Below, in pieces: positions 1-64,000 of a DNA stretch of 64,000 nt. The DNA is from an uncultured bacterium (lineage in GTDB: Bacteria > Bacillota > Clostridia > Oscillospirales > Oscillospiraceae): contig CANRXB010000001.1 in NCBI GenBank assembly GCA_947643715.1, positions 1-64,000 on the forward strand. The letters are read 5' to 3'. The translations under genes and the position numbers were made by a program. The notes beneath the pieces are model-generated. The model ran no database searches. It was not told the origin of the DNA and saw only the letters and a program-made list of their open reading frames with translations. The stretch's first letter is position 1. Every line of letters begins with the position of its first letter.

Positions 1-1605
1 GGTGACGATCTCCTCCCGGATGGCGTCGATGGGCGGGTTGGTCACCTGGGCGAAGAGCTGGCGAAAATAGTCGAACAACGGCCGGTCGCGGCGGTCCAGC
101 ACCGCCAGGGGGACGTCCGCTCCCATGGCGGCGGTGGGCTCCGCCCCCGTGCGGGCCATGGGCAGGATGACGTCCCTCACGTCCTCATAGGTGTAGCCGA
201 ACGCCTTCTGCACCTGGACGCGGCGCTCCGGCGTATACGCCTCCACCCGGCGGTTGGGGATGGGCAGATTCTCCAAATGCACCAGGTCCCGATCGAGCCA
301 CTCGCCGTAGGGACTGCGGGCGGCGTAGTCCTCCTTGATCTCGCTGTCGCCGACGATCCGGCCCTGGAGCGTGTCCACCAGCAGCATCTTCCCCGGCTCC
401 AGCCGGGACTTCTCCACGATATGGGCAGGATCCACGTCCAGCACGCCCACCTCGGAGGACAGGATCAGCCGGCCGTCGTCGGTGACGTAGTACCGGGCGG
501 GGCGCAGGCCGTTGCGGTCCAGCACCGCCCCCACCTGGTCCCCGTCGGAGAACAGGATGGCCGCCGGGCCGTCCCAGGGCTCCATCATCACGGCGTAATA
601 CTGGTACAGGTCCCGCCGGGCCCGGGACAGGTCGGGAGCGCTCATCCACGGCTCCGGGATACACACCATCACCGCCAGGGGCAGCTCCATGCCGCTCATC
701 ATCAGGAACTCCAGGGTGTTGTCCAGCATGGCCGAGTCGGAGCCATTCGTGTCCACCACCGGGAACACCTTGTCGATGTCCTTGTCCCACACGCGCGCGT
801 GCATGGTCTCTTCCCGGGCCAGCATCCGGTCCACGTTGCCCCGGATGGTGTTGATCTCCCCGTTGTGGGCCATCAGGCGGTTGGGATGCGCCCGTTCCCA
901 GGAAGGGTCGGTGTTGGTGGAGAACCGGGAGTGGACCAGGGCGATGGCGGAGGTATACCCCTCGTCCTGGAGGTCGAGATAGAACTGCCGGAGCTGATCC
1001 ACCAGGAACATCCCCTTGTAGACGATGGTCCTGCTGGACAGGGAGGCCACATAGGTGTTGTCGTTGGACCGCTCGAATTCCCGCCGGGCGATATACAGCC
1101 GCCTGTCGAACTCCAGGCCCCTGGCCAAGCGGTCCGGGCGGCGCACGAAACCCTGCACGATCCGGGGCATCTTGGCCAGCGCCTTGTGGCCCAGCACCGA
1201 CCGGCACACTGGCACCTCCCGCCAGCCCAGGAACTCCATGCCCTCCTTGGCCGCGATCAGCTCGAACATCCTCATGGCCTGCTTCCGGCGCAGGTCCTCC
1301 TGGGGGAAGAAGAACATCCCCACACCGTAGTCCCGTTCCTCTCCCAGCGTGAAGCCCAAGCGCCGCGCCTCTCCCACAAAAAATCCGTGGGAGATCTGGA
1401 GCAGGATGCCCACGCCGTCGCCGGTCTCGCCCTCGGCGTCCTTGCCCGCCCGGTGCTCCAGCTTCTCTACGATCTTCAGCGCGTCGTCCACCGTCCGATG
1501 GGTCTTTCGGCCCTGGATGTCCACGACGGCCCCGACCCCGCAGGCGTCATGCTCGAACCTGGGGTCGTACAGTGGGGCGGTATGCTGTGTCCTGTCTCGC
1601 TGCAT
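1..1605 (-). CDS. gltB: Glutamate synthase large subunit, N-terminal part (runs off the left edge)
   Basis: Glutamate synthase moves the amide nitrogen of glutamine onto 2-oxoglutarate. The visible 535 codons cover the class II glutamine amidotransferase domain and the start of the central domain. The nucleophile is Cys22 in RFEHDACGVG, after a short propeptide that is normally removed. Other amidotransferase marks are RFSTNT and MAHNGEINTIRGN. The FMN, iron-sulfur and C-terminal domains lie beyond the window. The ATG at 1605 is preceded by GGAGGGA. It follows dapL by 91 bp on the same strand and is downstream of glnA, so the GS-GOGAT pair is nearly contiguous. The family call is secure; the gene is cut only by the window edge. 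Confidence 0.95.
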   Translation of the reverse strand, partial: MQRDRTQHTAPLYDPRFEHDACGVGAVVDIQGRKTHRTVDDALKIVEKLEHRAGKDAEGETGDGVGILLQISHGFFVGEARRLGFTLGEERDYGVGMFFFPQEDLRRKQAMRMFELIAAKEGMEFLGWREVPVCRSVLGHKALAKMPRIVQGFVRRPDRLARGLEFDRRLYIARREFERSNDNTYVASLSSRTIVYKGMFLVDQLRQFYLDLQDEGYTSAIALVHSRFSTNTDPSWERAHPNRLMAHNGEINTIRGNVDRMLAREETMHARVWDKDIDKVFPVVDTNGSDSAMLDNTLEFLMMSGMELPLAVMVCIPEPWMSAPDLSRARRDLYQYYAVMMEPWDGPAAILFSDGDQVGAVLDRNGLRPARYYVTDDGRLILSSEVGVLDVDPAHIVEKSRLEPGKMLLVDTLQGRIVGDSEIKEDYAARSPYGEWLDRDLVHLENLPIPNRRVEAYTPERRVQVQKAFGYTYEDVRDVILPMARTGAEPTAAMGADVPLAVLDRRDRPLFDYFRQLFAQVTNPPIDAIREEIVT

Positions 1606-1628
1606 GTGGATCCCTCCAAACGAGGACC

Positions 1629-1681
1629 GGCCCAACGGGCGCAGGGAGGGCGCGTTCCCCCTCCCTGCCCCCCGTTGGGCC
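1629..1681 (-). repeat. Long GC-rich hairpin between dapL and gltB
   Basis: Arms of about 20 bp (GGCCCAACGGG... pairing with ...CCGTTGGGCC) lie in the dapL-gltB gap. In the direction of these genes no U-tract follows, so it is not a standard terminator for dapL. A run of seven T follows on the opposite strand at 1691-1697. It may be a stability or processing element. Confidence 0.6.
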
Positions 1682-1696
1682 GGCCGATAGTTTTTT

Positions 1697-2914
1697 TCAC
1701 AATACCGATGCGATCCTCTGGACGGCTCGCTTCGTGTCGTCCGCGTCGCCGAAGGCGGTGACTCGGACGTACCCTTCCCCGCTGGGCCCGAAGCCCGCGC
1801 CGGGAGTGGTCACCACACACGCCTTTTTCAGCAGCAGATCGAAAAAGTCCCAGGAGGACACGCCCTCCGGCGTGCGCACCCACAGGTATGGGGCGTTCAC
1901 TCCGCCGTACACGGTCAGCCCCGCCGTCGTGAGGCCCTCCCGGATGACCTTGGCGTTGTTCCGGTAATAGTCGATGGCGGCCCGCGTCTGCGCCTTCCCC
2001 TCGGGCGTGAACACCGCCTCCGCCGCCCGCTGGACCACATAGGACACACCGTTGAACTTGGTGCCCTGACGGCGGTTCCACAGCGCGTTGAGGCACGCCC
2101 CGTCCCGCTCCAGCGCCTTGGGGATGACCGTATAGGCACAGCGGGTCCCGGTGAAGCCGGCGCTCTTGGAAAAGGAGCGGAACTCGATGGCGCAGGTCTC
2201 GGCGCCCTCCACCTCGAAGATGCTGTGGGGGATGCCCGGCTCGCTGATGAACGCCTCATAGGCCGAGTCGAACAGGATCACGCTGCCGCTGGCGTTGGCG
2301 TAGTCCACCCACACCTTGAGCTGCTCCTTGCTCGCCGCCGTCCCGGTGGGGTTGTTGGGAGAGCAGATATAGATGAGGTCAGGGGCGCGGCCCTCGGGCA
2401 GACTGGGGAAGAACCCGTTCTGCGCCGTGCAGGGCAGATAGATCAGGCCGTCCCACCGCTCGCCGTCGTGATCCCCGGCCCGGCCCGCCATGGCGTTGGT
2501 GTCCACATACACCGGATACACCGGATCGCACACCGCCACCACGTTGTCCACGGAAAAGATGTCGCCGATGCTGCCGCAGTCGCTCTTGGCGCCGTCGGAC
2601 ACGAAGATCTCGTCGTCGGCGATCTCCACGCCCCGCTCCCGGTAAGAGTCCCGGATGGCGAAGCGCAGGAAGTCATAGGCGCAGCAGGTCTCCTCGCAGT
2701 AACCCCGGAAGGTCTCCTTGACCCCCATCTCCTTGGCCGCTCCCACCATGGCGTCCACCACAGCGGGGGCCAAAGGCTGGGTCACGTCCCCTATCCCCAG
2801 GCGGATCAGGGGCATGGGCGTGCCTTGGGCCGAAAAGGCCCGTACCCTTCGGCCGATCTCCGGGAACAGGTAGCCGCCCGGCAGTTTGAGAAAGTTTCGA
2901 TTGATGCGGGCCAT
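1697..2914 (-). CDS. dapL: LL-diaminopimelate aminotransferase
   Basis: PLP-dependent fold-type I aminotransferase that converts tetrahydrodipicolinate directly to LL-diaminopimelate, using glutamate, in the short lysine/peptidoglycan route. 405 aa, normal for DapL. Seen: N-terminal [16 protein letters not shown] block, SPNNPTGT, and the PLP-lysine motif [12 protein letters not shown] at about residue 262. A GTG at 2923 is in frame but sits directly on the Shine-Dalgarno; the ATG at 2914 has AGGAG at the right distance and is preferred. The usual GYGPEQGYDFL stretch is replaced by a cysteine-rich [13 protein letters not shown], an oddity near the substrate site. It is followed on the same strand by gltB and preceded by dapF, the next enzyme of the pathway. 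Confidence 0.95.
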
Positions 2915-2972
2915 CAGGACCACTCCTCACCTTATCAGATCGGACCATTCTACCACAGGAGCGCAGATCCGG

Positions 2973-3767
2973 TCAAGCGTCAAGTTCGCCATGGAACACC
3001 GTCACGGCGGGGCCGGTCATGAACACATGCCCGGAGCTCTCGTCCCAGCGGACCTCCAGCTCGCCCCCGGCCAGACAGACCACCGCTTCCCGGCCCAGCT
3101 TCCCCAGCGACGCCATGGCCGACACGCTCGCGCAGGCCCCGGTGCCGCAGGCCAGGGTCTCCCCGCTGCCCCGCTCCCACACCCTCATCTCCAGCCTGTC
3201 CCGGCCCAGCACCCGGACGAATTCCGCGTTCACTCTGTGGCGGAACGCAGGATCGCGCTCCACCGCCGGGCCGAGCGCCCGCAGATCCAGGGCGGCGGGA
3301 TCTTCCACCTCCACCACCGCGTGGGGGTTCCCCATGGACACGGGGACGGCGGTATAGCCCTCCCCGCCGATCACCAGCGGGACAGGCGGCTCCACCACGG
3401 GCGTCCCCATGTTCACCGCCGCTCCCACGGCCTTCCCGCCCCGGATCATCAGGGATATCTCCCGCTCCCCCGCCAGGGTCTCGATGGACAGATGCGCCCG
3501 ATCCGTCAGGCCCTTGTCGTACACGTATTTCCCGAAACAGCGGATGCCGTTGCCGCACATGGCCCCCTCGGAGCCGTCGGCGTTGAACATCCGCATCTTG
3601 AAGTCCGCCCGATCCGACGGGCAGACACACACGATGCCGTCTCCCCCCACGCCGAAATGGCGGTCGGACAGGCGGCGGGCCAATTCGCCCAGATCCTCTG
3701 GAGTAGAGCCCATGCAGTCCAAAAAGATGTAGTCGTTCCCCAGACCGTGCATCTTCGTGAATTCCAT
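2973..3767 (-). CDS. dapF: Diaminopimelate epimerase
   Basis: Cofactor-independent epimerase converting LL- to meso-diaminopimelate for lysine and peptidoglycan. 264 aa. Starts with the typical KMHGLGNDYIF. The two catalytic cysteines sit in MCGNGIRC (about residue 74) and LACGTGACAS (about residue 210). An ATG six bases upstream (3773) is in frame, but AGGAGGG would abut it; the ATG at 3767 has correct spacing. It lies 58 bp upstream of dapL on the same strand, so two consecutive steps of the DapL pathway are probably co-transcribed. Confidence 0.96.
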   Translation of the reverse strand: MEFTKMHGLGNDYIFLDCMGSTPEDLGELARRLSDRHFGVGGDGIVCVCPSDRADFKMRMFNADGSEGAMCGNGIRCFGKYVYDKGLTDRAHLSIETLAGEREISLMIRGGKAVGAAVNMGTPVVEPPVPLVIGGEGYTAVPVSMGNPHAVVEVEDPAALDLRALGPAVERDPAFRHRVNAEFVRVLGRDRLEMRVWERGSGETLACGTGACASVSAMASLGKLGREAVVCLAGGELEVRWDESSGHVFMTGPAVTVFHGELDA

Positions 3768-3849
3768 GGCCATCCCTCCTCGTCTGCTGATCGGGAAGCC
3801 AAAAGGGGCGCAGCGGGGCGGCGATCTTCCGGCCGCCGTCCCGCCTCGT

Positions 3850-4383
3850 TCACTGATCCGCCAGTACCAGCCTCGCGATATCAGTCAGCCGGACGCCCTC
3901 GTCCATGCTCTGCTTTTGCAAAAAACGGTGGGCCTGCTCTTCCGTCATGCCGTAGCGGTCCATGAGCACCGCCTTGGCCTGCTCCACCAGCTCCCGCTCC
4001 TCCTGGGACCGCCGAGAGGCCCCCCGGTCCTTCCCGGCGGCACTGAGCTGGGCCAGCAGCCGTACCGAGGCCACCAGCTCCGAGCGGCGCACCGGGGCCT
4101 GGAGCTTGAAGATCCCCTCCGCCTCGCACAGCTCCAGCCGGGCCTGAGGGGCGATCATCAGCATGGAACACCGCTGGGGCAGATCGTAGGACAGCGCTTC
4201 GCAGCTCTCGTCCCCCAGCTTGAACCCGCACACCACGACGCTCAGGCGCAGCTTGCGCACCGTGCGGCGCACCTGGTCCGCGCTGCGGCACACGATACAG
4301 GAGAACCCACCGCTGCTCTCCAGGACCTCCCGGAGCCTGTCACAGTTGGCCTGGCTCTCAAAGGCCAAGATCACCTGGCACAT
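3850..4383 (-). CDS. ANTAR-domain response-regulator-like antiterminator
   Basis: 177 aa. The N-terminal ~115 residues form a receiver-like alpha/beta fold without an obvious phospho-acceptor aspartate. The C-terminal ~55 residues are an ANTAR RNA-binding domain (LVEQAKAVLMDRYGMTEE, then AHRFLQKQSMDEG). ANTAR proteins bind tandem hexaloop RNA hairpins and prevent termination. The gene lies 41 bp downstream of glnA on the same strand. Family precedent (NasT, and ANTAR proteins next to clostridial glnA) suggests control of nitrogen-assimilation transcripts. AAAGGAGGGG precedes the ATG. The receiver part seems degenerate, so the input may be a partner protein or a ligand rather than phosphorylation. 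Confidence 0.88.
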   Translation of the reverse strand: MCQVILAFESQANCDRLREVLESSGGFSCIVCRSADQVRRTVRKLRLSVVVCGFKLGDESCEALSYDLPQRCSMLMIAPQARLELCEAEGIFKLQAPVRRSELVASVRLLAQLSAAGKDRGASRRSQEERELVEQAKAVLMDRYGMTEEQAHRFLQKQSMDEGVRLTDIARLVLADQ

Positions 4384-4424
4384 CCCGTTCCCCTCCTTTC
4401 ATGACTGGCCGGCGAGCGGGACGC

Positions 4425-5756
4425 TCAGTAGTTGATCATATACTTGTCCCGCTCCCAGCTCGACACGCGGGTGCGGTACTCGTCCCATTCCGCCTCTTTC
4501 CCCGCGATGTACTGGGAGCTGACGTGCTCGCCCAAAGTCGCCATCACCAGCTTATCCTTCTTCATCGCGGCGAGGGCCTCCTCCAAAGAGCCGGGCAGCG
4601 CCTCGATGCCCCGGCGCTTCCGGGTGGCGGGGGTCATGGCGAAGATGTTCTCCGTGATCTCGGGGGGCGGGGTCATGCCCTTCTCGATGCCGTCCAGCCC
4701 GGCGGCCAGGCACACGGCCAGAGCCAGATAGGGGTTGCAGGCGGGATCGGGGCAGCGCAGCTCCACCCGGGTGCCCTGGCCCCGGGACGCCGGGATGCGG
4801 ATGAGGGCGGAACGGTTGGAGGCGGACCAGGCCATGTAGCAGGGGGCCTCGTAGCCGGGGACCAGGCGCTTGTAGGAGTTGACCAGCGGGTTGGTGATGG
4901 CGGCCATGCCCTTCATATGGGCCAGGATGCCGGCGATGAACGAATAGCACTCTTTCGAGAGCTGCTTGTGGCCGTCCTCGTCAAAGAACACGTTCTTGCC
5001 GTCCCGGAACAGGGACATGTTGGTGTGCATCCCGGAGCCGTTGATGCCGAAGATCGGCTTGGGCATGAAGGTGGCGTGGAGGCCGTTCTTCTGGGCCAGG
5101 GTCTTGACCGCCAGCTTGAAGGTCATGACCTTGTCGGCGCACTCCAGAGCGGGGGCGTATTTGAAGTCGATCTCATGCTGGCCCTGGGCCACCTCATGGT
5201 GGGACGCCTCGATCTCATACCCCATCTGCTCCAGGGCCAGGCAGATCTCCCGCCGGGTGGACTCGCCGTGATCCAGGGGGCCCAGGTCGAAATAGCCCGC
5301 CTCGTCGTTGGTCTTGGTGGTGGGCTTGCCCTCCTCGTCGGTCTGGAACAGGAAGAACTCCGCCTCAGGCCCCACGTTGAACGTGTCGTAGCCCATGGCC
5401 CTGGCCTTCTCCAGCACCCGCTCCAGCACGCCCCGGGGATCGCCTATGAAGGGGCTGCCGTCCGTGTCGTACACGTCGCAGATCAGTCTGGCCACCTTGC
5501 CGTGCTGGGGCCGCCAGGGGAAGATGACGAAGCTGTCCAGGTCGGGGTACAGGTACTGGTCGGACTCGTTGATGCGGACGAAGCCCTCGATGGAGGAACC
5601 GTCCAGCATGATCTGGTTGTTCACCGCCCTGTCGATCTGGGACGCCGTGATGGCCACGTTCTTGAGCTGGCCGAAGATGTCGGTGAACTGCATCCGGATG
5701 AACTTGACGTCCTCTTCCTTCACGATGCGGATGATGTCCTCTTTGGTATAGCCCAT
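4425..5756 (-). CDS. glnA: Glutamine synthetase, type I
   Basis: ATP-dependent ligation of ammonia to glutamate. 443 aa, the size of the Gram-positive GSI-alpha subunit, which lacks the adenylylation insert of enterobacterial enzymes. Seen: N-terminal [10 protein letters not shown], the metal/glutamate residues in GPEAEFFLF and [11 protein letters not shown], the ATP-site [12 protein letters not shown], and [19 protein letters not shown]. The C-terminal stretch that mediates feedback inhibition and GlnR binding in Bacillus is present. The ATG at 5756 follows AAGGGGAAG; a longer in-frame start at 5774 overlaps that Shine-Dalgarno. It is the first gene of a leftward block (glnA, ANTAR, dapF, dapL, gltB) with its own consensus promoter and a structured leader. 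Confidence 0.97.
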
Positions 5757-5842
5757 ATTGACTTCCCCTTTCATTTATATTGGCCCGCCGGGAGATCATG
5801 CGTCTCGCCCCGCCCGCCAATGTCTCTGGGTCGATCCAACAC

Positions 5843-5890
5843 AGGAGAAGGCGCTCCAAACCTACAGGTCCGGAACGCCTTCGTTCTCCT
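5843..5890 (-). promoter_or_regulatory. Hairpin in the glnA leader
   Basis: In the leader RNA of glnA, AGGAGA and AAGGCG pair with GCGCCTTCTCCT across a 3-nt bulge, and a smaller stem is possible in the loop. It starts about 7 nt after the predicted start site and is not followed by a U-tract, so it is a structured leader rather than a plain terminator. The neighbouring ANTAR gene makes an RNA-based control plausible, but two tandem hexaloops are not evident. Confidence 0.5.
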
Positions 5891-5903
5891 GATCATGGCT
5901 CTC

Positions 5904-5931
5904 AGTATACCACGAAGCGCGTTTTTGTCAA
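5904..5931 (-). promoter_or_regulatory. glnA promoter
   Basis: On the minus strand TTGACA (5926-5931), a 16-bp spacer and TATACT (5904-5909). Predicted start near 5897 gives a leader of about 140 nt. Confidence 0.8.
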
Positions 5932-5938
5932 TGCTTTT

Positions 5939-5952
5939 TTGCATCGATGCAA
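5939..5952. promoter_or_regulatory. Perfect 14-bp palindrome upstream of glnA
   Basis: TTGCATCGATGCAA, centred 17 bp upstream of the glnA -35 box, between the divergent glnA and ppdK promoters. Suitable for binding a dimeric regulator; it does not match GlnR/TnrA boxes (TGTNA-N7-TNACA). Confidence 0.4.
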
Positions 5953-5999
5953 GATCTCATCGCAAAAAACAGGTATCGCACCTTCTCAAACGCGTTTTT

Positions 6000-6013
6000 T
6001 GTGATATGTCACA
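6000..6013. promoter_or_regulatory. TGTGA-N4-TCACA inverted repeat
   Basis: TGTGATATGTCACA lies 59 bp upstream of the ppdK -35 box. Half-sites look like Crp/Fnr or Rex half-sites, but the 4-bp centre fits neither standard spacing. Candidate operator only. Confidence 0.35.
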
Positions 6014-6072
6014 TCCCGGCCGGCCGGTGCGGACAGACGCTGGAAAAACATGAAAAGGCTTCCAACTCTCAC

Positions 6073-6101
6073 TTGACCATTCCCCCGCGTTCTGATAAAA
6101 T
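6073..6101 (+). promoter_or_regulatory. ppdK promoter
   Basis: TTGACC (6073-6078), 17-bp spacer, TAAAAT (6096-6101). Predicted start is near 6108, 57 nt before the ppdK ATG. Confidence 0.75.
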
Positions 6102-6164
6102 ATCTTTATTGGATCCTCTTCCTTGGTTCCACCGCACATCCGATAAAAATTGGAGGAATGTACA

Positions 6165-8792
6165 ATGGCTCACAAATACGTCTATCTGTTCTCAGAGGGC
6201 AACGCCGATATGCGCGAGTTGCTGGGCGGCAAGGGCGCCAATCTGGCCGAGATGACCAACATCGGCCTGCCCGTCCCCCAGGGCTTCACCATCACCACCG
6301 AGGCGTGCACCCAGTACTATGAGGACGGACAGAAGATCAACGACGAGATCCAGGCGCAGATCATGGAATATATCACCAAGATGGAGGAGATCACCTCCAA
6401 GAAGTTCGGCGATAAGGAGAACCCCCTGCTGGTCTCCGTGCGCTCCGGCGCCCGGGCCTCCATGCCCGGCATGATGGACACCATCCTGAACCTGGGCCTC
6501 AATGAGGACGTGGTGGAGGTCCTCTCCCGCAAGTCCGGCAACCCCCGCTGGGCCTGGGACTGCTACCGCCGCTTCATCCAGATGTACTCCGACGTGGTCA
6601 TGGAAGTGGGCAAGAAGTATTTCGAGCAGCTCATCGACCAGATGAAGGAGAAGAAGGGCGTCACTCTGGACGTGGAGCTCACCGCCGAGGACCTGAAGGA
6701 GCTGGCCGGCCAGTTCAAGGCCGAGTATAAGGCCAAGATCGGCTCCGACTTCCCCTCCGACCCCAAGGAGCAGCTCATGGGCGCGATCAAGGCCGTGTTC
6801 CGTTCCTGGGACAATCCCCGCGCCAACGTCTACCGCCGCGACAACGACATCCCCTACTCCTGGGGCACCGCCGTCAACGTCCAGTCCATGGCCTTCGGCA
6901 ACATGGGCGACGACTGCGGCACCGGCGTGGCCTTCACCCGCAACCCCGCCACCGGCGAGAAGAAGCTGATGGGCGAGTTCCTCACCAACGCCCAGGGCGA
7001 GGACGTGGTGGCCGGCGTGCGCACCCCCATGCCCATCAGCGAGATGGCCAACAAGTTCCCCGAGGCTTTCGCCCAGTTCGAGAACGTGTGCAAGACCCTG
7101 GAGGACCATTACCGCGACATGCAGGACATGGAGTTCACCGTGGAAGCCGGCAAGCTCTACATGCTCCAGACCCGCAACGGCAAGCGCACTCCCGCCGCCG
7201 CGCTGAAGATCGCCTGCGACCTGGTGGACGAGGGGATGATCGACGAGAAGAAGGCCGTGGCCATGATCGAGCCCCGGTCCCTGGACACCCTGCTCCATCC
7301 TCAGTTCGACGGCAACGTCCTGAAGGAAGCCCCCGTGCTGGCCACCGCTCTGGGCGCTTCCCCCGGCGCCGCCTCCGGCCGCATCGTCTTTTCCGCTGAG
7401 GAGGCCAAGGAGCAGGCCGCCCGCGGCGAGAAGGTCGTGCTGGTCCGCCTGGAGACCTCTCCCGAGGACATCGAGGGCATGAAGGCCGCCCAGGGCATCC
7501 TGACCGTCCGGGGCGGCATGACCTCCCACGCCGCCGTGGTGGCCCGCGGCATGGGCCGCTGCTGCGTGTCCGGCTGCGGCGAGATCAAGATGGATGAGGC
7601 CAACAAGCAGTTCGAGCTGAAGGGCAAGACCTTCCACGAGGGCGACTGGATCTCTCTGGACGGCTCCACCGGCAAGATCTACGACGGCGCCATCCCCACT
7701 GTGGACGCCGTCATCGGCGGTGAGTTCGCCCGGGTCATGGGCTGGGCGGACAAGTACCGCCGCCTCCAGGTGCGCACCAATGCCGACACTCCCCACGACG
7801 CCGCTCAGGCCAGGAAGTTCGGCGCTCAGGGCATCGGCCTGTGCCGTACCGAGCACATGTTCTTCGACGACGACCGCATCCCCGCCATCCGTGAGATGAT
7901 CTGCTCCGACACCGTGGAGGAGCGCGAGAAGGCCCTGGCCAAGCTGGAGCCGATGCAGCAGTCCGATTTCGAGGGCATCTACGAAGCCATGGAAGGTATG
8001 CCTGTCACCATCCGCTTCCTGGATCCCCCCCTGCACGAGTTCGTCCCCACCGAGGAGGCCGACATCGAGAAGCTGGCCGCCGACATGGGCAAGAGCGTGA
8101 CCGACATCAAGAACATCATCGCCGGCCTGCATGAGTTCAACCCCATGATGGGCCACCGCGGCTGCCGTCTGGCGGTCACTTATCCTGAGATCGCCGCCAT
8201 GCAGACCAACGCCGTCATCAAGGCCGCTCTGAACGTCCAGGCCCGCCACGCCGACTGGAACGTGGTGCCCGAGATCATGATCCCCTTGGTGGGCGAGGTC
8301 AAGGAGCTGGCCTACGTCAAGAGTGTGGTCACTGCCACTGCCGACAAGCTGATCTCTGAGGCGGGCTCCTCCATGAAGTACAAGGTGGGCACCATGATCG
8401 AGATCCCCCGGGCCGCCCTCACCGCCGACCTCATCGCTCAGCAGGCCGACTTCTTCTCCTTCGGCACCAACGACCTGACTCAGATGACCTTCGGCTTCAG
8501 CCGTGACGACGCGGGCAAGTTCCTGGAAGCCTACTACGACAAGAAGATCTACGAGAGCGATCCCTTCGCCAAGCTGGACCAGACCGGCGTGGGCCGTCTC
8601 ATCCAGACCGCCGCGAAGCTTGGCCGCGGGGCCAATCCCGACCTGCACCTAGGCATCTGCGGCGAGCACGGCGGCGACCCCTCCTCCGTCGAGTTCTGCC
8701 ATAAGGTGGGCCTGGACTATGTGTCCTGCTCCCCCTTCCGTGTGCCCATCGCCCGGCTGAGCGCCGCTCAGGCTGCGATCGCCAACGGCTGA
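6165..8792 (+). CDS. ppdK: Pyruvate, phosphate dikinase
   Basis: Interconverts pyruvate + ATP + Pi with PEP + AMP + PPi; in anaerobic Firmicutes it often supports PPi-linked glycolysis or PEP formation. 875 aa, the usual length. Seen in order: N-terminal nucleotide-binding domain (LLGGKGANLAEM, SVRSGARASMPGMMDT), the swivelling phospho-histidine domain with catalytic His in GGMTSHAAVVARGMG (about residue 455), and the C-terminal PEP/pyruvate TIM barrel with GICGEHGGDP. The ATG at 6165 has TTGGAGGAATG upstream; a TTG at 6150 is in frame but overlaps the Shine-Dalgarno. Single-gene unit with its own promoter and a strong 3' hairpin, divergent from glnA. Confidence 0.98.
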   Translation: MAHKYVYLFSEGNADMRELLGGKGANLAEMTNIGLPVPQGFTITTEACTQYYEDGQKINDEIQAQIMEYITKMEEITSKKFGDKENPLLVSVRSGARASMPGMMDTILNLGLNEDVVEVLSRKSGNPRWAWDCYRRFIQMYSDVVMEVGKKYFEQLIDQMKEKKGVTLDVELTAEDLKELAGQFKAEYKAKIGSDFPSDPKEQLMGAIKAVFRSWDNPRANVYRRDNDIPYSWGTAVNVQSMAFGNMGDDCGTGVAFTRNPATGEKKLMGEFLTNAQGEDVVAGVRTPMPISEMANKFPEAFAQFENVCKTLEDHYRDMQDMEFTVEAGKLYMLQTRNGKRTPAAALKIACDLVDEGMIDEKKAVAMIEPRSLDTLLHPQFDGNVLKEAPVLATALGASPGAASGRIVFSAEEAKEQAARGEKVVLVRLETSPEDIEGMKAAQGILTVRGGMTSHAAVVARGMGRCCVSGCGEIKMDEANKQFELKGKTFHEGDWISLDGSTGKIYDGAIPTVDAVIGGEFARVMGWADKYRRLQVRTNADTPHDAAQARKFGAQGIGLCRTEHMFFDDDRIPAIREMICSDTVEEREKALAKLEPMQQSDFEGIYEAMEGMPVTIRFLDPPLHEFVPTEEADIEKLAADMGKSVTDIKNIIAGLHEFNPMMGHRGCRLAVTYPEIAAMQTNAVIKAALNVQARHADWNVVPEIMIPLVGEVKELAYVKSVVTATADKLISEAGSSMKYKVGTMIEIPRAALTADLIAQQADFFSFGTNDLTQMTFGFSRDDAGKFLEAYYDKKIYESDPFAKLDQTGVGRLIQTAAKLGRGANPDLHLGICGEHGGDPSSVEFCHKVGLDYVSCSPFRVPIARLSAAQAAIANG

Positions 8793-9201
8793 TGATAACT
8801 GTGGTCTAACCAAAAGCCAAGGGTCGTTTTGACCAAGGCTCGAACGCTCGAGCGTCGGACTGACCACCGATAACAATAGAGTGCGCCGCAAGCGCCCCGG
8901 TCGGGGCTGCGGCGCACTCTATCGTTCGTTATCCCCTATCGACCTTGTGCTGCTCCTGCTTCTTTATTTCAAGATCGCCTGTATCCTTTTTGATACCGCA
9001 AGACCTTTGATATATAGGAGATACATCACGATACAGAACGATGACATGAAAAAGCATATCCACCAGCCCATGGCACGTCCTCCTCTAAAATCATGTTTCA
9101 TCCAGCAGATCTGCTGGTCATCCACTTTTCCGATCGGCAACACTCAACTGGATAAGGGGCCTTTCGTTTCGGGACGATCGCAGTCCAGCCAGCGGCCCGG
9201 C
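8793..9201. other. Intergenic stretch without genes (ppdK / island boundary)
   Basis: 409 bp between convergent genes. It holds the ppdK 3' hairpin (8876-8922) and a short palindrome ACGCTCGAGCGT near 8844. The rest is AT-richer and shows no convincing coding frame, promoter or attachment-site repeat. Confidence 0.6.
8876..8922 (+). terminator. Strong hairpin after ppdK
   Basis: 15-bp perfect arms (ATAGAGTGCGCCGCA / TGCGGCGCACTCTAT) with an inner GCCCC/GGGGC stem, 84 bp after the ppdK stop. The U-tract is weak (CGTTCGTT), so termination may be partial. Confidence 0.6.
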
Positions 9202-9882
9202 TCACATCTCCAGGTGTTGGGCCCGGAACATGAGCGCGAGCCGGTAAGCCAGGCCCTCCGAGCATTTCGGCTCCATCCTCATGATGTGCCTTTGTATCTC
9301 CCGCGTCTTGGCTTCGTATCGCTCCTTCCAGTACTGCATCGCCTTATCATAGGTCCTTTTTCGCTCCACCCGGGCTGGGTCGGCAGGATATGCGACGTGA
9401 TGCATACCCATCCCGATCGCATGGCCATCCACCTTGACGGGGGCTCCGCCCACGTTCCAATAGACGATGGGGATCTCCTGTGCGCCGTCCTCCAACTCCA
9501 TGGACGCATCGTCCTCCTTCACCGTGATGCCGTCGTTCGTCCGGTTCACATGGAAAAAGATCTCCACATTGGCGTCAGGACTGCGCAGGGACACACAGTA
9601 GTCCGCCGCCTCTCGGGGCTGCGGCTCCTCCAGGAGCTCCTCGTCGTCAGGCTCCTCACCGACAATCACCTCCACCTCCTCCGGCAGATCGCCGTCACGG
9701 TTCCTGCCCTGGAGGATGCGCGCTTTCCACCTCCGCTCCCCTTCCTTCCGGACGAGGGCGCTGCCGGCCCCCATGCCGGTGATCGTCCGGTCCAGCGCCA
9801 CCACGCAAAAGCCCGGTCCTGCTGCGATATCCCTCTTCCTGACCAGCGACGCGATCTCATCTTTGAGCCTTTTCTTGTCCAT
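9202..9882 (-). CDS. Orphan protein with one copy of the island's shared beta module
   Basis: 226 aa, no family recognised. An N-terminal helix with basic residues (MDKKRLKDEIASLVRK) is followed by a mostly beta region, an acidic stretch around residues 69-90 (EVIVGEEPDDEELLEE), then the island module at about residues 136-163 (IVYWNVGGAPVKVDG; key Asn143 and Gly145). It ends in a long basic/aromatic helix (residues 168-226). The ATG at 9882 has GAGGAGG upstream; longer frames to 10077 lack a good start. No signal peptide or membrane segment, so cytosolic. It is alone on its strand and divergent from the rightward three-gene unit, with a possible -10 (TATGAT, 9953-9958). Real-gene status rests on the Shine-Dalgarno and the shared module. 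Confidence 0.7.
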   Translation of the reverse strand: MDKKRLKDEIASLVRKRDIAAGPGFCVVALDRTITGMGAGSALVRKEGERRWKARILQGRNRDGDLPEEVEVIVGEEPDDEELLEEPQPREAADYCVSLRSPDANVEIFFHVNRTNDGITVKEDDASMELEDGAQEIPIVYWNVGGAPVKVDGHAIGMGMHHVAYPADPARVERKRTYDKAMQYWKERYEAKTREIQRHIMRMEPKCSEGLAYRLALMFRAQHLEM

Positions 9883-10036
9883 ACGTCGTTCCTCCTCTTC
9901 GATGACATCGGACCGACAGCGTATATCGGCCCCCACTCGGATGCTCAAATATATCATAGCACATCTATGGTCCAATAAAAAGGCATCATATCGTGGCCGC
10001 TCAAATCCAACGGCGCCAAAATGATCCAATCGGCCA

Positions 10037-10065
10037 TTGACATCCTTGCGGAGATCTGCTATCAT
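10037..10065 (+). promoter_or_regulatory. Promoter of the rightward island operon
   Basis: TTGACA (10037-10042), 17-bp spacer, TATCAT (10060-10065). Start near 10072 gives a leader of about 208 nt that contains the shared hairpin and a terminator. Confidence 0.75.
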
Positions 10066-10104
10066 CATAGTAGGCAAAGAACGCCCCCCTTTTGAATAAC
10101 GAAG

Positions 10105-10129
10105 TCATATCAGGCTGAATGCGGTATGA
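10105..10129 (+). promoter_or_regulatory. Shared bulged leader hairpin, copy 1
   Basis: TCATATC (10105-10111) pairs with GGTATGA (10123-10129); an AG bulge, a GC/GC pair and a 5-nt loop lie between. The same C-AG-GC-loop-GC-GG arrangement occurs in the leaders at 14893-14911 and 18016-18035 with different but still pairing stems. Confidence 0.55.
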
Positions 10130-10154
10130 TCTGCGTGGAACGCGTGTATGCGGT

Positions 10155-10187
10155 CCGCAAAGGTTTCATATCCTTTCGGTCTTTTTT
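10155..10187 (+). terminator. Intrinsic terminator inside the leader of the rightward island operon
   Basis: CCGCAAAGG pairs with CCTTTCGG (one bulged C), loop TTTCATAT, followed by TCTTTTTT. It lies 93 bp before the first start codon, so the operon can only be expressed by read-through. Confidence 0.6.
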
Positions 10188-10279
10188 CTTGCCGCGTCCA
10201 CCGGGAACGGGTCTTGAGCGCGGTCTTTGTCATTTCGAACAGGAGTCTCTATCCGAGCTCGCATTTGGAGGTGCACACT

Positions 10280-10975
10280 ATGCCAACCCTGTTCTCCTGG
10301 ACTATAAAAGCCCACGGTCCTGTGTCCATCGCCCACGGCGTCGTATCAGGACATCCCAAGCTGCCGGAAGGGGAACACATCCACACTTCACCGATCCTCC
10401 GTTCCACACAAGAGGAGGGCTGCATCCTGCTGGAGACGGCCTCCGGAAGCACGTACCGCCTTCGTCTGGAAGAGATGGACAGCTCGTCGAACGGATCGGA
10501 TCCCCCACTGGCCGATCCTGACCGGCTGGGCCTCTCCCCGAATCTTTGGGCGCGCTGCGCCCAGGCCCGTCAGCGAGCCGCCGAAGGCGAAGAAGCAGCG
10601 CTGCGCGCCTTCTGTGCCCCCTGTACGCTGCGGCTGCGCATCGTCGGCACGACCTCCCTGTCCGCTTTTTGGAGCGATCCGGACTGCCGGATCTGGTGTG
10701 CCCCGATCGGCAGACACCTCGGGACGTTCCAGGATTCCATCCTCATCCGAAGATATCTTCCGGACATGCCCGAGGACTTCCAATTGGACTTCCGATACTT
10801 CCCCTTCCCACACCGCATAGAGCCATACCAGATCTCTGACGGGACAAAAACGCTCCTGATCGTCAACGACGGCCACCAGGACGTGGTCTTTGGCTATCCA
10901 TCGCACGAGATCGTATGCGCGGCAGGGATGATCACGAAGATCGATACCGAAACAGAAAGGTGGGGACTCTATTGA
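10280..10975 (+). CDS. Orphan protein with C-terminal shared beta module
   Basis: 231 aa, no family recognised. Beta-rich N-terminal half (residues 1-65, ending STYRLRLEEM), a helical middle rich in Ala/Arg (residues 88-112), a second beta part with CRIWCAP (136-142), then the island module at residues 190-224 (LLIVNDGHQDVVFGY; Asn196, Gly198; then IVCAAG). The ATG at 10280 has TTTGGAGG upstream and removes a 44-residue extension without a ribosome site. First gene of a unit with the metallophosphoesterase and the P-loop protein; its stop overlaps the next start (TTGA). Cytosolic by sequence. Function unknown. Confidence 0.75.
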   Translation: MPTLFSWTIKAHGPVSIAHGVVSGHPKLPEGEHIHTSPILRSTQEEGCILLETASGSTYRLRLEEMDSSSNGSDPPLADPDRLGLSPNLWARCAQARQRAAEGEEAALRAFCAPCTLRLRIVGTTSLSAFWSDPDCRIWCAPIGRHLGTFQDSILIRRYLPDMPEDFQLDFRYFPFPHRIEPYQISDGTKTLLIVNDGHQDVVFGYPSHEIVCAAGMITKIDTETERWGLY

Positions 10976-11559
10976 TCTATTTTACCGCCGACACCCATTT
11001 TTGTCACGCCAATGTCCTCGAATATGAGGCCCGCCCCTTCCAGACGACGGCGGAGATGGACGAGGCATTGATCCGGAATTGGAACGCCAAGGTACTGCCC
11101 ACCGACGACATCTATATCCTGGGGGACTTCACGCTGAAAGGTCCCTCCCTGGCCAACGCGCTCCTGGAGCGGCTGCATGGCCGCAAGTTCCTGATCCGCG
11201 GGAACCACGACGGCTTCGCCGACCGGAAGTCTTTCCGGTCGGACCTGCTCGTGTGGGTCAAGGACTATTTCGAACTGTCCTGGCAGGACCAGTATCTCAT
11301 CCTCTGCCATTACCCGCTCTTGAGCTGGAACGGTATGCACCGGGGCTCCTTCCATCTCCATGGCCACCAGCACAACAAACGCTGCTATAACCTGCGATCC
11401 CGGGACGACGGCATACGGCGGCTGGACGTGGGCGTAGACGCCCAAGGGATGTCCCCCGTCAGCGTCGAGGACATCCTCGCCTTTTGGGACCGCGCCGAGG
11501 AGATCCCCAGCCGGACAACGGATGACGAAGCGTCGCCGGATATCGCCACGGACCAATGA
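10972..11559 (+). CDS. Metallophosphoesterase (calcineurin-like)
   Basis: 195 aa. Carries the metal-binding signatures of the family in order: D-x-H in FTADTHFCHANV (residues 4-15), GDFTL, GNHDG (about residue 77), then LCHYPLLSW and the C-terminal GHQH. This is the compact phage/plasmid-type phosphoesterase layout; substrates of such proteins include phosphodiesters and nucleotides. The start is most likely the TTG at 10972, which overlaps the upstream stop as TTGA and has AAAGGTGGGG in place; a GTG at 10960 is an alternative. Tight coupling to an orphan gene and a P-loop gene suggests they act together. All metal ligands appear intact, so it should be catalytically active. Confidence 0.88.
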   Translation: MIYFTADTHFCHANVLEYEARPFQTTAEMDEALIRNWNAKVLPTDDIYILGDFTLKGPSLANALLERLHGRKFLIRGNHDGFADRKSFRSDLLVWVKDYFELSWQDQYLILCHYPLLSWNGMHRGSFHLHGHQHNKRCYNLRSRDDGIRRLDVGVDAQGMSPVSVEDILAFWDRAEEIPSRTTDDEASPDIATDQ

Positions 11560-11574
11560 ACGGAGGGCCGTCCC

Positions 11575-12393
11575 ATGCTGATCGCCGCCTATACCTGCTG
11601 CGGGAAAACCACCGCCGCCCAAAAGCTGGGGCCGGATCTGCTGGACCTGCCCAGTATGCCCTACCGTTGGCTGATGCCTTTCAAGGACCTGAGCCTGTGC
11701 GACAGCGCAGAGCTCGAACAGGAGAAAGGCGCTCTTTACCGGATCGCGGACCCTCGCTTCCCGGAGAACTATGTGTTGGATATCTTGAAAGCGGAACACT
11801 GCGGAAAGATCGTGCTCTTCCCCACCATCGTCCCTGTGATCGATATGCTGACGGAGCGGTATGGCCGGGACGTCCTCGTCGTCTACCCTGAGGACGGGCT
11901 AAAGGAAGAGTACCACCAGCGGTGCCTGGACCGGGGCAACAGCGAGAGCTTCCAGCATCTGTTCATCGATGATTGGGAGGATCGGATCGGATACCTCAAG
12001 GAGAGCGGCGGCCGCCACCTTCGGCTGAAAAGCGGAGAGTATCTGCTGTCGGTCCTCCCGGAATTGCTGCGCGGCCGTCCACACCAGCCCGCTGCCTCCC
12101 CCACTCCCGATCGCGCACTGGCGCAGCTCCGGCAGAAGGTCGCCGAACAGGGGAAAGAGCCGGTCCTTTGGCTGGATAGCGCCCCGTCCTGCGCCACGGC
12201 ATGTCAAGTGGACGATCTGGATCGTCCCTCAGTACGCAGCTACCTGGACGCCATCGGCCGGGCAGCCTACGAAAGAGATCTGGATATCTTCTTCCTCCCA
12301 AAACGGCTCCTCCACATCTATGAGCAAGGATGCTCCGTCACGTGGGCCAGGGACCTGGATGAGTTCTATCAGGCCGTCACGCTGACACAGTAG
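11575..12393 (+). CDS. P-loop NTPase-like protein (possible small-molecule kinase)
   Basis: 272 aa. Begins with a P-loop (AAYTCCGKTTAA) in which the first glycine of GxxxxGK[ST] is Ala, directly after a beta strand, as in small kinases that transfer phosphate. It is followed by a D-rich segment (LLDLPSM) and a second strand-loop ending VLVVYPEDGLKEEY at about residue 105, which resembles the lid/base region of phage-type nucleoside or adenylate kinase-like proteins. The C-terminal ~100 residues have no recognisable domain. It starts 15 bp after the phosphoesterase gene with CGGAGGG, and is the last gene of the unit. A kinase/phosphatase pair in one operon is suggestive, but the substrate is unknown. 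Confidence 0.65.
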   Translation: MLIAAYTCCGKTTAAQKLGPDLLDLPSMPYRWLMPFKDLSLCDSAELEQEKGALYRIADPRFPENYVLDILKAEHCGKIVLFPTIVPVIDMLTERYGRDVLVVYPEDGLKEEYHQRCLDRGNSESFQHLFIDDWEDRIGYLKESGGRHLRLKSGEYLLSVLPELLRGRPHQPAASPTPDRALAQLRQKVAEQGKEPVLWLDSAPSCATACQVDDLDRPSVRSYLDAIGRAAYERDLDIFFLPKRLLHIYEQGCSVTWARDLDEFYQAVTLTQ

Positions 12394-12424
12394 CCTCGCG
12401 GCGCCGGGCAAGGCGGCTCCCATC

Positions 12425-12468
12425 AAAAAATGAACGTCCGCCGTACTGTGGAAGTACGGCGGACGTTC
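12425..12468 (-). terminator. Terminator of the leftward E-F-G operon
   Basis: 16-bp perfect arms (GAACGTCCGCCGTACT / AGTACGGCGGACGTTC), 5-nt loop; read leftward it is followed by CATTTTTTG. It ends the leftward unit and also separates it from the convergent P-loop gene. Confidence 0.85.
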
Positions 12469-12498
12469 GCTTCACGCCCTGGCGGGAACGTTCGAAGG

Positions 12499-13449
12499 TC
12501 AGACGCATGGCACCTCAGGCCAGGGGACATCTTCTTCCGTCGAAGTGCCTAGCTGTTCCAGATAAGGCAGTTCGGCGGTGCATTCCTCCATCAGCTCCAA
12601 TGTCGGGGCCTGCCGCAGCTTTTGGAGATCATAGATGATCCCTTTCTGGAAGCGTAAACTTTGTTTCTTCCAGCCCAGCCCGTCATCCCTCATGCCCACA
12701 CCATAAAAATGCATCACCGCTCCCTCTGATCCATCGCGCATACTGCGGATATAGATCTCATGATCTGGATCGCTGGGCATATCACCCAGGATGACCTTGG
12801 CCCAGCCAAGACTGGAAAAAGTTTGGACCACGAACGTGCCGTCCAAGATCTGTTCTCTGCCCCTTCTCCGGCTCCCCTCATCCATCATGCCGCTGGCACA
12901 AATGTTCATGGGCCTCCAACGCTCACCATCCAAGATCAGCGCCGACATCTTCGCTGAGGATCCCTCTTCACTCGAACTGCCGTCTACCGTCAGCAGGACC
13001 TTTTTCTTCTCCCTTTGAGGGGTATTTTCGTCCAGCCTAAGGCACGTTCCCGCAGGGACGGAATATTTTCCGAGGAAGGTATCCACCCAGACCGTCTCCG
13101 CGCCAATGTTCATGATCACCACCGGCTTGGCTGGACCAGCGACCTGTCTTATGCGATCGCCTCTATCGTTCCGGAGGAAAACCCACCTCTCATCAGCAAC
13201 CTCGACCTTCAGGACATAGTTGCCCCTTTCAACGATGTCGACCTGCATCTCTTCATACACGAAACGGACGCCGAGGTCCTCTGAACTACCGTCCTTCCAA
13301 AGATAGACATAGACATTTCTATGATCTTCACAGTTGCTGGGGGCAGCACGAAACCCTTTCGGGACCGTCCCCAAATAAAGGGCCAGCTCTCCTGTGCGGA
13401 TTCCAGTCTTTGGCAGCTCTCTACCAAAAAACGAATAATAGGTGCTCAT
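12499..13449 (-). CDS. Orphan beta-rich protein, paralogue of the next gene upstream
   Basis: 316 aa, no named family. The island module sits at residues 108-141 (VVIMNIGAETVWVD; Asn114, Gly116, then YSVPAG). After it come VLLTVD (151-156) and LILDGERWRP (171-180), at almost the same spacing as VLLDVD and VLDNGAWRQ in the protein of 13452-14306, so the two genes are tandem paralogues. The C-terminal third (residues 200-316) is unrelated or much diverged. The ATG at 13449 has GGAGGGCTTTGAGG upstream and follows the neighbour's stop by 2 nt, so translation is coupled. No signal peptide or membrane segment. Last gene of a three-gene leftward operon. Confidence 0.72.
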   Translation of the reverse strand: MSTYYSFFGRELPKTGIRTGELALYLGTVPKGFRAAPSNCEDHRNVYVYLWKDGSSEDLGVRFVYEEMQVDIVERGNYVLKVEVADERWVFLRNDRGDRIRQVAGPAKPVVIMNIGAETVWVDTFLGKYSVPAGTCLRLDENTPQREKKKVLLTVDGSSSEEGSSAKMSALILDGERWRPMNICASGMMDEGSRRRGREQILDGTFVVQTFSSLGWAKVILGDMPSDPDHEIYIRSMRDGSEGAVMHFYGVGMRDDGLGWKKQSLRFQKGIIYDLQKLRQAPTLELMEECTAELPYLEQLGTSTEEDVPWPEVPCV

Positions 13450-13451
13450 CC

Positions 13452-14306
13452 TCAAAGCCCTCCTCTGTCCCGATCGGACATAGTGAACAACGTCTCCAAT
13501 GGATGGATGTCTCGATCTGGCGGGACCATCCATCCATCATGCCCGGCAGCGCGCAGCTCCAGGGGCCACTTGCCCACGTTCCTGACGTACCACTGCGTGG
13601 GACCGTAGCCGTCGATGTCCAGCACCTCCAGAGCGGGCCGCTCCAAAAAGTAGCTGGAGTAGGAGTCGAAAACGCCCAGGCAGTCATCCTGATACTTGAC
13701 CCGGAGATAGTAGCTGTCCACATGATCCCCGGTGTACATGAACACGTCCCCCTGCCGCCACGCTCCGTTGTCCAGGACATGGACAGCGCGGATACGGATA
13801 TCCAGCGGTCCGCCGCCATCATCCACGTCCAGCAGGACCTTCCAGGGACCGATCCGAGCCAGAGCGTTGGACGGCGTGAGCGGCTGGGGCTCCCCGGCTT
13901 GGACGCGATACATCAGTCCATCGGCCGTTTGGAGCCGCACCGATCGGAAGCCCTTGTTCCTGAGCCAGATCGTACCGGTCCCGGTCTGTTCCACTCGATA
14001 GAAATTGCTGTCCGGGTCGGCACTCCTGCAAAAGATGCAGCATGCCTGATGGTATTCCGCTAGTTCTTCGCTCCTCTGGGACAGCGGCCGGTCGAACGTT
14101 TCCTGGTCGCGGCACCGGTCAAGGTTGATCGACAGCCGCAGCCCCTTCGGATACAGCAGCGACGAGCCGTCCAGGCATTTGCTGCCATCCTTCGTTTTCA
14201 GGTACATCTCCTTACACAGGACATCGTTCCTATCCCATGTCTCCGACTCATGGAGTGACACAAAAATATCGCCCGGCTCCATTCCTTGATAACACGTTCG
14301 TTCCAT
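13452..14306 (-). CDS. Orphan beta-rich protein with two copies of the shared module
   Basis: 284 aa, no named family. Module copies at residues 112-145 (TIWLRNKGFRSVRLQ; Asn117, Gly119; then YRVQAG) and 237-271 (WYVRNVGKWPLELRA; Asn243, Gly245; then WMVPPD). Between them lies a block shared with the downstream paralogue (WKVLLDVDD and HVLDNGAWRQ). The N-terminal part carries several cysteines (residues 30-93), which could bind metal. Start is uncertain: a GTG at 14315 overlaps the upstream stop as GTGA, while the ATG at 14306 is the first ATG; both have weak ribosome sites. Middle gene of the leftward operon. Probably cytosolic. Confidence 0.72.
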   Translation of the reverse strand: MERTCYQGMEPGDIFVSLHESETWDRNDVLCKEMYLKTKDGSKCLDGSSLLYPKGLRLSINLDRCRDQETFDRPLSQRSEELAEYHQACCIFCRSADPDSNFYRVEQTGTGTIWLRNKGFRSVRLQTADGLMYRVQAGEPQPLTPSNALARIGPWKVLLDVDDGGGPLDIRIRAVHVLDNGAWRQGDVFMYTGDHVDSYYLRVKYQDDCLGVFDSYSSYFLERPALEVLDIDGYGPTQWYVRNVGKWPLELRAAGHDGWMVPPDRDIHPLETLFTMSDRDRGGL

Positions 14307-14311
14307 GGCAT

Positions 14312-14749
14312 TCACTCACTTTCGTCAGGATCGCACTCGTCCCCCGCCCCTACGGCGGGGACGTTCGCCAACACGAGGCAGCCGTCTGGCTCCACCACAT
14401 CGCCCAGCATGGCCATGCGCTGCGCGGAATGGTTCCACAGCACGAGGCGGAACCCCTCGAAGTCGCCGACCTCCATGCCGCCGTCCACAAGGAAGGACAG
14501 CTCCACCAACGGCTCACCGTCCACCTCCTCCCCGATCTCGGTGACGTCGTCCACGCCGTCGATGTCCTCGGCGCCCATGGTGGAGGACAGACACAGATTT
14601 CTGAGCTCATCCTTCGCCGGGTCATACATCGCGGCGTTCTCTATGCCCTGTTGGGCGCCGAATTCCACCACGAGCAGCAGATGCGCGGACCCGACGTCCG
14701 ACAAATCGACCTTCTCCATGAGCCGCTCCACATCTTGACTTTTAATCAC
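14312..14749 (-). CDS. Small orphan protein with one shared module
   Basis: 145 aa, acidic, no named family. Begins with a helix (VERLMEKV), then strands, and carries the island module at residues 99-130 (FRLVLWNHSAQRMAML; Asn106, Ser108 in place of Gly; then VVEPDG). The start is taken as the GTG at 14749, which has AAAGGGGA at a good distance; a longer frame to 14917 would run through the leader terminator. First gene of the leftward operon, with a consensus promoter 220 bp upstream and a terminator in its leader. It may be the minimal form of the module. Confidence 0.68.
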   Translation of the reverse strand: MIKSQDVERLMEKVDLSDVGSAHLLLVVEFGAQQGIENAAMYDPAKDELRNLCLSSTMGAEDIDGVDDVTEIGEEVDGEPLVELSFLVDGGMEVGDFEGFRLVLWNHSAQRMAMLGDVVEPDGCLVLANVPAVGAGDECDPDESE

Positions 14750-14792
14750 GTTCCATATCCCCTTTCGGTCATTTCCGCCAGGTCCGCTCCAC

Positions 14793-14833
14793 AAAAAACG
14801 CCTGTCCTCCGGATCGATCTCCGTAGGACAGGC
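14793..14833 (-). terminator. Intrinsic terminator inside the leader of the leftward operon
   Basis: Read leftward: GCCTGTCC and GGACAGGC pair (8 bp), with a second CGGA/TCCG stem inside, followed by GTTTTTTG. It lies between the promoter (14971-14999) and the first start codon (14749), so expression depends on read-through. Confidence 0.85.
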
Positions 14834-14892
14834 ATAGAAAAAGGCGCAAATGTCGGCCCCCTGAACACGATCCCACGAGATCGCATCGGAAA

Positions 14893-14911
14893 CACCGCAT
14901 TTCGCCTGATG
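14893..14911 (-). promoter_or_regulatory. Shared bulged leader hairpin, copy 3
   Basis: Read leftward: CATC, AG bulge, GC, loop GAAAT, GC, GGTG. The stem has G-T pairs and extends beyond a mismatch with GGA/TTC. Same layout as the copies at 10105 and 18016. Confidence 0.5.
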
Positions 14912-14970
14912 ATCCAACGATATTCGGTTGACGGCACCGGAGGAGACTACCTGCCCCGGCTGTTGGAAAC

Positions 14971-14999
14971 AGTATACACCAGCCGGGGGCAGTTGTCAA
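14971..14999 (-). promoter_or_regulatory. Promoter of the leftward E-F-G operon
   Basis: Read leftward: TTGACA (14994-14999), 17-bp spacer, TATACT (14971-14976). Start near 14964, leader about 215 nt. It lies just downstream of the helicase stop, so the three small genes have a promoter separate from the helicase. Confidence 0.85.
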
Positions 15000-15106
15000 G
15001 AGGGATCTCAAGCTCTTCTCGCGGGCGGAGCGCCCCGCGCCCCGGCTGGACGTCCACGGACGCTCCACCGGGACGCGGGGACGTTTCGGATATCGCATCG
15101 CTTCCG

Positions 15107-17863
15107 TCAAACGCCGTCCGCTTCCTTCTGGTATCGGTCGCGCACAGCGCCAAGCCTCATCCTGGATATCCCCAGAGACCAGCACAGCTCATCTATCGAC
15201 TCCAGGTCGCGCCGTGTCCCGATCCCTCTCTTGAAGCATCTCACCATCCCTTGGAAAGAATCCCCTACACACTTCGGCCAGCTCCCCGAACGCCTTGGGG
15301 GGACAGTCTCGCCGTCTGCCTGGGGCCCTGGCCCTGTGTAGAGCCTGGCCAGCTCGAACAGCGCCCAATCCAAAAATTTCGAGCCCGCCCACTGCTGGAC
15401 AGCGCACTCGAACAGCGCCTGGCCCTCAGCCATGAGCGCCTTCTTCGACTCCATCAAGCAGACGTATCCCCGCTGGTGGGCGTGATCCTCGAACACGGCC
15501 TTGTATAGATCGAACGCCTGCGCACCGTCCCCTTCGCGCCCTCTCTCCTCCAGACTGCGAGCGAGATCGCGCATCACATCGTATCTCCATTCATGATATA
15601 CTTGCTCCGGGATCTGTCTGAAATGCTCCATGGCCTTGTCAAGATCCACCGATCGATAATGATCCACCAGCTCGTACCGCGCGGGCACATAGCCCTGTCC
15701 AGCAGACTTTTCCCACCAGGAAACAGCCTCCGGCTCCGCAAGGCAGTGGCCATACATATACTGTGCAGGCGCATATCCCTGTTCTGCGGCAGACTTGAAC
15801 AAGCTTGCCGCCCCCTTTTTCTCGTTCCAGGTCTTATAGCGGTACATATCTCGCTGATACTGCGCGATGGGATGATCCTCCACAGCCCAGCACATATATC
15901 CATGATAGTCATCTTTGGAGTTTATGAAGCTTTCCACCAGCAGCTTGGAGAGCCAGTCCCGATACGTTTCGACCGTGTCCTCATCGCTCCCGCCGAGCGG
16001 CCGGGATACATCCGACAGCTCCTTGCAGAAATCATGGAACCTCCGGCGGCTGTCTCTACAGATCCCGTCCAAACACTCCTGTACGCTGATGGACTTACAT
16101 CCTACCTTCGATACGTCGCTTTCGTCTACGTTCGCGATGTAAGTGATGCGATCGTCCTCCGGCGGAGCCAGCAGCCCCTTGCGTTCCTCCAGACATTTTT
16201 GCAGCTTGGGTCCGCACCGGCACTCATCTCTCACCTTCGTCAGTGCGGCCAGAACGGCCCTCCTGAACTTCTTCGCGCTGCCGCCCTCCCAAGCGCTCAA
16301 GTCCTCGTCCTCACAGCAGAATTCGATGATGTCCCCCCATCGCCCCTCCTCGGGCACGGCCTCATGTTCCAGATGGCGCTGGAACGCCTGGTACACGCTC
16401 CAGAGCTTGTATTCATCGTCCAGGACCTCTCGCGTCTTGGACTCAAAGTCGCCGAGCATCTTGTTCATCGTGAAATGCCGCTCGATGACTTCGCCGCTGA
16501 GCAGTGCGTTCCTGGCGGGGAGATAGCACATCAAGTCCTCGAGGCAGATACCGACCGCGTGGTGGAAGTTGATGGTATCGGTGTCCGGAATCCCTTCCTT
16601 CAACAAATAGCAGGTGAAGATCTCATCAAAATCGCTCTGATCGCGGTCGATACGGCCGAAACGCTGCTCCAGAGCGGCGGGATAAGACGGGATATGATGA
16701 TCCACCACGTGATCGAAACCGGGCAGATCCACCCCTTCTCCGGCGATGGGATAGGTCACGATCAAGACCTTCGGGAGCTGGCTGGCCTCTTCCCCCCGTT
16801 TCCCGTACATAGCCAGCGAGGTGTCCCCCGAATAGTCGGCCTTTTCGCATGGCGGGTCGCAGCGGTACTGCCCCGTCACAGCCGCGACCTCGCGATCCTC
16901 AAAAAATCTGACGGATCCATCGCAGGCGTCCGAAAGCGGCTCTTTGTGCCCCGTCAAGTATTCTCTGAGGTATCTCGCGCCGCTTTTCCCCTCTACGTAT
17001 TTGACGAAGACCAGAAACCGGCTCTTCCCGTTTTTCTCCAGCGCTTCCCGGATCGCGCACAAAAGCGCCTCTTGCTTGCTCCGGCCCTTTCCCCACTCCC
17101 ACAAGATCGGAGGACGACGCTTGGGATAATGCGGGATCTCCCGGACAGGGCCGTCCTTCAAAGCGTTCCAGATACTCTTGAAATACCGGGTCACCGGAGC
17201 CTTCTGATCGAACCTGGCGCAAATGGGCAGACCGGCCTTCTGCCCCTCTTCGATCTCATCGATCCAAGCGTCGGAAAGCTCTTTCCCCGGCAGCATGATA
17301 CTGGCAAGCTCATGGTAGCGTCTCAGATCGCCGAACCCATTTTTGATGGGGGTCGCAGTCAAAAAGACGACCTTCTCTGTTTCGACCCTGTCTCCGCGGC
17401 GGACCCGGCTCCGATAGCTTTCGGCCAGAGCCTGGTAGCGCTCATTTTCCGTTTTGAGGAAACGATGCGCTTCATCGATGATGACGAGTCCATATGCCCC
17501 AACGTTCCTGATGTTCGTATGATGATCGTTGGTGATGTGGATCCTTCCGGTCAGATGCAGATAGCCAAAGGGCAGCTTGTCCCGCCACTTCCCGAGGAAC
17601 TCTCCATCCCAGCCGCCTCTCTCCAGGGCCGGAGTGGTGATCACCAGCACCTTTTTGTCCAGATCCTTGTAGTTGTTGAACAGGTAATGGAGCGCCATCA
17701 GCCCGGCGGTGATCGTCTTGCCGCAGCCCACCTCGTCAAAGATGTACACCGCATCGTTCTCGTCCAGCCGCGCACAGTCAGCCAGTTGAAGGGGGTATCG
17801 GCGGATCGGATCCTTAGTACGATCCAATGCGCGCACCCAGTCCCAATTCGTTCCCTCATCCAT
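15107..17863 (-). CDS. SF2 (SNF2/DEAD-like) helicase with C-terminal Sel1-type repeats
   Basis: 918 aa. ATP-driven nucleic-acid translocase: motif I DEVGCGKT (43-50), motif II DEAH (130-133), motif III TATP (169-172), motif V in AGEGVDLPG (about 374-382) and motif VI QRFGRIDR (400-407), all intact. A CxxxC pair (CDPPC, about 335-339) lies in the second RecA lobe. The region 420-680 is unassigned. Residues ~695-800 carry degenerate Sel1/TPR repeats (LFKSAAEQGYAPAQYMYG, then WWEKSAGQGYVPARYEL), a protein-binding scaffold. The ATG at 17863 is chosen because AAAGGGG has the right spacing; an ATG at 17869 is also in frame. It has its own promoter and no nuclease domain. Helicase-plus-scaffold is a layout seen in some phage-defence and stress proteins, but no known system is matched. 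Confidence 0.85.
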   Translation of the reverse strand: MDEGTNWDWVRALDRTKDPIRRYPLQLADCARLDENDAVYIFDEVGCGKTITAGLMALHYLFNNYKDLDKKVLVITTPALERGGWDGEFLGKWRDKLPFGYLHLTGRIHITNDHHTNIRNVGAYGLVIIDEAHRFLKTENERYQALAESYRSRVRRGDRVETEKVVFLTATPIKNGFGDLRRYHELASIMLPGKELSDAWIDEIEEGQKAGLPICARFDQKAPVTRYFKSIWNALKDGPVREIPHYPKRRPPILWEWGKGRSKQEALLCAIREALEKNGKSRFLVFVKYVEGKSGARYLREYLTGHKEPLSDACDGSVRFFEDREVAAVTGQYRCDPPCEKADYSGDTSLAMYGKRGEEASQLPKVLIVTYPIAGEGVDLPGFDHVVDHHIPSYPAALEQRFGRIDRDQSDFDEIFTCYLLKEGIPDTDTINFHHAVGICLEDLMCYLPARNALLSGEVIERHFTMNKMLGDFESKTREVLDDEYKLWSVYQAFQRHLEHEAVPEEGRWGDIIEFCCEDEDLSAWEGGSAKKFRRAVLAALTKVRDECRCGPKLQKCLEERKGLLAPPEDDRITYIANVDESDVSKVGCKSISVQECLDGICRDSRRRFHDFCKELSDVSRPLGGSDEDTVETYRDWLSKLLVESFINSKDDYHGYMCWAVEDHPIAQYQRDMYRYKTWNEKKGAASLFKSAAEQGYAPAQYMYGHCLAEPEAVSWWEKSAGQGYVPARYELVDHYRSVDLDKAMEHFRQIPEQVYHEWRYDVMRDLARSLEERGREGDGAQAFDLYKAVFEDHAHQRGYVCLMESKKALMAEGQALFECAVQQWAGSKFLDWALFELARLYTGPGPQADGETVPPRRSGSWPKCVGDSFQGMVRCFKRGIGTRRDLESIDELCWSLGISRMRLGAVRDRYQKEADGV

Positions 17864-17903
17864 CCCCATCGCCCCTTTCTTTTTCATGCTTTCGCTCGAA
17901 CAC

Positions 17904-17932
17904 AATATATCACGGAAAAAGAGCGTCGTCAA
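17904..17932 (-). promoter_or_regulatory. Helicase promoter
   Basis: Read leftward: TTGACG (17927-17932), 17-bp spacer, TATATT (17904-17909). Short leader of about 35 nt with no terminator, unlike its neighbours. Confidence 0.75.
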
Positions 17933-17959
17933 TCGTCATGGCCGCGGCGATCTTGCGGC

Positions 17960-17988
17960 TTGACAAATCGAGCCAGGTGCGATATGAT
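17960..17988 (+). promoter_or_regulatory. Promoter of the last island gene
   Basis: TTGACA (17960-17965), 17-bp spacer, TATGAT (17983-17988), divergent from the helicase promoter 28 bp away. Leader about 177 nt. Confidence 0.85.
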
Positions 17989-18015
17989 AGATGCCGACAG
18001 GACAATAAGATATCA

Positions 18016-18035
18016 TGACCAGGCTTTTGCGGTCA
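18016..18035 (+). promoter_or_regulatory. Shared bulged leader hairpin, copy 2
   Basis: TGACC (18016-18020) pairs perfectly with GGTCA (18031-18035); AG bulge, GC/GC pair, loop TTTT. Its 3' strand overlaps the 5' arm of the terminator that follows, so the two structures exclude each other. Confidence 0.55.
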
Positions 18036-18090
18036 CAGATTCTTGCCGGGCGGCGCGTTCGCCCCCAGCAGGTCTCGTGGCCGTTTTTTT
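18030..18090 (+). terminator. Leader terminator of the last island gene
   Basis: CGGTCAC-AGA (18030-18039) pairs with TCT-C-GTGGCCG (18073-18083), with inner CTTGC/GCAGG and GGGCG/CGCCC stems, followed by seven T (18084-18090). It lies 82 bp before the start codon. Confidence 0.65.
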
Positions 18091-18171
18091 GTTGCCTGCG
18101 AGGCCGCTCACAAAAGCTCACGCCAAAAACATCCAGGAACGGTCAGCGATCTGACCAGACAGGAGGAGACC

Positions 18172-18783
18172 ATGGAAGAAAGATACTATGCCATCGAGTT
18201 GGAGGACTACTCCACCCCCCCGTTCTGCTCCGGCTTCACCAGGACTTACGCCGGAACGAAAGAAATGCTGGCCAGATTCATGGAGAAGCTGGCCCAACGC
18301 GAGCATTTCAGCGCGCTGGTGGATGCCTATCACGCCTGGCTGAAAGATGGACGCATCGGCACGGTCGATCACGATTACTGCCAATGCTGGAACATCCGCC
18401 CACTCGAGGTATATCGGATCACAGATATCGACCGCTCCGATCTCTCCATAACGCACATCAACACGTACCATTACCCTTACGACTTCCATGCCGATCGTGT
18501 GCAGGCCCAGATCCTTCACGCCAAAGATGGAGGGACTTGGTGCCGCTTCGTGCGCGCGGCATTCTGGCAACTGCAATGCGACTCGCTCGGACTGGGATAT
18601 GCACCGATCGACATGACCTGGGGACATCCCGCCATGCTGGAACGTCAGGGCGTCGTCCTGTCCGATCGGCTGTTGTTCCAAGAACGGATACTGGACAGTG
18701 AGGGAGCCGCGCTCCGGGACATGGACTCGCCCGCAGAGATCGACTTTTCCGGATTCATGAAGGACATCCTTGGAGACGGATGA
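18172..18783 (+). CDS. Orphan protein of the helicase island
   Basis: 203 aa, no family recognised. Rich in aromatic residues and histidine (HINTYHYPYDFHADR), with a helical N-terminal half (TKEMLARFMEKLAQREHFSA) and a CQCW motif at about residue 66. No signal peptide or membrane segment, so probably cytosolic. AGGAGGAGACC gives the ATG at 18172. It does not carry the shared beta module, but its leader has the same bulged hairpin and an intrinsic terminator, which ties it to the other two units by regulation. Single-gene unit, convergent with the TetR gene. Confidence 0.75.
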   Translation: MEERYYAIELEDYSTPPFCSGFTRTYAGTKEMLARFMEKLAQREHFSALVDAYHAWLKDGRIGTVDHDYCQCWNIRPLEVYRITDIDRSDLSITHINTYHYPYDFHADRVQAQILHAKDGGTWCRFVRAAFWQLQCDSLGLGYAPIDMTWGHPAMLERQGVVLSDRLLFQERILDSEGAALRDMDSPAEIDFSGFMKDILGDG

Positions 18784-18793
18784 CGAGACCGGA

Positions 18794-18853
18794 AGATCGC
18801 CCCCGCCTTGCCTGACCCATATCACGGATGGGAAAGGCGGGCAGGGGCGATCT
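18794..18853. terminator. Convergent hairpin after the last island gene
   Basis: AGATCGCCCC / GGGGCGATCT (10 bp) plus inner CGCCTT / AAGGCG, with a 4-nt bulge. No U-tract on either side; probably a bidirectional end between convergent genes. Confidence 0.5.
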
Positions 18854-18878
18854 CCTCATGTCAGGACATCAGACCGCA

Positions 18879-19487
18879 TCAAACTGCGGGCGCAGTTCGG
18901 ACAAGGTCGTCCATATAGGAGGAGACCACCGTGTGGATGGTCTCCTTCACATCGAACTCGCCTTCGAGCAAGCACCAGGAATAGACGATCCCGCGAAAGA
19001 TGCACAGCAGGTCCAGCACGGCGGAACGGATGTCCGTTCCCGAGGGCAATTCTCCCGCTTCGATCGCATCCTCCAAGAGCCTGCACAGGTTTTGGCCGAA
19101 CGGCCTGGTGATGTCTGAAAAGAAGCTCCCCTCCACATCCATCTGGATCTGATAGATGGTGGTGGCAGCCCTCAGTCCGAAATAGTCCTGCGCCTCATCA
19201 CCCGTGTGCGTGATGTACTCCAAGATCTTGCCCACATAGGACCCTGCCCGCAGCGTTCGATAGATCTCATTGAATCGATCGTCGATGTGACTATAGATGG
19301 CCCGGACGATGCTGTCCTTGTTCTTATAATAATAGTAATAGGTGCCCACGGACACGTTCGCCCTTTGGCACAGCTCCGAGATCTTGACTTTATCGGCGGG
19401 TCTTTCCCGGATCATATCCAAATAGCACAGGACGATACGTTTTTGTGTCTCTTCAGCCTGGAGCTGCCGTGAAGTTTTCATGCGCAT
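18879..19487 (-). CDS. TetR/AcrR-family regulator 1
   Basis: 202 aa. N-terminal helix-turn-helix (VKISELCQRANVSVGTYYYYY, key GTYYYYYKNKDSI), then an all-helical ligand domain without close assignment. The ATG at 19487 has AAAGGA at good spacing; the ATGs at 19493 and 19481 are less likely. It follows the second TetR gene by 143 bp on the same strand, and the two are only distantly alike, so they may sense different ligands. The neighbouring acyl-CoA operon suggests a ligand such as an acyl-CoA or its acid. Confidence 0.88.
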   Translation of the reverse strand: MRMKTSRQLQAEETQKRIVLCYLDMIRERPADKVKISELCQRANVSVGTYYYYYKNKDSIVRAIYSHIDDRFNEIYRTLRAGSYVGKILEYITHTGDEAQDYFGLRAATTIYQIQMDVEGSFFSDITRPFGQNLCRLLEDAIEAGELPSGTDIRSAVLDLLCIFRGIVYSWCLLEGEFDVKETIHTVVSSYMDDLVRTAPAV

Positions 19488-19630
19488 GACCATTCCTTTC
19501 CGCTGTGGTCCAAGGCGTAGAGGGGGCGGACTCAGGAACCCCCAGCGCCGCAAACATCGGTCCATCCAAACGCGCTCAGGGAAGTGAAGCGGCCTCGGTC
19601 CCGCCCGCTTCCCGCGCCCCGGCGCTCCAG

Positions 19631-20266
19631 CTACCGCGCCCGGACCATTTCCTTCCCTGCCTTTGCGCTCTGTACGGCAGGGTCCAAGGAATCGAGATAG
19701 ACCCCCACCAGCTTTTGCGAGAGCGTCTTTGCCGCCAGCGCTCCTTCGGTGAGGCACCAGGAATAGACCGCCCCGCGCTCGATGCTCATCAACGCCGTCG
19801 CGATCTCCTGCGCGCTCTTTTCGCTGACCAGCTCGCCCTTTTCCATCCCCGCCTCCACCAATTCCAGGAGGTGATGGGCGAACCCACGCTTGAAATCGCC
19901 GAAAAACCCGTATTTAGAATCCAATTGTTCGTAATAGACGCTGCGGGTCTGCTGCAGGCCGCAGGACTCCGCGAACTTGGCGTGCCGCAGGAGGTATTCC
20001 AATATCTTTTCCCGGCAGGAGGTCCCATGCAGCTTTTGATAGAACGCGGTGAACGCCTGGTCGATCCGAAGGTAGAGCTCCGGGATGATGTCATCCTTTT
20101 TCGAGAAATAGTGATAGAAAGCGCCTGTCGTCACCCCGGCTTCCGCGCAGATGTCCAAGATCCTGAGCTCCTTGAACGACTGGCCGCTCATCAAATGGAG
20201 GCAGCTATCCAATATCTTGTTCTTCGTATCAGCTATTTTCATCCCACACATATGTTCCTTCAGCAT
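19631..20266 (-). CDS. TetR/AcrR-family regulator 2
   Basis: 211 aa. Helix-turn-helix with VTTGAFYHYFSKKDDII; the ligand domain ends GAVYSWCLTEG, alike in position to IVYSWCLLEG of the other regulator, so the two are distant paralogues. Start uncertain: the ATG at 20266 follows AAGGAG by 10 nt; ATGs at 20251 and 20242 are possible. Divergent from the acyl-CoA operon, with its promoter overlapping the intergenic region that holds the TTCANTGAA operators, so it is the best candidate repressor of that operon. Confidence 0.88.
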   Translation of the reverse strand: MLKEHMCGMKIADTKNKILDSCLHLMSGQSFKELRILDICAEAGVTTGAFYHYFSKKDDIIPELYLRIDQAFTAFYQKLHGTSCREKILEYLLRHAKFAESCGLQQTRSVYYEQLDSKYGFFGDFKRGFAHHLLELVEAGMEKGELVSEKSAQEIATALMSIERGAVYSWCLTEGALAAKTLSQKLVGVYLDSLDPAVQSAKAGKEMVRAR

Positions 20267-20297
20267 AGACTGTGATCTCCTTGGAAGTGTTTCTAAA

Positions 20298-20327
20298 ATT
20301 CTATCATGTCGGCCGGGCATTTGTAAA
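20298..20327 (-). promoter_or_regulatory. Promoter of the tetR pair
   Basis: Read leftward: TTTACA (20322-20327), 18-bp spacer, TAGAAT (20298-20303). Confidence 0.5.
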
Positions 20328-20337
20328 CAGCGGTTTT

Positions 20338-20367
20338 GGATAGATCTACAAGGATCTATCCTTTTTT
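20338..20367 (+). terminator. Rightward terminator just before the acyl-CoA operon promoter
   Basis: GGATAGATC / GATCTATCC, 6-nt loop, then TTTTTT. No rightward gene lies upstream, so it would insulate the operon from antisense transcription across the tetR genes. Confidence 0.75.
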
Positions 20368-20369
20368 GA

Positions 20370-20398
20370 TTGACAAAACTTATGATAAGTGGTATAAC
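20370..20398 (+). promoter_or_regulatory. Promoter of the acyl-CoA operon
   Basis: TTGACA (20370-20375), 17-bp spacer, TATAAC (20393-20398). Start near 20405, leader about 124 nt. Confidence 0.85.
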
Positions 20399-20405
20399 AT
20401 AATCA

Positions 20406-20418
20406 GGTTCAGTGAACC
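20406..20418. promoter_or_regulatory. TetR operator candidate 1
   Basis: GGTTCAGTGAACC, a 13-bp perfect inverted repeat sitting at the predicted transcription start, where a bound repressor would block RNA polymerase. Confidence 0.6.
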
Positions 20419-20435
20419 AGGTTATGTAACACGAC

Positions 20436-20467
20436 CGGCAGATGCCACGAAGATCTGCCGTACTTTT
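20436..20467 (+). terminator. Hairpin with short U-tract in the acyl-CoA operon leader
   Basis: CGGCAGAT / ATCTGCCG with a 9-nt loop, then TACTTTTAT. Weak terminator or attenuator between the two operators. Confidence 0.45.
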
Positions 20468-20485
20468 ATCAGCCGTACATAATCT

Positions 20486-20498
20486 AATTCAATGAATC
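20486..20498. promoter_or_regulatory. TetR operator candidate 2
   Basis: AATTCAATGAATC shares the core TTCANTGAA with the copy at 20406-20418, 80 bp downstream and 31 bp before the start codon. Confidence 0.5.
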
Positions 20499-20528
20499 AA
20501 ATTATATCAAGTAGGAGTGAGTGATGCT

Positions 20529-21671
20529 ATGGATCTGATGCTGACGGAAGAACAAAGGGAGCTCCAGCAAATGATCGCCAAGTTCGGTAAGAACGAGGTA
20601 CTGAAAAGAGCTCGCGAATGCGATCGGACCGGCGAATTCCCCGTCGATCTCTATGACAAGGCCATCGAAATGGGCCTGCATATGATCGATATCCCTGAAA
20701 AATTCGGCGGAGGCGGTTTCGACCCTGTGACCGCTGTGATCGTGCAGGAGGAGTTGGCCAAATATGATGCCGGCTTTACCGTCAGCATCTTCGCCAGCGG
20801 CCTGGCCGCCAAGCCGCTCCTCATCGCAGGGACGGATCGTCAATTGCAGATGTTCACCGATGTGCTCGCTCAGGGCAAGATGGCCGCTTTCTGTCTGACC
20901 GAGCCCCAGGCCGGCTCGGACGCGGGCGCCAACCAGACCACTGCTGTGAAGGACGGCGACGAGTACGTCCTCAACGGGACCAAATGCTTCATCACCACCG
21001 GCGGGATGGCGGGGATCTACCTGGTGTTCGCCATGACCGATAAGTCCAAGGGCGTCAAGGGCATGTCCGCTTTCATCGTAGACCGGAACGCCAAAGGCGT
21101 GAGCGTGGGCAAGGAAGAGGACAAGATGGGGATACGCCTGTCCAATACCACCGACGTGATCTTCGAAGACGTCCGCGTCCCCGCCGAGAACATGGTCGGT
21201 CCGGAGGGCGGCGGCTTCAAACTGGCCATGATGACCCTGGATATGGCCCGTCCGTCCTGCGGCGCCGCTGCGGTCGGCATCTGCCAGGCCGCTATCGACC
21301 TCAGCAAAGAGTATGCCTTGCAGAGAAAGACCTTCGGCAGACCGATCGCGACGAACCAGGCCATCCAGTTCAAGCTGGCCGACATGCAGATCGCCACCGA
21401 GACGGCCCGGCAGTACGTCCGCTATGTGGCCGGTCTGATCAAAGAGGGCAAGCCCCATTCCATGGAGGCGGCCATCGCCAAAGCGTATGCCAGCGACTGC
21501 GCCGTCAAGGTGACCCAGGAAGCCATCCAGATCTTCGGCGGCTACGGCTACAGCAGGGAGTATCCCGTGGAGAAGCTCTACCGGGACGCAAAGATCTTCC
21601 AGATCTTCGAGGGCACCAACGAGATCCAGCGCACCGTCATCGCCGGAAACCTTTTGAAACAAAAAATGTGA
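20529..21671 (+). CDS. Acyl-CoA dehydrogenase / enoyl-CoA reductase family
   Basis: FAD enzyme of the acyl-CoA dehydrogenase family, 380 aa, normal length. Seen: FCLTEPQAGSDAGA (FAD/substrate loop), the QRKTFGRPI segment, FGGYGYSREYPVEKLYRDAK, and the catalytic-base Glu in IFEGTNEIQR. The ATG at 20529 is chosen over a GTG at 20517, which overlaps the ribosome site. No etfAB genes are in the window, so the electron-transfer partner lies elsewhere. In a strict anaerobe with an adjacent ligase, CoA-transferase and hydratase, it may work as an enoate reductase (as CaiA or AcdA do) rather than in oxidation. Substrate unknown. Confidence 0.93.
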   Translation: MDLMLTEEQRELQQMIAKFGKNEVLKRARECDRTGEFPVDLYDKAIEMGLHMIDIPEKFGGGGFDPVTAVIVQEELAKYDAGFTVSIFASGLAAKPLLIAGTDRQLQMFTDVLAQGKMAAFCLTEPQAGSDAGANQTTAVKDGDEYVLNGTKCFITTGGMAGIYLVFAMTDKSKGVKGMSAFIVDRNAKGVSVGKEEDKMGIRLSNTTDVIFEDVRVPAENMVGPEGGGFKLAMMTLDMARPSCGAAAVGICQAAIDLSKEYALQRKTFGRPIATNQAIQFKLADMQIATETARQYVRYVAGLIKEGKPHSMEAAIAKAYASDCAVKVTQEAIQIFGGYGYSREYPVEKLYRDAKIFQIFEGTNEIQRTVIAGNLLKQKM

Positions 21672-21675
21672 GCAT

Positions 21676-23238
21676 ATGGAAAAAGAATATTTGGATCTCT
21701 TCGCCTTCCAGGCCAAGTGGAACCGAAACAAAGAGGCGATCTACGACTGCGACGCAGACGTCAGGTACACCTACCACGACCTGGACGAGCGCTCCGATCG
21801 GCTCGCCCGGATCTTGGTCGGCCGGTTCGGCCTGAAAAAAGGCGATCGTGTCGCGTTCTGCGCCCGAAACTCGATCGCGCATTACGACATGTTCTACGCG
21901 GCCTGCAAGACCGGCATCATCATCACTACCTATAACCACATGTTGAAACCGCCGGAGATCCTCAGCCTGATGGACCAGGAGCGGCCGAGCGTGTTGTTCT
22001 ATGATACAATCCTGGAGGATCGGGTGGAAGGATGGTCCTCCCTGCCCTATCTCAAGGCCCTGGTCACGCTCCACGGACATGCCGTCAAGGACGGCGTATG
22101 GGACTACGACGCGCTGACGGAGCCGGACGCGTCTCCCCTACCGCCCGTGGAGCTCGACCCGGAGGACATCCTGATGTATATCCACACCGGCGGCTCCACC
22201 GGGCTCCCCAAGGCATCCACGATGTCTTACCGGGCCGTGATCAGCAACTGCATCAGCGAGATCATCTCCTTCGGGCTGTCCTACCGGGACGTGGGCCATC
22301 AATTCCTGCCGCTGTTCCACACCGGCGGTTGGAACGTCATCAACCTCCCCCTCTTGTTCTGCGGCGGAAAAATGGTGATCGAGCGGGCCCCCGATCCGAG
22401 CCGGGTCCTGCGCATCATCGGACAAGAGCGTATCACGGTAGGCGTCGCGGTCCCCACGGTCTATTCCGTTTTGGCCGAGCACCCCGATTTCGCCGCAGCA
22501 GACTTCTCCTCCGTGCGCTGGCTGATCGTAGGCGCGGCCCCGGTGCGGCAGAACACCTTGGAAAAATATCTGGCCCGAGGCGTCAAGATGTGCAATTCCT
22601 ATGGCATGACCGAGGTGGGACCCAACAATCTGTCCCTCCCGATCGACTTCGTCAGCGTAGAGGATCTGAGGGCGCGTTGGAACTCTGTCGGAAAGCCGAT
22701 GGGCCTCAATGAGATCCAGATCGTCAGCGACAACGGGGCCCCGGTGGCTCCGGGCGGAGACGGCGAGCTCTGTTTCCGCGGCCCGATGCTCTTTTCCGGA
22801 TATCTGGGCCAAGAAGAGGAGACGAAGAGCGCTTGGCACGACGGCTGGATGCACACAGGGGACATCGCCCGGCAAGATCCGGACGGGCACCTCTATGTGG
22901 TCGGCCGCAAAAAGAACATGATCATCGTCGGCGGAGAAAACGTGTTCCCGGTGGAGATCGAGGAGTGCATCACACGGTTCGAAGGCGTCCGGGAAGCCTG
23001 TGTCTACGGTATGCCGGACGAGCGGTGGGGCGAGGTCCCCCACGCGCTCGTGGTGCCAAAAGACGGATCGCTCTCCCGGGAGGAGCTGAGCTCCTATTTG
23101 AGAGAGAACCTGAGCGGCGCCAAACGGCCGCGGGAAATCCATTTCGTAGACAGCATCCCCCGGGGCTCAGTGGGGAAAGTGGACTATCAGCAGGTCCGAG
23201 CCCTCGCACAAAAATTGAAGGAGGATCACCATGAGTGA
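21676..23238 (+). CDS. Acyl-CoA synthetase (AMP-forming, class I adenylate-forming)
   Basis: 520 aa. Activates a carboxylic acid to its CoA thioester through an acyl-AMP. Motifs in order: YIHTGGSTGLPK (P-loop-like, about 163-174), YGMTEVG (about 313), GWMHTGD (about 391), GRKKNMIIVGGENVFP and the C-terminal catalytic Lys in PRGSVGKVDY (about 500). It starts 4 bp after the dehydrogenase stop and overlaps the CoA-transferase start by 8 bp, so translation is coupled. Most like medium-chain or carnitine/crotonobetaine ligases (CaiC, FadD groups); the acid is not identifiable from sequence alone. Confidence 0.93.
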   Translation: MEKEYLDLFAFQAKWNRNKEAIYDCDADVRYTYHDLDERSDRLARILVGRFGLKKGDRVAFCARNSIAHYDMFYAACKTGIIITTYNHMLKPPEILSLMDQERPSVLFYDTILEDRVEGWSSLPYLKALVTLHGHAVKDGVWDYDALTEPDASPLPPVELDPEDILMYIHTGGSTGLPKASTMSYRAVISNCISEIISFGLSYRDVGHQFLPLFHTGGWNVINLPLLFCGGKMVIERAPDPSRVLRIIGQERITVGVAVPTVYSVLAEHPDFAAADFSSVRWLIVGAAPVRQNTLEKYLARGVKMCNSYGMTEVGPNNLSLPIDFVSVEDLRARWNSVGKPMGLNEIQIVSDNGAPVAPGGDGELCFRGPMLFSGYLGQEEETKSAWHDGWMHTGDIARQDPDGHLYVVGRKKNMIIVGGENVFPVEIEECITRFEGVREACVYGMPDERWGEVPHALVVPKDGSLSREELSSYLRENLSGAKRPREIHFVDSIPRGSVGKVDYQQVRALAQKLKEDHHE

Positions 23239-24520
23239 CTGGAAAGCAGATTATCAAGCCAAATTGAAGTCTTTCGACGAGGCCGTGGCCCTGATCGGCG
23301 ACAACGACCGCGTCTGGATGAGCCCCGCCTCAGCGACCCCGATCCAACTCATCGAGGCACTGCAAAAGCGGGCCCTGGCGAAAGAGATCAACGGCGTCCA
23401 CCTGGTGTCCGGCCAGATGCTCGTCCCCTTTGAATTCCTGAAGTCCGCGGAGCACCGTCCGCACCTGACCTATGACACGGTGTTCTTCGGCGTATTGGAG
23501 CGCAAGCTCGGCAAGTTCGGGAACATCAACATCAATTCCTGCCAGTTCAGCCAACTGGCCAACGCCTTGGAGGACTATAAGATCAACGTCTGCATGTGCG
23601 ACGTGGGCGAACCGGACGAGGAAGGGTACATGTCCCTGGGGCCCATGGGCGTGTGCATCACCCCGAAGGCGCTGGAGCTGGCCGACGTGATCCTGGTCCA
23701 GGTCAACAAGAACCAGCCCAAGGTCAAAGGCAGCAAGGGCCGCATCCACGTCAGCCAGGTCACCGCGATCACAGAAGGCGATCACGTCCTGCCGGAGTTC
23801 CCCAGTCCGGCCCCCTCTGAGCTGGACCAGAAGATCGCGGCGCTCATCCTGCCCGAGATCCCCGACGGCTCTACGATCCAGATCGGCTTGGGCGGCCTGT
23901 CCAACGCGATCGGCTACGGGCTGAGGTCCAAGCGCGGCCTGTCCATCCATGCGGAGATGCTCACCGAGTGCATCATGCACCTCTACGAAGCCGGTGCGAT
24001 CACCGGAACGATCGAGGCCGCGCTGGGGCTGGGCAGCAACAAGTTCGCCCAATGGCTGGGCGAGCACGCGCAGTTCTCCCCCTTCTGGGAGATCAACGAT
24101 CCCCGGAACATCCAGAAATACGACAAGCTCATATCGGTGAACCAGTGCCTCATGTCCGATCTGACCGGGCAAATCTGCTCGGAATCCGTAGGCCACCAGC
24201 AGGTCAGCGGCATCGGCGGTCAGATCGATTTCGTCCAGGGCGCGTCCTGGTCCAAGGGCGGCAAGAGCTTCCTGTGCATGACCTCCACCACCGAGGTCAA
24301 CGGCAAGCTGACGTCCAATATCATGCTGGATCTGCCCGCCGGCCAGGTCGTCACCACGCCCAGGGCGATGGTCATGTATATCGTCACGGAGTACGGCATC
24401 GCGGACCTGAGGAACCGATCCATCCCTGACCGCGTCCATGCTATGATCAGCATCGCCCATCCTGATTTCCGAGAGGAACTGACGCAGCAGGCGATCAAGG
24501 CAGGGCTGATCGTGTCGTGA
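23231..24520 (+). CDS. Acetyl-CoA hydrolase/transferase-family CoA-transferase
   Basis: 429 aa, class I CoA-transferase of the 4-hydroxybutyrate / butyryl-CoA:acetate type. N-terminal lobe (DNDRVWMSPASATPIQLIEAL), then C-terminal lobe with IQIGLGGLSNAI, and the family signature SVGHQQVSGIGGQIDF followed by GASWSKGGKSF. It swaps CoA between an acyl-CoA and a free acid, often acetate, and so recycles the CoA spent by the ligase. AAGGAGG and a GATC spacer precede the ATG. Third gene of the operon. Confidence 0.92.
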   Translation: MSDWKADYQAKLKSFDEAVALIGDNDRVWMSPASATPIQLIEALQKRALAKEINGVHLVSGQMLVPFEFLKSAEHRPHLTYDTVFFGVLERKLGKFGNININSCQFSQLANALEDYKINVCMCDVGEPDEEGYMSLGPMGVCITPKALELADVILVQVNKNQPKVKGSKGRIHVSQVTAITEGDHVLPEFPSPAPSELDQKIAALILPEIPDGSTIQIGLGGLSNAIGYGLRSKRGLSIHAEMLTECIMHLYEAGAITGTIEAALGLGSNKFAQWLGEHAQFSPFWEINDPRNIQKYDKLISVNQCLMSDLTGQICSESVGHQQVSGIGGQIDFVQGASWSKGGKSFLCMTSTTEVNGKLTSNIMLDLPAGQVVTTPRAMVMYIVTEYGIADLRNRSIPDRVHAMISIAHPDFREELTQQAIKAGLIVS

Positions 24521-24537
24521 AGGAGGGGACGATCCAA

Positions 24538-25326
24538 ATGAAAGAGCTCGTTTTACTGACCAAAGCCGGCCACGTCGCGACGCTGGCCTTCAACAGCCCG
24601 GAAAACGGGAACGCCCTGGATTTCGATATGTATGAGGCCCTCAATGACAAGCTGGCGCTGTGCGAAGCGGACGAGGACATCCGGGTCGTGATCGTCACCG
24701 GCACCGGGAAGCATTTCTGCGCCGGCGGCGATATCCGCCAATTCAAAGAGCGGATCGCCAAGGGCATCTATCTGACCACCGAGGAACTGAGCTATGCCGC
24801 CAACACTGCCTATCGGATCCGGAACTTCAAAAAGCCCGTCATCGCGATGGTCAACCATGCGGCGGCCGGCGCCGGCTTCAGCATCGCATGTGCCTGTGAT
24901 TTCCGCATCGTCACGCCCAAGACCAGCTTCATCATGGCTTTCGTCAACGTGGGGCTCTGCACCGACACCGCCGGGCTCTATCTGCTGGGCAAGCTGATCG
25001 GTCCCGGCCGCATGTCCGAGATCATGATGACCGGCCGGCCGGTGGGCGGTGAGGAAGCCGCTCAGATCGGGCTGGCCACCCGCTGCGTACCGGAGGAAGA
25101 GCTCGCCGAGGCCACCTCCCGTTTCGCCGCGGAGCTGGCTAAGGGCGCCGGCAAGGCCATCTCCTGTCAGAAGGAGCTCATCAACAAGTACTTCTACAAC
25201 GGAGACTTCCCCTCTTATATGGCCGACGAGGCGCAGGCCAATCATCTGTGCTCGAAGTCCGCCGATTTCGAGGAGGCGGTGGATGCGTTCATCGAAAAGC
25301 GCAGACCCGCATTTTCCGGGAAATGA
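24538..25326 (+). CDS. Enoyl-CoA hydratase/isomerase (crotonase family)
   Basis: 262 aa. Oxyanion-hole segments FCAGGDIRQF (about 61-70) and NHAAAGAGFSIACACDFRI (about 104-122) are clear. In the active-site strand, the usual glutamates of true hydratases (Glu144/Glu164 in rat crotonase) are not both obvious: the second region reads FVNVGLCTDTAGLYLL, where GL-P-D-G-G is typical. It may therefore catalyse isomerisation, or dehydration of a special substrate as CaiD does. AAGGAGGGG precedes the ATG at 24538. Last gene of the operon. Confidence 0.9.
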   Translation: MKELVLLTKAGHVATLAFNSPENGNALDFDMYEALNDKLALCEADEDIRVVIVTGTGKHFCAGGDIRQFKERIAKGIYLTTEELSYAANTAYRIRNFKKPVIAMVNHAAAGAGFSIACACDFRIVTPKTSFIMAFVNVGLCTDTAGLYLLGKLIGPGRMSEIMMTGRPVGGEEAAQIGLATRCVPEEELAEATSRFAAELAKGAGKAISCQKELINKYFYNGDFPSYMADEAQANHLCSKSADFEEAVDAFIEKRRPAFSGK

Positions 25327-25586
25327 TCCTCCCTCCCCCTGTCCGCCAGCCCCTCCGGCCCGGGCAGAACGGACAGGAAGGCCGTGGGGGCCCGCGCGAT
25401 TGTCGGGGCCCCCCCCCAGAACCCGGCCGGCGCGGGCCGCCCCATTTACCCTCCCCCCCGTGTGCCCCCCCCCCCCCGGGCCGGGGCTTACGGTACTGTT
25501 GGGCGTGGGTCCCGCGTTTTTTGCTCGGTCCCACGGCCTTTCCCGGTCCTGCAGCGGCAAGCCCTCACACGTCGATCCCCGGCCCG
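25327..25586. other. C-rich intergenic stretch with a 13-C tract
   Basis: Convergent gap of 260 bp with strong C bias on the plus strand, including 13 consecutive C at 25465-25477. No clear hairpin terminator for the acyl-CoA operon is visible. The homopolymer may vary in length or be an assembly error. Confidence 0.6.
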
Positions 25587-27179
25587 TCACGTCCGCGCTT
25601 TGGCCCTCAACGGGAAACGCGCCCGCTTCGCCCCCGACACGGCCACCTTCAGCGCGATATTGACCGCCAGGATCAGCAGCGAGACGAAAGCCGCGCTCTC
25701 CATCAGGAGCTGCGACTCGAATTGGTTGATCATCAGCGCCACCGGCTTGGGCGAGGGCGGCACCAAAAACGACACCGCCGAGATCGTCATCATGGAGTTC
25801 ACAAAGAAATATCCGAACATCTCATATACCGTGCCCCGCACCTTGGGCAGTATCACGTCCCGGATGATGCGCAGCCGCCCTACGCCCAGACACTGGCCCA
25901 CCGCCTCCAGCTCCGGATCGATCTTGCCCAGCGTGTTGTACATCATCAGATACGGCGAGGCGAAAAAGTGGATCGAATCGGCGAGCACCACGATGAAGAT
26001 CGTCCCATACAGCGCAGAGCCGTGGAAAAAGATCACGTACGACAGGCCCAGCACGATCCCGGGGATCGCCATGGATGTGATCGAGACTAAGTGCAGCCCC
26101 TTGCTGAAGCGGCCCTTCACCCGCGCCGTCAGATACGCGCAGCAAAACGCCATCGCCGTGCCGAACAGCGCCGCCAGCACCGAATACAGCATGGACCAGA
26201 GCAGATATCCCCCCGCTCCCCGGTTGAGCGCTTTCTGGATATGATACAGCGTGAACGTGGTGTCCACCGGGTATTTCGCCGCAAAGGTCATGATGCCGAA
26301 CGACGCGATGGGCGCCAGCACGCAGATGCCCAGCAGCGTACAGAACACCCCCGCCAGCGCGTCCGGGCCCCGCCGCCGTTTCGGCACGACCGTCTGCGTC
26401 AAAAAGCCGCTGCGCCCCTTCTCCCGGTTCAGCAGGTCCACCAGGAACGCCACCACCGCCGGAAGCAGCAGCAGCGCCCCGATCACGCTCCCTGCGTCGT
26501 GGTCCATCATGGACACCGCCTTGTCGTACATCAGCACCGACAGCGTGATCCGTTTGCCCCGGACCATCAGCGGGACGCCGTAGTCCGTGACGATCATGGT
26601 GAACAGCGCGAAAAAGGCCGAGATCAGCGTCTTTTTCAGATAGGGCAGCGTCAGCCCCGTGAAACGCCGCACCGGCGGGATGCCCAGCACCTCCGCCGCC
26701 TGGTATGCCGTCCCGTCCTCGTATTGCAATATGCTGGAGAACATCAGGAACGACACCGGGAAGGAATACATCACCGATCCCGCCACGATCCCCCAGAAGC
26801 CATAGATGCTCCCGTCCATATGGAAGAGGTTCGTCAGCAGGCCGTTCCGCCCGAACAGCGTCACCAGTCCCAAGGCGTGGGAGATCGACGGGATCAGCAT
26901 CGGCAGCACGAAAAGCACGCTGAACAATGCTTTCCCCTTCATCTGCGTGCGCTCCACGCACCACGCCGCCAGCAGGGACAGCACCACGGAGATCGAAGCC
27001 GCTGTGAACGCCGTGGACACCGAGTTCCACACCGCCGGCCAGAACTGCGGCGATCCCAGCACCGACCGGAAGCCCTCCGGTGTGATCCGCCCCAGCATGG
27101 ACAGGATCGGTACGATCACGCACACCACAAAGAACGACGCTGTACACAGCTCGACGATCCGTTTTCCCCTGTTCTTCAT
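25587..27179 (-). CDS. ABC transporter permease, two fused BPD_transp_1 domains (phosphonate/iron type)
   Basis: 530 aa inner-membrane permease with about 12 transmembrane helices in two halves. Each half has the EAA-loop that contacts the ATPase: YQAAEVLGIPPVRRF (about 172) and LEAVGQCLGVGRLRII (about 423). This duplicated form is typical of Fe(III) and 2-aminoethylphosphonate (PhnUV-like) importers. The ATG at 27179 is preferred because GGTAGGG is near; an ATG at 27200 overlaps the ATPase stop. Last gene of the six-gene leftward operon, together with its ATPase and binding protein. Confidence 0.9.
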   Translation of the reverse strand: MKNRGKRIVELCTASFFVVCVIVPILSMLGRITPEGFRSVLGSPQFWPAVWNSVSTAFTAASISVVLSLLAAWCVERTQMKGKALFSVLFVLPMLIPSISHALGLVTLFGRNGLLTNLFHMDGSIYGFWGIVAGSVMYSFPVSFLMFSSILQYEDGTAYQAAEVLGIPPVRRFTGLTLPYLKKTLISAFFALFTMIVTDYGVPLMVRGKRITLSVLMYDKAVSMMDHDAGSVIGALLLLPAVVAFLVDLLNREKGRSGFLTQTVVPKRRRGPDALAGVFCTLLGICVLAPIASFGIMTFAAKYPVDTTFTLYHIQKALNRGAGGYLLWSMLYSVLAALFGTAMAFCCAYLTARVKGRFSKGLHLVSITSMAIPGIVLGLSYVIFFHGSALYGTIFIVVLADSIHFFASPYLMMYNTLGKIDPELEAVGQCLGVGRLRIIRDVILPKVRGTVYEMFGYFFVNSMMTISAVSFLVPPSPKPVALMINQFESQLLMESAAFVSLLILAVNIALKVAVSGAKRARFPLRAKART

Positions 27180-27186
27180 CTCATCC

Positions 27187-27963
27187 CTACCGCTTTCCAT
27201 TCGTGAACCGTCTCAAGGAATCCAGCTTCGCCTGGAGATTGTCCAGCACGAAGGTCTGGACGTACTCATTGGCCGGAGCCCTCACGATGTTTTCCGGCGT
27301 GTCCAGTTGACAGATCACACCGCCGTTCATCACCATGATCCGGTCGGACATGGCGAACGCCTCCTCCTGGTCGTGGGTCACGTAGATCATGGTGGTCCCG
27401 AACGTCTCCTGGAGCCGTTTCAGCTCCGTGCGCATGGACAGCCGGGTGTCCACGTCCAGTGCGGACATGGGCTCGTCCAGCAGCACCACGTCCGGGCCGA
27501 GCACCAGCGTCCGGGCAATCGCCACCCGCTGCTGCTGCCCTCCGGAGAGGGCCCCCGGCAGCTTTTCGAGGTGATCCTCCAGGCCCACCGCCTCCAGCAT
27601 CTGCCGCGCCCTCTCCCGCGCCTCAGCCTTCGGCACCTTGTGGAACCGCAGGGCATACTCCACATTGCGCGATACGCTCATGTTCTCGAACAAGGCGTAG
27701 TTCTGGAACACGATCCCCATCCCCCGGTCGGCCGGGGCGGCGTGGGTGATGTCCACGCCGTCCTTGCGCACCGTCCCGGTGTCCGGCTCCAAAAGCCCGA
27801 TCAAGATCCGCAGCAGCGTACTCTTCCCGCATCCGGACGGGCCGAGGATGGACAAGAACTCCCGACCCTTCACCTCGAGATCCACCCGCTGCAGGACCTC
27901 CCGCTCCTGATAGCCCTTGGACACTCCGGAGACCTCCAGCTTGTTCGTCAGTTGAAGTCCCAT
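27187..27963 (-). CDS. ABC transporter ATP-binding protein (phosphonate/iron/polyamine importer class)
   Basis: 258 aa. Walker A GPSGCGKST (about 40-48), Q-loop FQNYALFENM, signature LSGGQQQRVAIA, Walker B VVLLDEPMSALD and the switch His in YVTHDQEEA. It belongs to the PotA/PhnT/FbpC group but lacks a long C-terminal TOBE extension. The ATG at 27963 lies inside the end of the binding-protein gene (16-bp overlap). It energises the fused permease encoded next. Confidence 0.93.
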   Translation of the reverse strand: MGLQLTNKLEVSGVSKGYQEREVLQRVDLEVKGREFLSILGPSGCGKSTLLRILIGLLEPDTGTVRKDGVDITHAAPADRGMGIVFQNYALFENMSVSRNVEYALRFHKVPKAEARERARQMLEAVGLEDHLEKLPGALSGGQQQRVAIARTLVLGPDVVLLDEPMSALDVDTRLSMRTELKRLQETFGTTMIYVTHDQEEAFAMSDRIMVMNGGVICQLDTPENIVRAPANEYVQTFVLDNLQAKLDSLRRFTNGKR

Positions 27964-28937
27964 TTCTCCAGCAGCCTTTCTTTCTCGCTCAGCGTGTCGT
28001 TGGACATATCGCCGTAGTCCACCCCAGTCGGGAACCCCTCTACCTCGGGCGTGAAGTCTTTGAACACCTGGTCCGGGAAAAAGCGCTCGTTGTTCCCTTT
28101 GCACAGGTCCGTGGCCAGGTACTGGAACACCTCCATGACGCATTCCCGCTCCGCGCTGCCGGCCAGCACCGCGTTCCCATACATGCTGAAGGGCGCGCCC
28201 TCCTCGAAGAACAGGATCTCCAGCTCCACGCCCTGGTTCATCTCGGTGACCGCTTGGGACGTCATGCCCAGGCCGATGGCCACCTCCCCTTGGATCAGCG
28301 CGTTCACCGGACCAGAACCGGAGGAGGTATATTGGAGCACGTTCTCCGAGAGCTTCTCAAAATAATCGAACGCCTCGTCCTCGCCCCATTCGTTGGTCAA
28401 CTGGCGCAGGAACATGTAGCCCGTCCCGGAGGAACTGGGGCTCGGCATGGAGATCAGCCCTTTGTAGCGCGGGTCCAGCAGGTCCTGATAGCTGCCGGGC
28501 ACGGGGAGCCCCAGCTCCTCCAGCGTGTTCGGATCGATGATGATGCAGCCGCCGTTCTTCGCTTCCGGGGTGAACCTGTGGCTTTCGGGCACGATATCGT
28601 CCAGGAACACGGAAAAGTCGAGATCTGTCAGCTCAGCCAGATACTCCTCGCACCTGTACAGATATCCGTATTCTTCCGAGAGGATGATATCGCAGGAGCA
28701 GTCCTCTCCCTCCTCCACCACCTTTGCGGCGATGCTGCTGCTGTTCATGTACTCCAACGTGATGTCGTAATCAGGGAACCTTTTCTGACATTCCGTCAGA
28801 TAGTACTCGTTCTTGTAGTCCTCCCCGCTGGTCCAGATCGTGACGTCCTTGCGCTCCCCTCCCCCGGTGCACCCGGGCAGCATGGCCAACGCCATGGCAG
28901 CGGCGCAGCTCAGCGCCAGCAATTTTTTCTTCTCCAT
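27948..28937 (-). CDS. ABC transporter substrate-binding lipoprotein (aminoethylphosphonate-like)
   Basis: 329 aa. Lipoprotein signal MEKKKLLALSCAAAMALAML ends at the lipobox LPGC (Cys22). The mature part is a periplasmic-binding fold of the PotD/FbpA/PhnS group (DVTIWTSGEDYKNEYYL; DIILSEEYGYLY; SMPSPSSSGTGYMFLRQL). In PhnS/AepX-type proteins the Ser/Thr-rich loop (PSSSGTGY here) grips the phosphonate. The ligand is therefore likely an anionic small molecule such as 2-aminoethylphosphonate, and iron is less likely because the paired tyrosines are not evident. It lies 19 bp downstream of the nucleotidyltransferase gene. Confidence 0.85.
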   Translation of the reverse strand: MEKKKLLALSCAAAMALAMLPGCTGGGERKDVTIWTSGEDYKNEYYLTECQKRFPDYDITLEYMNSSSIAAKVVEEGEDCSCDIILSEEYGYLYRCEEYLAELTDLDFSVFLDDIVPESHRFTPEAKNGGCIIIDPNTLEELGLPVPGSYQDLLDPRYKGLISMPSPSSSGTGYMFLRQLTNEWGEDEAFDYFEKLSENVLQYTSSGSGPVNALIQGEVAIGLGMTSQAVTEMNQGVELEILFFEEGAPFSMYGNAVLAGSAERECVMEVFQYLATDLCKGNNERFFPDQVFKDFTPEVEGFPTGVDYGDMSNDTLSEKERLLEKWDFN

Positions 28938-28956
28938 CGTTCATCGTCCTCTCTTT

Positions 28957-29853
28957 TCATACGTCATAGGTCTTGTCCAACGCTTTGAGTTCCTTGAAGG
29001 TATCGATCTCCACCACGTCCGCCGCGGAGCATTCCCTGACCTTCACCCGGTACTCCTCCGGGAAGTCTGAGAACGGCACCTGATCCCAATACTTCTCCTT
29101 CCCGCCGGGCATCTCGTAGGCCAGCTTCAGATGCTCTTCCAGCTTCTTGCCGTCTGCGGCGTCCCAGTAGGAGATGCCCACCTCCTGGAAACAGTCTATC
29201 CCGCCGATCCTCTGTCCCCGGATGATCCCATCGCGCACTGTGAAGCACCAATCGTCCGACCGATCCATCCGGATGCCCAGAAAGTTCGAGGTGTAGTGAT
29301 ACTTCTTCACGATAGACGGCTCCCGGAGCAGCAGGTCCGCCTCGAACACGTAGGCGTTCTGGAACAGCCTCCGGGCCCGCACCGCGGACGAGATGTTGTT
29401 GGCCTCATTGTAATCCGGGTTCTCCAGGAACTGGATCATAGGGTACTTGCGCAAGAGCTGGTCGAACTGTTCCGCCAGATACCCCCGGACGATGTAGATC
29501 TCATCGATCCCGATGGCCAGGCAGGCGTCGATCAGGCCGTCGATCAGCCGCTTCCCGTTCACGCGGACCAGGGGCTTCGGCGTGTTCAGCGTGATCGGCA
29601 CCATCCGGGAGCCGAACCCCGCCGCGATGAACACCGCCCGCTTGGCCCGGTAGGGCTCCAGCGCCGCCATCCCCCTGGGCACGATCCGGTTGTCCGCCAC
29701 CAGCCCCGCCTCGGTCAGTTCCTTCACCACGCGGTTCACCGTGCCCAGCGAGTGGCCCGTCAGCTCCTCCAGCCTGCGCTGGGACAGCGCGGACTGGGCG
29801 TAGACGAACTGGGTCAGCACGTCGAACTGCTTAGGACTGAGTCCCGCTTCCAT
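28957..29853 (-). CDS. LicC/PntC-like nucleotidyltransferase with N-terminal winged helix
   Basis: 298 aa. Residues ~1-60 form a MarR-like winged helix (SPKQFDVLTQFVYAQSALSQ; HSLGTVNRVVKELTEAGLV). The rest is a sugar-phosphate nucleotidyltransferase fold with the signature FIAAGFGSRMVPITLNTPKP (about 71-90), DEIYIVRGYLAEQF and NISSAVRAR. Its closest functional analogues are LicC (CTP:phosphocholine) and PntC (CTP:phosphonate cytidylyltransferase), which make CDP-activated head groups. The ATG at 29853 is preferred because GGAAGG abuts the one at 29859. It sits between a small membrane protein and the importer genes, which fits activation of an imported head group. Confidence 0.87.
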   Translation of the reverse strand: MEAGLSPKQFDVLTQFVYAQSALSQRRLEELTGHSLGTVNRVVKELTEAGLVADNRIVPRGMAALEPYRAKRAVFIAAGFGSRMVPITLNTPKPLVRVNGKRLIDGLIDACLAIGIDEIYIVRGYLAEQFDQLLRKYPMIQFLENPDYNEANNISSAVRARRLFQNAYVFEADLLLREPSIVKKYHYTSNFLGIRMDRSDDWCFTVRDGIIRGQRIGGIDCFQEVGISYWDAADGKKLEEHLKLAYEMPGGKEKYWDQVPFSDFPEEYRVKVRECSAADVVEIDTFKELKALDKTYDV

Positions 29854-29947
29854 AGACATCCTTCCTTTCGTTTGCCCCGCCGTGTTCGATCTTTTGGAAA
29901 GCAGCCGGCCGATCGAACGCGGCAGCCCTGTTTTTGGGTGCTTTTGA

Positions 29948-29990
29948 GCGGCAAATATCCTGTGTTCAATCCACACAGGATGTTTGCCGC
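29948..29990. terminator. 17-bp hairpin inside the leftward operon
   Basis: GCGGCAAATATCCTGTG pairs with CACAGGATGTTTGCCGC (one G-T pair). It lies in the 155-bp gap between the small membrane-protein gene and the nucleotidyltransferase gene. There is no U-tract; it may act as an RNA stability element that sets different expression of the two halves. Confidence 0.5.
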
Positions 29991-30008
29991 CAGTGAACGC
30001 CGTCCCGC

Positions 30009-30236
30009 TCACGCTCTCTTGTCCGCTTTGATCTCGATGTCCTCCTCCACCTCCTTCTTCGCGTTCTCGTCGATGCCCAGCTTGTCCTGCATCTTACGCT
30101 TGGCCCTGCGCCACAAGATCCCTGCCGTGGCGCCTATCGCCACCACCACTCCGGCCACCACTTGGATGGCATAGGTCATCACGCTGGGGTCCAGATAAGC
30201 CCCCACGTCCACTCTGGTCAACATCATCAGATCCAT
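30009..30236 (-). CDS. Small single-pass membrane protein
   Basis: 75 aa. One transmembrane helix at about residues 18-41 (MTYAIQVVAGVVVAIGATAG), then a basic and highly charged cytosolic tail (RRAKRKMQDKLG...). No family name. GAAGGAGGG precedes the ATG, which comes one base after the stop of the YidC-TagF gene, so translation is coupled. It is probably a partner or anchor of the membrane-bound polymer enzyme upstream. Confidence 0.8.
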   Translation of the reverse strand: MDLMMLTRVDVGAYLDPSVMTYAIQVVAGVVVAIGATAGILWRRAKRKMQDKLGIDENAKKEVEEDIEIKADKRA

Positions 30237-30237
30237 C

Positions 30238-32130
30238 TCATTTGCCCTCCTTCGTTTTTTTCGCTTCTTGCCGCTTCTTCAACTGCTCCAGGATGTCCGC
30301 CGCGCCGGCCTGGGCCGCACAGCCGAGGTTATAACGCTCCTGCCGGCGGATCGTCTCGATCTCGGCGCGGTACGCCTCGCCGGACGCCAGCAGCTCCGCC
30401 GCCGTGCCGGCGATATCGTCCAGCCGCTCCGGATACAGATCCTTCCCCACGCGGCCGCGGAGCCGTTCCGCGAAGCTCTCGATCTGGATGAGCTGGTATT
30501 CCGGGTTCATGATCTTCATCGGCGTGTGGATGAACAGCACCGGGCGACAGGCGGTGAAACAGAACTCCCATCCCACCCCGGACCAGTCCGTGATCAGCAG
30601 GTCCGAGCCGTATACGCTTTCGAACGAGGAGAAGCCCGTGTCGAAGCGCACTTCCTCCGGGCAGTCCCGGTACTTTTCCTCCAGCCTTTTCATATCGGCC
30701 GCATGGTGGCGCATGTATTGGGGGTGGGGCCGCACGGTCAGCTCATACCCGTTCCCCCGCAGACCGTCCAGTATCTGCTCGATACACCCTTCCATGATGT
30801 TGTCCGGCTGCCACGAGGGGGCGATCACGATCTTCTTGCGCCCCCCGTCCCGTGCCCGGGGCGGGAGCTTCTCATACTCCCGCAGCAAACGGTCCATCAG
30901 CGGATAGCCGTACTCCACCAGACGCTTCTCCGGCAATCCCTTCGCCGCTTCCCACGCCCGGATCTCCCGCAGGTCCTGGTCGTTGTTCAAATATATCGTG
31001 TCGAAATGATCCAGCGCTCCGGTCCGGTACTCCGTGTTGACGCTGCCCAACCCGTGATTCACGAATATGTACTCGATGTCCTTGCGGACATAACTCCTCT
31101 TGATGTGGAAGTTCTCCAGATCCGGCGTGGTCATCACCACGATGTCCGCGTCCATCTTCATCATCAGCGTGATCAGCTTCTTCTCCCCGATGTAGTAGGG
31201 ACGGATGCGCGGCTGCCGTCCGGCGATGTCGAAGATCTTGTCCGCCGGGTCGCTGGTGACGTAGTGGATCACCACGTTGGACCGATCCAGCAGTTCCTGG
31301 ATCAGATCCTCGTAGTACTGGTAAAACCCGCTCTTCTCCGAATAGAACACCAGATGTTTGTTGGCCACGGAAAAGAAACGCTTATAGTCCGCCTTTTCCC
31401 GCTTCCGGTCCTCTTTGGAGACCTTCGAGCCCAGCTCCTCCATGCCCTCCAGCTCGTTCCTGCTCTCCTCCAGCGCCCGGTAGTCCACATATCTTTTGGC
31501 AGGCATGATCAGATCCATCAATAGCTGCTGGGGGATGGAGAAGAGGTTGCTGAAGATCCAGTAGACGCACGTCCCGATGGAGACGAAAGCGCCCAGGAAC
31601 AAGGAGATGCCCACGGAGACCGCCCCCGTGCTGAACTGCTCCGCCTTGGACTGTTCCTTTTGTAGGGGGTTCAGCACGTTCTGCGCCAAGGTGAGCGCCA
31701 GCGACGCGGCCCCAGCGGCCAGGGGCATGAGCAGCGACGCGCCGCCGGACTGGGCCGGGACGACGTTCAAGATGTGGTCCGTGTCCCCCAGGAGGGCCTT
31801 CACCGCGTCGATGACCCCCAGCAGCAGCACGATCTGGACGATCATGGGCACTGTGCTGGCCAAAGGATGGTAGTTCTTCCGTTTATAAAGCGCCTGGGTC
31901 TCCTCCGCGATGGTGTCCTTATCTCCGTAATAGCGGATCTTCAGCCGGAACAGCTCCGGCATCAGCTCCACCATCCGGATCCCTGTGCGGTGCACCCACA
32001 GGGACACCGGCAGCAGGATGATCTTGGTCAGGAACGTGAAGAGCACGATGGCCAGCACGTAGCTGCCACACAGGGAATAGCACCACTGGATCACATGGCC
32101 CAACGGCACGCCTAATATCTGTTCGAGCAA
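30238..32130 (-). CDS. YidC/Oxa1-like membrane domain fused to a CDP-glycerol glycerophosphotransferase (TagB/TagF)
   Basis: 630 aa. Residues ~1-205 are a YidC/Oxa1 insertase-like domain with five predicted transmembrane helices (VLAIVLFTFLTKIILLPVSL; YHPLASTVPMIVQIVLLLG). Residues ~245-610 are a TagB/TagF-like glycerophosphotransferase with HGLG, IVIAPSWQPDN, VRPHPQ and the catalytic DWSGVGWEF. Such enzymes add polyol phosphates from CDP-donors to teichoic-acid-like polymers at the inner membrane. The start is TTG at 32130 with AGGAGG; a longer frame has no ribosome site. First gene of the six-gene operon. It is unclear whether the YidC part inserts proteins or merely anchors and channels the polymer. 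Confidence 0.9.
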   Translation of the reverse strand: MLEQILGVPLGHVIQWCYSLCGSYVLAIVLFTFLTKIILLPVSLWVHRTGIRMVELMPELFRLKIRYYGDKDTIAEETQALYKRKNYHPLASTVPMIVQIVLLLGVIDAVKALLGDTDHILNVVPAQSGGASLLMPLAAGAASLALTLAQNVLNPLQKEQSKAEQFSTGAVSVGISLFLGAFVSIGTCVYWIFSNLFSIPQQLLMDLIMPAKRYVDYRALEESRNELEGMEELGSKVSKEDRKREKADYKRFFSVANKHLVFYSEKSGFYQYYEDLIQELLDRSNVVIHYVTSDPADKIFDIAGRQPRIRPYYIGEKKLITLMMKMDADIVVMTTPDLENFHIKRSYVRKDIEYIFVNHGLGSVNTEYRTGALDHFDTIYLNNDQDLREIRAWEAAKGLPEKRLVEYGYPLMDRLLREYEKLPPRARDGGRKKIVIAPSWQPDNIMEGCIEQILDGLRGNGYELTVRPHPQYMRHHAADMKRLEEKYRDCPEEVRFDTGFSSFESVYGSDLLITDWSGVGWEFCFTACRPVLFIHTPMKIMNPEYQLIQIESFAERLRGRVGKDLYPERLDDIAGTAAELLASGEAYRAEIETIRRQERYNLGCAAQAGAADILEQLKKRQEAKKTKEGK

Positions 32131-32185
32131 TCGAGACCGCCTCCTATCGGTGGATCCGCTTTTCCATGGCACCCTGCCAGACCGC

Positions 32186-32221
32186 CCAAATGTGCAGAAA
32201 GTATACTTTTTGCACATTTGG
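32186..32221. promoter_or_regulatory. 36-bp near-perfect palindrome over the operon promoter
   Basis: CCAAATGTGCA...TGCACATTTGG with AAAGTATACTTT at the centre, one mismatch in 18 bp. It contains TATACT on both strands, so a bound dimer would cover the -10 box of the leftward operon. Confidence 0.6.
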
Positions 32222-32258
32222 AGCCGAGTTGAAAAATTTTGGATATGGGGTTATATTT

Positions 32259-32349
32259 TTGACGATCCAGCCGAATAAATGATTATATGGTGTCGTGAAG
32301 AACGCCTGTCGTGGATGCGCATAGAGTATGCTCTGTGCGCATCTTTTTT
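32259..32349 (+). ncRNA. Candidate small RNA (promoter plus terminator, no coding frame)
   Basis: TTGACG (32259-32264), 18-bp spacer, TTATAT (32283-32288), then at 32314-32349 a GATGCGC/GCGCATC hairpin with inner AGAG/CTCT and TTTTTT. It would give an RNA of about 55 nt. Weak -10, so tentative. Confidence 0.35.
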
Positions 32350-32604
32350 CAACCGGATGGCCCCCGACACCGTCCACCCGGTGGCCAACGGGCACCGGAT
32401 CGCCGTCTTTTTTTGAAGAACAGCATGAAATGCTCCGCATGGATCAACATGCGGAGCATTTCATCACACGGTGTGCGCTGAAGTATACGATCTGCTTCAC
32501 GAGAGCTTTCCCTTGCACTCGTTCGTATCGATCCCATCCACGTCCGGCCCTAAAGATCACTCCCCGTCGATCCAAGGGCCCTCCCTTCCCGATCCCCGAG
32601 CTAT

Positions 32605-32640
32605 GAGAAAACGCCGCAGACCTTGATGGTCTGCGGCGTT
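32605..32640 (-). terminator. Terminator of the thioesterase gene
   Basis: AACGCCGCAGACC / GGTCTGCGGCGTT, 5-nt loop; read leftward it runs into TTTTCTC. Confidence 0.8.
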
Positions 32641-32658
32641 CTCCGGGACGTGCGTCGT

Positions 32659-33051
32659 TCATCCGCCCAACTTCGCTTGGACCCGCGCCATGAACCGCTC
32701 CGTCTGGATGACGGCCCGCTGGTGGGTCCCGCTGCCGATCTTTCCTGCCTCGTCGAAAGCGGACACCGTGAACGTGAGCTTCCTACCCTCCACTCCAGTC
32801 AGTTCCGCTTCCGCCCATACCTTCATGCCCACCGGCGTAGCGGCGTCGTGGGTCACATCCAGCCGCGTGCCCACCGTGCCTTCGTCCGGGGCCAGGGACG
32901 CCTGTACCGCCTGCACAGCGGCGCCTTCCATCAGGGCCACCATGTAGGGCGTGGCGAAAACGGGCACCAGCCCGGACCCTGCGGCCTGAGCGGTGTTCTC
33001 CTGGGTGACGACGGTCTCTGCGCGGCCCTTCAGGCCGATCTTGACAGACAT
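32659..33051 (-). CDS. Hot-dog thioesterase family protein (FlK-like)
   Basis: 130 aa single hot-dog domain. The segments VPVFATPYMVALMEGAAV and GTRLDVTHDAATPVGMKVWA match the FlK/YbgC-like thioesterase group, with the Thr (ATP) and Glu (MEGA) of the active site and His in DVTHDAATP. FlK itself hydrolyses fluoroacetyl-CoA; most relatives act on unknown short acyl-CoAs. The ATG at 33051 has GGAGGG upstream; a longer frame to 33093 does not. Single gene with its own terminator, downstream of the MerR regulator gene. Confidence 0.87.
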   Translation of the reverse strand: MSVKIGLKGRAETVVTQENTAQAAGSGLVPVFATPYMVALMEGAAVQAVQASLAPDEGTVGTRLDVTHDAATPVGMKVWAEAELTGVEGRKLTFTVSAFDEAGKIGSGTHQRAVIQTERFMARVQAKLGG

Positions 33052-33135
33052 AACGATCCCTCCATCTTTTTGGTCAGATCTAGTATACGTCATCCCGGCG
33101 GATCTGGCAATCCCAAATGTCTCCCCCGCGCTGTC

Positions 33136-33870
33136 TCAGCCCTCGCAGTACGCGGCGATCGCGTCGCTCATCCTCTGCGCCGTGCCCGGTCCATACTTCT
33201 CCAGCCCCTCTTTGAACCTGGGGTCGTTGGCATACATCTGTCCCAAACAGGCCAGGATACCGTTCGTGCAGTGATAATGATACTTTGTGATGTGATCCTG
33301 CCAGCGGCGCACCAGCGCCTGACCTTCCGGGCCGGTCGGGTCGCCACAGGCGCCGAAAGCGCTGAAGATCTCCTCCATCTCGGCACCGATTGCGGCCTCC
33401 TGTTCCGGGGAATAGCCGGCGTGCTTCTCCCGGCTCTCCAAGAACGCCTCTGTGTTGCCCCAGCGGTCCGCCGCTTCCTGGGCATACTGCTCTTTCACTG
33501 CCTCCCAGTCCGCCTGGGTGGGCTTTGGTCTCTCGTCATACATCGCGATACCTCCGATCGTTTCGTCCACCAGCCGCAGCATATCGTCCAGCCGCTGCCG
33601 CTTCATGAGCAGCAGCGTCCGGTGCTTTCGCAGGGCTTCGGTGCGGTCATTGTCAGGGGCGGACAGGATCCGGCCGATCTGCTCCAGGGGCAGGTCCAGC
33701 TCCCGGTAGAACACGATCTGCTGCAGGACAGCCATGGCCTCGTCGTCATAGGACCGATACCCGGCGGGGGTAATCTCTGACGGTCTCAGCAGACCGATCT
33801 CATCGTAATAGCGCAGTGTCCGCACACTGACGCCCGCCAGCCTCGCCGCCTGGCTCACAGAATACCTCAT
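33136..33870 (-). CDS. MerR-family regulator with TipAS ligand-binding domain
   Basis: 244 aa. N-terminal MerR winged helix (YSVSQAARLAGVSVRTLRYY, then GYRSYDDEA) and dimerisation helix, followed from about residue 115 by a TipAS domain (KHAGYSPEQEAA, EEIFSAFGACGDPTGPEGQA), the globin-like fold that binds thiopeptide antibiotics in TipAL. It activates by twisting promoters with long spacers. The ATG at 33870 has GAGGAGG upstream. It may sense a peptide antibiotic or other hydrophobic ligand; no efflux gene is adjacent, and the nearest downstream gene is the thioesterase. Confidence 0.92.
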   Translation of the reverse strand: MRYSVSQAARLAGVSVRTLRYYDEIGLLRPSEITPAGYRSYDDEAMAVLQQIVFYRELDLPLEQIGRILSAPDNDRTEALRKHRTLLLMKRQRLDDMLRLVDETIGGIAMYDERPKPTQADWEAVKEQYAQEAADRWGNTEAFLESREKHAGYSPEQEAAIGAEMEEIFSAFGACGDPTGPEGQALVRRWQDHITKYHYHCTNGILACLGQMYANDPRFKEGLEKYGPGTAQRMSDAIAAYCEG

Positions 33871-33945
33871 CCCGGTTCGCCTCCTCGATGGATACCATAC
33901 ACCATGACGCTGCGTGAGAGTCAAGGGACATTTCAAAAAAATTTC

Positions 33946-33974
33946 TGTACAACAGCGCGGAGCTGTGGTAGGAT
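33946..33974 (+). promoter_or_regulatory. queT promoter
   Basis: TGTACA (33946-33951), 17-bp spacer, TAGGAT (33969-33974). Start near 33981, leader about 130 nt. Confidence 0.5.
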
Positions 33975-33980
33975 ATCTGC

Positions 33981-34095
33981 GACCGACCTCCACTTCGGTC
34001 CAAACGGCGGGCAGAGAGCCGCGAACGGGAGATGCGTGGACCCGTTCGGAAGGGACGCCCGCCGCTGTGCCAATGCGCTGGCACTCTAAATATTG
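33981..34095 (+). promoter_or_regulatory. Candidate preQ1 riboswitch (class III-like) upstream of queT
   Basis: The leader folds into several helices: GACCG...CGGTC followed by CAAACGGCGGGC, which pairs with GCCCGCCG downstream, and an inner ACGGG...CCCGT-type stem. The CCAAAC junction after the first hairpin and a long insert before the 3' strand resemble preQ1-III riboswitches, which are known upstream of queT in Ruminococcaceae/Oscillospiraceae. Assignment relies on context and partial motif memory, not on a covariance search. Confidence 0.5.
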
Positions 34096-34112
34096 ATTGG
34101 AGGTATCTTTAC

Positions 34113-34628
34113 ATGCGCAGATCTTTCACCCACGACCTGACCCTGGCCGCCATGGTGGCGGCGCTGTACGCCCTGCTGAGCTACTTCGGCGACATCTTCG
34201 GCCTGAGCTTCGGCCACGTCCAGATCCGTTTCGCCGAGGCCCTCACTGTCCTGCCCTTCCTGTTCCCCGCCACCGCCCCCGGGCTGGCCGTCGGCTGCCT
34301 CATCACCAACCTGCTGTCCCCTTACGGGCCGGTGGACGTGATCTTCGGCACGTTGGCCACCGCCATCGCGGCATGGCTCACCATGAAGATGCCCAAATGG
34401 TATCTGGCCGCCCTGCCCCCCATCCTCGTCAACGCTGTCATCCTGCCCCCCATGTGGGCCTGGGCGGAGGTCGGCGCCGTAGGCCCCGCGTTCTGGATGG
34501 CCTGCGGTCTCAATGCTCTCACGTTCATCCCCGGCGAGGCCCTGGCCTGCTACGTGCTCGGGACCTTGCTGCTCAAAACGCTGCCGAACATCGACGTGTT
34601 CAAGCCCTCGCTGCGCCAGGCGGCGTGA
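34113..34628 (+). CDS. queT: QueT-family queuosine-precursor transporter
   Basis: 171 aa integral membrane protein, an ECF-type S component that imports preQ1/preQ0 for queuosine in tRNA. Five to six transmembrane helices. Family hallmarks are HVQIRFAEALTVLPFL near residue 40, PGLAVGCLITNLLSPYGPVD and AWLTMKMPKWYLAALPPI. The ATG at 34113 follows TTGGAGG. The leader probably carries a preQ1 riboswitch, which would switch it off when precursor is plentiful. Single gene with a strong terminator. The energising ECF module must be encoded elsewhere. Confidence 0.92.
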   Translation: MRRSFTHDLTLAAMVAALYALLSYFGDIFGLSFGHVQIRFAEALTVLPFLFPATAPGLAVGCLITNLLSPYGPVDVIFGTLATAIAAWLTMKMPKWYLAALPPILVNAVILPPMWAWAEVGAVGPAFWMACGLNALTFIPGEALACYVLGTLLLKTLPNIDVFKPSLRQAA

Positions 34629-34694
34629 GATCGCGAAGCGTCCCGATCCCGGCCGGTGGAGCGTCCGGGCGTTGAGCGTCTCGTTATCGGAAGG

Positions 34695-34733
34695 ACAGCC
34701 GCATGACGCACCGGTGTCGTGCGGCTGTTTTTT
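34695..34733 (+). terminator. queT terminator
   Basis: ACAGCCGCA / TGCGGCTGT with a further partly paired loop, then TTTTTT. Confidence 0.88.
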
Positions 34734-34894
34734 CTGCGTTCGGCCGCCCCCACCGACGCAGGAGGGCCAGGGCCCGTCCTTCTCTCATCGGGGGCCGCGC
34801 GAGCTCATATCCTATCATACACCTTTTTCACGAGAAAAGACAGCGTGAAAATACGAGCCGCCTTCGGTGCGGATGGAAAAACGAGGTGACCGTC

Positions 34895-35596
34895 ATGGAG
34901 CGTTTGGACAAGCGGTTGTCTGCCACAGGGAGATGGAGCCGCAAAGAGGCCCGAGAGCTGATCCGGGCGGGCCGGGTATCGGTGTCCGGGCAGCCCTGCC
35001 GCATCCCTGAGACCAAGGTCGGTGAAGAGGCTCCCGTCACAGTGGACGGCGCCCCCATCGGGGCGGATCGCCCCATATATCTCATGCTCCACAAGCCGGC
35101 CGGAGTGGTGTCCTCCACGGACGAGCCGGGAGAACGCACGGTGCTGGACCTTTTGGGCCCGGAGCATCAGGGCCTCGGGCTCTTCCCTGCCGGACGGCTG
35201 GACAAGGACACCGAAGGTCTGCTCCTTCTCACCAACGACGGCCCCCTGGCGCACCGGCTGCTGGCCCCAAAAAGCCATGTGGACAAGGTATACTATGTGG
35301 AGGTGGACGGCGTTCTGGACCAGGACGACGTGCATGCCATCCGGGAAGGGGTGACGCTGGCGGACGGCTACACCTGCCTGCCGGGGGACCTGGAGCTTCT
35401 GCCGGACGGCGGGGCCCACATCACCATACACGAGGGGAGATACCACCAGGTGAAGCGGATGCTGGCCTGCCGGGGCAAGCCCGTGACCTATCTGAAGCGG
35501 GTGCGGTTCGGGCCGCTGGAGCTGGACGAGGGCCTGCCCAAAGGGGCCTGGAGGCCGCTGAGCGAGGCCGAGGAAGCTCTCATTTCCCGTCAATGA
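34895..35596 (+). CDS. rsuA: 16S rRNA pseudouridine synthase, RsuA family
   Basis: 233 aa. N-terminal S4 RNA-binding domain (LDKRLSATGRWSRKEARELI) and a C-terminal pseudouridine-synthase domain with the catalytic Asp in AGRLDKDTEGLLLLTNDG (about residue 105) and GRYHQVKRM. RsuA modifies U516 of 16S rRNA (E. coli numbering); the close homologue RluE/F group acts on 23S rRNA, so the exact site is inferred. ACGAGGTGA precedes the ATG. Upstream is queT, another RNA-modification gene, but separated by a terminator. Confidence 0.88.
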   Translation: MERLDKRLSATGRWSRKEARELIRAGRVSVSGQPCRIPETKVGEEAPVTVDGAPIGADRPIYLMLHKPAGVVSSTDEPGERTVLDLLGPEHQGLGLFPAGRLDKDTEGLLLLTNDGPLAHRLLAPKSHVDKVYYVEVDGVLDQDDVHAIREGVTLADGYTCLPGDLELLPDGGAHITIHEGRYHQVKRMLACRGKPVTYLKRVRFGPLELDEGLPKGAWRPLSEAEEALISRQ

Positions 35597-35640
35597 AACG
35601 AAATTTTTGGCAGTTTCCACAAAAATTTTTGAAAAAACTA

Positions 35641-35669
35641 TTGAAATCCTCTAAGAGAGCCGGTATAAT
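35641..35669 (+). promoter_or_regulatory. Promoter of the PucR-type gene
   Basis: TTGAAA (35641-35646), 17-bp spacer, TATAAT (35664-35669). Confidence 0.8.
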
Positions 35670-35743
35670 AGGAAAAGCGATGTATGAAAAATCAATAAAG
35701 TGGCAGAGCATTCGATCCCGCCGCATAGAAAGGAGAAAACGCA

Positions 35744-36835
35744 ATGTCCAGCAGGGTTTTCCAAAGCGTCGTTCTTCAAATGAAGGACTGTTCCGACCGA
35801 GCCGTAGGGGTCATCGATGAGCAGGGGACCGTAGTGGCCTGCAACGAACTGGCCTGCATCGGTGAGAAATGGGGCAATGCGGCGGCGCTGCTGGCCGCTG
35901 AGCAGGACGTACAGGTGATCAGCGGCGGCTTCACCTTCAAAGCGCTGCCCGGATGGAGCGGGCAGTTCGATTATGCGGCGTTCGTCCGGGGAGAGGACGA
36001 ACGGGCCTCCCTCATCTGCGCCATGGCGGTGATCGCCCTCAACGGTGCCAAGACCTACTACGAGGAGAAGAACGACAAGGCCGCGTTCGTCAAGAATATC
36101 CTGTGCGACAATATCCTTCTGGGGGACATCTATGTCCGCGCCAAGGAACTGCATTTCGTGTCCGAAGCGCCCCGGGCCGTGATCCTGGTGCGCCAGCTCG
36201 GCGCGCCCGATGTGTCCTCCGTGGACGTGATATCCAGCCTTTATCCAGATAAACAGACCGATTTCGTACTGTCTGTCAGCGAATCGGACGTGGCCCTGGT
36301 AAAGCACCTGAACGAGAACTCCGATTCCCGCGATCTGCACAAGATCGCTCAGACCGTCCAGGAGGCCCTTGCCCGGGATCTGGGCATCAAGACGGTGGTT
36401 GGCATCGGTACGATCGTAGGCCACATCCGGGATCTGGCCCGCACCTATAAGGAAGCCCAGGTGGCCATCGACGTGGGCAAGGTGTTCGAAACGGAGCGGT
36501 CCATCATCAATTACGAGAACCTGGGCATCGGGCGGCTCATCTACCAGCTCCCCACCACCCTGTGTGAGATGTTCCTGCGGGAAGTGTTCAAAAAGAACCC
36601 CATCGATGCGCTGGATCAGGAGACCCTGTTCACCATCAACAAGTTCTTCGAGAACAATCTGAACGTTTCCGAGACCGCCCGGAAGCTGTTCGTCCATCGC
36701 AATACCTTGGTCTACCGGCTGGAGAAGATCAAAAAGCTCACCGGTCTGGACCTGCGGGAATTCGACGACGCCATCACCTTCAAGGTGGCGCTGATGGTCA
36801 AGAAGTATCTGGTCTCCCGGGGCATCGAGTCCTGA
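35744..36835 (+). CDS. PucR/CdaR-type transcriptional regulator
   Basis: 363 aa. The N-terminal ~120 residues look like a ligand-sensing PAS/GAF-like fold (GVIDEQGTVVACNELA), the middle is a GGDEF-like regulatory domain found in CdaR proteins (GIGTIVGHIRDLARTYKEA), and the C-terminal PucR-type HTH_30 is clear (FFENNLNVSETARKLFVHRN, TLVYRLEKIKKLTGLDLR). AAAGGAG precedes the ATG. Its own promoter and terminator separate it from ftsEX, though it often neighbours these genes in related clostridia. Ligand unknown; CdaR homologues respond to sugar acids. Confidence 0.85.
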   Translation: MSSRVFQSVVLQMKDCSDRAVGVIDEQGTVVACNELACIGEKWGNAAALLAAEQDVQVISGGFTFKALPGWSGQFDYAAFVRGEDERASLICAMAVIALNGAKTYYEEKNDKAAFVKNILCDNILLGDIYVRAKELHFVSEAPRAVILVRQLGAPDVSSVDVISSLYPDKQTDFVLSVSESDVALVKHLNENSDSRDLHKIAQTVQEALARDLGIKTVVGIGTIVGHIRDLARTYKEAQVAIDVGKVFETERSIINYENLGIGRLIYQLPTTLCEMFLREVFKKNPIDALDQETLFTINKFFENNLNVSETARKLFVHRNTLVYRLEKIKKLTGLDLREFDDAITFKVALMVKKYLVSRGIES

Positions 36836-36861
36836 GGCACGGCCTTCCTTCACCAACAGAG

Positions 36862-36888
36862 AAAGCCGCCCGGCCGGGCGGCTTTTTT
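36862..36888 (+). terminator. Terminator after the PucR-type gene
   Basis: AAAGCCGCCCGGCCGGGCGGCTTTTTT: long GC stem and U-tract. Confidence 0.92.
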
Positions 36889-36968
36889 GCCGCCGGGGTA
36901 AGGGCCGGTGTTTGCAAAAAATTTACAGGATATAGGCAAGGGGATCTCTGGGAAGCGCCCCCTTCCGG

Positions 36969-36997
36969 TTGACACGGCGGGATCGGGCAGATATAAT
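36969..36997 (+). promoter_or_regulatory. ftsEX promoter
   Basis: Perfect consensus TTGACA (36969-36974), 17-bp spacer, TATAAT (36992-36997). Confidence 0.92.
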
Positions 36998-37056
36998 AGC
37001 AGTGGTCTATGCCGACTGATAAAGAACATAAAGCAGTGACATAGGAGATGCGGTCC

Positions 37057-37737
37057 ATGATACGATTGATCGACGTACATAAAGAATACGATAACGGGAC
37101 CAAGGCGCTGAAGGGGATCAACCTGCGCATCGAGGACGGCGAGTTCGTCTTTCTGGTAGGTCCATCCGGATCGGGCAAGTCCACCATCGTCAAGCTGCTC
37201 ACAGCAGAGGTGATCGCCTCTCAGGGCCGGGTCATCGTCAACGGCTACAACCTGAACAATATCCGCCGTTGGCAGATCCCTCATATGCGCCGCACGCTGG
37301 GCATCATCTTCCAGGATTTCCGCCTCATCGAGAAAAAAACGGTGCAGGGCAACCTGGAATTCGCCATGCGCACCGTGGGGGCCGGCAGCCGGGAAATGCG
37401 CAAGCGCATCCCCTACGTCCTGGACCTGGTGGGGCTGGACGACAAGGCGGACGCCTACCCCAACGAGATGAGCGGCGGCGAGCAGCAGCGCGTGGCCATC
37501 GCCCGGGCGCTGGTGAACAACCCCCGGATGATCATCGCAGACGAGCCCACCGGGAACCTGGATCCCGGGCGCTCCCTGGAGATCATGACGCTGTTGGAAC
37601 GCATCAACGCCATGGGCACCACCATGCTGGTGGTCACTCATGAGCGGGACCTGGTCAACCGTTTCTCCAAGCGGGTGGTGGCCATCAAGGACGGAGAGAT
37701 GATACGGGACGGTCAGGGAGGCTACTATAGAGCATGA
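37057..37737 (+). CDS. ftsE: Cell-division ATP-binding protein FtsE
   Basis: 226 aa cytosolic ABC ATPase of the FtsEX complex, which controls peptidoglycan hydrolases at the septum. Walker [10 protein letters not shown], the FtsE-typical [12 protein letters not shown]-loop region (here [16 protein letters not shown]), signature [12 protein letters not shown], Walker [13 protein letters not shown] and switch THERDLV. The ATG at 37057 has ATAGGAG at 9 nt; the ATG at 37048 abuts it. It overlaps ftsX by 4 bp (ATGA). Followed by an M23 hydrolase of the kind that FtsEX activates. Confidence 0.97.
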
Positions 37738-38621
37738 GAAGATTGAATATCGGCTATTTCATCAAGGAAGGGTTCCTCAGCATCTTTTCCCATGGGTTGA
37801 TGTCCTTCGCGGCGGTGTGCATGATCGTCGCCTGCCTCATCATCATGGGCTCCTTCTCCCTGTTGGCCGTCAACGTGGACGGGATGCTCAGCCAGCTCGA
37901 GGAGGAGAACGAGTTCCTGGCCTACATCGACGAGACCTGTACCTCCGACGACGTGGCTCAGCTCATGGCCCAGGTGCGCGCGATGGACAACGTGGCTTCC
38001 GTCTCGTTCATCACCAAGCAGGAGGCCAAGGCCGCGTATCTGGAAGGGCATGAGGGCGAGGGACTGTACGCCAACATGCCTGACGAGGTACTGCGGGACC
38101 GGCTGTCCATCCACGTGGTGGACCTGGAACGCTTCACCGAAACGGTGGAGGCGGTATGTGCGCTGCCGGGCGTGGCCAACCACCGGGCGGAGAACAAAGT
38201 CGCGGAAGGCTTCGTCACCGTGCGCAACGCCGTCACCGCCTTGGCCACGGTACTGGTGGCCATCCTGGCGGCGGTCTCCCTGTTCATCATCGCGAATACC
38301 ATCCGGCTGGCCACCTTCTCCCGCCGGGAGGAAATCGCCATCATGAAGATGTGCGGCGCGACCGACAGCTTCGTGCGCTGGCCGTTCATCGTGGAAGGGC
38401 TGATCTTGGGCCTCATGGGCGCGCTGGTGGCCTTCTTCCTGCAATGGGGCGTGTACGCGGCCGTCGGCAAAGCTGTGACGGAGAGCGGAGCCTCCGCGCT
38501 GTTCACGCTGATCGATTTCTCCCTGATTTGGAAGGGCGTATTGCAGGTGTTCCTGCTGTCCGGCGCGGCCATCGGCGCGGTGGGATCGGGCTTCGCCATC
38601 CGGCGCTTCCTCCAGGTGTGA
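37734..38621 (+). CDS. ftsX: Cell-division membrane protein FtsX
   Basis: 295 aa, four transmembrane helices in the MacB/FtsX layout: one near the N-terminus (FAAVCMIVACLIIMGSFSLL), an extracellular domain (residues ~45-165), then three near the C-terminus. It transmits FtsE's ATP cycle to an external hydrolase; the extracellular loop docks the coiled coil of that partner. Starts with the [13 protein letters not shown] motif. Translationally coupled to ftsE. Confidence 0.96.
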   Translation: MRRLNIGYFIKEGFLSIFSHGLMSFAAVCMIVACLIIMGSFSLLAVNVDGMLSQLEEENEFLAYIDETCTSDDVAQLMAQVRAMDNVASVSFITKQEAKAAYLEGHEGEGLYANMPDEVLRDRLSIHVVDLERFTETVEAVCALPGVANHRAENKVAEGFVTVRNAVTALATVLVAILAAVSLFIIANTIRLATFSRREEIAIMKMCGATDSFVRWPFIVEGLILGLMGALVAFFLQWGVYAAVGKAVTESGASALFTLIDFSLIWKGVLQVFLLSGAAIGAVGSGFAIRRFLQV

Positions 38622-38690
38622 CGTTCCCAGGATGAGACGGACCCAAATGTATGACCGGCGACGCCGGAAATCGGACCAAGGAGGGGCGAC

Positions 38691-39953
38691 ATGAAGAAAA
38701 AGACCCAACGGATCATCGTGGTCATCGTGACGGCGGCGCTGTTGCTATCGGTGATGCTCCCTGTACTCAGCACGTTCGCCCGGGCGGACGTGACCAAGAC
38801 CGATATCCAGAACATCAAGAATGAGCTGAGCGACATCACCGCCCAGAAGAAAGAGGCGGAAGCCAAGCTCGCCTCGATCCGCAACGACATGTCCAAGACC
38901 AAGGAGCAGATCGAGCTGATCCAGAGCCAGGTGGTGCTCACCGAATCGGAGATCAACGCCAGCCAAGCCATCCTGGACCAGTACGACCTCGAGATCGCGG
39001 CCAAGGAGGCGGAGATCGCCAGCCTTGAGGCACAGGAGGCGCAGCAGTATCAGGAGTTCTACCAGCAGGTGCGGTGGATGGAGGAGACGGGGAGCATATC
39101 CTATCTGTCCATCCTGTTCGAAGCGGGCAGCTTCGCGGACATGCTGGACCATGCCATCCTGGTCACCGACATCATGGATTATAGCAACCGCATCATAGAC
39201 AAGCTGGTGGCCACCCAGGCGGAGCTGAGCATGGTGCGCGAGACCCTCCAGACCGACCGGGACGCCCAAGCGGCGGTCCAGCAGGAGCTGGAGGAGCGAA
39301 AGGCGGAGCTGGAGCAAAAGCGCGCGCAAGCCAACACGCTGCTCAACCAAATCGCCGCCTCCGAAAGCGAATACGCCGCGGAGGCCAAGAAGCTGGCGGA
39401 GAGCGAGGCGCAGATCAACAAAGAGCTGAAGGAAGCGGAGCGGAAATACGCCGCCCAGATCGCAGCCCTCGAGGCCCAGCAGAACGCCAACCTGAACATG
39501 ACCAGCGGGAACTGGTATTGGCCGCTGCCCGGGCGGTACAAGATCTCCTCCCTGTTCGGCGGCCGGAAGGATCCCATCACCGGCAGGGCCGACAACCATA
39601 CCGGCACCGATATCCCCGCTCCGGGGGGCACTCCGATCTATGCCGCGCAGGCTGGGGTGGTCACCACCGTGAATCGGAACAGATACGCCTCCTCCTACGG
39701 TTACTATTGTATCATCAATCACGGCAGCGGCTACGCTACCCTGTATGCCCACCAGAACCAGATCCCCATCGTCCAGGAGGGCCAGACCGTGAGCAAAGGT
39801 CAGGTCATCGGCTATGTGGGCACCACCGGCCGGTCCACCGGCAACCACCTCCATTTCGAACTGCGCGTCAACGGCGTGCGCAATGATGTGCTCAAGCTCT
39901 ACCCCGGTATGACCTTCACCTCCCCCAACGGAGGGAAGCTCAACGGCGGCTGA
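38691..39953 (+). CDS. Secreted M23-family murein hydrolase with coiled coil (EnvC/PcsB-like)
   Basis: 420 aa. Sec signal of about 30 residues (MKKKTQRIIVVIVTAALLLS; cleavage near FARA), a long coiled coil (residues ~35-265, Ala/Glu/Gln-rich heptads), then a LytM/M23 peptidase domain with zinc ligands in HTGTDIP and HLHFE, and the conserved YAHQNQI. All M23 catalytic residues seem present, so it should cut peptide crosslinks itself, unlike EnvC. The coiled coil is the expected docking site for FtsX. It follows ftsX by 70 bp in the same unit. Confidence 0.93.
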   Translation: MKKKTQRIIVVIVTAALLLSVMLPVLSTFARADVTKTDIQNIKNELSDITAQKKEAEAKLASIRNDMSKTKEQIELIQSQVVLTESEINASQAILDQYDLEIAAKEAEIASLEAQEAQQYQEFYQQVRWMEETGSISYLSILFEAGSFADMLDHAILVTDIMDYSNRIIDKLVATQAELSMVRETLQTDRDAQAAVQQELEERKAELEQKRAQANTLLNQIAASESEYAAEAKKLAESEAQINKELKEAERKYAAQIAALEAQQNANLNMTSGNWYWPLPGRYKISSLFGGRKDPITGRADNHTGTDIPAPGGTPIYAAQAGVVTTVNRNRYASSYGYYCIINHGSGYATLYAHQNQIPIVQEGQTVSKGQVIGYVGTTGRSTGNHLHFELRVNGVRNDVLKLYPGMTFTSPNGGKLNGG

Positions 39954-40045
39954 TACGGTCCGGCCGGGCGCGGACGAACGTCATGATTCCTGGGGGCGCG
40001 GGGACACCCGCGCCCCGTCCTATTTCATGCAAGGAGGTCTGGAAG

Positions 40046-41215
40046 ATGGAAGAACAGACGGCACAAGTGGGGAAAACGCGGCGTTTCCGGCTCACCGGAT
40101 GGGGCAAGATCCTGCTCTCCATCCTATCCACGCTGTTGGTTACCACCGTACTGTGGTGCCTGGCGTTGGGCAGCAGCGGCATCGCTATGGTCCAGACCTT
40201 CCTGCTGGCCCGATTCGCCTTCGTCGATACCCAGGCCGATCTGGATAAAGCGGCGGACGCAGGGCTGTACGCGTTCGTGAACGCGCTCGGGGACCGCTGG
40301 TCCTATTATCTGGACGCGGAAAGCCACCAACGGGTGAGCGCCAACCGAGCCAACAACTACGTGGGCGTCGGAGTCACTGTGGACTACACCCGGGAAGAGG
40401 GTCTGTTGGTGCAGTCGGTCGCCGAAGACGGCCCCGCCCACAAGGCGGGCGTGGTCCCCGGCGACGTAATCGTCGCTGTGGATGGCACGTCCATCGCAGG
40501 CGAGGCCCGGATGGAGGGCTCGGACCGGATCGCCGGCGAACCGGGGACGAAAGTCTCCCTCACCCTGCTGGGGGCGGACGGCGCCGTCAGAGAGGCTACG
40601 TGTACCAGGGCCACCCTGCGCAGCCCCTCCGCCAGTGGGAAGATGTTGGAGGGGGACATCGGTCATGTCCGGTTGAAGAATTTTTACTCCGGCTCCTCCG
40701 ACAGTTTCAAGCAAGAGGTCGACGCGCTGGTGGCACAGGGAGCCGTGGGATTGATCGTAGATCTGCGCAGCGACCCCGGCGGATACATCTTAGAGCTCGA
40801 AAAGATCTTGGACTACCTGCTGCCCGAGGGCCCGGTGTTCACCCAAAAGGCCCGGTGGTGGTTCCAGTCGGTCTACCAGTCCGATGCGGACTGTGTGGAC
40901 CTGCCCATGGTGGTGCTGGTGAACAAGGACAGCTATTCCGCCGCGGAGCTGCTGGCCGCGCAGCTTCGGGAGAGCATCGGAGCGCCCATCGTGGGGGAAG
41001 TGACATCCGGCAAGGGATACTCACAGATAACCTTCCCGTTGGCCAATGGCGGCGGAGTCGGCCTGTCCACTGCCACGTACTGCACCGGCAGCGGGCATTC
41101 CCTCATCGGAGAGGGCATCGTCCCGGACGTGGAGCTGGAGCTCGCCGAGGGCGCGACCCTGGGCGGCGAGGACGACGGACAGCTCCAGGCAGCCCTAGAA
41201 CTGTTGACGAAATAA
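40046..41215 (+). CDS. S41 C-terminal processing protease with PDZ domain
   Basis: 389 aa. N-terminal membrane anchor (ILLSILSTLLVTTVLWCLAL), PDZ domain (residues ~105-190, YVGVGVTVD then PGDVIVAVDG), and the S41 core with catalytic Ser in NKDSYSAAELLAAQL and Lys in GEVTSGKGYSQ. CtpA-type proteases trim exported proteins, including cell-wall hydrolases, so a link to the M23 protein upstream is likely. AAGGAGG precedes the ATG at 40046. Last gene of the ftsEX unit. Confidence 0.94.
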   Translation: MEEQTAQVGKTRRFRLTGWGKILLSILSTLLVTTVLWCLALGSSGIAMVQTFLLARFAFVDTQADLDKAADAGLYAFVNALGDRWSYYLDAESHQRVSANRANNYVGVGVTVDYTREEGLLVQSVAEDGPAHKAGVVPGDVIVAVDGTSIAGEARMEGSDRIAGEPGTKVSLTLLGADGAVREATCTRATLRSPSASGKMLEGDIGHVRLKNFYSGSSDSFKQEVDALVAQGAVGLIVDLRSDPGGYILELEKILDYLLPEGPVFTQKARWWFQSVYQSDADCVDLPMVVLVNKDSYSAAELLAAQLRESIGAPIVGEVTSGKGYSQITFPLANGGGVGLSTATYCTGSGHSLIGEGIVPDVELELAEGATLGGEDDGQLQAALELLTK

Positions 41216-41257
41216 AAAAGGATCGCCCTCGCGGGTATGCGAGGGCGATCCTTTTTT
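41214..41257. terminator. Bidirectional terminator between the protease and degV genes
   Basis: AAAAAA, GGATCGCCCTCGC / GCGAGGGCGATCC, TTTTTT: works in both directions and ends both convergent units. Confidence 0.93.
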
Positions 41258-42092
41258 ATTTCCGCAGGAAGATGAATCCCAGGGTATTGGGTCCGCAGTG
41301 GCAGGAGATCGTACAGCCCGCCACCGCAGGGACGACCTCCCGGAAGCCGTATTCCCGGGCCAGGCTGCATATGGCCTCGGGGATGGCCGGATCGCAGCGG
41401 GTATGGACCACGAACACCCGGTCCAAGCCGACGTTCTTGCCCGCGAGCTGCTCACGCACGTAATCAGGCAGCACTTTCTCGAATGCACCGCGATACTTCT
41501 TGCCCACGGTCATCTTGCCGTCAGCCAGCACGATGCAGGGCTTCAGCTTCAGCAGGTTGGCCCCCAGGGCCACCACCGACGAGCAGCGGCCGCCCTTGGC
41601 CAGATAGTCCAGCTTGTCCACCACGAAAGTGGTGTCCACCTTGCCGATCTTTTCCTCCAACATGGCCACGATGTCCTGTATCGGATCCCCACGCTCCGCA
41701 GCGACGGCCGCCTCGACGGCCAGGATGCCCTGGCCCGTGGTCAGGTTCTTGGAATCCACCACATAGACGTTGGGAAAGTCCTCTGCCGCGACCAAGGCAT
41801 TTTGATAGCAGGAGGAGAACTCGCTGCCGATGGTGATATGGAGCACCGAATCGTATTTCGGGGAAAGGTCCGCGAACAGCTCCTGATAGTCGGCGATGTT
41901 GACGGCGGCGGTAGAGGGCAGATCTCCGCCCCCCTCCACATGGCGGAAGATGTCCTCCGGGCTGGCGTCCACGCCGTCCCGATAGGTGTTGCCGCCGAAG
42001 GACACATACAGGGGGACCAGGTCGATCTGATAGCGCTCCAGCAGCTCGTGGGGCAGATCGCAGGTACTGGTGGCAGTGATCTTGATGGACAT
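41256..42092 (-). CDS. DegV-family fatty-acid-binding protein
   Basis: 278 aa. Two-lobed DegV fold; the fatty-acid/phosphate-binding residues are in STCDLP (start), GSEFSSCYQNA and GGRCSS. The FakB proteins of this family present exogenous fatty acids to the FakA kinase for phospholipid synthesis. The ATG at 42092 has GGAGG upstream; an ATG at 42116 is also in frame. Single gene with a promoter at 42172-42200. No fakA in the window. Confidence 0.9.
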   Translation of the reverse strand: MSIKITATSTCDLPHELLERYQIDLVPLYVSFGGNTYRDGVDASPEDIFRHVEGGGDLPSTAAVNIADYQELFADLSPKYDSVLHITIGSEFSSCYQNALVAAEDFPNVYVVDSKNLTTGQGILAVEAAVAAERGDPIQDIVAMLEEKIGKVDTTFVVDKLDYLAKGGRCSSVVALGANLLKLKPCIVLADGKMTVGKKYRGAFEKVLPDYVREQLAGKNVGLDRVFVVHTRCDPAIPEAICSLAREYGFREVVPAVAGCTISCHCGPNTLGFIFLRK

Positions 42093-42171
42093 GGGGATCG
42101 GCCTCCGTTCGTTCATTTTTGTGATGAGACGCGGAACGGTACGCAGGCCGTCCGCTTTTAGAAGTCGTTTG

Positions 42172-42200
42172 ATTATATCAGACAACGAGAAAAAATACAA
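42172..42200 (-). promoter_or_regulatory. degV promoter
   Basis: Read leftward: TTGTAT (42195-42200), 17-bp spacer, TATAAT (42172-42177). Confidence 0.7.
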
Positions 42201-42281
42201 GCGGTGAAATCCTGGACCGTCTCCATGAACGCTTCAGGGGAGACGCCGGCCCTTCCAGCGTCTCCCCCGCTCCGTGCCTTC

Positions 42282-45191
42282 TCACATGGCTCCCGCGTTG
42301 TTCGACAGCCGCGCCTCGAATTCGTTCTCCGGCACCGGCCTGGCATAGCGATAGCCCTGCGCTACATTGGCTCCGATCTCCCGCATCAGTTCCACGTCCG
42401 CGTCGGTCTCCACCCCTTCGCAGACGATCTGCGCGCTCAGGTCGTCCGCGAGGTCCACGATCCGCTTCATGATCTTCACCTGTCTGCCTCTGTCCTCCTG
42501 GTTCAGCAGGAAGGACCGGTCCAGCTTGATCACCGAGGCAGGTATCTTTTCGATGACGCCCAAGGAGGAATAACCCGACCCAAAATCGTCGATCGAGAGC
42601 CGGATGCCTTTGGCGTGCAGGTCGTTCATGGTCTGCTCCGCGGTCTTTTGCTGGAGCTCCTCCATCACCAGCGTCTCCGTGACCTCCACTTCGATCAGGT
42701 CCTTCGGGACACCGCTCTCTTCGATGACCTTTATCAAGCGGTCCACGAAATCAGGCTTGGTGAAGTGCATCCTGGAGAAGTTGCAGGAGACGGTGACGAC
42801 GTTCTCGCCCTGGTCCAGCCGTCTGCGCAGCATCTTGCACACGCATCGCAGCACGAAGAAATCGATCTCCGTCACCTTCCCGGTCTGTTCATAATAGGGC
42901 ACGAAGAAGCCCGGGGACCGGACCGTGCCAGAGGCGGTGGGATCCAGGAAGCGCACCAGCGCCTCGGCCCCGACGATCTCCTCTGTGCGCACATCCACCT
43001 TCGCCTGATAATAGGTCGCGAAATTGTCGTCGATGCTGATGGAGTCCAGCAGCCTCTGCCGCTCGTGGCGTTCCTTGATGGCGTTCTCCAAGGATCTGTC
43101 GAACACCTTGATCTTCTCCCCGCTGTTGGGCTGGATGAAATCGATGGCCTGGTTCGCGCACACGATCGCCTCCCGCAGATCGGTGTTGTCCGGCGGGATG
43201 AAACGGAGTCCTGCTTGCAGCTCGATGCGGCTGCCTATGGTATGGAACACGTATTCCTCGATCAGACCGCCGATGTTCCTCAACCGCTCCACGATGTCCC
43301 CGTATTCTGTGGACAGCATCAGCGCGAAATGATCCCCGTCCGCTTTCGCGCAGATCTCTCCCTTCCCCTGCACGCATTGGGACAGCACGTCTGCGATCGA
43401 CGCCAACAGCTTCTGTCCGGTGCTCCAGCCATAGACCACCTTGTGCCGCTGGAACTGGGTGATGTTGAGATAAGCGATTGCGTAGACATGCCTTCCCCGG
43501 TCGGCCTCCAAGGTCTTTTGGCCGGTATAGATCAGGTGGTTCAGGTTCCAGATGTCGATCTCCACATCCTTATACATCAGCTTTTGTATCTTCTTGGCGT
43601 CACGGGAGATGTGTGCTGCCACCATCACCACGCCCGCCAGCAGCAGCAGCAGGATGGCGATGATGATGATGCTGTTGTCCTCCACGAACTGGCTCACGCT
43701 GGTCACGGAATAGATGTTCCGCTCCAGCATATAGTCGCTGACGGCCCTGGCGTCCACCGCCAGGAGGGTCTTGTTCAGGATACCCGCCAGCCGGTCGTCC
43801 TCGCTGCGCACGGTCATGGACACGCCGTGCTCCTGGTTCAGCACCCGCCTGATCTCCAGGTTATAGTACCGCATCTCTGTGCTCAGCTGATACTCGGCCA
43901 GATAACCGTCGCACAGCGCGGCGTTCGCCTTCCCGGTCTTGATGGCTTCCAAGCAATCCTGCTGGGTATCGAAGAACAGGATCTGCGTATCGTCCTCCGG
44001 CGCTATCGCTTGGTTGGCTTCTTCCTCCAGATATCTCACCACGGCCAATTTCCGGACCGTGTTGGATTCTTTGTCCTTTTCCATCACGAGCACCAAGGGG
44101 ACGTGGGTATACTCCTTCAGCTTCGTCAGTTGGTTCTCCCCTGCCTCCTCCTTCGTGTGCACACAATAGGACATCACGTCGATGGAGCCATCCATCAAAG
44201 CTTCGCTGGCATGTTCGGGATCCTCCACCCTTTGCCACCGGAGCGTCAGGCCCGCCACGCTCATCGCGTTCTCCAGCAGCTCCCGGGTCAGTCCCTTGCA
44301 CTCCCCCTCCTCCTCGTAGATGAAGGGATAATATCCGTCGAAATAGCCCACGACCACCGGCTCGGCCCCGTCGATGAATTTCTTCTCCTCCGTGGTGAAC
44401 ACGATGCTCTTGTCCAGCCGGCTCTGGAAGAACGCGTTCATCAATTTGCTCTCCAGCTCCGGTTCGTTCATCTTGATGTCCGCGATGGCATAGTTCAGCT
44501 CCCGCATGACCTCATCGTTGCCAGGGTAGCTGATGTAGTAGAACGGCCTGGGGGCGAATCGGCCGATCAGGCGCTGCCCCTCCTTCACCTCCATGAAGGT
44601 GTGGACCATCGCATCGATCTTCCCGTTCTCCAGCGCGTCCTGCAGCTCCTCCGTAGAGCCATACTCCCGGATCCTCGGCGACGAGATACCGTTATCGTTC
44701 ATATAATACAGGAACTCTTCCCGGCGCACATAGGTCTTGACCATGCCGAAGGTGATGTCCTTCATCGCCTCGAAGTCCTCATAAGCCAGGTCGCTGTCCC
44801 CGTTCGCCGCGATGATCCCGAACGTATAACCGCTGGAGAGGTCCGCATACTGGTAGTTGGCGGCCCGGGCGGCCGAATACTGGGCGGTCCCCACCAGATC
44901 GACCTTCTTTTCCGACAAGAGCCGCAGTGCTTCGTCCCAGCTCCCGCACTCCACATACTCGATCCGCCAGTTGGCATATTTGCACAGGCTCTCCAAATAT
45001 TCCACGTCCATGCCGGCGGGACTGCCGTCTGCCTTCCTCTCATGGTATCCTTCCATGGGGAAAAAGGCGACCTTGACGGTCCTCCTGTCCTTCGCATAGG
45101 CTGTTCCGGAGCAAAGCCCGGCCAGCATACACAGCTCCAGCAGGATGCACAGGAAAGCCGCCGCTCTCCGTTCTATCCGTTTCCTTCTCAT
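42282..45191 (-). CDS. Membrane c-di-GMP phosphodiesterase: two SBP_bac_3 sensors, degenerate GGDEF, EAL
   Basis: 969 aa. Signal peptide (to about residue 33), two tandem family 3 solute-binding domains (about 37-270, VKVAFFPMEGYHERKADG; and about 280-505, PVVVGYFDGYYPFIYEEEGE), one transmembrane helix (about 515-535, IIIIAILLLLLAGVV), a degenerate GGDEF (motif DGDHF) and an EAL domain with EALVRF, ETLVM, SIDDFGSGYSS, IKLDRSF and CEGVET, so it should hydrolyse c-di-GMP. The inactive GGDEF probably binds GTP as a regulator. Amino-acid-like ligands outside would tune c-di-GMP inside. It follows the chemoreceptor gene by 32 bp and is probably in the same operon. Confidence 0.93.
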   Translation of the reverse strand: MRRKRIERRAAAFLCILLELCMLAGLCSGTAYAKDRRTVKVAFFPMEGYHERKADGSPAGMDVEYLESLCKYANWRIEYVECGSWDEALRLLSEKKVDLVGTAQYSAARAANYQYADLSSGYTFGIIAANGDSDLAYEDFEAMKDITFGMVKTYVRREEFLYYMNDNGISSPRIREYGSTEELQDALENGKIDAMVHTFMEVKEGQRLIGRFAPRPFYYISYPGNDEVMRELNYAIADIKMNEPELESKLMNAFFQSRLDKSIVFTTEEKKFIDGAEPVVVGYFDGYYPFIYEEEGECKGLTRELLENAMSVAGLTLRWQRVEDPEHASEALMDGSIDVMSYCVHTKEEAGENQLTKLKEYTHVPLVLVMEKDKESNTVRKLAVVRYLEEEANQAIAPEDDTQILFFDTQQDCLEAIKTGKANAALCDGYLAEYQLSTEMRYYNLEIRRVLNQEHGVSMTVRSEDDRLAGILNKTLLAVDARAVSDYMLERNIYSVTSVSQFVEDNSIIIIAILLLLLAGVVMVAAHISRDAKKIQKLMYKDVEIDIWNLNHLIYTGQKTLEADRGRHVYAIAYLNITQFQRHKVVYGWSTGQKLLASIADVLSQCVQGKGEICAKADGDHFALMLSTEYGDIVERLRNIGGLIEEYVFHTIGSRIELQAGLRFIPPDNTDLREAIVCANQAIDFIQPNSGEKIKVFDRSLENAIKERHERQRLLDSISIDDNFATYYQAKVDVRTEEIVGAEALVRFLDPTASGTVRSPGFFVPYYEQTGKVTEIDFFVLRCVCKMLRRRLDQGENVVTVSCNFSRMHFTKPDFVDRLIKVIEESGVPKDLIEVEVTETLVMEELQQKTAEQTMNDLHAKGIRLSIDDFGSGYSSLGVIEKIPASVIKLDRSFLLNQEDRGRQVKIMKRIVDLADDLSAQIVCEGVETDADVELMREIGANVAQGYRYARPVPENEFEARLSNNAGAM

Positions 45192-45223
45192 ATGGACTCC
45201 CTCGCTTCAGCGGTCGCCCGACC

Positions 45224-46918
45224 TTACCGGCGCATCGCATACATATCCTGCTTCAAACGGAACGCACTGAGCAGTTGCTTGAGCATATTGGCCTGGGACG
45301 CCAGCTCCTCGCTGGTGGCCGCGCATTGCTCGCTGGTAGCGGAATTGGTCTGGACGACGGCGGAGATCTGGTCGATCCCCTCGGTGACCTGCATGATGGC
45401 GGTGGTCTGGGTCTCCACGTCCTCCACCACGGTGGACATCAGCTCGGTCACGCTCCTGTTGACCTCGCTGGAACGCTCCAAGGAGGAGGTCACCTTCTTC
45501 ACCACCTCGCCGCCTCCGCGCACGGCCTCGATCGAACCGTCGATCAGGTCCTTGGTCGCCTTGGCCGCTTCGTCGGACTTCGTGGCCAGGTTGCGCACCT
45601 CGTCGGCGACCACGGCGAAGCCCTTGCCTGCGGTGCCGGCCCGGGCGGCCTCCACCGCGGCGTTCAGGGCCAGGATATTGGTCTGGAACGCGATGGTCTC
45701 GATGGTGGCGATGATCTTGCCGATCTCCTCGGAGGAGGCGGAGATCTGCTCCATGGCCACGTTCAGTTCCCTGACGTACCCCACGCTGACGTCCATCTGT
45801 GCGCCGGCCTGATTGACGGACTGGCCCGCTTCCCTCGCGGCGGTGGCCGTCCTCCTGGCGCTCTCGGAGATCTCAGAAATGGTCGCGGAGAGCTCTTCCA
45901 CCGTGCTGGCCTGCTCGGTGGCGCCTTGGGCCAGGCCCTGGGCGCTGCTGGACAACTGGTCGGAACCGGCAGACACCTGCCCGGCGCTCTCCGAGATCTG
46001 TCCGAGCGCCTCGTTCAGCTTCATCTCGATGTCGTTCAGCGAGTTCTCGATGGATACGAAATCTCCCACATACTCCTCCTTCGTGTTGAGCGTCAGATCG
46101 CCGCTGGCGATGGCCCCCAGCACATCGGCGATCTCGCCGATATAGGCCCGCAGCCGGAAGATGATGTCCTTGAACGCCTGGCCCAAGATACCGATCTCAT
46201 CGTCGGAATCCACATCCACTCGGATGTCCTCTCCACTGGCCAGCCCCAGCTCGCCCTGCCGCAGCCGCTTGGCCACCTGGGTGATCTCTCCCAAGGGGAC
46301 GGTCACCATCTTTTTGAGCACGGCAGCCAGGACCATGATGGAGATCACGATGGCGATCAGCGCCACCAAAGCGGCCAAGATCACTACGAAGGTGACCCGC
46401 CGGATCGTAGGCGCGGTGGCCAGACCGGCGAAGATCAGCCCGTTCACCCGGCCGTTCTCGTCCCGCGTGGGCACATAGGAACAGACGTGGTCTGCCCCCA
46501 AGATATCCGCGTTGCCTACATAAGACTCCCCGCGCTGCAAAACGACGGCTGCGATCGAGTCAGACAGCTTGGTGCCCACGGCCCGCTTCCCGTTTTGGAA
46601 GATCGTCGTAAAGGCGCGGGTATCGCCCTCGAAGATCGTGAATTCCATGTCCATGTATTCCTTGAGCTGATCGAGCATCACCGTCTCGTCCGTGTCCTCG
46701 GTCATGCGGCTCATCTCATATTCCAAAACGTTGGTGCCATACACGCACTGGTCACGGAGCGATTCCATCACGAGCGCATCGAACATCAAAACACATATGG
46801 CCACAGCCGCAAAGATCGAGACCGCCAGCATGATGGCCACGACCTTCCCCACCTTTTGGCCTATGCGCTTACCTTTCTTTCCCATCGTCCCCTCACTGGA
46901 AAACTGATTCTTCTTCAT
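45224..46918 (-). CDS. Methyl-accepting chemotaxis protein
   Basis: 564 aa. Transmembrane helices at about 23-47 and 180-205 flank a ~130-residue extracellular Cache-like sensor ([46 protein letters not shown]). A HAMP segment follows, then a long cytoplasmic coiled coil with the canonical hairpin tip [19 protein letters not shown] that binds CheA/CheW. No che or flagellar genes are in the window. GGGGGAAGCGG precedes the ATG. First gene of the unit with the EAL phosphodiesterase. Confidence 0.95.
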
Positions 46919-46970
46919 TGCCGCTTCCCCCCGCTTTCATAGTGATGCAGCCGAACTGCCCCGTTTGTTC

Positions 46971-46999
46971 ATTATAACGTATATCAGCCGTTTTTTCAA
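46971..46999 (-). promoter_or_regulatory. Promoter of the chemoreceptor-EAL operon
   Basis: Read leftward: TTGAAA (46994-46999), 17-bp spacer, TATAAT (46971-46976). Confidence 0.88.
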
Positions 47000-47076
47000 C
47001 CCTCTCTTGTGAGGTTTGAACTTAACTTAGGCTCACTAGAAGACAGATCACGCCAACCTCTGGAAATCGATTCCGT

Positions 47077-47105
47077 TTGACTTGATATTCGACGAGTGCT
47101 ATAAT
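47077..47105 (+). promoter_or_regulatory. Promoter of the hybrid kinase operon
   Basis: TTGACT (47077-47082), 17-bp spacer, TATAAT (47100-47105); divergent from the chemoreceptor promoter. Confidence 0.88.
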
Positions 47106-47212
47106 TTATTTTGGAAGGATATTACAACCGCAGCAGCACGCGAAGATACGCCCCAGATCGGACCAACACAGGACCGCACCGGTACGCGGACGTTTGAACG
47201 GAGGATGAGCCC

Positions 47213-50176
47213 ATGAAGTCTCGATATCGCCGGGGCGCTGCGATCTCGCTCCTATGTATCGTGGGAGCCGCCATCATATGGATCGTCGGCAGCTACTTTC
47301 GATATGTGTCCCTGCAGGTCTATGAGAACAGCGCCAGCCATCTCGCCGAGGTCTATGGGCAGGTCAACAACAGCTTCTCCGCCTTTTTGGAGAAGAATTG
47401 GGGCATCCTGAACGACTGGATCCACGACCTCCAGGAAAGGGACCAAGACGGCATCTCCGCTTTCCTGGCCGACCGCCAGAGATATTGGAAGTTCTCCCAG
47501 TTTTATTTTCTGGCCGAGGACGGGAGCTGCGTCACTCCGGAAGGCGAGACGCAGCATCTGGCCCTGGAGGACTCCAAGGACGCGCTCTTCCAGGACGGGA
47601 CGAGGATCATGTCCAACGAGACCCTGGCGAACGGTCAGAGCGTCACTCTTTTCGCCATCCCCGTCCCAGAGGGCGTGTTCCGCGGCCTCCGTTACCGCGC
47701 CATCGCCATCAGCTACACCAACGCCGACATGATCCGCTCGCTGACGGTGGACGCGTTCTCCGGCCAGTCCGTATGCTTCGTGGTCCACACCGACGGCCGG
47801 GTCCTCCTGTCCACCCAGCAGGGCGGCAGCATCTTCGGCAACTACCTGACCTATCTCCAGGCCGGGTCGGACCTGGACGCGCAGGCGCTGGCACGGCTGC
47901 GTCAGGATTGGGAGGACGGCATCCCCGGCGTGCTCCGCTGCCAGATCGGCGGCGTCGATCACTACATCTTCTATCAGTCCGTGGGATATCAAGACTGTGT
48001 GCTGCTGGGCGTAGTGCCCGAATCGGCTGCCAGCGCCAGCCTGACGCAGATCCAACAGGCCACCGTCAACGCGTTGGTCAAGGTGTTCCTGATCGTGGGC
48101 GCGCTGGGGGTGGCATGGCTCCTCTACCGCAGCCGGAAACAGACCCATAAGAGTGCCATCGAGTTGCGCTATCGAGACCGGATGTTCAGTACGCTGTCCA
48201 GCAACGTGGACGACATCTTCCTGATGCTGGACGGACAGACCTGGCAGGTGGACTATCTCAGCCCCAACGTGGAGCGCCTGCTGGGGATTGAGCAGGAGAA
48301 GGTCATGCGCAACGTGCGCTTGCTGGGAGAGAGCGTCGCGGGCGCTTCCGGCTTCATTTCCCGGGAAGAGTTCGACGCCATCCCGATCCACAGCAGCCAG
48401 CAGTGGGAACGGGAGCACATGCACCAGGGCACCGGCGAGCGGCATTGGTATCTGGAGACCGTCTACCGCGAGAGCATCCAGGGGATGGAGAAATTCATCA
48501 TCATCATGTCCGACCGCAGCAAGGAGCGGCGGCTCAACCAGACCTTGCAGGAGGCCCTGGACGCCGCCAAGAACGCCAACGCGGCCAAGAGCCATTTCCT
48601 GTCCAACATGTCCCATGACATCCGCACCCCTATGAACGCCATCGTGGGCTTTTCCGTCCTGCTGGCCAAGGACGCGGACCACCCCGACAAGGTGCGGGAG
48701 TACACCAGGAAGATCTCCGCATCCAGCCACCATCTGCTCGGGCTGATCAACGACGTGCTGGACATGAGCAAGATCGAGAGCGGCAAGACCTCTTTGAGCA
48801 TCAGCCAGTTCAGCCTGCCCGAGCTGGTGGAGGAGCTGTACGCCATCCTTCTCCCGCAGGCCAGGGCAAAAGGCCAGAGCTTCGAGTCCCACCTGTCCGG
48901 CAGTCCGCCGGAGCTGCTGATGGGGGACAAGCTCCGGCTCAACCAGATCCTGATCAACCTGCTGTCCAACGCGGTGAAATACACCCCGGAGGGCGGGACG
49001 ATCCGTTTCGAGGTCCAGGAGCTGCCCCAGTCCACCCCGCAGTATGCCCGGCTGCGCTTCGTGGTCCGGGACAACGGCATCGGCATGAGCCAGGAGTTCC
49101 TGGCCGACATCTTCGATCCCTTCACCCGGGAGCTCAACTCCACCACCAACGGCATCCAGGGCACCGGCTTGGGCATGGCCATCACCAAGAACCTGGTGGA
49201 TATGATGGGCGGCGTGATCCATGTGGACAGCGAGCTGGGAAAGGGCAGCGTCTTTTCCGTGGAACTGTCCTTGGCGATCCCCGCCGCTATGAAGGACGAA
49301 ACGTTCTGGCTTCGGCGGGGGATCTCCCGCATCCTGGTCGCCGACGACGAAGCGGCCGTTTGCGAGGACATCCGGGCCGTGATGGAGGGCACCGGCGTAG
49401 CGGTGTCCTGCGTCCCCGACGGCGCGGCCGCAGTTGAGGCCGCCGTCCTGGCCGAAGAGCGGGGCGAGGCCCATCACGTCATCCTGCTGGATCGGAAGAT
49501 GCCGAGGCTGGACGGCATGGAGGCCGCCCGCCGCATCCGCAACAAGCTCCAGCAGGACGTCCCCATCCTGGTGCTCACCGCCTACGACTGGAGCGATATC
49601 GAGGATGAGGCCCGGGACGCGGGCATCGACGCTTTCATGTCCAAGCCCTTCTTCCTCTCCACCTTCCGGCAGGTACTGGAGTCCTTGGACTTAGAGCTGA
49701 CGGGACCGGAGCCGGGAGCGGCGCAGGAGGATCGTGCGCTGGAGGGGCTCTCGTTCCTCGTCGCGGAGGACAACGAACTCAATGCCGAGATCCTGTCCGA
49801 GATGCTCGCCATGGAGGGCGCCGGATGCGAACTGGCCGTGAACGGCCAGGAGGCCCTGCGGATGTTCCAGGAGTCCGAGCCGGGCCATTATGACATGATC
49901 TTGATGGACATACGGATGCCGCTGATGGACGGCTATGCGGCCACTCGGGCCATCCGCGCCTGCGGGCACCCCAGGGCCGCGGACATCCCCATCATCGCCA
50001 TGACGGCCAACGCTTTTGCCGAGGATGTCCGGGACGCTATGGAGGCCGGCATGGACGCCCATCTGGCCAAGCCCATCGATATGGCGGTCGTAGAACAGAC
50101 GATCGCCCGTCTGCGAAAGCCGGCCACCGAACGGCCCGCAGCGGGGGTCGGGACGGAAGGAGATCGAGACAGATGA
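47213..50176 (+). CDS. Hybrid sensor histidine kinase with two receiver domains
   Basis: 987 aa. Two transmembrane helices (about 9-30 and 285-305) flank an extracellular Cache/PAS-type sensor of ~250 residues. A cytosolic PAS domain follows (LSSNVDDIFLMLDGQTWQVD), then HisKA with the phospho-His in FLSNMSHDIRTPMNAIVGFS (about residue 468), HATPase_c (NLLSNAVKYTPEGG, DNGIGM, GTGLGMAI), receiver 1 (Asp in VILLDRKMPRLDG, about 760) and receiver 2 (MILMDIRMPLMDG, about 900). No output domain and no Hpt domain, so the phosphate must go to a partner not in the window. It overlaps the downstream binding-lipoprotein gene by 4 bp. Confidence 0.95.
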   Translation: MKSRYRRGAAISLLCIVGAAIIWIVGSYFRYVSLQVYENSASHLAEVYGQVNNSFSAFLEKNWGILNDWIHDLQERDQDGISAFLADRQRYWKFSQFYFLAEDGSCVTPEGETQHLALEDSKDALFQDGTRIMSNETLANGQSVTLFAIPVPEGVFRGLRYRAIAISYTNADMIRSLTVDAFSGQSVCFVVHTDGRVLLSTQQGGSIFGNYLTYLQAGSDLDAQALARLRQDWEDGIPGVLRCQIGGVDHYIFYQSVGYQDCVLLGVVPESAASASLTQIQQATVNALVKVFLIVGALGVAWLLYRSRKQTHKSAIELRYRDRMFSTLSSNVDDIFLMLDGQTWQVDYLSPNVERLLGIEQEKVMRNVRLLGESVAGASGFISREEFDAIPIHSSQQWEREHMHQGTGERHWYLETVYRESIQGMEKFIIIMSDRSKERRLNQTLQEALDAAKNANAAKSHFLSNMSHDIRTPMNAIVGFSVLLAKDADHPDKVREYTRKISASSHHLLGLINDVLDMSKIESGKTSLSISQFSLPELVEELYAILLPQARAKGQSFESHLSGSPPELLMGDKLRLNQILINLLSNAVKYTPEGGTIRFEVQELPQSTPQYARLRFVVRDNGIGMSQEFLADIFDPFTRELNSTTNGIQGTGLGMAITKNLVDMMGGVIHVDSELGKGSVFSVELSLAIPAAMKDETFWLRRGISRILVADDEAAVCEDIRAVMEGTGVAVSCVPDGAAAVEAAVLAEERGEAHHVILLDRKMPRLDGMEAARRIRNKLQQDVPILVLTAYDWSDIEDEARDAGIDAFMSKPFFLSTFRQVLESLDLELTGPEPGAAQEDRALEGLSFLVAEDNELNAEILSEMLAMEGAGCELAVNGQEALRMFQESEPGHYDMILMDIRMPLMDGYAATRAIRACGHPRAADIPIIAMTANAFAEDVRDAMEAGMDAHLAKPIDMAVVEQTIARLRKPATERPAAGVGTEGDRDR

Positions 50177-51453
50177 GAAAGATCGCTCCAGCCCTGCTCC
50201 TGGCGCTGTTGGCCGGCCTCTTCTCCCTGGCCCTCACCGGCTGCGGCCCCTCCGCCGCCCAAGGGGAGGACACACTGACCCTGCTGATCAAAAAGAGCGA
50301 CAGTGAGAAGATCTACCTCAGAAGAGTGTTCGATCTGTACGAGGCGCAGACAGGGGTCAAGATCGAAATGGACATCATCGATGACGTCTATTTCGAGGAC
50401 AGGTCCGCCGAACGATTCCGAAAAGGAGACATCCCAGACCTGTTCCTGCATTTCAACAACTCCACCTTGGACTATTTCGACGTCTCCGAAAACTTCTATC
50501 ACATGAACGATGAGCAGTGGGTGGACGAGCTCACCGATGCAGCCAAGGCGTATTGCCTGGACGGAGACGGGAACATCCTCGGCCTGCCCTTCTGGGAATG
50601 CTCCGTCTCAGGATGCTATTACAACAAGACGCTGTTGGATAGCCTGGGCCTGAAGCCCGCCGCGACCCAGGCGGAATTCGACGCTTTGTGCCAGGCCCTG
50701 AGTTCCACCGGACACACACCGCTGTATTGGGCCTCCAATGGCTGCAACTGGATGTTCCAGTTCGGGCTGGGCCCCATCTTCGCCGACGACCCGGACCTCC
50801 TGGAAAAGCTGAACCGGAACGAGATCGCCTATGCCGACATCCCTGCGGTCACCGATATGGTGGAGTGGCTGGACAGGGCCCATAAGAATGGTTGGTTCAA
50901 CAGCGATCACGCTGACACGGCCTGGAGCGACATCGCACCAGCCATGGGGCGCGGCAAGGCCGTGTGCGTGTTCATCTGGGACACATGGTTCTCCACGGAT
51001 TTCCTCGAGGGGAACGGATACTCCGTCGAGGACTTCGCCCTCATGCCCGTGTTCATGGGCACCGCCGACAGCGGGACCTATGAGGGCGGCAACATGAACA
51101 TGTTGATGGTCAACAAGAACAGCCCCAGATCGGACCTTGCCTTGGACTTCCTCTCCTTTTGCGCCAGACCTGAGAATTATAACGCTGCCTTCGACGGCGT
51201 TTCCACGGTGAACTGTTTCAAGGGACAGACCACGAACGTCCAGTCCCCTATGGTGATCGACGCCACGAGCTCCATCCAGGCCGCTCTGCGTCCTTCCGTC
51301 GTGTGGCCGAAGATCGTCGGCTATAAGCAGGACGACGTGGGCGACGCGGTGCTGAGGTTGTTCCAGGGCGAAGTGGACGTGGCAGGCTGCATCGAGCTGA
51401 TGGACAGCTATCGGATCAAGGCAGCTCAGGAGCTGCACGCAGACGGCTTCTGA
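50173..51453 (+). CDS. Extracellular solute-binding lipoprotein (family 1), paired with the kinase
   Basis: 426 aa. Lipoprotein signal with lipobox LTGC (Cys24). Family 1 solute-binding fold of the sugar type (DIIDDVYFEDRSAERF; DIPDLFLHFN; GLPFWECSVSGCYYN; a Trp-rich WASNGCNWMFQFG). Sugar-binding proteins of this class feed ABC importers, but no permease or ATPase gene follows. The 4-bp overlap with the hybrid-kinase gene suggests it delivers a bound sugar or similar ligand to the kinase sensor. Signal, fold and context are clear; the ligand is not. Confidence 0.9.
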   Translation: MRKIAPALLLALLAGLFSLALTGCGPSAAQGEDTLTLLIKKSDSEKIYLRRVFDLYEAQTGVKIEMDIIDDVYFEDRSAERFRKGDIPDLFLHFNNSTLDYFDVSENFYHMNDEQWVDELTDAAKAYCLDGDGNILGLPFWECSVSGCYYNKTLLDSLGLKPAATQAEFDALCQALSSTGHTPLYWASNGCNWMFQFGLGPIFADDPDLLEKLNRNEIAYADIPAVTDMVEWLDRAHKNGWFNSDHADTAWSDIAPAMGRGKAVCVFIWDTWFSTDFLEGNGYSVEDFALMPVFMGTADSGTYEGGNMNMLMVNKNSPRSDLALDFLSFCARPENYNAAFDGVSTVNCFKGQTTNVQSPMVIDATSSIQAALRPSVVWPKIVGYKQDDVGDAVLRLFQGEVDVAGCIELMDSYRIKAAQELHADGF

Positions 51454-51539
51454 GCCGCGACCGCCGGAGCTGTGTGACATGAGCCCAGTCCCCCTCCCCT
51501 TTCCTGGTGTCGAAAAATGGCATCATGCGCGAAATGTCG

Positions 51540-51570
51540 ATGACATATAGGTTTGAATAGGTTTTATAAT
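51540..51570 (+). promoter_or_regulatory. Promoter of the yjdF transcript
   Basis: TATAAT (51565-51570) with ATGACA 19 bp upstream. It would give an unusually long leader of about 395 nt. Confidence 0.5.
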
Positions 51571-51765
51571 ACATAGAGCGATCGCAGATCCAGCCCCGTC
51601 GGGCTTCACAGCGGGTCGGCAGGGACCAAAGGACGTCTTGGCCCTCTACAACATCACATCGGCTGTCGGTCCATCCATGGCCGAATGTACGAGCCGGAAA
51701 GGCGGTGAAAAGGCCCGAGCGCATATATCTGCCCTTTATGTGCTCGACAATAAGAAGAACGGATG

Positions 51766-51809
51766 GACAGGCCGGAGCGTCCGGATATTTGGCCACGCTC
51801 CGGCCTGTC
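51766..51809. repeat. 15-bp perfect hairpin in the yjdF leader
   Basis: GACAGGCCGGAGCGT / ACGCTCCGGCCTGTC with a 14-nt partly paired loop. No U-tract follows. It lies before the riboswitch-like part. Confidence 0.75.
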
Positions 51810-51834
51810 GTGAGGACCGACACAAATGACAAAG

Positions 51835-51925
51835 ATAAAAACGCAACGCACATCTGATGCGGTGTGCCAGAGCCGGTAGGTAGCCCGGCCGTCTCGTCAT
51901 CTCGACGAGGTAAGTAACCTGCCCC
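51835..51925 (+). promoter_or_regulatory. Candidate yjdF RNA motif (azaaromatic-sensing riboswitch)
   Basis: Directly upstream of the yjdF gene lies a compact folded RNA: CGCAACGCACATC...GATGCGGTGTGCC, AGCCGGTAGGTAGCCCGGCC, and CTCGTC/GACGAG ending GGTAAGTAACC. Position and general form fit the yjdF motif, which activates yjdF when azaaromatic compounds bind. Not checked with a covariance model. Confidence 0.65.
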
Positions 51926-51973
51926 TCCCGGGTCGTCCATTCTTTGTCCATAACACATTCAGGAGGGAACGTT

Positions 51974-52390
51974 ATGGACGCAGAGAGCGGAAAACTGACC
52001 GTATTTTTTGAGGGACCGTTTTGGGTGGGGATTTTCGAACGGATATCAGGCGGTAAACTGTCCGTGTGTAAGGTCACATTCGGCGCGGAGCCGAGGGATC
52101 GCGAAGTTTGGGACTTCATCCTCGAACACTACGATGAGTTGAAGTTCAGTCCTGCTATCGAAGTCGAGGTGAAGCAGACTGCGGACGGTCCAAAGCGCCG
52201 GCAGCGCAACGCCAGGAGGCAGTTACAGACGTTCGGTGTCGGCACTCGATCGCAGCAGGCGTTGCAGATGCAGCGGGAGGAAATGAAGACCCAAAGAAAG
52301 CAGATCGGCAAGGAACGACAGGAAAGTGAAAAGCAACGTCGGTTCGACTTGAAGCAGCGAAAGCGAAACATGAAGCACAGGGGCCACTGA
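51974..52390 (+). CDS. yjdF: YjdF-family protein (DUF2992)
   Basis: 138 aa. Matches the family along its length: an N-terminal beta part (LTVFFEGPFWVGIFERISGG, KVTFGAEPRD) and a long basic C-terminal helix with QTFGVGTRSQQALQMQREEM and the closing KRNMKHRGH. The role is not settled; it is induced by azaaromatic compounds through its leader riboswitch and may help detoxify them. CAGGAGGGAACGTT precedes the ATG. Single-gene unit with a downstream hairpin. Cytosolic. Confidence 0.93.
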   Translation: MDAESGKLTVFFEGPFWVGIFERISGGKLSVCKVTFGAEPRDREVWDFILEHYDELKFSPAIEVEVKQTADGPKRRQRNARRQLQTFGVGTRSQQALQMQREEMKTQRKQIGKERQESEKQRRFDLKQRKRNMKHRGH

Positions 52391-52417
52391 CTGCAACGTC
52401 TCATGGCTTCCAGCTTA

Positions 52418-52452
52418 TCGAGGGGATCGCCTGTTGGGCGAGCCCCCTTCGA
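52418..52452 (+). terminator. Hairpin after yjdF
   Basis: TCGA-GGGG-AT-CGCC / GGCG-AG-CCCC-CT-TCGA, followed by TATATCC. Weak U-tract. Confidence 0.5.
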
Positions 52453-52624
52453 TATATCCTCCCTTGACTCTGGATGCTCTTGGGCTCGTCCTCCTCAAAG
52501 GCGTAGCTGCTCAGGACTATGACCCCGCAAGAGCAGTCGGGCCTTGAGGATCCGCTTGGACCGCCTGTGCCAATAAAACGGCACTGGGATCGTTAGTAGG
52601 ACGCTCCTTTTCGATGTATTCGGG

Positions 52625-52661
52625 GCAAGCGCGGCACTGGCCCCGCCCCTTGCTTATTTTT
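52625..52661 (+). terminator. Terminator-like hairpin upstream of the flagellin-like gene
   Basis: GCAAG-C-GCGG / CCGC-CC-CTTGC followed by TTATTTTT. It ends any transcript coming through 52391-52624, a 336-bp gap in which no gene or clear promoter was seen otherwise. Confidence 0.55.
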
Positions 52662-52726
52662 CCTGCTGTCAGGACGATAATAACAGTAAAGGCGGCTCTG
52701 CCGCCAGACGGAAGGAGGTCCGCGAG

Positions 52727-55700
52727 ATGGAGAAGCTGAGCGTTCGCAGGAACAGGGAGCTGACCGTCCCCCGGTATCAAAAAACGGGCAAGACGGAGAA
52801 ACAGGACAGCGCGGGCCCGGCCCGACCGGCAGCCGGGCAAAAGAGAGCGGCGGCGACCGTCTCCGAGACGCTGCGGAAGCTGATGGGCTGGGTCACCCAG
52901 GCGGGACGCCAGGCCCGGGAGGGCCGCCGGACCCTCCAGTCGGGAGAGGCGGCTCTGGCGGAGGTCGAGGACAACCTGGGCCGCATGGAGGAGCTGGCCC
53001 GCCAGGCCGCCGAGGACGGCGTGGTGGACCGCGCCGCCCTTCAAGCAGAGCTGGAGCGGCTGCGCGGGGAGGTCGATCAGATCGCCCAAAACGGCGTACA
53101 GGCGGGGCTGTTCCAGGACGGAGAGGCCGGAGACGGCCTGGACGCGCTGGTGGATGCGGTGATAGACGGCCTGGATGCCCGGCAGGAAGGGGTGGAGAGC
53201 CTCCCACCTTGGCTGCTGGGCGCCATGACGGGCGGCGCGCCTGACCGAGACGCACTGCTGGCGGCCTTGGGGATCGACAGTACCGCCAGCGGGGCGCAGG
53301 TGCTGGCCGCCCTGGGCAAGCTCCCGCTGGATAGCAGCCCCGTGGCGGGGTATCTGGCCGCGTTGTACCTGGGGGCGGTCATCTCCGGGGGCGTGCCCTC
53401 AGGGGCGGTGGACCCGGAGCAGGCGGCGCAGGGGCTGCGGCAGCTACTCGAGCTGGTGGCCCAAGGCGTCTCCACGGATCAGGCGCTGGAACATCTGACG
53501 GGCGGCGCTTTCACCAGCATGGAGCAGTTCCAGGCCCAGTTCTCCAGCGGCACCGCCCCGGGGCTGGAGCCCTTTTTGATGAGCCTGCTCCATACAGGAG
53601 AGACCGCCCCGTCCATGCCCGAGCTGCTGGATCTGCTGGCGGGAAACGGCGGAGAGATGGGGCTGCTGATGGACCTGCTGGCGGGCTCTGGCGGCGGGCT
53701 GATGGCGCTGCTGGACGGACTGGGCACATCGGAGGGCGCGGCCCAGCTCCAAGGTGCGCCGGAAGGCGCGGTCCAGCCCCAGAACGCCTCAGAGGCCACG
53801 GTCCAGCTCCAGGGTGCGTCGGAGGGCGGCGCTCAGCCCCACGGCGCGGAGAGCGTGACCGCCCATCCCTTTGTGTCGGATCGTCTGGGAACAGTGCAGG
53901 GCTCGGGCCGGGATCTGTCCGCCGCGGCCTTCGACCCGGAGAGCGATATGCTGACGGTGGCCGGAGACCAGGACGTGATCCTCCGCGGACTGGGGCAGGA
54001 GGCCCCGGCGCTCCGGCTGACGGGTACGGGGAAAGTGGTGCTCCAGCAGATAGACGCTCCCCTGCTGAACGCGCAGTCCGCCCAGGCCCGGGTGACGGCT
54101 GCTGGGGAGAGCACACTGGCCCAGGTGCAGTTGGGCAAGGGCGCCGTACTCACCGTCGACGGCGGCGGACTGCTGCACATCGGGCAGCTCCGGGCCGGAG
54201 CGGGCAGCGTCCTGCGGCTCACCGGGGGCGCGGTAGTGCTGAGCGGGGAGGTTTCCGGGACCCTGGCGGCCCAGGTAGTGGTGGATGGCCCCGTCTCTCT
54301 GCTGGCGGCACAGGGCATCACCGTGCGCAGCGCCCAGGGCGAACCGCTGACCCCCTTCGACCTCGTGTGGAAAACGCTGCTCCCGGAGTGGAGCTCCGTC
54401 ACCGCCCTGGCGGTGGACGGCAAGCAGGGACAGCTCGACCTGAGAAGGGACGGCCAGATCGACATGGCCCGGCTGTGGCTGCTGAAGGGGGAGGATCCCA
54501 AAAGATATCCTGCCCACACCATCGCCCTGCGGGGGAGAGACAAGGCGGGCCGTACCCAGACCTGGTATACCTATGTGCGCTGGGACGAAAAAGCGGGGGC
54601 CTTCCAGGAGATCTCCAGGTATCCGAACCCCTTTTCCGTCACCGGCGGGGAGCCGGAGACAGATTGGCGGTACGAGGAAGAGAGCCACACCCTCTACATC
54701 CTGTCTAACCAGGTCACTGCCGTGGCCGGAGGGGCTGGGACGGACGCGGACCGTCTGCCCTTCAGCGGCAGGATCGTCCTAGCCGACGGCATCGGCCCGA
54801 TAAAGCTGATCCTGGACGGCGTGGAGTGCCGGGTATCCTCCGGCAGAGCGTTCGACCTGGGCCGTGGGAACGATGTGACCCTGCTTTTGCAGCGGGGGAC
54901 GAACAACGTATTCGAGAGCGGCGCTGGCTTCGCGGGGATATCGCTGGGCGACGGCACTTCCCTGCGCATCGACCAGACGAAAGACCCCAAAGGGGATCCC
55001 GACGGCACGCTCACCGCCACAGGCGCCGCTGGGGGCGCGGGCATCGGCCGGGACAGCGGCGTGGGGCGGGAGCGCACCGGTCCCATCCACATCCGGGGCG
55101 GCGTGGTCACCGCCATCGGGACAGGAGGAGGCGCGGGCATCGGCGGCGCTCTGGGCGCCCCCGTGGGAGACATACGCATCCAGGGCGGCACGGTGACGGC
55201 CCAGGCCACCTGCTGCGCCGCCGCCATCGGCGCGGGGATACAGGGGGCCTGCGGCGATATCGTCATCACAGGGTCCGCCCGGGTGGTGAAAGCCCAAGGG
55301 GGCGGGCCGGACGGGGACATCGGCGGCTGCCTCTTCGGCAACTGCGGGAAGGTCCAGGTGTCCGCCGGCACGGAGATTGGGGACGCCAAGCTCTGGACCC
55401 GGCAGGGGCTGTCCTTCCAGGTGGGAGAATCCAGTGTGACGCTGCCCCGCTTCCGCGTTTCCGCCCGGGCGCTGCGCCTGGACGCATTGGATCTCACCAC
55501 CCGGGAGGCGGCCAGGGCCGCCATAGAGGTGCTGATCTCGGACCGCCGCTGGGTCACCCGGCTCCTGGGGACCTACGGCGCTATGTACGGCCACTTGGGG
55601 CAGAGCATCGGCAATATACAAAGCTTTCACCAGCATATCGGCGTGGTGCGGGACAATACGGAGGCCAGCTCCCTGACCTATGATATCCGCGAGGTGCTCC

Positions 55701-55768
55701 GCCAATCTCCAAAAGCCATCTTCCTGCGCCAGCGAGGGATGGAGGACGTGGGATATCTGCTGCGGTAG
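52727..55768 (+). CDS. Giant flagellin-like protein with beta-helix core and no N-terminal D0 helix
   Basis: 1013 aa. Residues ~45-130 match the flagellin D1 helices (REGRRTLQSGEAALAEVEDN; NLGRMEELARQAAEDG; RAALQAELERLRGEVDQIAQ), and the last ~65 residues match the C-terminal D1/D0 part (IGNIQSFHQHIGVVRDN; ASSLTYDIREVL). The conserved first ~45 residues of flagellins are replaced by a basic, Pro/Ala-rich leader, and no Sec signal is visible. Between them: a Gly/Leu-rich helical part, four 10-residue repeats (EGAAQLQGAP-like, about 334-373), and a beta-rich region with GGAGIG repeats (about 768-880) as in clostridial surface proteins. GGAAGGAGG precedes the ATG. Likely a non-motility flagellin relative; its export route is unclear. 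Confidence 0.85.
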   Translation: MEKLSVRRNRELTVPRYQKTGKTEKQDSAGPARPAAGQKRAAATVSETLRKLMGWVTQAGRQAREGRRTLQSGEAALAEVEDNLGRMEELARQAAEDGVVDRAALQAELERLRGEVDQIAQNGVQAGLFQDGEAGDGLDALVDAVIDGLDARQEGVESLPPWLLGAMTGGAPDRDALLAALGIDSTASGAQVLAALGKLPLDSSPVAGYLAALYLGAVISGGVPSGAVDPEQAAQGLRQLLELVAQGVSTDQALEHLTGGAFTSMEQFQAQFSSGTAPGLEPFLMSLLHTGETAPSMPELLDLLAGNGGEMGLLMDLLAGSGGGLMALLDGLGTSEGAAQLQGAPEGAVQPQNASEATVQLQGASEGGAQPHGAESVTAHPFVSDRLGTVQGSGRDLSAAAFDPESDMLTVAGDQDVILRGLGQEAPALRLTGTGKVVLQQIDAPLLNAQSAQARVTAAGESTLAQVQLGKGAVLTVDGGGLLHIGQLRAGAGSVLRLTGGAVVLSGEVSGTLAAQVVVDGPVSLLAAQGITVRSAQGEPLTPFDLVWKTLLPEWSSVTALAVDGKQGQLDLRRDGQIDMARLWLLKGEDPKRYPAHTIALRGRDKAGRTQTWYTYVRWDEKAGAFQEISRYPNPFSVTGGEPETDWRYEEESHTLYILSNQVTAVAGGAGTDADRLPFSGRIVLADGIGPIKLILDGVECRVSSGRAFDLGRGNDVTLLLQRGTNNVFESGAGFAGISLGDGTSLRIDQTKDPKGDPDGTLTATGAAGGAGIGRDSGVGRERTGPIHIRGGVVTAIGTGGGAGIGGALGAPVGDIRIQGGTVTAQATCCAAAIGAGIQGACGDIVITGSARVVKAQGGGPDGDIGGCLFGNCGKVQVSAGTEIGDAKLWTRQGLSFQVGESSVTLPRFRVSARALRLDALDLTTREAARAAIEVLISDRRWVTRLLGTYGAMYGHLGQSIGNIQSFHQHIGVVRDNTEASSLTYDIREVLRQSPKAIFLRQRGMEDVGYLLR

Positions 55769-55785
55769 TCGCAAAGTGTCCTTTT

Positions 55786-56604
55786 GGAACCACCCCCCAC
55801 GTGGTGGAGCCCAAATGCCCCGGAGTGGTGGAGCGTTACATCGACCTGAGCAAATATTACGACCGGGCAGGGCTCCAGCCCCTGAAACAAGACATCCTGG
55901 CCGCTACGTCGGAATACCAGGGCCACTATAAACGAGTGTACCGATGCCTGGGCGCATCGGGAGAACTGTACCGGGACATGACCGAGCTGCTGGATGGGCA
56001 GCAGGTGCAGCAGCGCCTGGCCAAGCGGGCGGCAGGCATCATCAGCCGGGAGCTGAAACACCCCGCCCATGGAGAAGGTCTGACGGAACAGCGTTTCCTG
56101 TCCGCTGTCACGCATAAGGGCGCGTTCACGCTCTGGGGCACTGTGTCCGCTCAGGCGGATCGGATATATGAGCTGGCAGACAACTACGGTCTGGCCCACC
56201 ATCTCCTCAACCCGATCCTCTCCGCCGCGCTGGCGGCAGGCCATGACGCCGTGGCCTGTCCTGACCCCATGGCACCCGACCGGCTAGCCCATATCATCTT
56301 CCCAGACCTGTCTTTGGCCTTCGTCACATCAACTCAGGAGGATCCATGGCCTCACCGCGCCTATCGCCGGCTGCGCCTGGATGCGATGGGGGATGCGGAC
56401 GCCTATCGCACCAACCGCCCCCGGCTGCGCTTCACACGCAGGGTCGCGGCAGCTTTGATGGAAGAGGGGATATCGGGTCTCGCTCAGGCCAAGGCCGCCC
56501 ACGACCGGCTGGAAAAGCTCTACAACCCCTACGTGGACTTCGACGGCGTGGCTCGAACGGCAGACCGGCTCATCGATCAGATCTTGGCGCTGAAAAACGG
56601 ATAA
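55786..56604 (+). pseudogene. 5'-truncated two-P-loop ATPase gene (PRK06851-like)
   Basis: The frame encodes about 272 residues from GTTPHVVEPKCPG onward. That block, then VERYIDLSKYYD, DPMAPDRLAHIIFPDL, LAFVTST and the closing HDRLEKLYNPYVDF match the middle and C-terminal parts of a family that normally starts with a P-loop (GGPGTGKS) about 100 residues earlier. Here the upstream part is absent: homology begins 18 bp after the stop of the flagellin-like gene. The first possible start (GTG at 55801) falls inside the conserved block and has no ribosome site. A stop lies at 55681-55683. The second P-loop is also missing. Probably a remnant, though a short protein from GTG 55801 cannot be excluded. 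Confidence 0.65.
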
Positions 56605-56645
56605 GAAAGCGGGGAGAACATCGTTCTCCCCGCTTTCTTTCTTTA
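56605..56645 (+). terminator. Terminator after the ATPase remnant
   Basis: GAAAGCGGGGAGAAC / GTTCTCCCCGCTTTC then TTTCTTTAT. Confidence 0.85.
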
Positions 56646-56654
56646 TATCTAGGA

Positions 56655-56760
56655 CCGTCGGACAGTTTACAGCCGGTAGGGCAGTACAGCCATTGGAGCA
56701 CTCAGAGCCAGTGGGACAGTACGACCGATGGGGCAGCTTACAGCCAGTCGGACAACACAT
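56655..56760. repeat. Degenerate 17-19-bp tandem repeat, six units
   Basis: Units begin at 56655, 56673, 56690, 56708, 56725 and 56744, each starting with CC and following CCRGTNGGRCAGTACAG. Fourth and second units are closest to the consensus. The array runs into the last codons of the DUF6514 gene. No spacers, so not a CRISPR array. Confidence 0.75.
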
Positions 56761-57007
56761 CATTCAGAGCTGTAGGCGTCACGCCGTTGCGCACCAACAG
56801 TTCGCTGAGCTCATCGATGCGGGCGGCACTACAGGTCACGTTGGGGACGCTCGCCTGTTCGCCGCCCTGCTCAGCTATCTTGACGCCATAGCTCTCGCAG
56901 GAGTAAGCGCCCACGTCCATCTCTCCGATGAGGATGGAGTAGTCAAAGCGCCGGATCGCACCGGCCGAGTCGGCCAGCTCCACGGTTTGAAGAAACAGCT
57001 CACGCAC
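56738..57007 (-). CDS. DUF6514-family protein
   Basis: 89 aa, acidic, with the family pattern of this short clostridial domain: YSILIGEMDVGAYSCESYGV, then NVTCSAARIDELSELLVRNG and VTPTALNDVLSDWL at the end. Role unknown. The start is GTG at 57007 with GAGGTG about 10 nt upstream. Its last codons and stop lie in a short tandem-repeat array. Single gene; the terminator at 57196-57233 separates it from hbd. Confidence 0.82.
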   Translation of the reverse strand: MRELFLQTVELADSAGAIRRFDYSILIGEMDVGAYSCESYGVKIAEQGGEQASVPNVTCSAARIDELSELLVRNGVTPTALNDVLSDWL

Positions 57008-57195
57008 GTATCCAAATCACCTCACTTTCCCATGGTCCCATTATCCGTACTTTATCCCTCGGTTTCAAGTTCAATCGTATGACTGCGTTCGACATTTTTC
57101 GACAAGGATACAAGATGTGGAAAGACTGGTACATCCTGGAACACCAGAGGTGGTCAATGTACATATTTGGATGGAAAATTTGTGTAGATCTGCAC

Positions 57196-57233
57196 AAAAA
57201 AACCAGAACGGACTTTGGTCCGTTCTGGTTTTT
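57196..57233. terminator. Bidirectional terminator downstream of hbd
   Basis: A-tract, AACCAGAACGGAC / GTCCGTTCTGGTT, T-tract. It ends the leftward crt-hbd unit before DUF6514. Confidence 0.9.
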
Positions 57234-57283
57234 CCGTTGAACGATCGTTTTGACGAGCGGCTTTCGCCGAGACCGCCGGACAC

Positions 57284-58132
57284 TTACTTCGCGTAGTTGA
57301 AGAAGCCCTCGCCGGTCTTGCGGCCCAGCTTGCCGGCGCGCACCATCTTGCGCAGCAGCAGGGAGGCGCGGTACTTGGGATCGTGGGTCTCATTGTACAG
57401 GGTGTCCATGATGGCCAAGCACACGTCCAGGCCCACCAGATCGCCCAGGGCCAAGGGGCCCATGGGATGGTTGGCGCCCAGCTTCATCGCGGTATCGATG
57501 CCCTCGGCGGAGGCGACCCCGGTGTACAGCAGGTCGGCGGCCTCGTTGATCATGGGGATGAGGATCTTGTTGACCACGAAGCCGGGGGCCTCGTTGACCT
57601 CCACGGGCTCCTTGCCGATCTCCACGGACAGGTCGAAGATGGTCTTGAAGGTCTCGTCGGAGGTGTTGGCGCCCCGGATGACCTCCACCAGCTTCATGAC
57701 GGTGGCGGGATTGAAGAAGTGCATACCGATGAACTTGTCGGCCCGCTTGGTGGCGGCGGCGATGGCGGTGATGGAGATGGAGGAGGTGTTGGAGGCCAGG
57801 ATGGTCTCGGGCTTGCAGATCTTGTCCAGATCGGCGAAGATGGACTTCTTGATGTCCAGGTTCTCGATGGCGGCCTCCACGACCAGGTCGGCGTCTGCGG
57901 CCTTCTCCAGATCGGTGGTAAAGCTCATCTTGTCGGTGATGGCCTTCTTGCCGGCCTCATCCATCTTGCCCTTGGCCACCAGCTTGTCCAGGCCCTTGTT
58001 CAAGCGCGCCTCGGAAGCGGCGATGATCTGGTCGTTGATGTCGCGCACGGTGACCTCGAAGCCTTTGCGGGCAAAGACCTGAGCGATATCCAGACCCATA
58101 GTGCCGCCGCCGATGACGAAGATCTTTTTCAT
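57284..58132 (-). CDS. hbd: 3-hydroxybutyryl-CoA dehydrogenase
   Basis: 282 aa. NAD(P)-binding Rossmann fold [17 protein letters not shown], then SNTSSISIT with catalytic Ser/His environment and [17 protein letters not shown] (catalytic His-Glu pair), and [14 protein letters not shown]. It reduces acetoacetyl-CoA to 3-hydroxybutyryl-CoA in butyrate formation. The ATG at 58132 follows AAGGGG. It lies 113 bp downstream of crt, the next enzyme, on the same strand. thl, bcd and etfAB are not in the window. Confidence 0.96.
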
Positions 58133-58245
58133 GATGACATACCCCTTTTCAATATCTTTGATTGGTTCGTTTCGCGGGATGACGTGGTGGGACTGCCGGA
58201 CGATCATGTCCCAGACCTGACCGTCCGGGGCCGCCAGCACGGACA

Positions 58246-59022
58246 TCACTTGTTCTGGAAATGCTTCTCCTGACGCTTCTCCAGGAAAGCGCCCATGCCC
58301 TCGTTCTTGTCCTGTGTACCGCAGGTGACGCCGAAAGCCTCGGCCTCGAAAGCGGAGCCGGTGGCGATGTCGGTCTGCATCCCCATGCGGATGCAGCGCT
58401 TGGACTCCTGCACGGCGATGGGGGCGTTGGCGCAGATGGCGTTGGCCAGCTCCATCGCCTTGGCCATCAGCTCGTCGGGAGCGTACACCTGGCTGACCAG
58501 GCCGATCTCCTTGGCCTCGGCAGCGCCGATGACCTTGGCGGTGAGGATCAGCTCCATCGCCTTGGAGATGCCCACGATGCGGGGCAGGCGCTGGGTGCCG
58601 CCGAAGCCCGGGGTGATGCCCAGACCCACTTCGGGCTGGCCGAACTTGGCCTTCTCAGAGGCGATGCGGATGTCGCAGGACATGGCCAGCTCGCAGCCGC
58701 CGCCCAGAGCGAAGCCGTTCACCGCCGCGATGACAGGCTTGGACAGGTTCTCCAGCCGCAGGAACACGCCGCCGCCGTGCACGCCGAACTTCTTGCCGTC
58801 GATGGCGGAGAACTCCTTCATCTCGCCGATGTCGGCGCCCGCCACGAAAGAACGGCCCGCGCCGGTCAGGATGACCGCATGGATGTCGGGGGAAGCCTCC
58901 ACTTTGGTGATGGCCTCGTCCAGGTCGCTGAGCACCTGACTGTTCAGGGCATTGAGGGCCTCAGGGCGGTCGATGGTGAGGATGGCCACAGCACCCTGCT
59001 GCTCAAAGTTCACAAATGACAT
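58246..59022 (-). CDS. crt: 3-hydroxybutyryl-CoA dehydratase (crotonase)
   Basis: 258 aa, the size of clostridial crotonase. Oxyanion hole [10 protein letters not shown] and [16 protein letters not shown]; both catalytic glutamates are present (GGCELA and [18 protein letters not shown]). It dehydrates 3-hydroxybutyryl-CoA to crotonyl-CoA. Unlike the crotonase-like protein of 24538-25326, the active site is canonical. AAGGAGG precedes the ATG. First gene of the crt-hbd unit, with its own promoter and a leader of about 176 nt. Confidence 0.96.
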
Positions 59023-59587
59023 CAGTTTGCCTCCTTAAAATGTAAAAAAATGTTGGGATACAGCCAACGCAGCCCCTTCCCCTTGCCAGTGTTCGCTATT
59101 TTTTTAACAAAGCGTCGGCGGATACGAGCGGCAATGGAGCCGGACAGCTATTGCCGGTCATGCCGCATGAGAGGGGAGGAAAACGTTCCCTATATCCGTT
59201 CTTTAGTATACCGCCTTTTCCCGTACATTGCAAGGGGTTTCTTTTGAAATGGCTCCGGCGGGCAAGCTTTCCCGCGTCATCACGGGCAAAGTTGGAGATA
59301 TGGGCCCGAACGGCCAGACCCAGACATGCGGCGCAGCCTTCTGCGCTCCTCTATCGCTTCTTGATAGGGCTTCGTATCATGTACATCAAAACGACCCGAC
59401 GGTGACATGGGCGGGCGCGAGGCGTCCCAGATGGCTCCTTCCAAGATCTACATGCAGAAAGTTTCCTGGATAGGGTAAAGTCCCGGCTTTTTCTGGACGA
59501 ATCTAATGAGCGTAGGTGCGGCCGGGCTTATGCCACCCGCCGCCCCGTATCCTATCCACACGACAGACAGAAAGGAAGGTATCTACC
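59023..59587. other. Divergent intergenic region upstream of crt and the C39-like gene
   Basis: 565 bp. It holds the crt promoter, a GGCAAT...ATTGCC hairpin near 59140-59160, and small stems GCGCAG/CTGCGC and CTATC/GATAG near 59330-59370. No coding frame with a ribosome site was seen, and no clear promoter for the rightward gene. Confidence 0.55.
59205..59233 (-). promoter_or_regulatory. crt-hbd promoter
   Basis: Read leftward: TTGCAA (59228-59233), 17-bp spacer, TATACT (59205-59210). Confidence 0.75.
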
Positions 59588-60625
59588 ATGATGAAACGAT
59601 CTGCTGCCCTGGCCGTGGCGCTTTGCCTGACGCTCTCCATGCTCACCGCCACCGCCAGCGCAGCCTCCTGTTTCCCGCAGTACACCGGCAGCAGCGGTTC
59701 CATCACCGTCGCGCTGGATGCTCTGGGAGCCGATTCGTCTTACTCCAATCGAGTCAAGATCGCCGCAGCCAACGGCATCGGCAGTTACCGCGGGACCGCC
59801 GCGCAGAACACCCGGATGCTGGACCTGCTGAAGAAAGGCGTGCTCATCGACCCCTCCGCTCCGGGATCGTCCGTCAGCTCGTTCTTCCCTGCCTATACCG
59901 GCACTTCCTCCTCGATCGCAGCCGCGTTGGATTCCCTGGGCGCCGGATCCAGCTTCCAGTACCGCACTCAGATCGCCGCAGCCAATGGTATCGCGGCCTA
60001 TTCCGGCACAGCGGCCCAGAACACCAGCTTGCTCGGGCTGCTGAAGCAAGGCAGGCTGGTCAAGCCGGGCAGCTCCGCCTCCCCTGCCCCTGCCCCTGCC
60101 CCTGCCCCGTCCGGCGGGCTGATCGCAGCCAATCTGGGCCGCGTGTCCTTCATCCGGCAGGACAAGAACACTTGCAAAGCTACCGCAGCGGCGATGGCGG
60201 TCAACGTCATCCTGGGCCGCGACCGGTATTCCACCGCCGACATGATCTACAGCGGCGTCCTGTGCCGGAACCTGGACGGAGAGCTGTACATAGGCTCCGA
60301 CCGGAACACATACCGGACCACCTATAAGACAGACAGCTACGTGGGCAGCCTGCGCGAGCTGAAGGCCGCCGTGGACGCCGCCCTGGACAAAGGGCTCCCG
60401 ATCGTGGCCACCGTCAACTCCACAGTCAGCCGCCACCACTGGGTCGTGGTCGTGGGCCGGGACAGCCAAGGAGGTTACCTGATCGTGGACCCCGCCCGGA
60501 ACGGCTCGGGCGCCATGTCCTCTCAGGTGAAGAGCATGGCCTCGATGGGCTATTCCTTCGGCCTCGCTGACTACGCCCAGCCCCACTATGGCTATATCAG
60601 CTTCCAAGTGAACGCCCCCGCCTGA
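59588..60625 (+). CDS. Secreted C39-like cysteine peptidase with two cell-wall-binding repeats
   Basis: 345 aa. Sec signal (MMKRSAALAVALCLTLSMLT, cleavage near ASAAS), two ~63-residue repeats (SITVALDALGADSSYSNRVK and SIAAALDSLGAGSSFQYRTQ, each ending GTAAQNT..LLK.G), which resemble C-terminal wall-binding repeats of clostridial endolysins. A Pro-Ala linker (APAPAPAP) follows, then a papain/C39-like domain with Cys in DKNTCKATAAAMAVN (about residue 198), His in SRHHWVVVVGRD and Asp in LIVDPA. It probably cleaves peptides at the cell wall. AAAGGAAGG precedes the ATG. Single gene with a terminator hairpin. Confidence 0.87.
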   Translation: MMKRSAALAVALCLTLSMLTATASAASCFPQYTGSSGSITVALDALGADSSYSNRVKIAAANGIGSYRGTAAQNTRMLDLLKKGVLIDPSAPGSSVSSFFPAYTGTSSSIAAALDSLGAGSSFQYRTQIAAANGIAAYSGTAAQNTSLLGLLKQGRLVKPGSSASPAPAPAPAPSGGLIAANLGRVSFIRQDKNTCKATAAAMAVNVILGRDRYSTADMIYSGVLCRNLDGELYIGSDRNTYRTTYKTDSYVGSLRELKAAVDAALDKGLPIVATVNSTVSRHHWVVVVGRDSQGGYLIVDPARNGSGAMSSQVKSMASMGYSFGLADYAQPHYGYISFQVNAPA

Positions 60626-60670
60626 TCCCATCCAGCCGCTGCCGGGCATCCCACCGGCAAGACGGCCCCA

Positions 60671-60707
60671 GCCCCAACGCCTCGACGATACATCGAGGCG
60701 TTGGGGC
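60671..60707 (+). terminator. Terminator after the C39-like gene
   Basis: GCCCCAACGCCTCGA / TCGAGGCGTTGGGGC with a 7-nt loop, followed by CCTCTTGCT; U-tract weak. Confidence 0.65.
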
Positions 60708-60852
60708 CCTCTTGCTCCCGCTCAAGGCGCTGTGGCGGGAGACCGCGATCGTCCGCCGTCCCGCACTTGGACGTGCGGACACATGCCGCTGTCGTCTGGG
60801 CCTGCCCCTGCATATCCTGATGGGAAGAGATCCCAGAAAGGAGACTGCGATC

Positions 60853-61818
60853 ATGAAACGATGCGTCCCATTGGAAGCGGCGGCGGAAGCTGTCTGCGAT
60901 CGAAACTCCGTCCCGCCGCTGATCTTCCAGCTCCCCCCTGAACAGGGCCGGGAACTGCTGGAGAAAGCGCAAGACGCCCCGGTCCACCTATACCCGGCAG
61001 ATATCTCGTCGTGCGACGTGGATACCGAAGGATGGGGCACCGTGCCGGTCTATCTCGTCACGCCCCAAGGGCACGCTCCTCGGAACACGATCTTTTATAT
61101 CCACGGCGGCGGCTGGGTGTTCGGCAGCTTCCATACCCACGAGAAGCTCGTCAGGGAGCTGGCCGCAAGGACGGGCTCTCTGGTGGTGTTCCCGGAGTAC
61201 TCCCGCTCGCCCGAGGCGAGATATCCAACGGCGATAGAACAGTGCTACTCCATCCTCTCGCGCCTTTGGGAGATCGCCGGAGCGCGCTGCCCGGCTCTGG
61301 ACCACGACACCCTCACCGTGGCCGGGGACAGCGTAGGCGGGAACATGGCGATCGCGATGGCGCTGATGGCAAAAAAGCGGAACGGCCCCAAGGTCCAAAA
61401 ACTGCTTTTATACTATCCCGTGACCAACGCGTGCTTCGACACGCCCAGCTACTGTCAGTTCGCGTCGGACTACTATCTATACCGTGCCGGGATGCAGTGG
61501 TTTTGGAAGCAGTATACCGCCTGTCCAGCCGACCGGGACCGGATCCTCGCCTCTCCCCTGCGCGCCGGTATCGACTGCTTCAGAGGATTCCCAGACACGA
61601 TGATCGTCAACGGCCAGGTGGACGTCCTGCGCAGCGAGGGCGAGGCGTTCGGGGAAAAGCTCCGCTGTGCAGGCGTCGACGTCACGGCGATAGGTATCCA
61701 AGGCATCATCCATGACTTCGTGATGCTCAACGCCCTGGATCAGACGAACGCCTGCCGCATGGCCATGGACGTTTCCACCGCATGGATCGACCAAAAAAAT
61801 CGATGCTCCGCGGTGTGA
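60853..61818 (+). CDS. Alpha/beta hydrolase, hormone-sensitive-lipase (HSL) family
   Basis: 321 aa. HSL-family marks: oxyanion-hole HGGGWVFGS (about residue 86), nucleophile elbow GDSVGGNMA (Ser at about 159), acid in NGQVDVLRSEGE and His in GIIHDFVMLN. Esterase/carboxylesterase acting on short acyl or acetyl esters; substrate unknown. No signal peptide, so cytosolic. AGAAAGGAG precedes the ATG. Single gene followed by a strong hairpin. Confidence 0.92.
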   Translation: MKRCVPLEAAAEAVCDRNSVPPLIFQLPPEQGRELLEKAQDAPVHLYPADISSCDVDTEGWGTVPVYLVTPQGHAPRNTIFYIHGGGWVFGSFHTHEKLVRELAARTGSLVVFPEYSRSPEARYPTAIEQCYSILSRLWEIAGARCPALDHDTLTVAGDSVGGNMAIAMALMAKKRNGPKVQKLLLYYPVTNACFDTPSYCQFASDYYLYRAGMQWFWKQYTACPADRDRILASPLRAGIDCFRGFPDTMIVNGQVDVLRSEGEAFGEKLRCAGVDVTAIGIQGIIHDFVMLNALDQTNACRMAMDVSTAWIDQKNRCSAV

Positions 61819-61892
61819 GGACCGCTCTGCGCGTCCACCTGCTCTCCACCCTGCCGGGCGATCCGATCGAGCGATCCCAGGCATCTATGCCA

Positions 61893-61919
61893 AGCGGGGG
61901 CCCGTTTTGGGCCCCCGCT
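61893..61919. terminator. Terminator between the hydrolase and copA
   Basis: AGCGGGGGCCC / GGGCCCCCGCT with loop GTTTT; symmetric, so it can serve both convergent genes, though U-tracts are short. Confidence 0.7.
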
Positions 61920-61924
61920 CGACA

Positions 61925-62125
61925 TCAGCCGATGCTGGATACTTGATATCCGGCCTCCTCCACGGCGGCGCGGATGGCATCATCGGACACGTCTCCGGTG
62001 ACGATGGCGGTCTTGCTGTCCAGATCCACGCTGGCGGACGCGCCGGGGATCGCGTTCAGCGCCTTGTCCACGTGGGCGCGGCAATGCTGGCACATCATTC
62101 CTTCGATGACGACTTTCTTTTCCAT
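61925..62125 (-). CDS. Possible separately translated copper chaperone (CopZ-like) inside the copA 3' end
   Basis: An in-frame ATG at 62125 begins the HMA domain (MEKKVVIEGMMCQHC) and has AAAGGAG 11 nt upstream. Internal initiation would make a 66-residue metallochaperone with both metal-binding cysteines, alike to CopZ. In E. coli copA a CopZ-like product is made by frameshifting, so dual output has precedent. It could equally be only a tail domain of the ATPase. Confidence 0.4.
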   Translation of the reverse strand: MEKKVVIEGMMCQHCRAHVDKALNAIPGASASVDLDSKTAIVTGDVSDDAIRAAVEEAGYQVSSIG

Positions 62126-64000
62126 GATATCTCGTTCTCCTTTCCTTTCTCCGGCGGGCGTCCCGCCGGGCAGTTCGCTGAGCTGGGATCGGATGCTGGG
62201 CTTGAAGAACCGCAGCCGCAGGGCGTTGGTCACCACACACACCGAGCTGAAGCTCATGGCGGCTGCGGCGATCATGGGATCGAGCTGGGGGCCGCCGAAG
62301 AGCACCAGCAATCCGGCTGCCACCGGGATACAGCAGGCGTTGTAAAAGAACGCCCAGAACAGGTTCTGCTTCACATTGCGGATGGTGGCCCGGGACAGCT
62401 CCACCGCCGCCACCGCATCCACCAGGTCGCTCTTCATCAGTACGATGTCCGCCGACTCGATGGCGATGTCCGCCCCTGCCCCGATGGCGATCCCCACGTC
62501 CGCCCGGGCCAGGGCCGGGGCGTCGTTGACGCCGTCCCCCACCATGGCCACCTTTTCCCCTTGGGCCTGCAACGCGGCGACCTGCCGCTCCTTGTCGGTG
62601 GGGAGCACTTCGGAGATCACCTGGGAAATGCCCACCTCCTTGCCGATGGCTTGGGCGGTCCGGCGGTCGTCCCCGGTGAGCATGACCACTTTCAGCCCCA
62701 GCCTCTGGAAGCCCTCGACGGCCACCTTGCTGGAGGGCTTCACCGTGTCCGCCACGGCGATGATGCCGATTAGCTCACCGTCTTGGACGAAGAACAGCGG
62801 GGTCTTTCCCTGCCGGGCGAGCTGGTCGGCGATCATGGCGTCCTGCCCCAGCCCCACGCCCGCGTCCGCCAGCATGGCGGCATTGCCCGCCAGGAAGCTC
62901 GAGCCCTGGATGGTCCCCCGCACGCCCTTGCCGTGGACGGCCTGGAACCCCTCCACCGCGCACAGGGGGATGCCGCGCTCCCCGGCCTCCTCCACGACGG
63001 CCGCACCCAGCGGGTGCTCCGAGGGCTTTTCCAACGACGCTGCCACGCAGAGCAGCTCCTCCGCCGTGGTATGGCCCAGCGGGTAAAGGTCGGTGACTTT
63101 AGGCTTGCCCTGTGTGACCGTGCCGGTCTTGTCCAGTACCACCGTAGTGACGCTGCGCAGGTGCTCCAGCCCTTCGGCCGACCTGACCAGGATGCCCTGT
63201 TCCGCCCCCTTCCCTGTGCCCACCATGATGGCCACGGGGGTAGCGAGGCCCAGAGCGCAGGGGCAGGAGATCACCAGCACCGCCACGCCGGAGGTGAGCG
63301 CCATCTCCACGGACTGGGTGGCGAAGAACCAGGCCAACGCCGCGATCAGCGCGATGGCCATGACCACAGGGACGAACACCCCCGCTACGCGGTCCGCCAG
63401 CTTGGCGATGGGGGCTTTCGACGAAGCGGCCTCATCGACCAAACGGATCATCTGGGCCAGCGTGGTGTCCTCGCCCACCCGGGTGGCCCGAAGGGTGAGC
63501 ACACCGGACTTGTTGATGGAGGCGGAGATCACCGTGTCGCCGGGGCCTTTGTCCACCGGGATGGACTCGCCGGTGAGGGCGGATTCGTCCACCGAGGACG
63601 CGCCCTGGGTCACTATGCCGTCCACCGGCACCGAGCCGCCGGGACGCACCAGCACCAGGTCGCCCTCCTTCAATTGCTCCACCGGGACCTCCGACTCCTC
63701 CCCGTTCCGCAGGACGGTGGCGGTCTTGGGCGTGAGGTCCATGAGCCTGGCGATCGCCTGGCCCGTCTTGCCCTTGGAGCGGGTCTCCAGATACTTTCCC
63801 AAGGTGATCAGGGTCAGGATCATGCCGGCGGACTCGAAATAGAGGTCCATGGAGTAGTGTCCTACCAAGGCCAGATCGCCATGCCCCAGGCCCCAGCCGA
63901 TGAAGTATAGAGCCGCTATGCCATAGACCACGGCGGCGGTGGCCCCCACTGCGATGAGCGAATCCATGTTCGGAGATAGATGCCAAAGAGTTTTGAACCC
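61925..64000 (-). CDS. copA: Copper-transporting P1B-type ATPase with C-terminal HMA domain (5' end beyond the window)
   Basis: Visible part is 691 codons. Metal-efflux ATPase for Cu(I): PNMDSLIA entry helix, SALTGES actuator motif, CPCALGLATPVA metal-site helix, DKTGTVT phosphorylation motif, SEHPLG nucleotide site, GDGVNDAPAL hinge, and the last helix pair with the NA/S residues (SSVCVVTNALRLR). After a short linker comes a heavy-metal-associated domain with GMMCQHC, an unusual C-terminal position; most CopA proteins carry it at the N-terminus, which is not visible here. The frame stays open to the window edge. Confidence 0.95.
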   Translation of the reverse strand, partial: GFKTLWHLSPNMDSLIAVGATAAVVYGIAALYFIGWGLGHGDLALVGHYSMDLYFESAGMILTLITLGKYLETRSKGKTGQAIARLMDLTPKTATVLRNGEESEVPVEQLKEGDLVLVRPGGSVPVDGIVTQGASSVDESALTGESIPVDKGPGDTVISASINKSGVLTLRATRVGEDTTLAQMIRLVDEAASSKAPIAKLADRVAGVFVPVVMAIALIAALAWFFATQSVEMALTSGVAVLVISCPCALGLATPVAIMVGTGKGAEQGILVRSAEGLEHLRSVTTVVLDKTGTVTQGKPKVTDLYPLGHTTAEELLCVAASLEKPSEHPLGAAVVEEAGERGIPLCAVEGFQAVHGKGVRGTIQGSSFLAGNAAMLADAGVGLGQDAMIADQLARQGKTPLFFVQDGELIGIIAVADTVKPSSKVAVEGFQRLGLKVVMLTGDDRRTAQAIGKEVGISQVISEVLPTDKERQVAALQAQGEKVAMVGDGVNDAPALARADVGIAIGAGADIAIESADIVLMKSDLVDAVAAVELSRATIRNVKQNLFWAFFYNACCIPVAAGLLVLFGGPQLDPMIAAAAMSFSSVCVVTNALRLRFFKPSIRSQLSELPGGTPAGERKGERDIMEKKVVIEGMMCQHCRAHVDKALNAIPGASASVDLDSKTAIVTGDVSDDAIRAAVEEAGYQVSSIG

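Follow-up and report, generated by a model that had tools for sequence, protein, structure and literature searches.

The window, by which we mean the whole stretch of 64,000 nucleotides analysed here (contig CANRXB010000001.1, from an uncultured bacterium of the Oscillospiraceae), carries three transcription units that open with genes A, B and F. Gene A (10280..10975, +) encodes 231 aa with no Pfam family above cut-off, and its predicted structure (mean pLDDT 87.3) is mostly beta with one long helix. It is the first gene of the A unit, which continues with a metallophosphoesterase-like gene (10972..11559, +; PF00149 above cut-off, phrog_547 with E 2.2e-49) and a third gene (11575..12393, +; phrog_4182, unknown function, E 1.5e-20). 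The second unit comprises gene B (14312..14749, -, 145 aa, GTG start), gene C (13452..14306, -, 284 aa), which is found in 4 of 396 relatives, its own genome included, and gene D (12499..13449, -, 316 aa). Gene F (18172..18783, +) encodes 203 aa. The SNF2/DEAD-type helicase gene of the island (15107..17860, -) partially resembles DpdE and DrmD; there is no model match in its own leader, which is without the element described below.

In the leader of each of the three units (10280, +; 14749, -; 18172, +), a hairpin of the form YC-AN-GC-(4-5 nt)-GC-GG and a U-tract stand before the start codon, and the hairpin lies 21-53 nt past the predicted start of a TTGACA-17-TATNNT promoter, which matches the consensus at 11/12 positions in all three. 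In the A unit, the promoter TTGACA-17-TATCAT (10037..10065, +) is followed by the putative antiterminator hairpin GTCATATC-AG-GC-TGAAT-GC-GGTATGAT (10104..10130, +), with an 8-bp stem, an AG bulge and the loop TGAAT. The overlapping intrinsic terminator (10112..10187, +) takes its 5' half from AGGCTGAA of the hairpin and ends with the U-tract TTTTTT (10182-10187); 10 of the 12 nt on its T side pair into the hairpin in the MFE fold. The B-C-D unit has the promoter TTGACA-17-TATACT (14971..14999, -) and the hairpin CATC-AG-GC-GAAAT-GC-GGTG (14893..14911, -), with a 4-bp stem, an AG bulge and the loop GAAAT. Its first terminator T1 (14838..14907, -) overlaps the hairpin, the AGGCGAAAT side pairing with ATTTGCGCCT, and has a 5-T tract at 14842-14838. 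A second one, T2 (14793..14836, -; about -26 kcal/mol, 6-T tract), is not removed by the hairpin. Before gene F come the promoter TTGACA-17-TATGAT (17960..17988, +), the hairpin TGACC-AG-GC-TTTT-GC-GGTCA (18016..18035, +; 5-bp stem, AG bulge, loop TTTT) and an overlapping terminator (18029..18090, +) in which GCGGTCAC of the hairpin 3' arm pairs with GTGGCCGT, ending with a 7-T tract at 18084-18090.

The three hairpin copies, whose stems differ and still pair, are found where the preliminary description had placed them, as can be read directly in the window. It had also placed a terminator hairpin with a tract of 6-7 T between each element and the start codon. Terminators with U-tracts are indeed present, but they are not separate, as their 5' half is made from the element itself. 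Moreover the first terminators have 6, 5 and 7 T respectively, and the 6-T tract of the leader at 14749 belongs to the second, independent terminator.

Leaders of the same kind in related genomes

The plain motif occurs 132 times on the forward and 132 times on the reverse strand of the 2.63-Mb genome to which the window belongs, against 149 and 161 times for the reversed pattern, which speaks against a genome-wide regulon drawn from the bare motif. In the window AG is not a preferred bulge: 12 hairpins have it before GC with a stem of 4 bp or more, and other dinucleotides in its place give 1-19. Hence, the three copies alone are little proof, and it is for the relatives to decide.

The 8 sequences of a first model, R1, were selected from four genomes by their core and stem. 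In the window it gives the three copies 32-37 bits and the next match 10.4 bits. All three copies belong to its training, so that the independent evidence lies in the members outside training. Model R2 (11 sequences) adds G040_A, G032_A and G032_H, leaders with an AU or AA bulge chosen by eye in intergenic regions beside known genes. Over the 42 genomes of the genus, the window's own (G000) included, R2 yielded three new members, G032:C14:71037-, G032:C14:71185+ and G040:C10:49668+, and a local scan gave a fourth beside the last one, at 17.9 bits; R2 together with these four forms model R3. The R2 search had returned 38 matches, 11 of training and 27 new. Among the new ones, 13 were read (3 real), one more was read (not real), seven entered the promoter and U-tract test described below, and G000:C16:52343 was recognised as a member only after a search with a promoter-plus-core pattern, while the other 5 of the 27 (one of them too short) stayed outside testing. 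This pattern had pointed to contig C16 of G000, on which two leaders stand as a divergent pair (L171:5352-5370- and 5535-5558+). The final set contains 17 leaders: 5 in G000, 4 in G040, 6 in G032 and 2 in G022.

Over the 396 relatives, R1 gives each of its eight training copies an E-value no higher than 1.8e-5, and the other matches begin at 1.9e-4 (G068) and 4.5e-4 (G303). With R3, the score alone does not set the weaker island members (E about 0.001) apart from several matches outside the islands, of which the best is in G263 (E 8.8e-4); the separation is made by the promoter and the terminator. A promoter matching at 10/12 positions or more, together with a U-tract no further than 75 nt away, was found at none of 46 non-island loci and at 10 of 10 island loci, the latter representing 6 distinct leaders. 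The 46 consist of 26 R1, 13 R2 and 7 R3 loci, with one G039 site counted twice and two too-short R2 loci dropped, and the test covered the matches that have a locus, which are a small minority of the R1 list. Six members lie outside training: 71037- and 71185+ in G032, 49668+ on C10 of G040, its low-scoring divergent partner, and the two on C16 of G000. All six carry a promoter and a U-tract, neither of which is contained in the models.

The check by which the preliminary description proposed to be judged, namely whether the motif is at chance frequency and not enriched in leaders, was run with a divided outcome: the bare motif is at chance, and the structured, promoter-linked form is found in the leaders of one gene set. 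A chance likeness of three leaders, in favour of which that frequency would speak, is extremely improbable, since 17 members, each linked to a promoter and overlapping a terminator, stand next to recurring gene families, and it is contradicted by the members outside training. The promoter-plus-core pattern itself matches in 90 of the 396 genomes, and exceeds its reversed control also in genomes free of islands; it is therefore unspecific when taken by itself. Some lysine riboswitch leaders (RF00168; 88.9 and 77.7 bits) fit this pattern by coincidence, at L160, L163 and similar loci of the same genus.

We aligned the 17 leaders. Eight core nucleotides, C12, A13, G15, C16, G22, C23, G24 and G25, are invariant. 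The AG which had been taken as the sole bulge is present in 10 leaders, with AU in 5 and AA in 2; next to the closing C-G, 12 leaders have a U-G pair and 5 a second C-G. The six innermost pairs are formed in every row, and the four outer ones are unpaired in 3 to 9 of the 17 rows. Two-sided changes affect 6 of the 10 pairs. The covariation score is 0.492, against 0.203 in shuffled alignments (0 of 500 reach it) and at most 0.220 in slid versions, and the cell counts are likewise above shuffles. Two other measures do not exceed them: 380 of 500 shuffles reach the observed number of pairs changed on both sides, and 121 of 500 that of additional pair types. Between genomes, the H leaders are orthologous to one another, and so are the B' leaders and the C leaders, which means that some of the leaders are not independent events. 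In 9 of the 17 leaders the sequence AATA stands a short distance 5' to the hairpin (in the window at 10095-10098 and 18004-18007); 500 shuffles give a mean of 2.5 and a maximum of 9.

The 12 leaders outside G000 come from 3 of the 41 other genomes of the genus. A wide spread in the family or the order is not what we found: under strict filters, and with incomplete genomes in the sample, the search places the element in only 4 of the 396 relatives. As for a spread beyond the genus, the best matches outside islands are those in G068 and G303 (R1) and in G263 (R3), and those that were read are without promoter plus U-tract. The element is, as far as it was tested, confined to one gene set. Of 148 other genomes searched, four have a homologue of protein A, three of them in the same genus (G022, G032, G040) and one in the same family (G055). 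The same hairpin is present at all three loci of the genus. At the G055 locus (L042) no element was found, the best model match having 10.0 bits, and none was found at three Lachnospiraceae loci with A homologues, where the best matches have 16.3, 12.8 and 9.5 bits, the first two lying, by eye, inside a frame just upstream of A. In two of the distant Lachnospiraceae loci (L078 and L079, about 9400-9970) the A homologue stands directly behind a frame which looks by eye like a tyrosine recombinase. Protein H is present in 1 of 210 genomes of an evenly drawn family sample, the window's own.

Carriage by viruses or plasmids was not borne out. When viral sequences were scanned with proteins F, A, C and B', no relatives came up; for protein A there is a single weak match to a phage fragment (E 6e-4, over 27% of the query) and none to a plasmid. 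The motif-terminator pattern occurs at 8 viral loci, six with 2-bp stems and two, near-identical, with 5 and 4 bp.

Hairpin, terminator and candidate ligands

All 17 leaders have a promoter, the hairpin and a U-tract, the promoter matching at 10-12 of 12 positions in 16 of them and at 9 in the remaining one. In every one the 5' half of the terminator uses the hairpin, 4-11 of the 12 nt at the U-tract pairing into it in the MFE fold. The summed overlap is 136, against 44.0 +/- 13.3 (maximum 85) in 200 shuffles of the stretch between hairpin and U-tract. For single leaders, 0 to 83 of the 200 shuffles reach the observed overlap (83 for G000_H, 77 for G032_H, 70 for G040_A and G040_H, 65 for G032_A, 55 for G032_N); the evidence therefore rests in the set. 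Two registers occur. Terminator stems of type 1 (10280, 14749) begin with AGGC and the loop, those of type 2 (18172 and the leaders of A and H) with GCGG and the 3' arm. CANGC is conserved also in leaders whose terminator stem does not begin before GCGG, hence the hairpin itself appears to be selected. Folding gives in all 17 leaders what defines an antiterminator/terminator attenuator, that is, two mutually exclusive structures, one of them an intrinsic terminator with a U-tract. This means that, as modelled, the leaders have the anatomy of such a switch, off by default. The proposal of a common leader RNA linked to termination and off by default is in this way upheld at the level of sequence, by the 17 leaders, their covariation, the promoter and U-tract present in all of them and the predicted mutual exclusion.

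According to the folding computation, forcing the hairpin costs 1.7-15.5 kcal/mol in the 17 leaders, so that something must hold the hairpin for it to win. We propose, with a probability of roughly 0.6, that the element is a small antiterminator hairpin which, held by a trans-acting ligand, blocks the terminator and switches the units on together. Transcription would start 9-63 nt upstream of the hairpin, which would fold first. As the polymerase advances, downstream sequence would capture the hairpin loop and 3' arm into the stronger U-tract terminator, the default state being OFF, unless a ligand specific for the invariant C-A-N-G-C...G-C-G-G core and its A-N bulge keeps the hairpin in place. 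We infer that termination does occur in the cell and that the hairpin is the ON state. The ligand would probably be a protein, a preference that comes only from the size of the core: its roughly 20 nt, preceded by no more than 9 nt in the shortest case, are few for a metabolite aptamer. To our knowledge, the element would be among the smallest antiterminators.

The size of the core bears on a second reading, in which the bulged hairpin, perhaps together with the 5' AATA, is a minimal aptamer stabilised by a small molecule. An invariant core with variable stems is what aptamers have, and the excess of AATA noted above goes in the same direction; against this, about 20 nt would have to suffice with a loop of variable sequence, no metabolic theme was recognised in the gene set, only four genomes carry the element, and Rfam 15, searched with 13 of the 17 leaders (all but G032_A, _C, _M and _N), gave no match. 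In that search the three window leaders, G000_H and G000_B were taken at the gathering score, and ten leaders, two of them the window's, at a permissive threshold. We regard a riboswitch as quite unlikely. Constitutive weak attenuators, where the hairpin is a folding intermediate or a transcript stabiliser duplicated with the genes and served by no regulator, are a still poorer candidate. They would agree with the lack of a regulator among our results and with the orthology of the H, B' and C leaders, but hardly with a core that is kept before different gene families while the stems covary, nor with CANGC being kept outside the terminator stem.

Several known systems stand close to the proposed antiterminator, which would function like the BglG/SacY-RAT but matched none of the families tested. 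In the BglG/SacY (LicT) family (PMC9981650), the RAT is a small imperfect leader hairpin that excludes an overlapping intrinsic terminator, with a default-off state; our leader hairpin is likewise predicted to exclude an overlapping terminator and to leave the units off by default. Unlike that family, no PTS gene was recognised among the targets here, and CAT_RBD (PF03123) has no match in G000, which is 96% complete and has 5 leaders, against 1 in G022, 1 in G032 and 2 in G040. This speaks against a BglG-type protein as obligatory regulator. The core CANGC-GCGG with one 2-nt bulge also appears to differ from the RAT. In the ANTAR leaders (EutV, NasR, AmiR), according to PMC3369931, the antiterminator overlaps the 5' part of the terminator and one motif recurs in several leaders, as is the case here. 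ANTAR sites consist of two hairpins whose hexanucleotide loops are conserved at positions 1 and 4, whereas here there is one bulged hairpin; the two-hairpin arrangement is absent from our leaders, the loops having 4-5 nt in 17 of 17 and only 9 and 12 nt standing before the hairpin in two of them. Among the island proteins scanned, no RNA-binding domain was recognised.

A purely local switch leaves one feature aside. Behind T1, a strong T2 is present in 7 of the 17 leaders (w14749, G000_B, G040_B, G040_C, G032_B, G032_C and G022_B), all of B or C units. In the six that were scanned, T2 has -18.1 to -29.6 kcal/mol and its U-tract begins 83-100 nt past the core. With the hairpin forced, T2 stays paired at 0.78-1.0 in these six and is kept in the forced MFE fold of G000_B. 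Nine other leaders scanned (G000_H left out) have no comparable T2, the nearest being that of w10280 with -15.9 kcal/mol before TTTGTC. As T2 stays folded when the hairpin is forced, a purely local switch would not express the genes of those seven units.

This is the main reason why a processive mechanism stays alive, in which the hairpin either loads a factor for processive antitermination or, in the manner of put, EAR and conAn, acts directly on RNA polymerase, and the polymerase, so modified, reads through T1, T2 and later terminators. The LoaP/dfn system offers a precedent, since according to PMC12691694 a leader hairpin is paired with terminators; a hairpin before terminators, and the possible read-through of more than one of them, are common to both cases. 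However, the dfn loop is of the UNCG type, which is found in 0 of our 17 hairpins, and LoaP (NF033641) gives no match above cut-off in any of the four genomes, each having one match below it; the one NusG-family gene of G000 adjoins an apparent L11 gene, recognised as such by eye. This speaks against LoaP as the regulator. The conAn, EAR and put RNAs, according to PMC8955417, stand near the operon start and modify termination, as our element would. They differ in acting processively, and no Rfam match was obtained at the leaders searched, in a comparison that did not extend to put and conAn. A processive site need not overlap T1, yet the overlap exists in 17 of 17 leaders, and no comparable T2 follows in the nine others. 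Overlap with T1 is not known as a feature of conAn, EAR or put. Altogether this reading is rather unlikely.

It is likewise doubtful, though worth stating, that the leaders belong to a new island-borne antitermination system, in which one RNA core set before many units would let a single factor license a defence-type gene set and read through the tandem terminators of the B and C operons, without LoaP, without a BglG-type protein in at least one host and without an ANTAR-type RNA site. Nothing describing this element was met in the literature searched, a statement which holds for that literature only.

Genes behind the element

The leaders precede the A unit (3 leaders), B' (4), H (4), the window's B (1), C (2), F (1), a sacsin-type ATPase (1) and, in G032, a stretch without a clear first gene (1). 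H and B' form a divergent pair with an element each in all four genomes, as the alignments show. The sacsin-type ATPase of G032 (L113:9294-10994 and L040:38-2596), behind one element, matches NCBIfam P_loop_sacsin, and its first 567 residues match PADLOC TmtA (8e-91). TmtA is presumably the Tiamat defence protein. A defence role of the islands is a lead, not a result.

If the antiterminator reading is true, an island gene set, with a TmtA-like gene of defence type in one genome, would be held off by termination and released together, and knowing the ligand would show what activates such islands. The controlled gene families, several of them with an N-x-G ... G ... PG module, would become a defined regulon. 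This module was seen by eye in the otherwise unrelated-looking proteins A, B', C, D, E and H (for B' and H, in L171/L114/L040/L041); perhaps it is one small beta domain. Those of its carriers that were scanned have no Pfam family above cut-off.

Finally we must note some peculiarities of single loci. Gene C of G032 (L040:9354-9749) matches only positions 22-99 of 283 and is a fragment, yet its leader is intact. Also in G032, a leader like that of 10280 (L113:8870-9140, -) stands before the stretch without a clear first gene; the gene after it resembles one for a membrane protein and has a promoter-like sequence of its own. In the window, a yjdF (azaaromatic) riboswitch (RF01764, 67.8 bits) is found at 51825-51956 (+), some 770 nt before the 1013-aa open reading frame at 52727.
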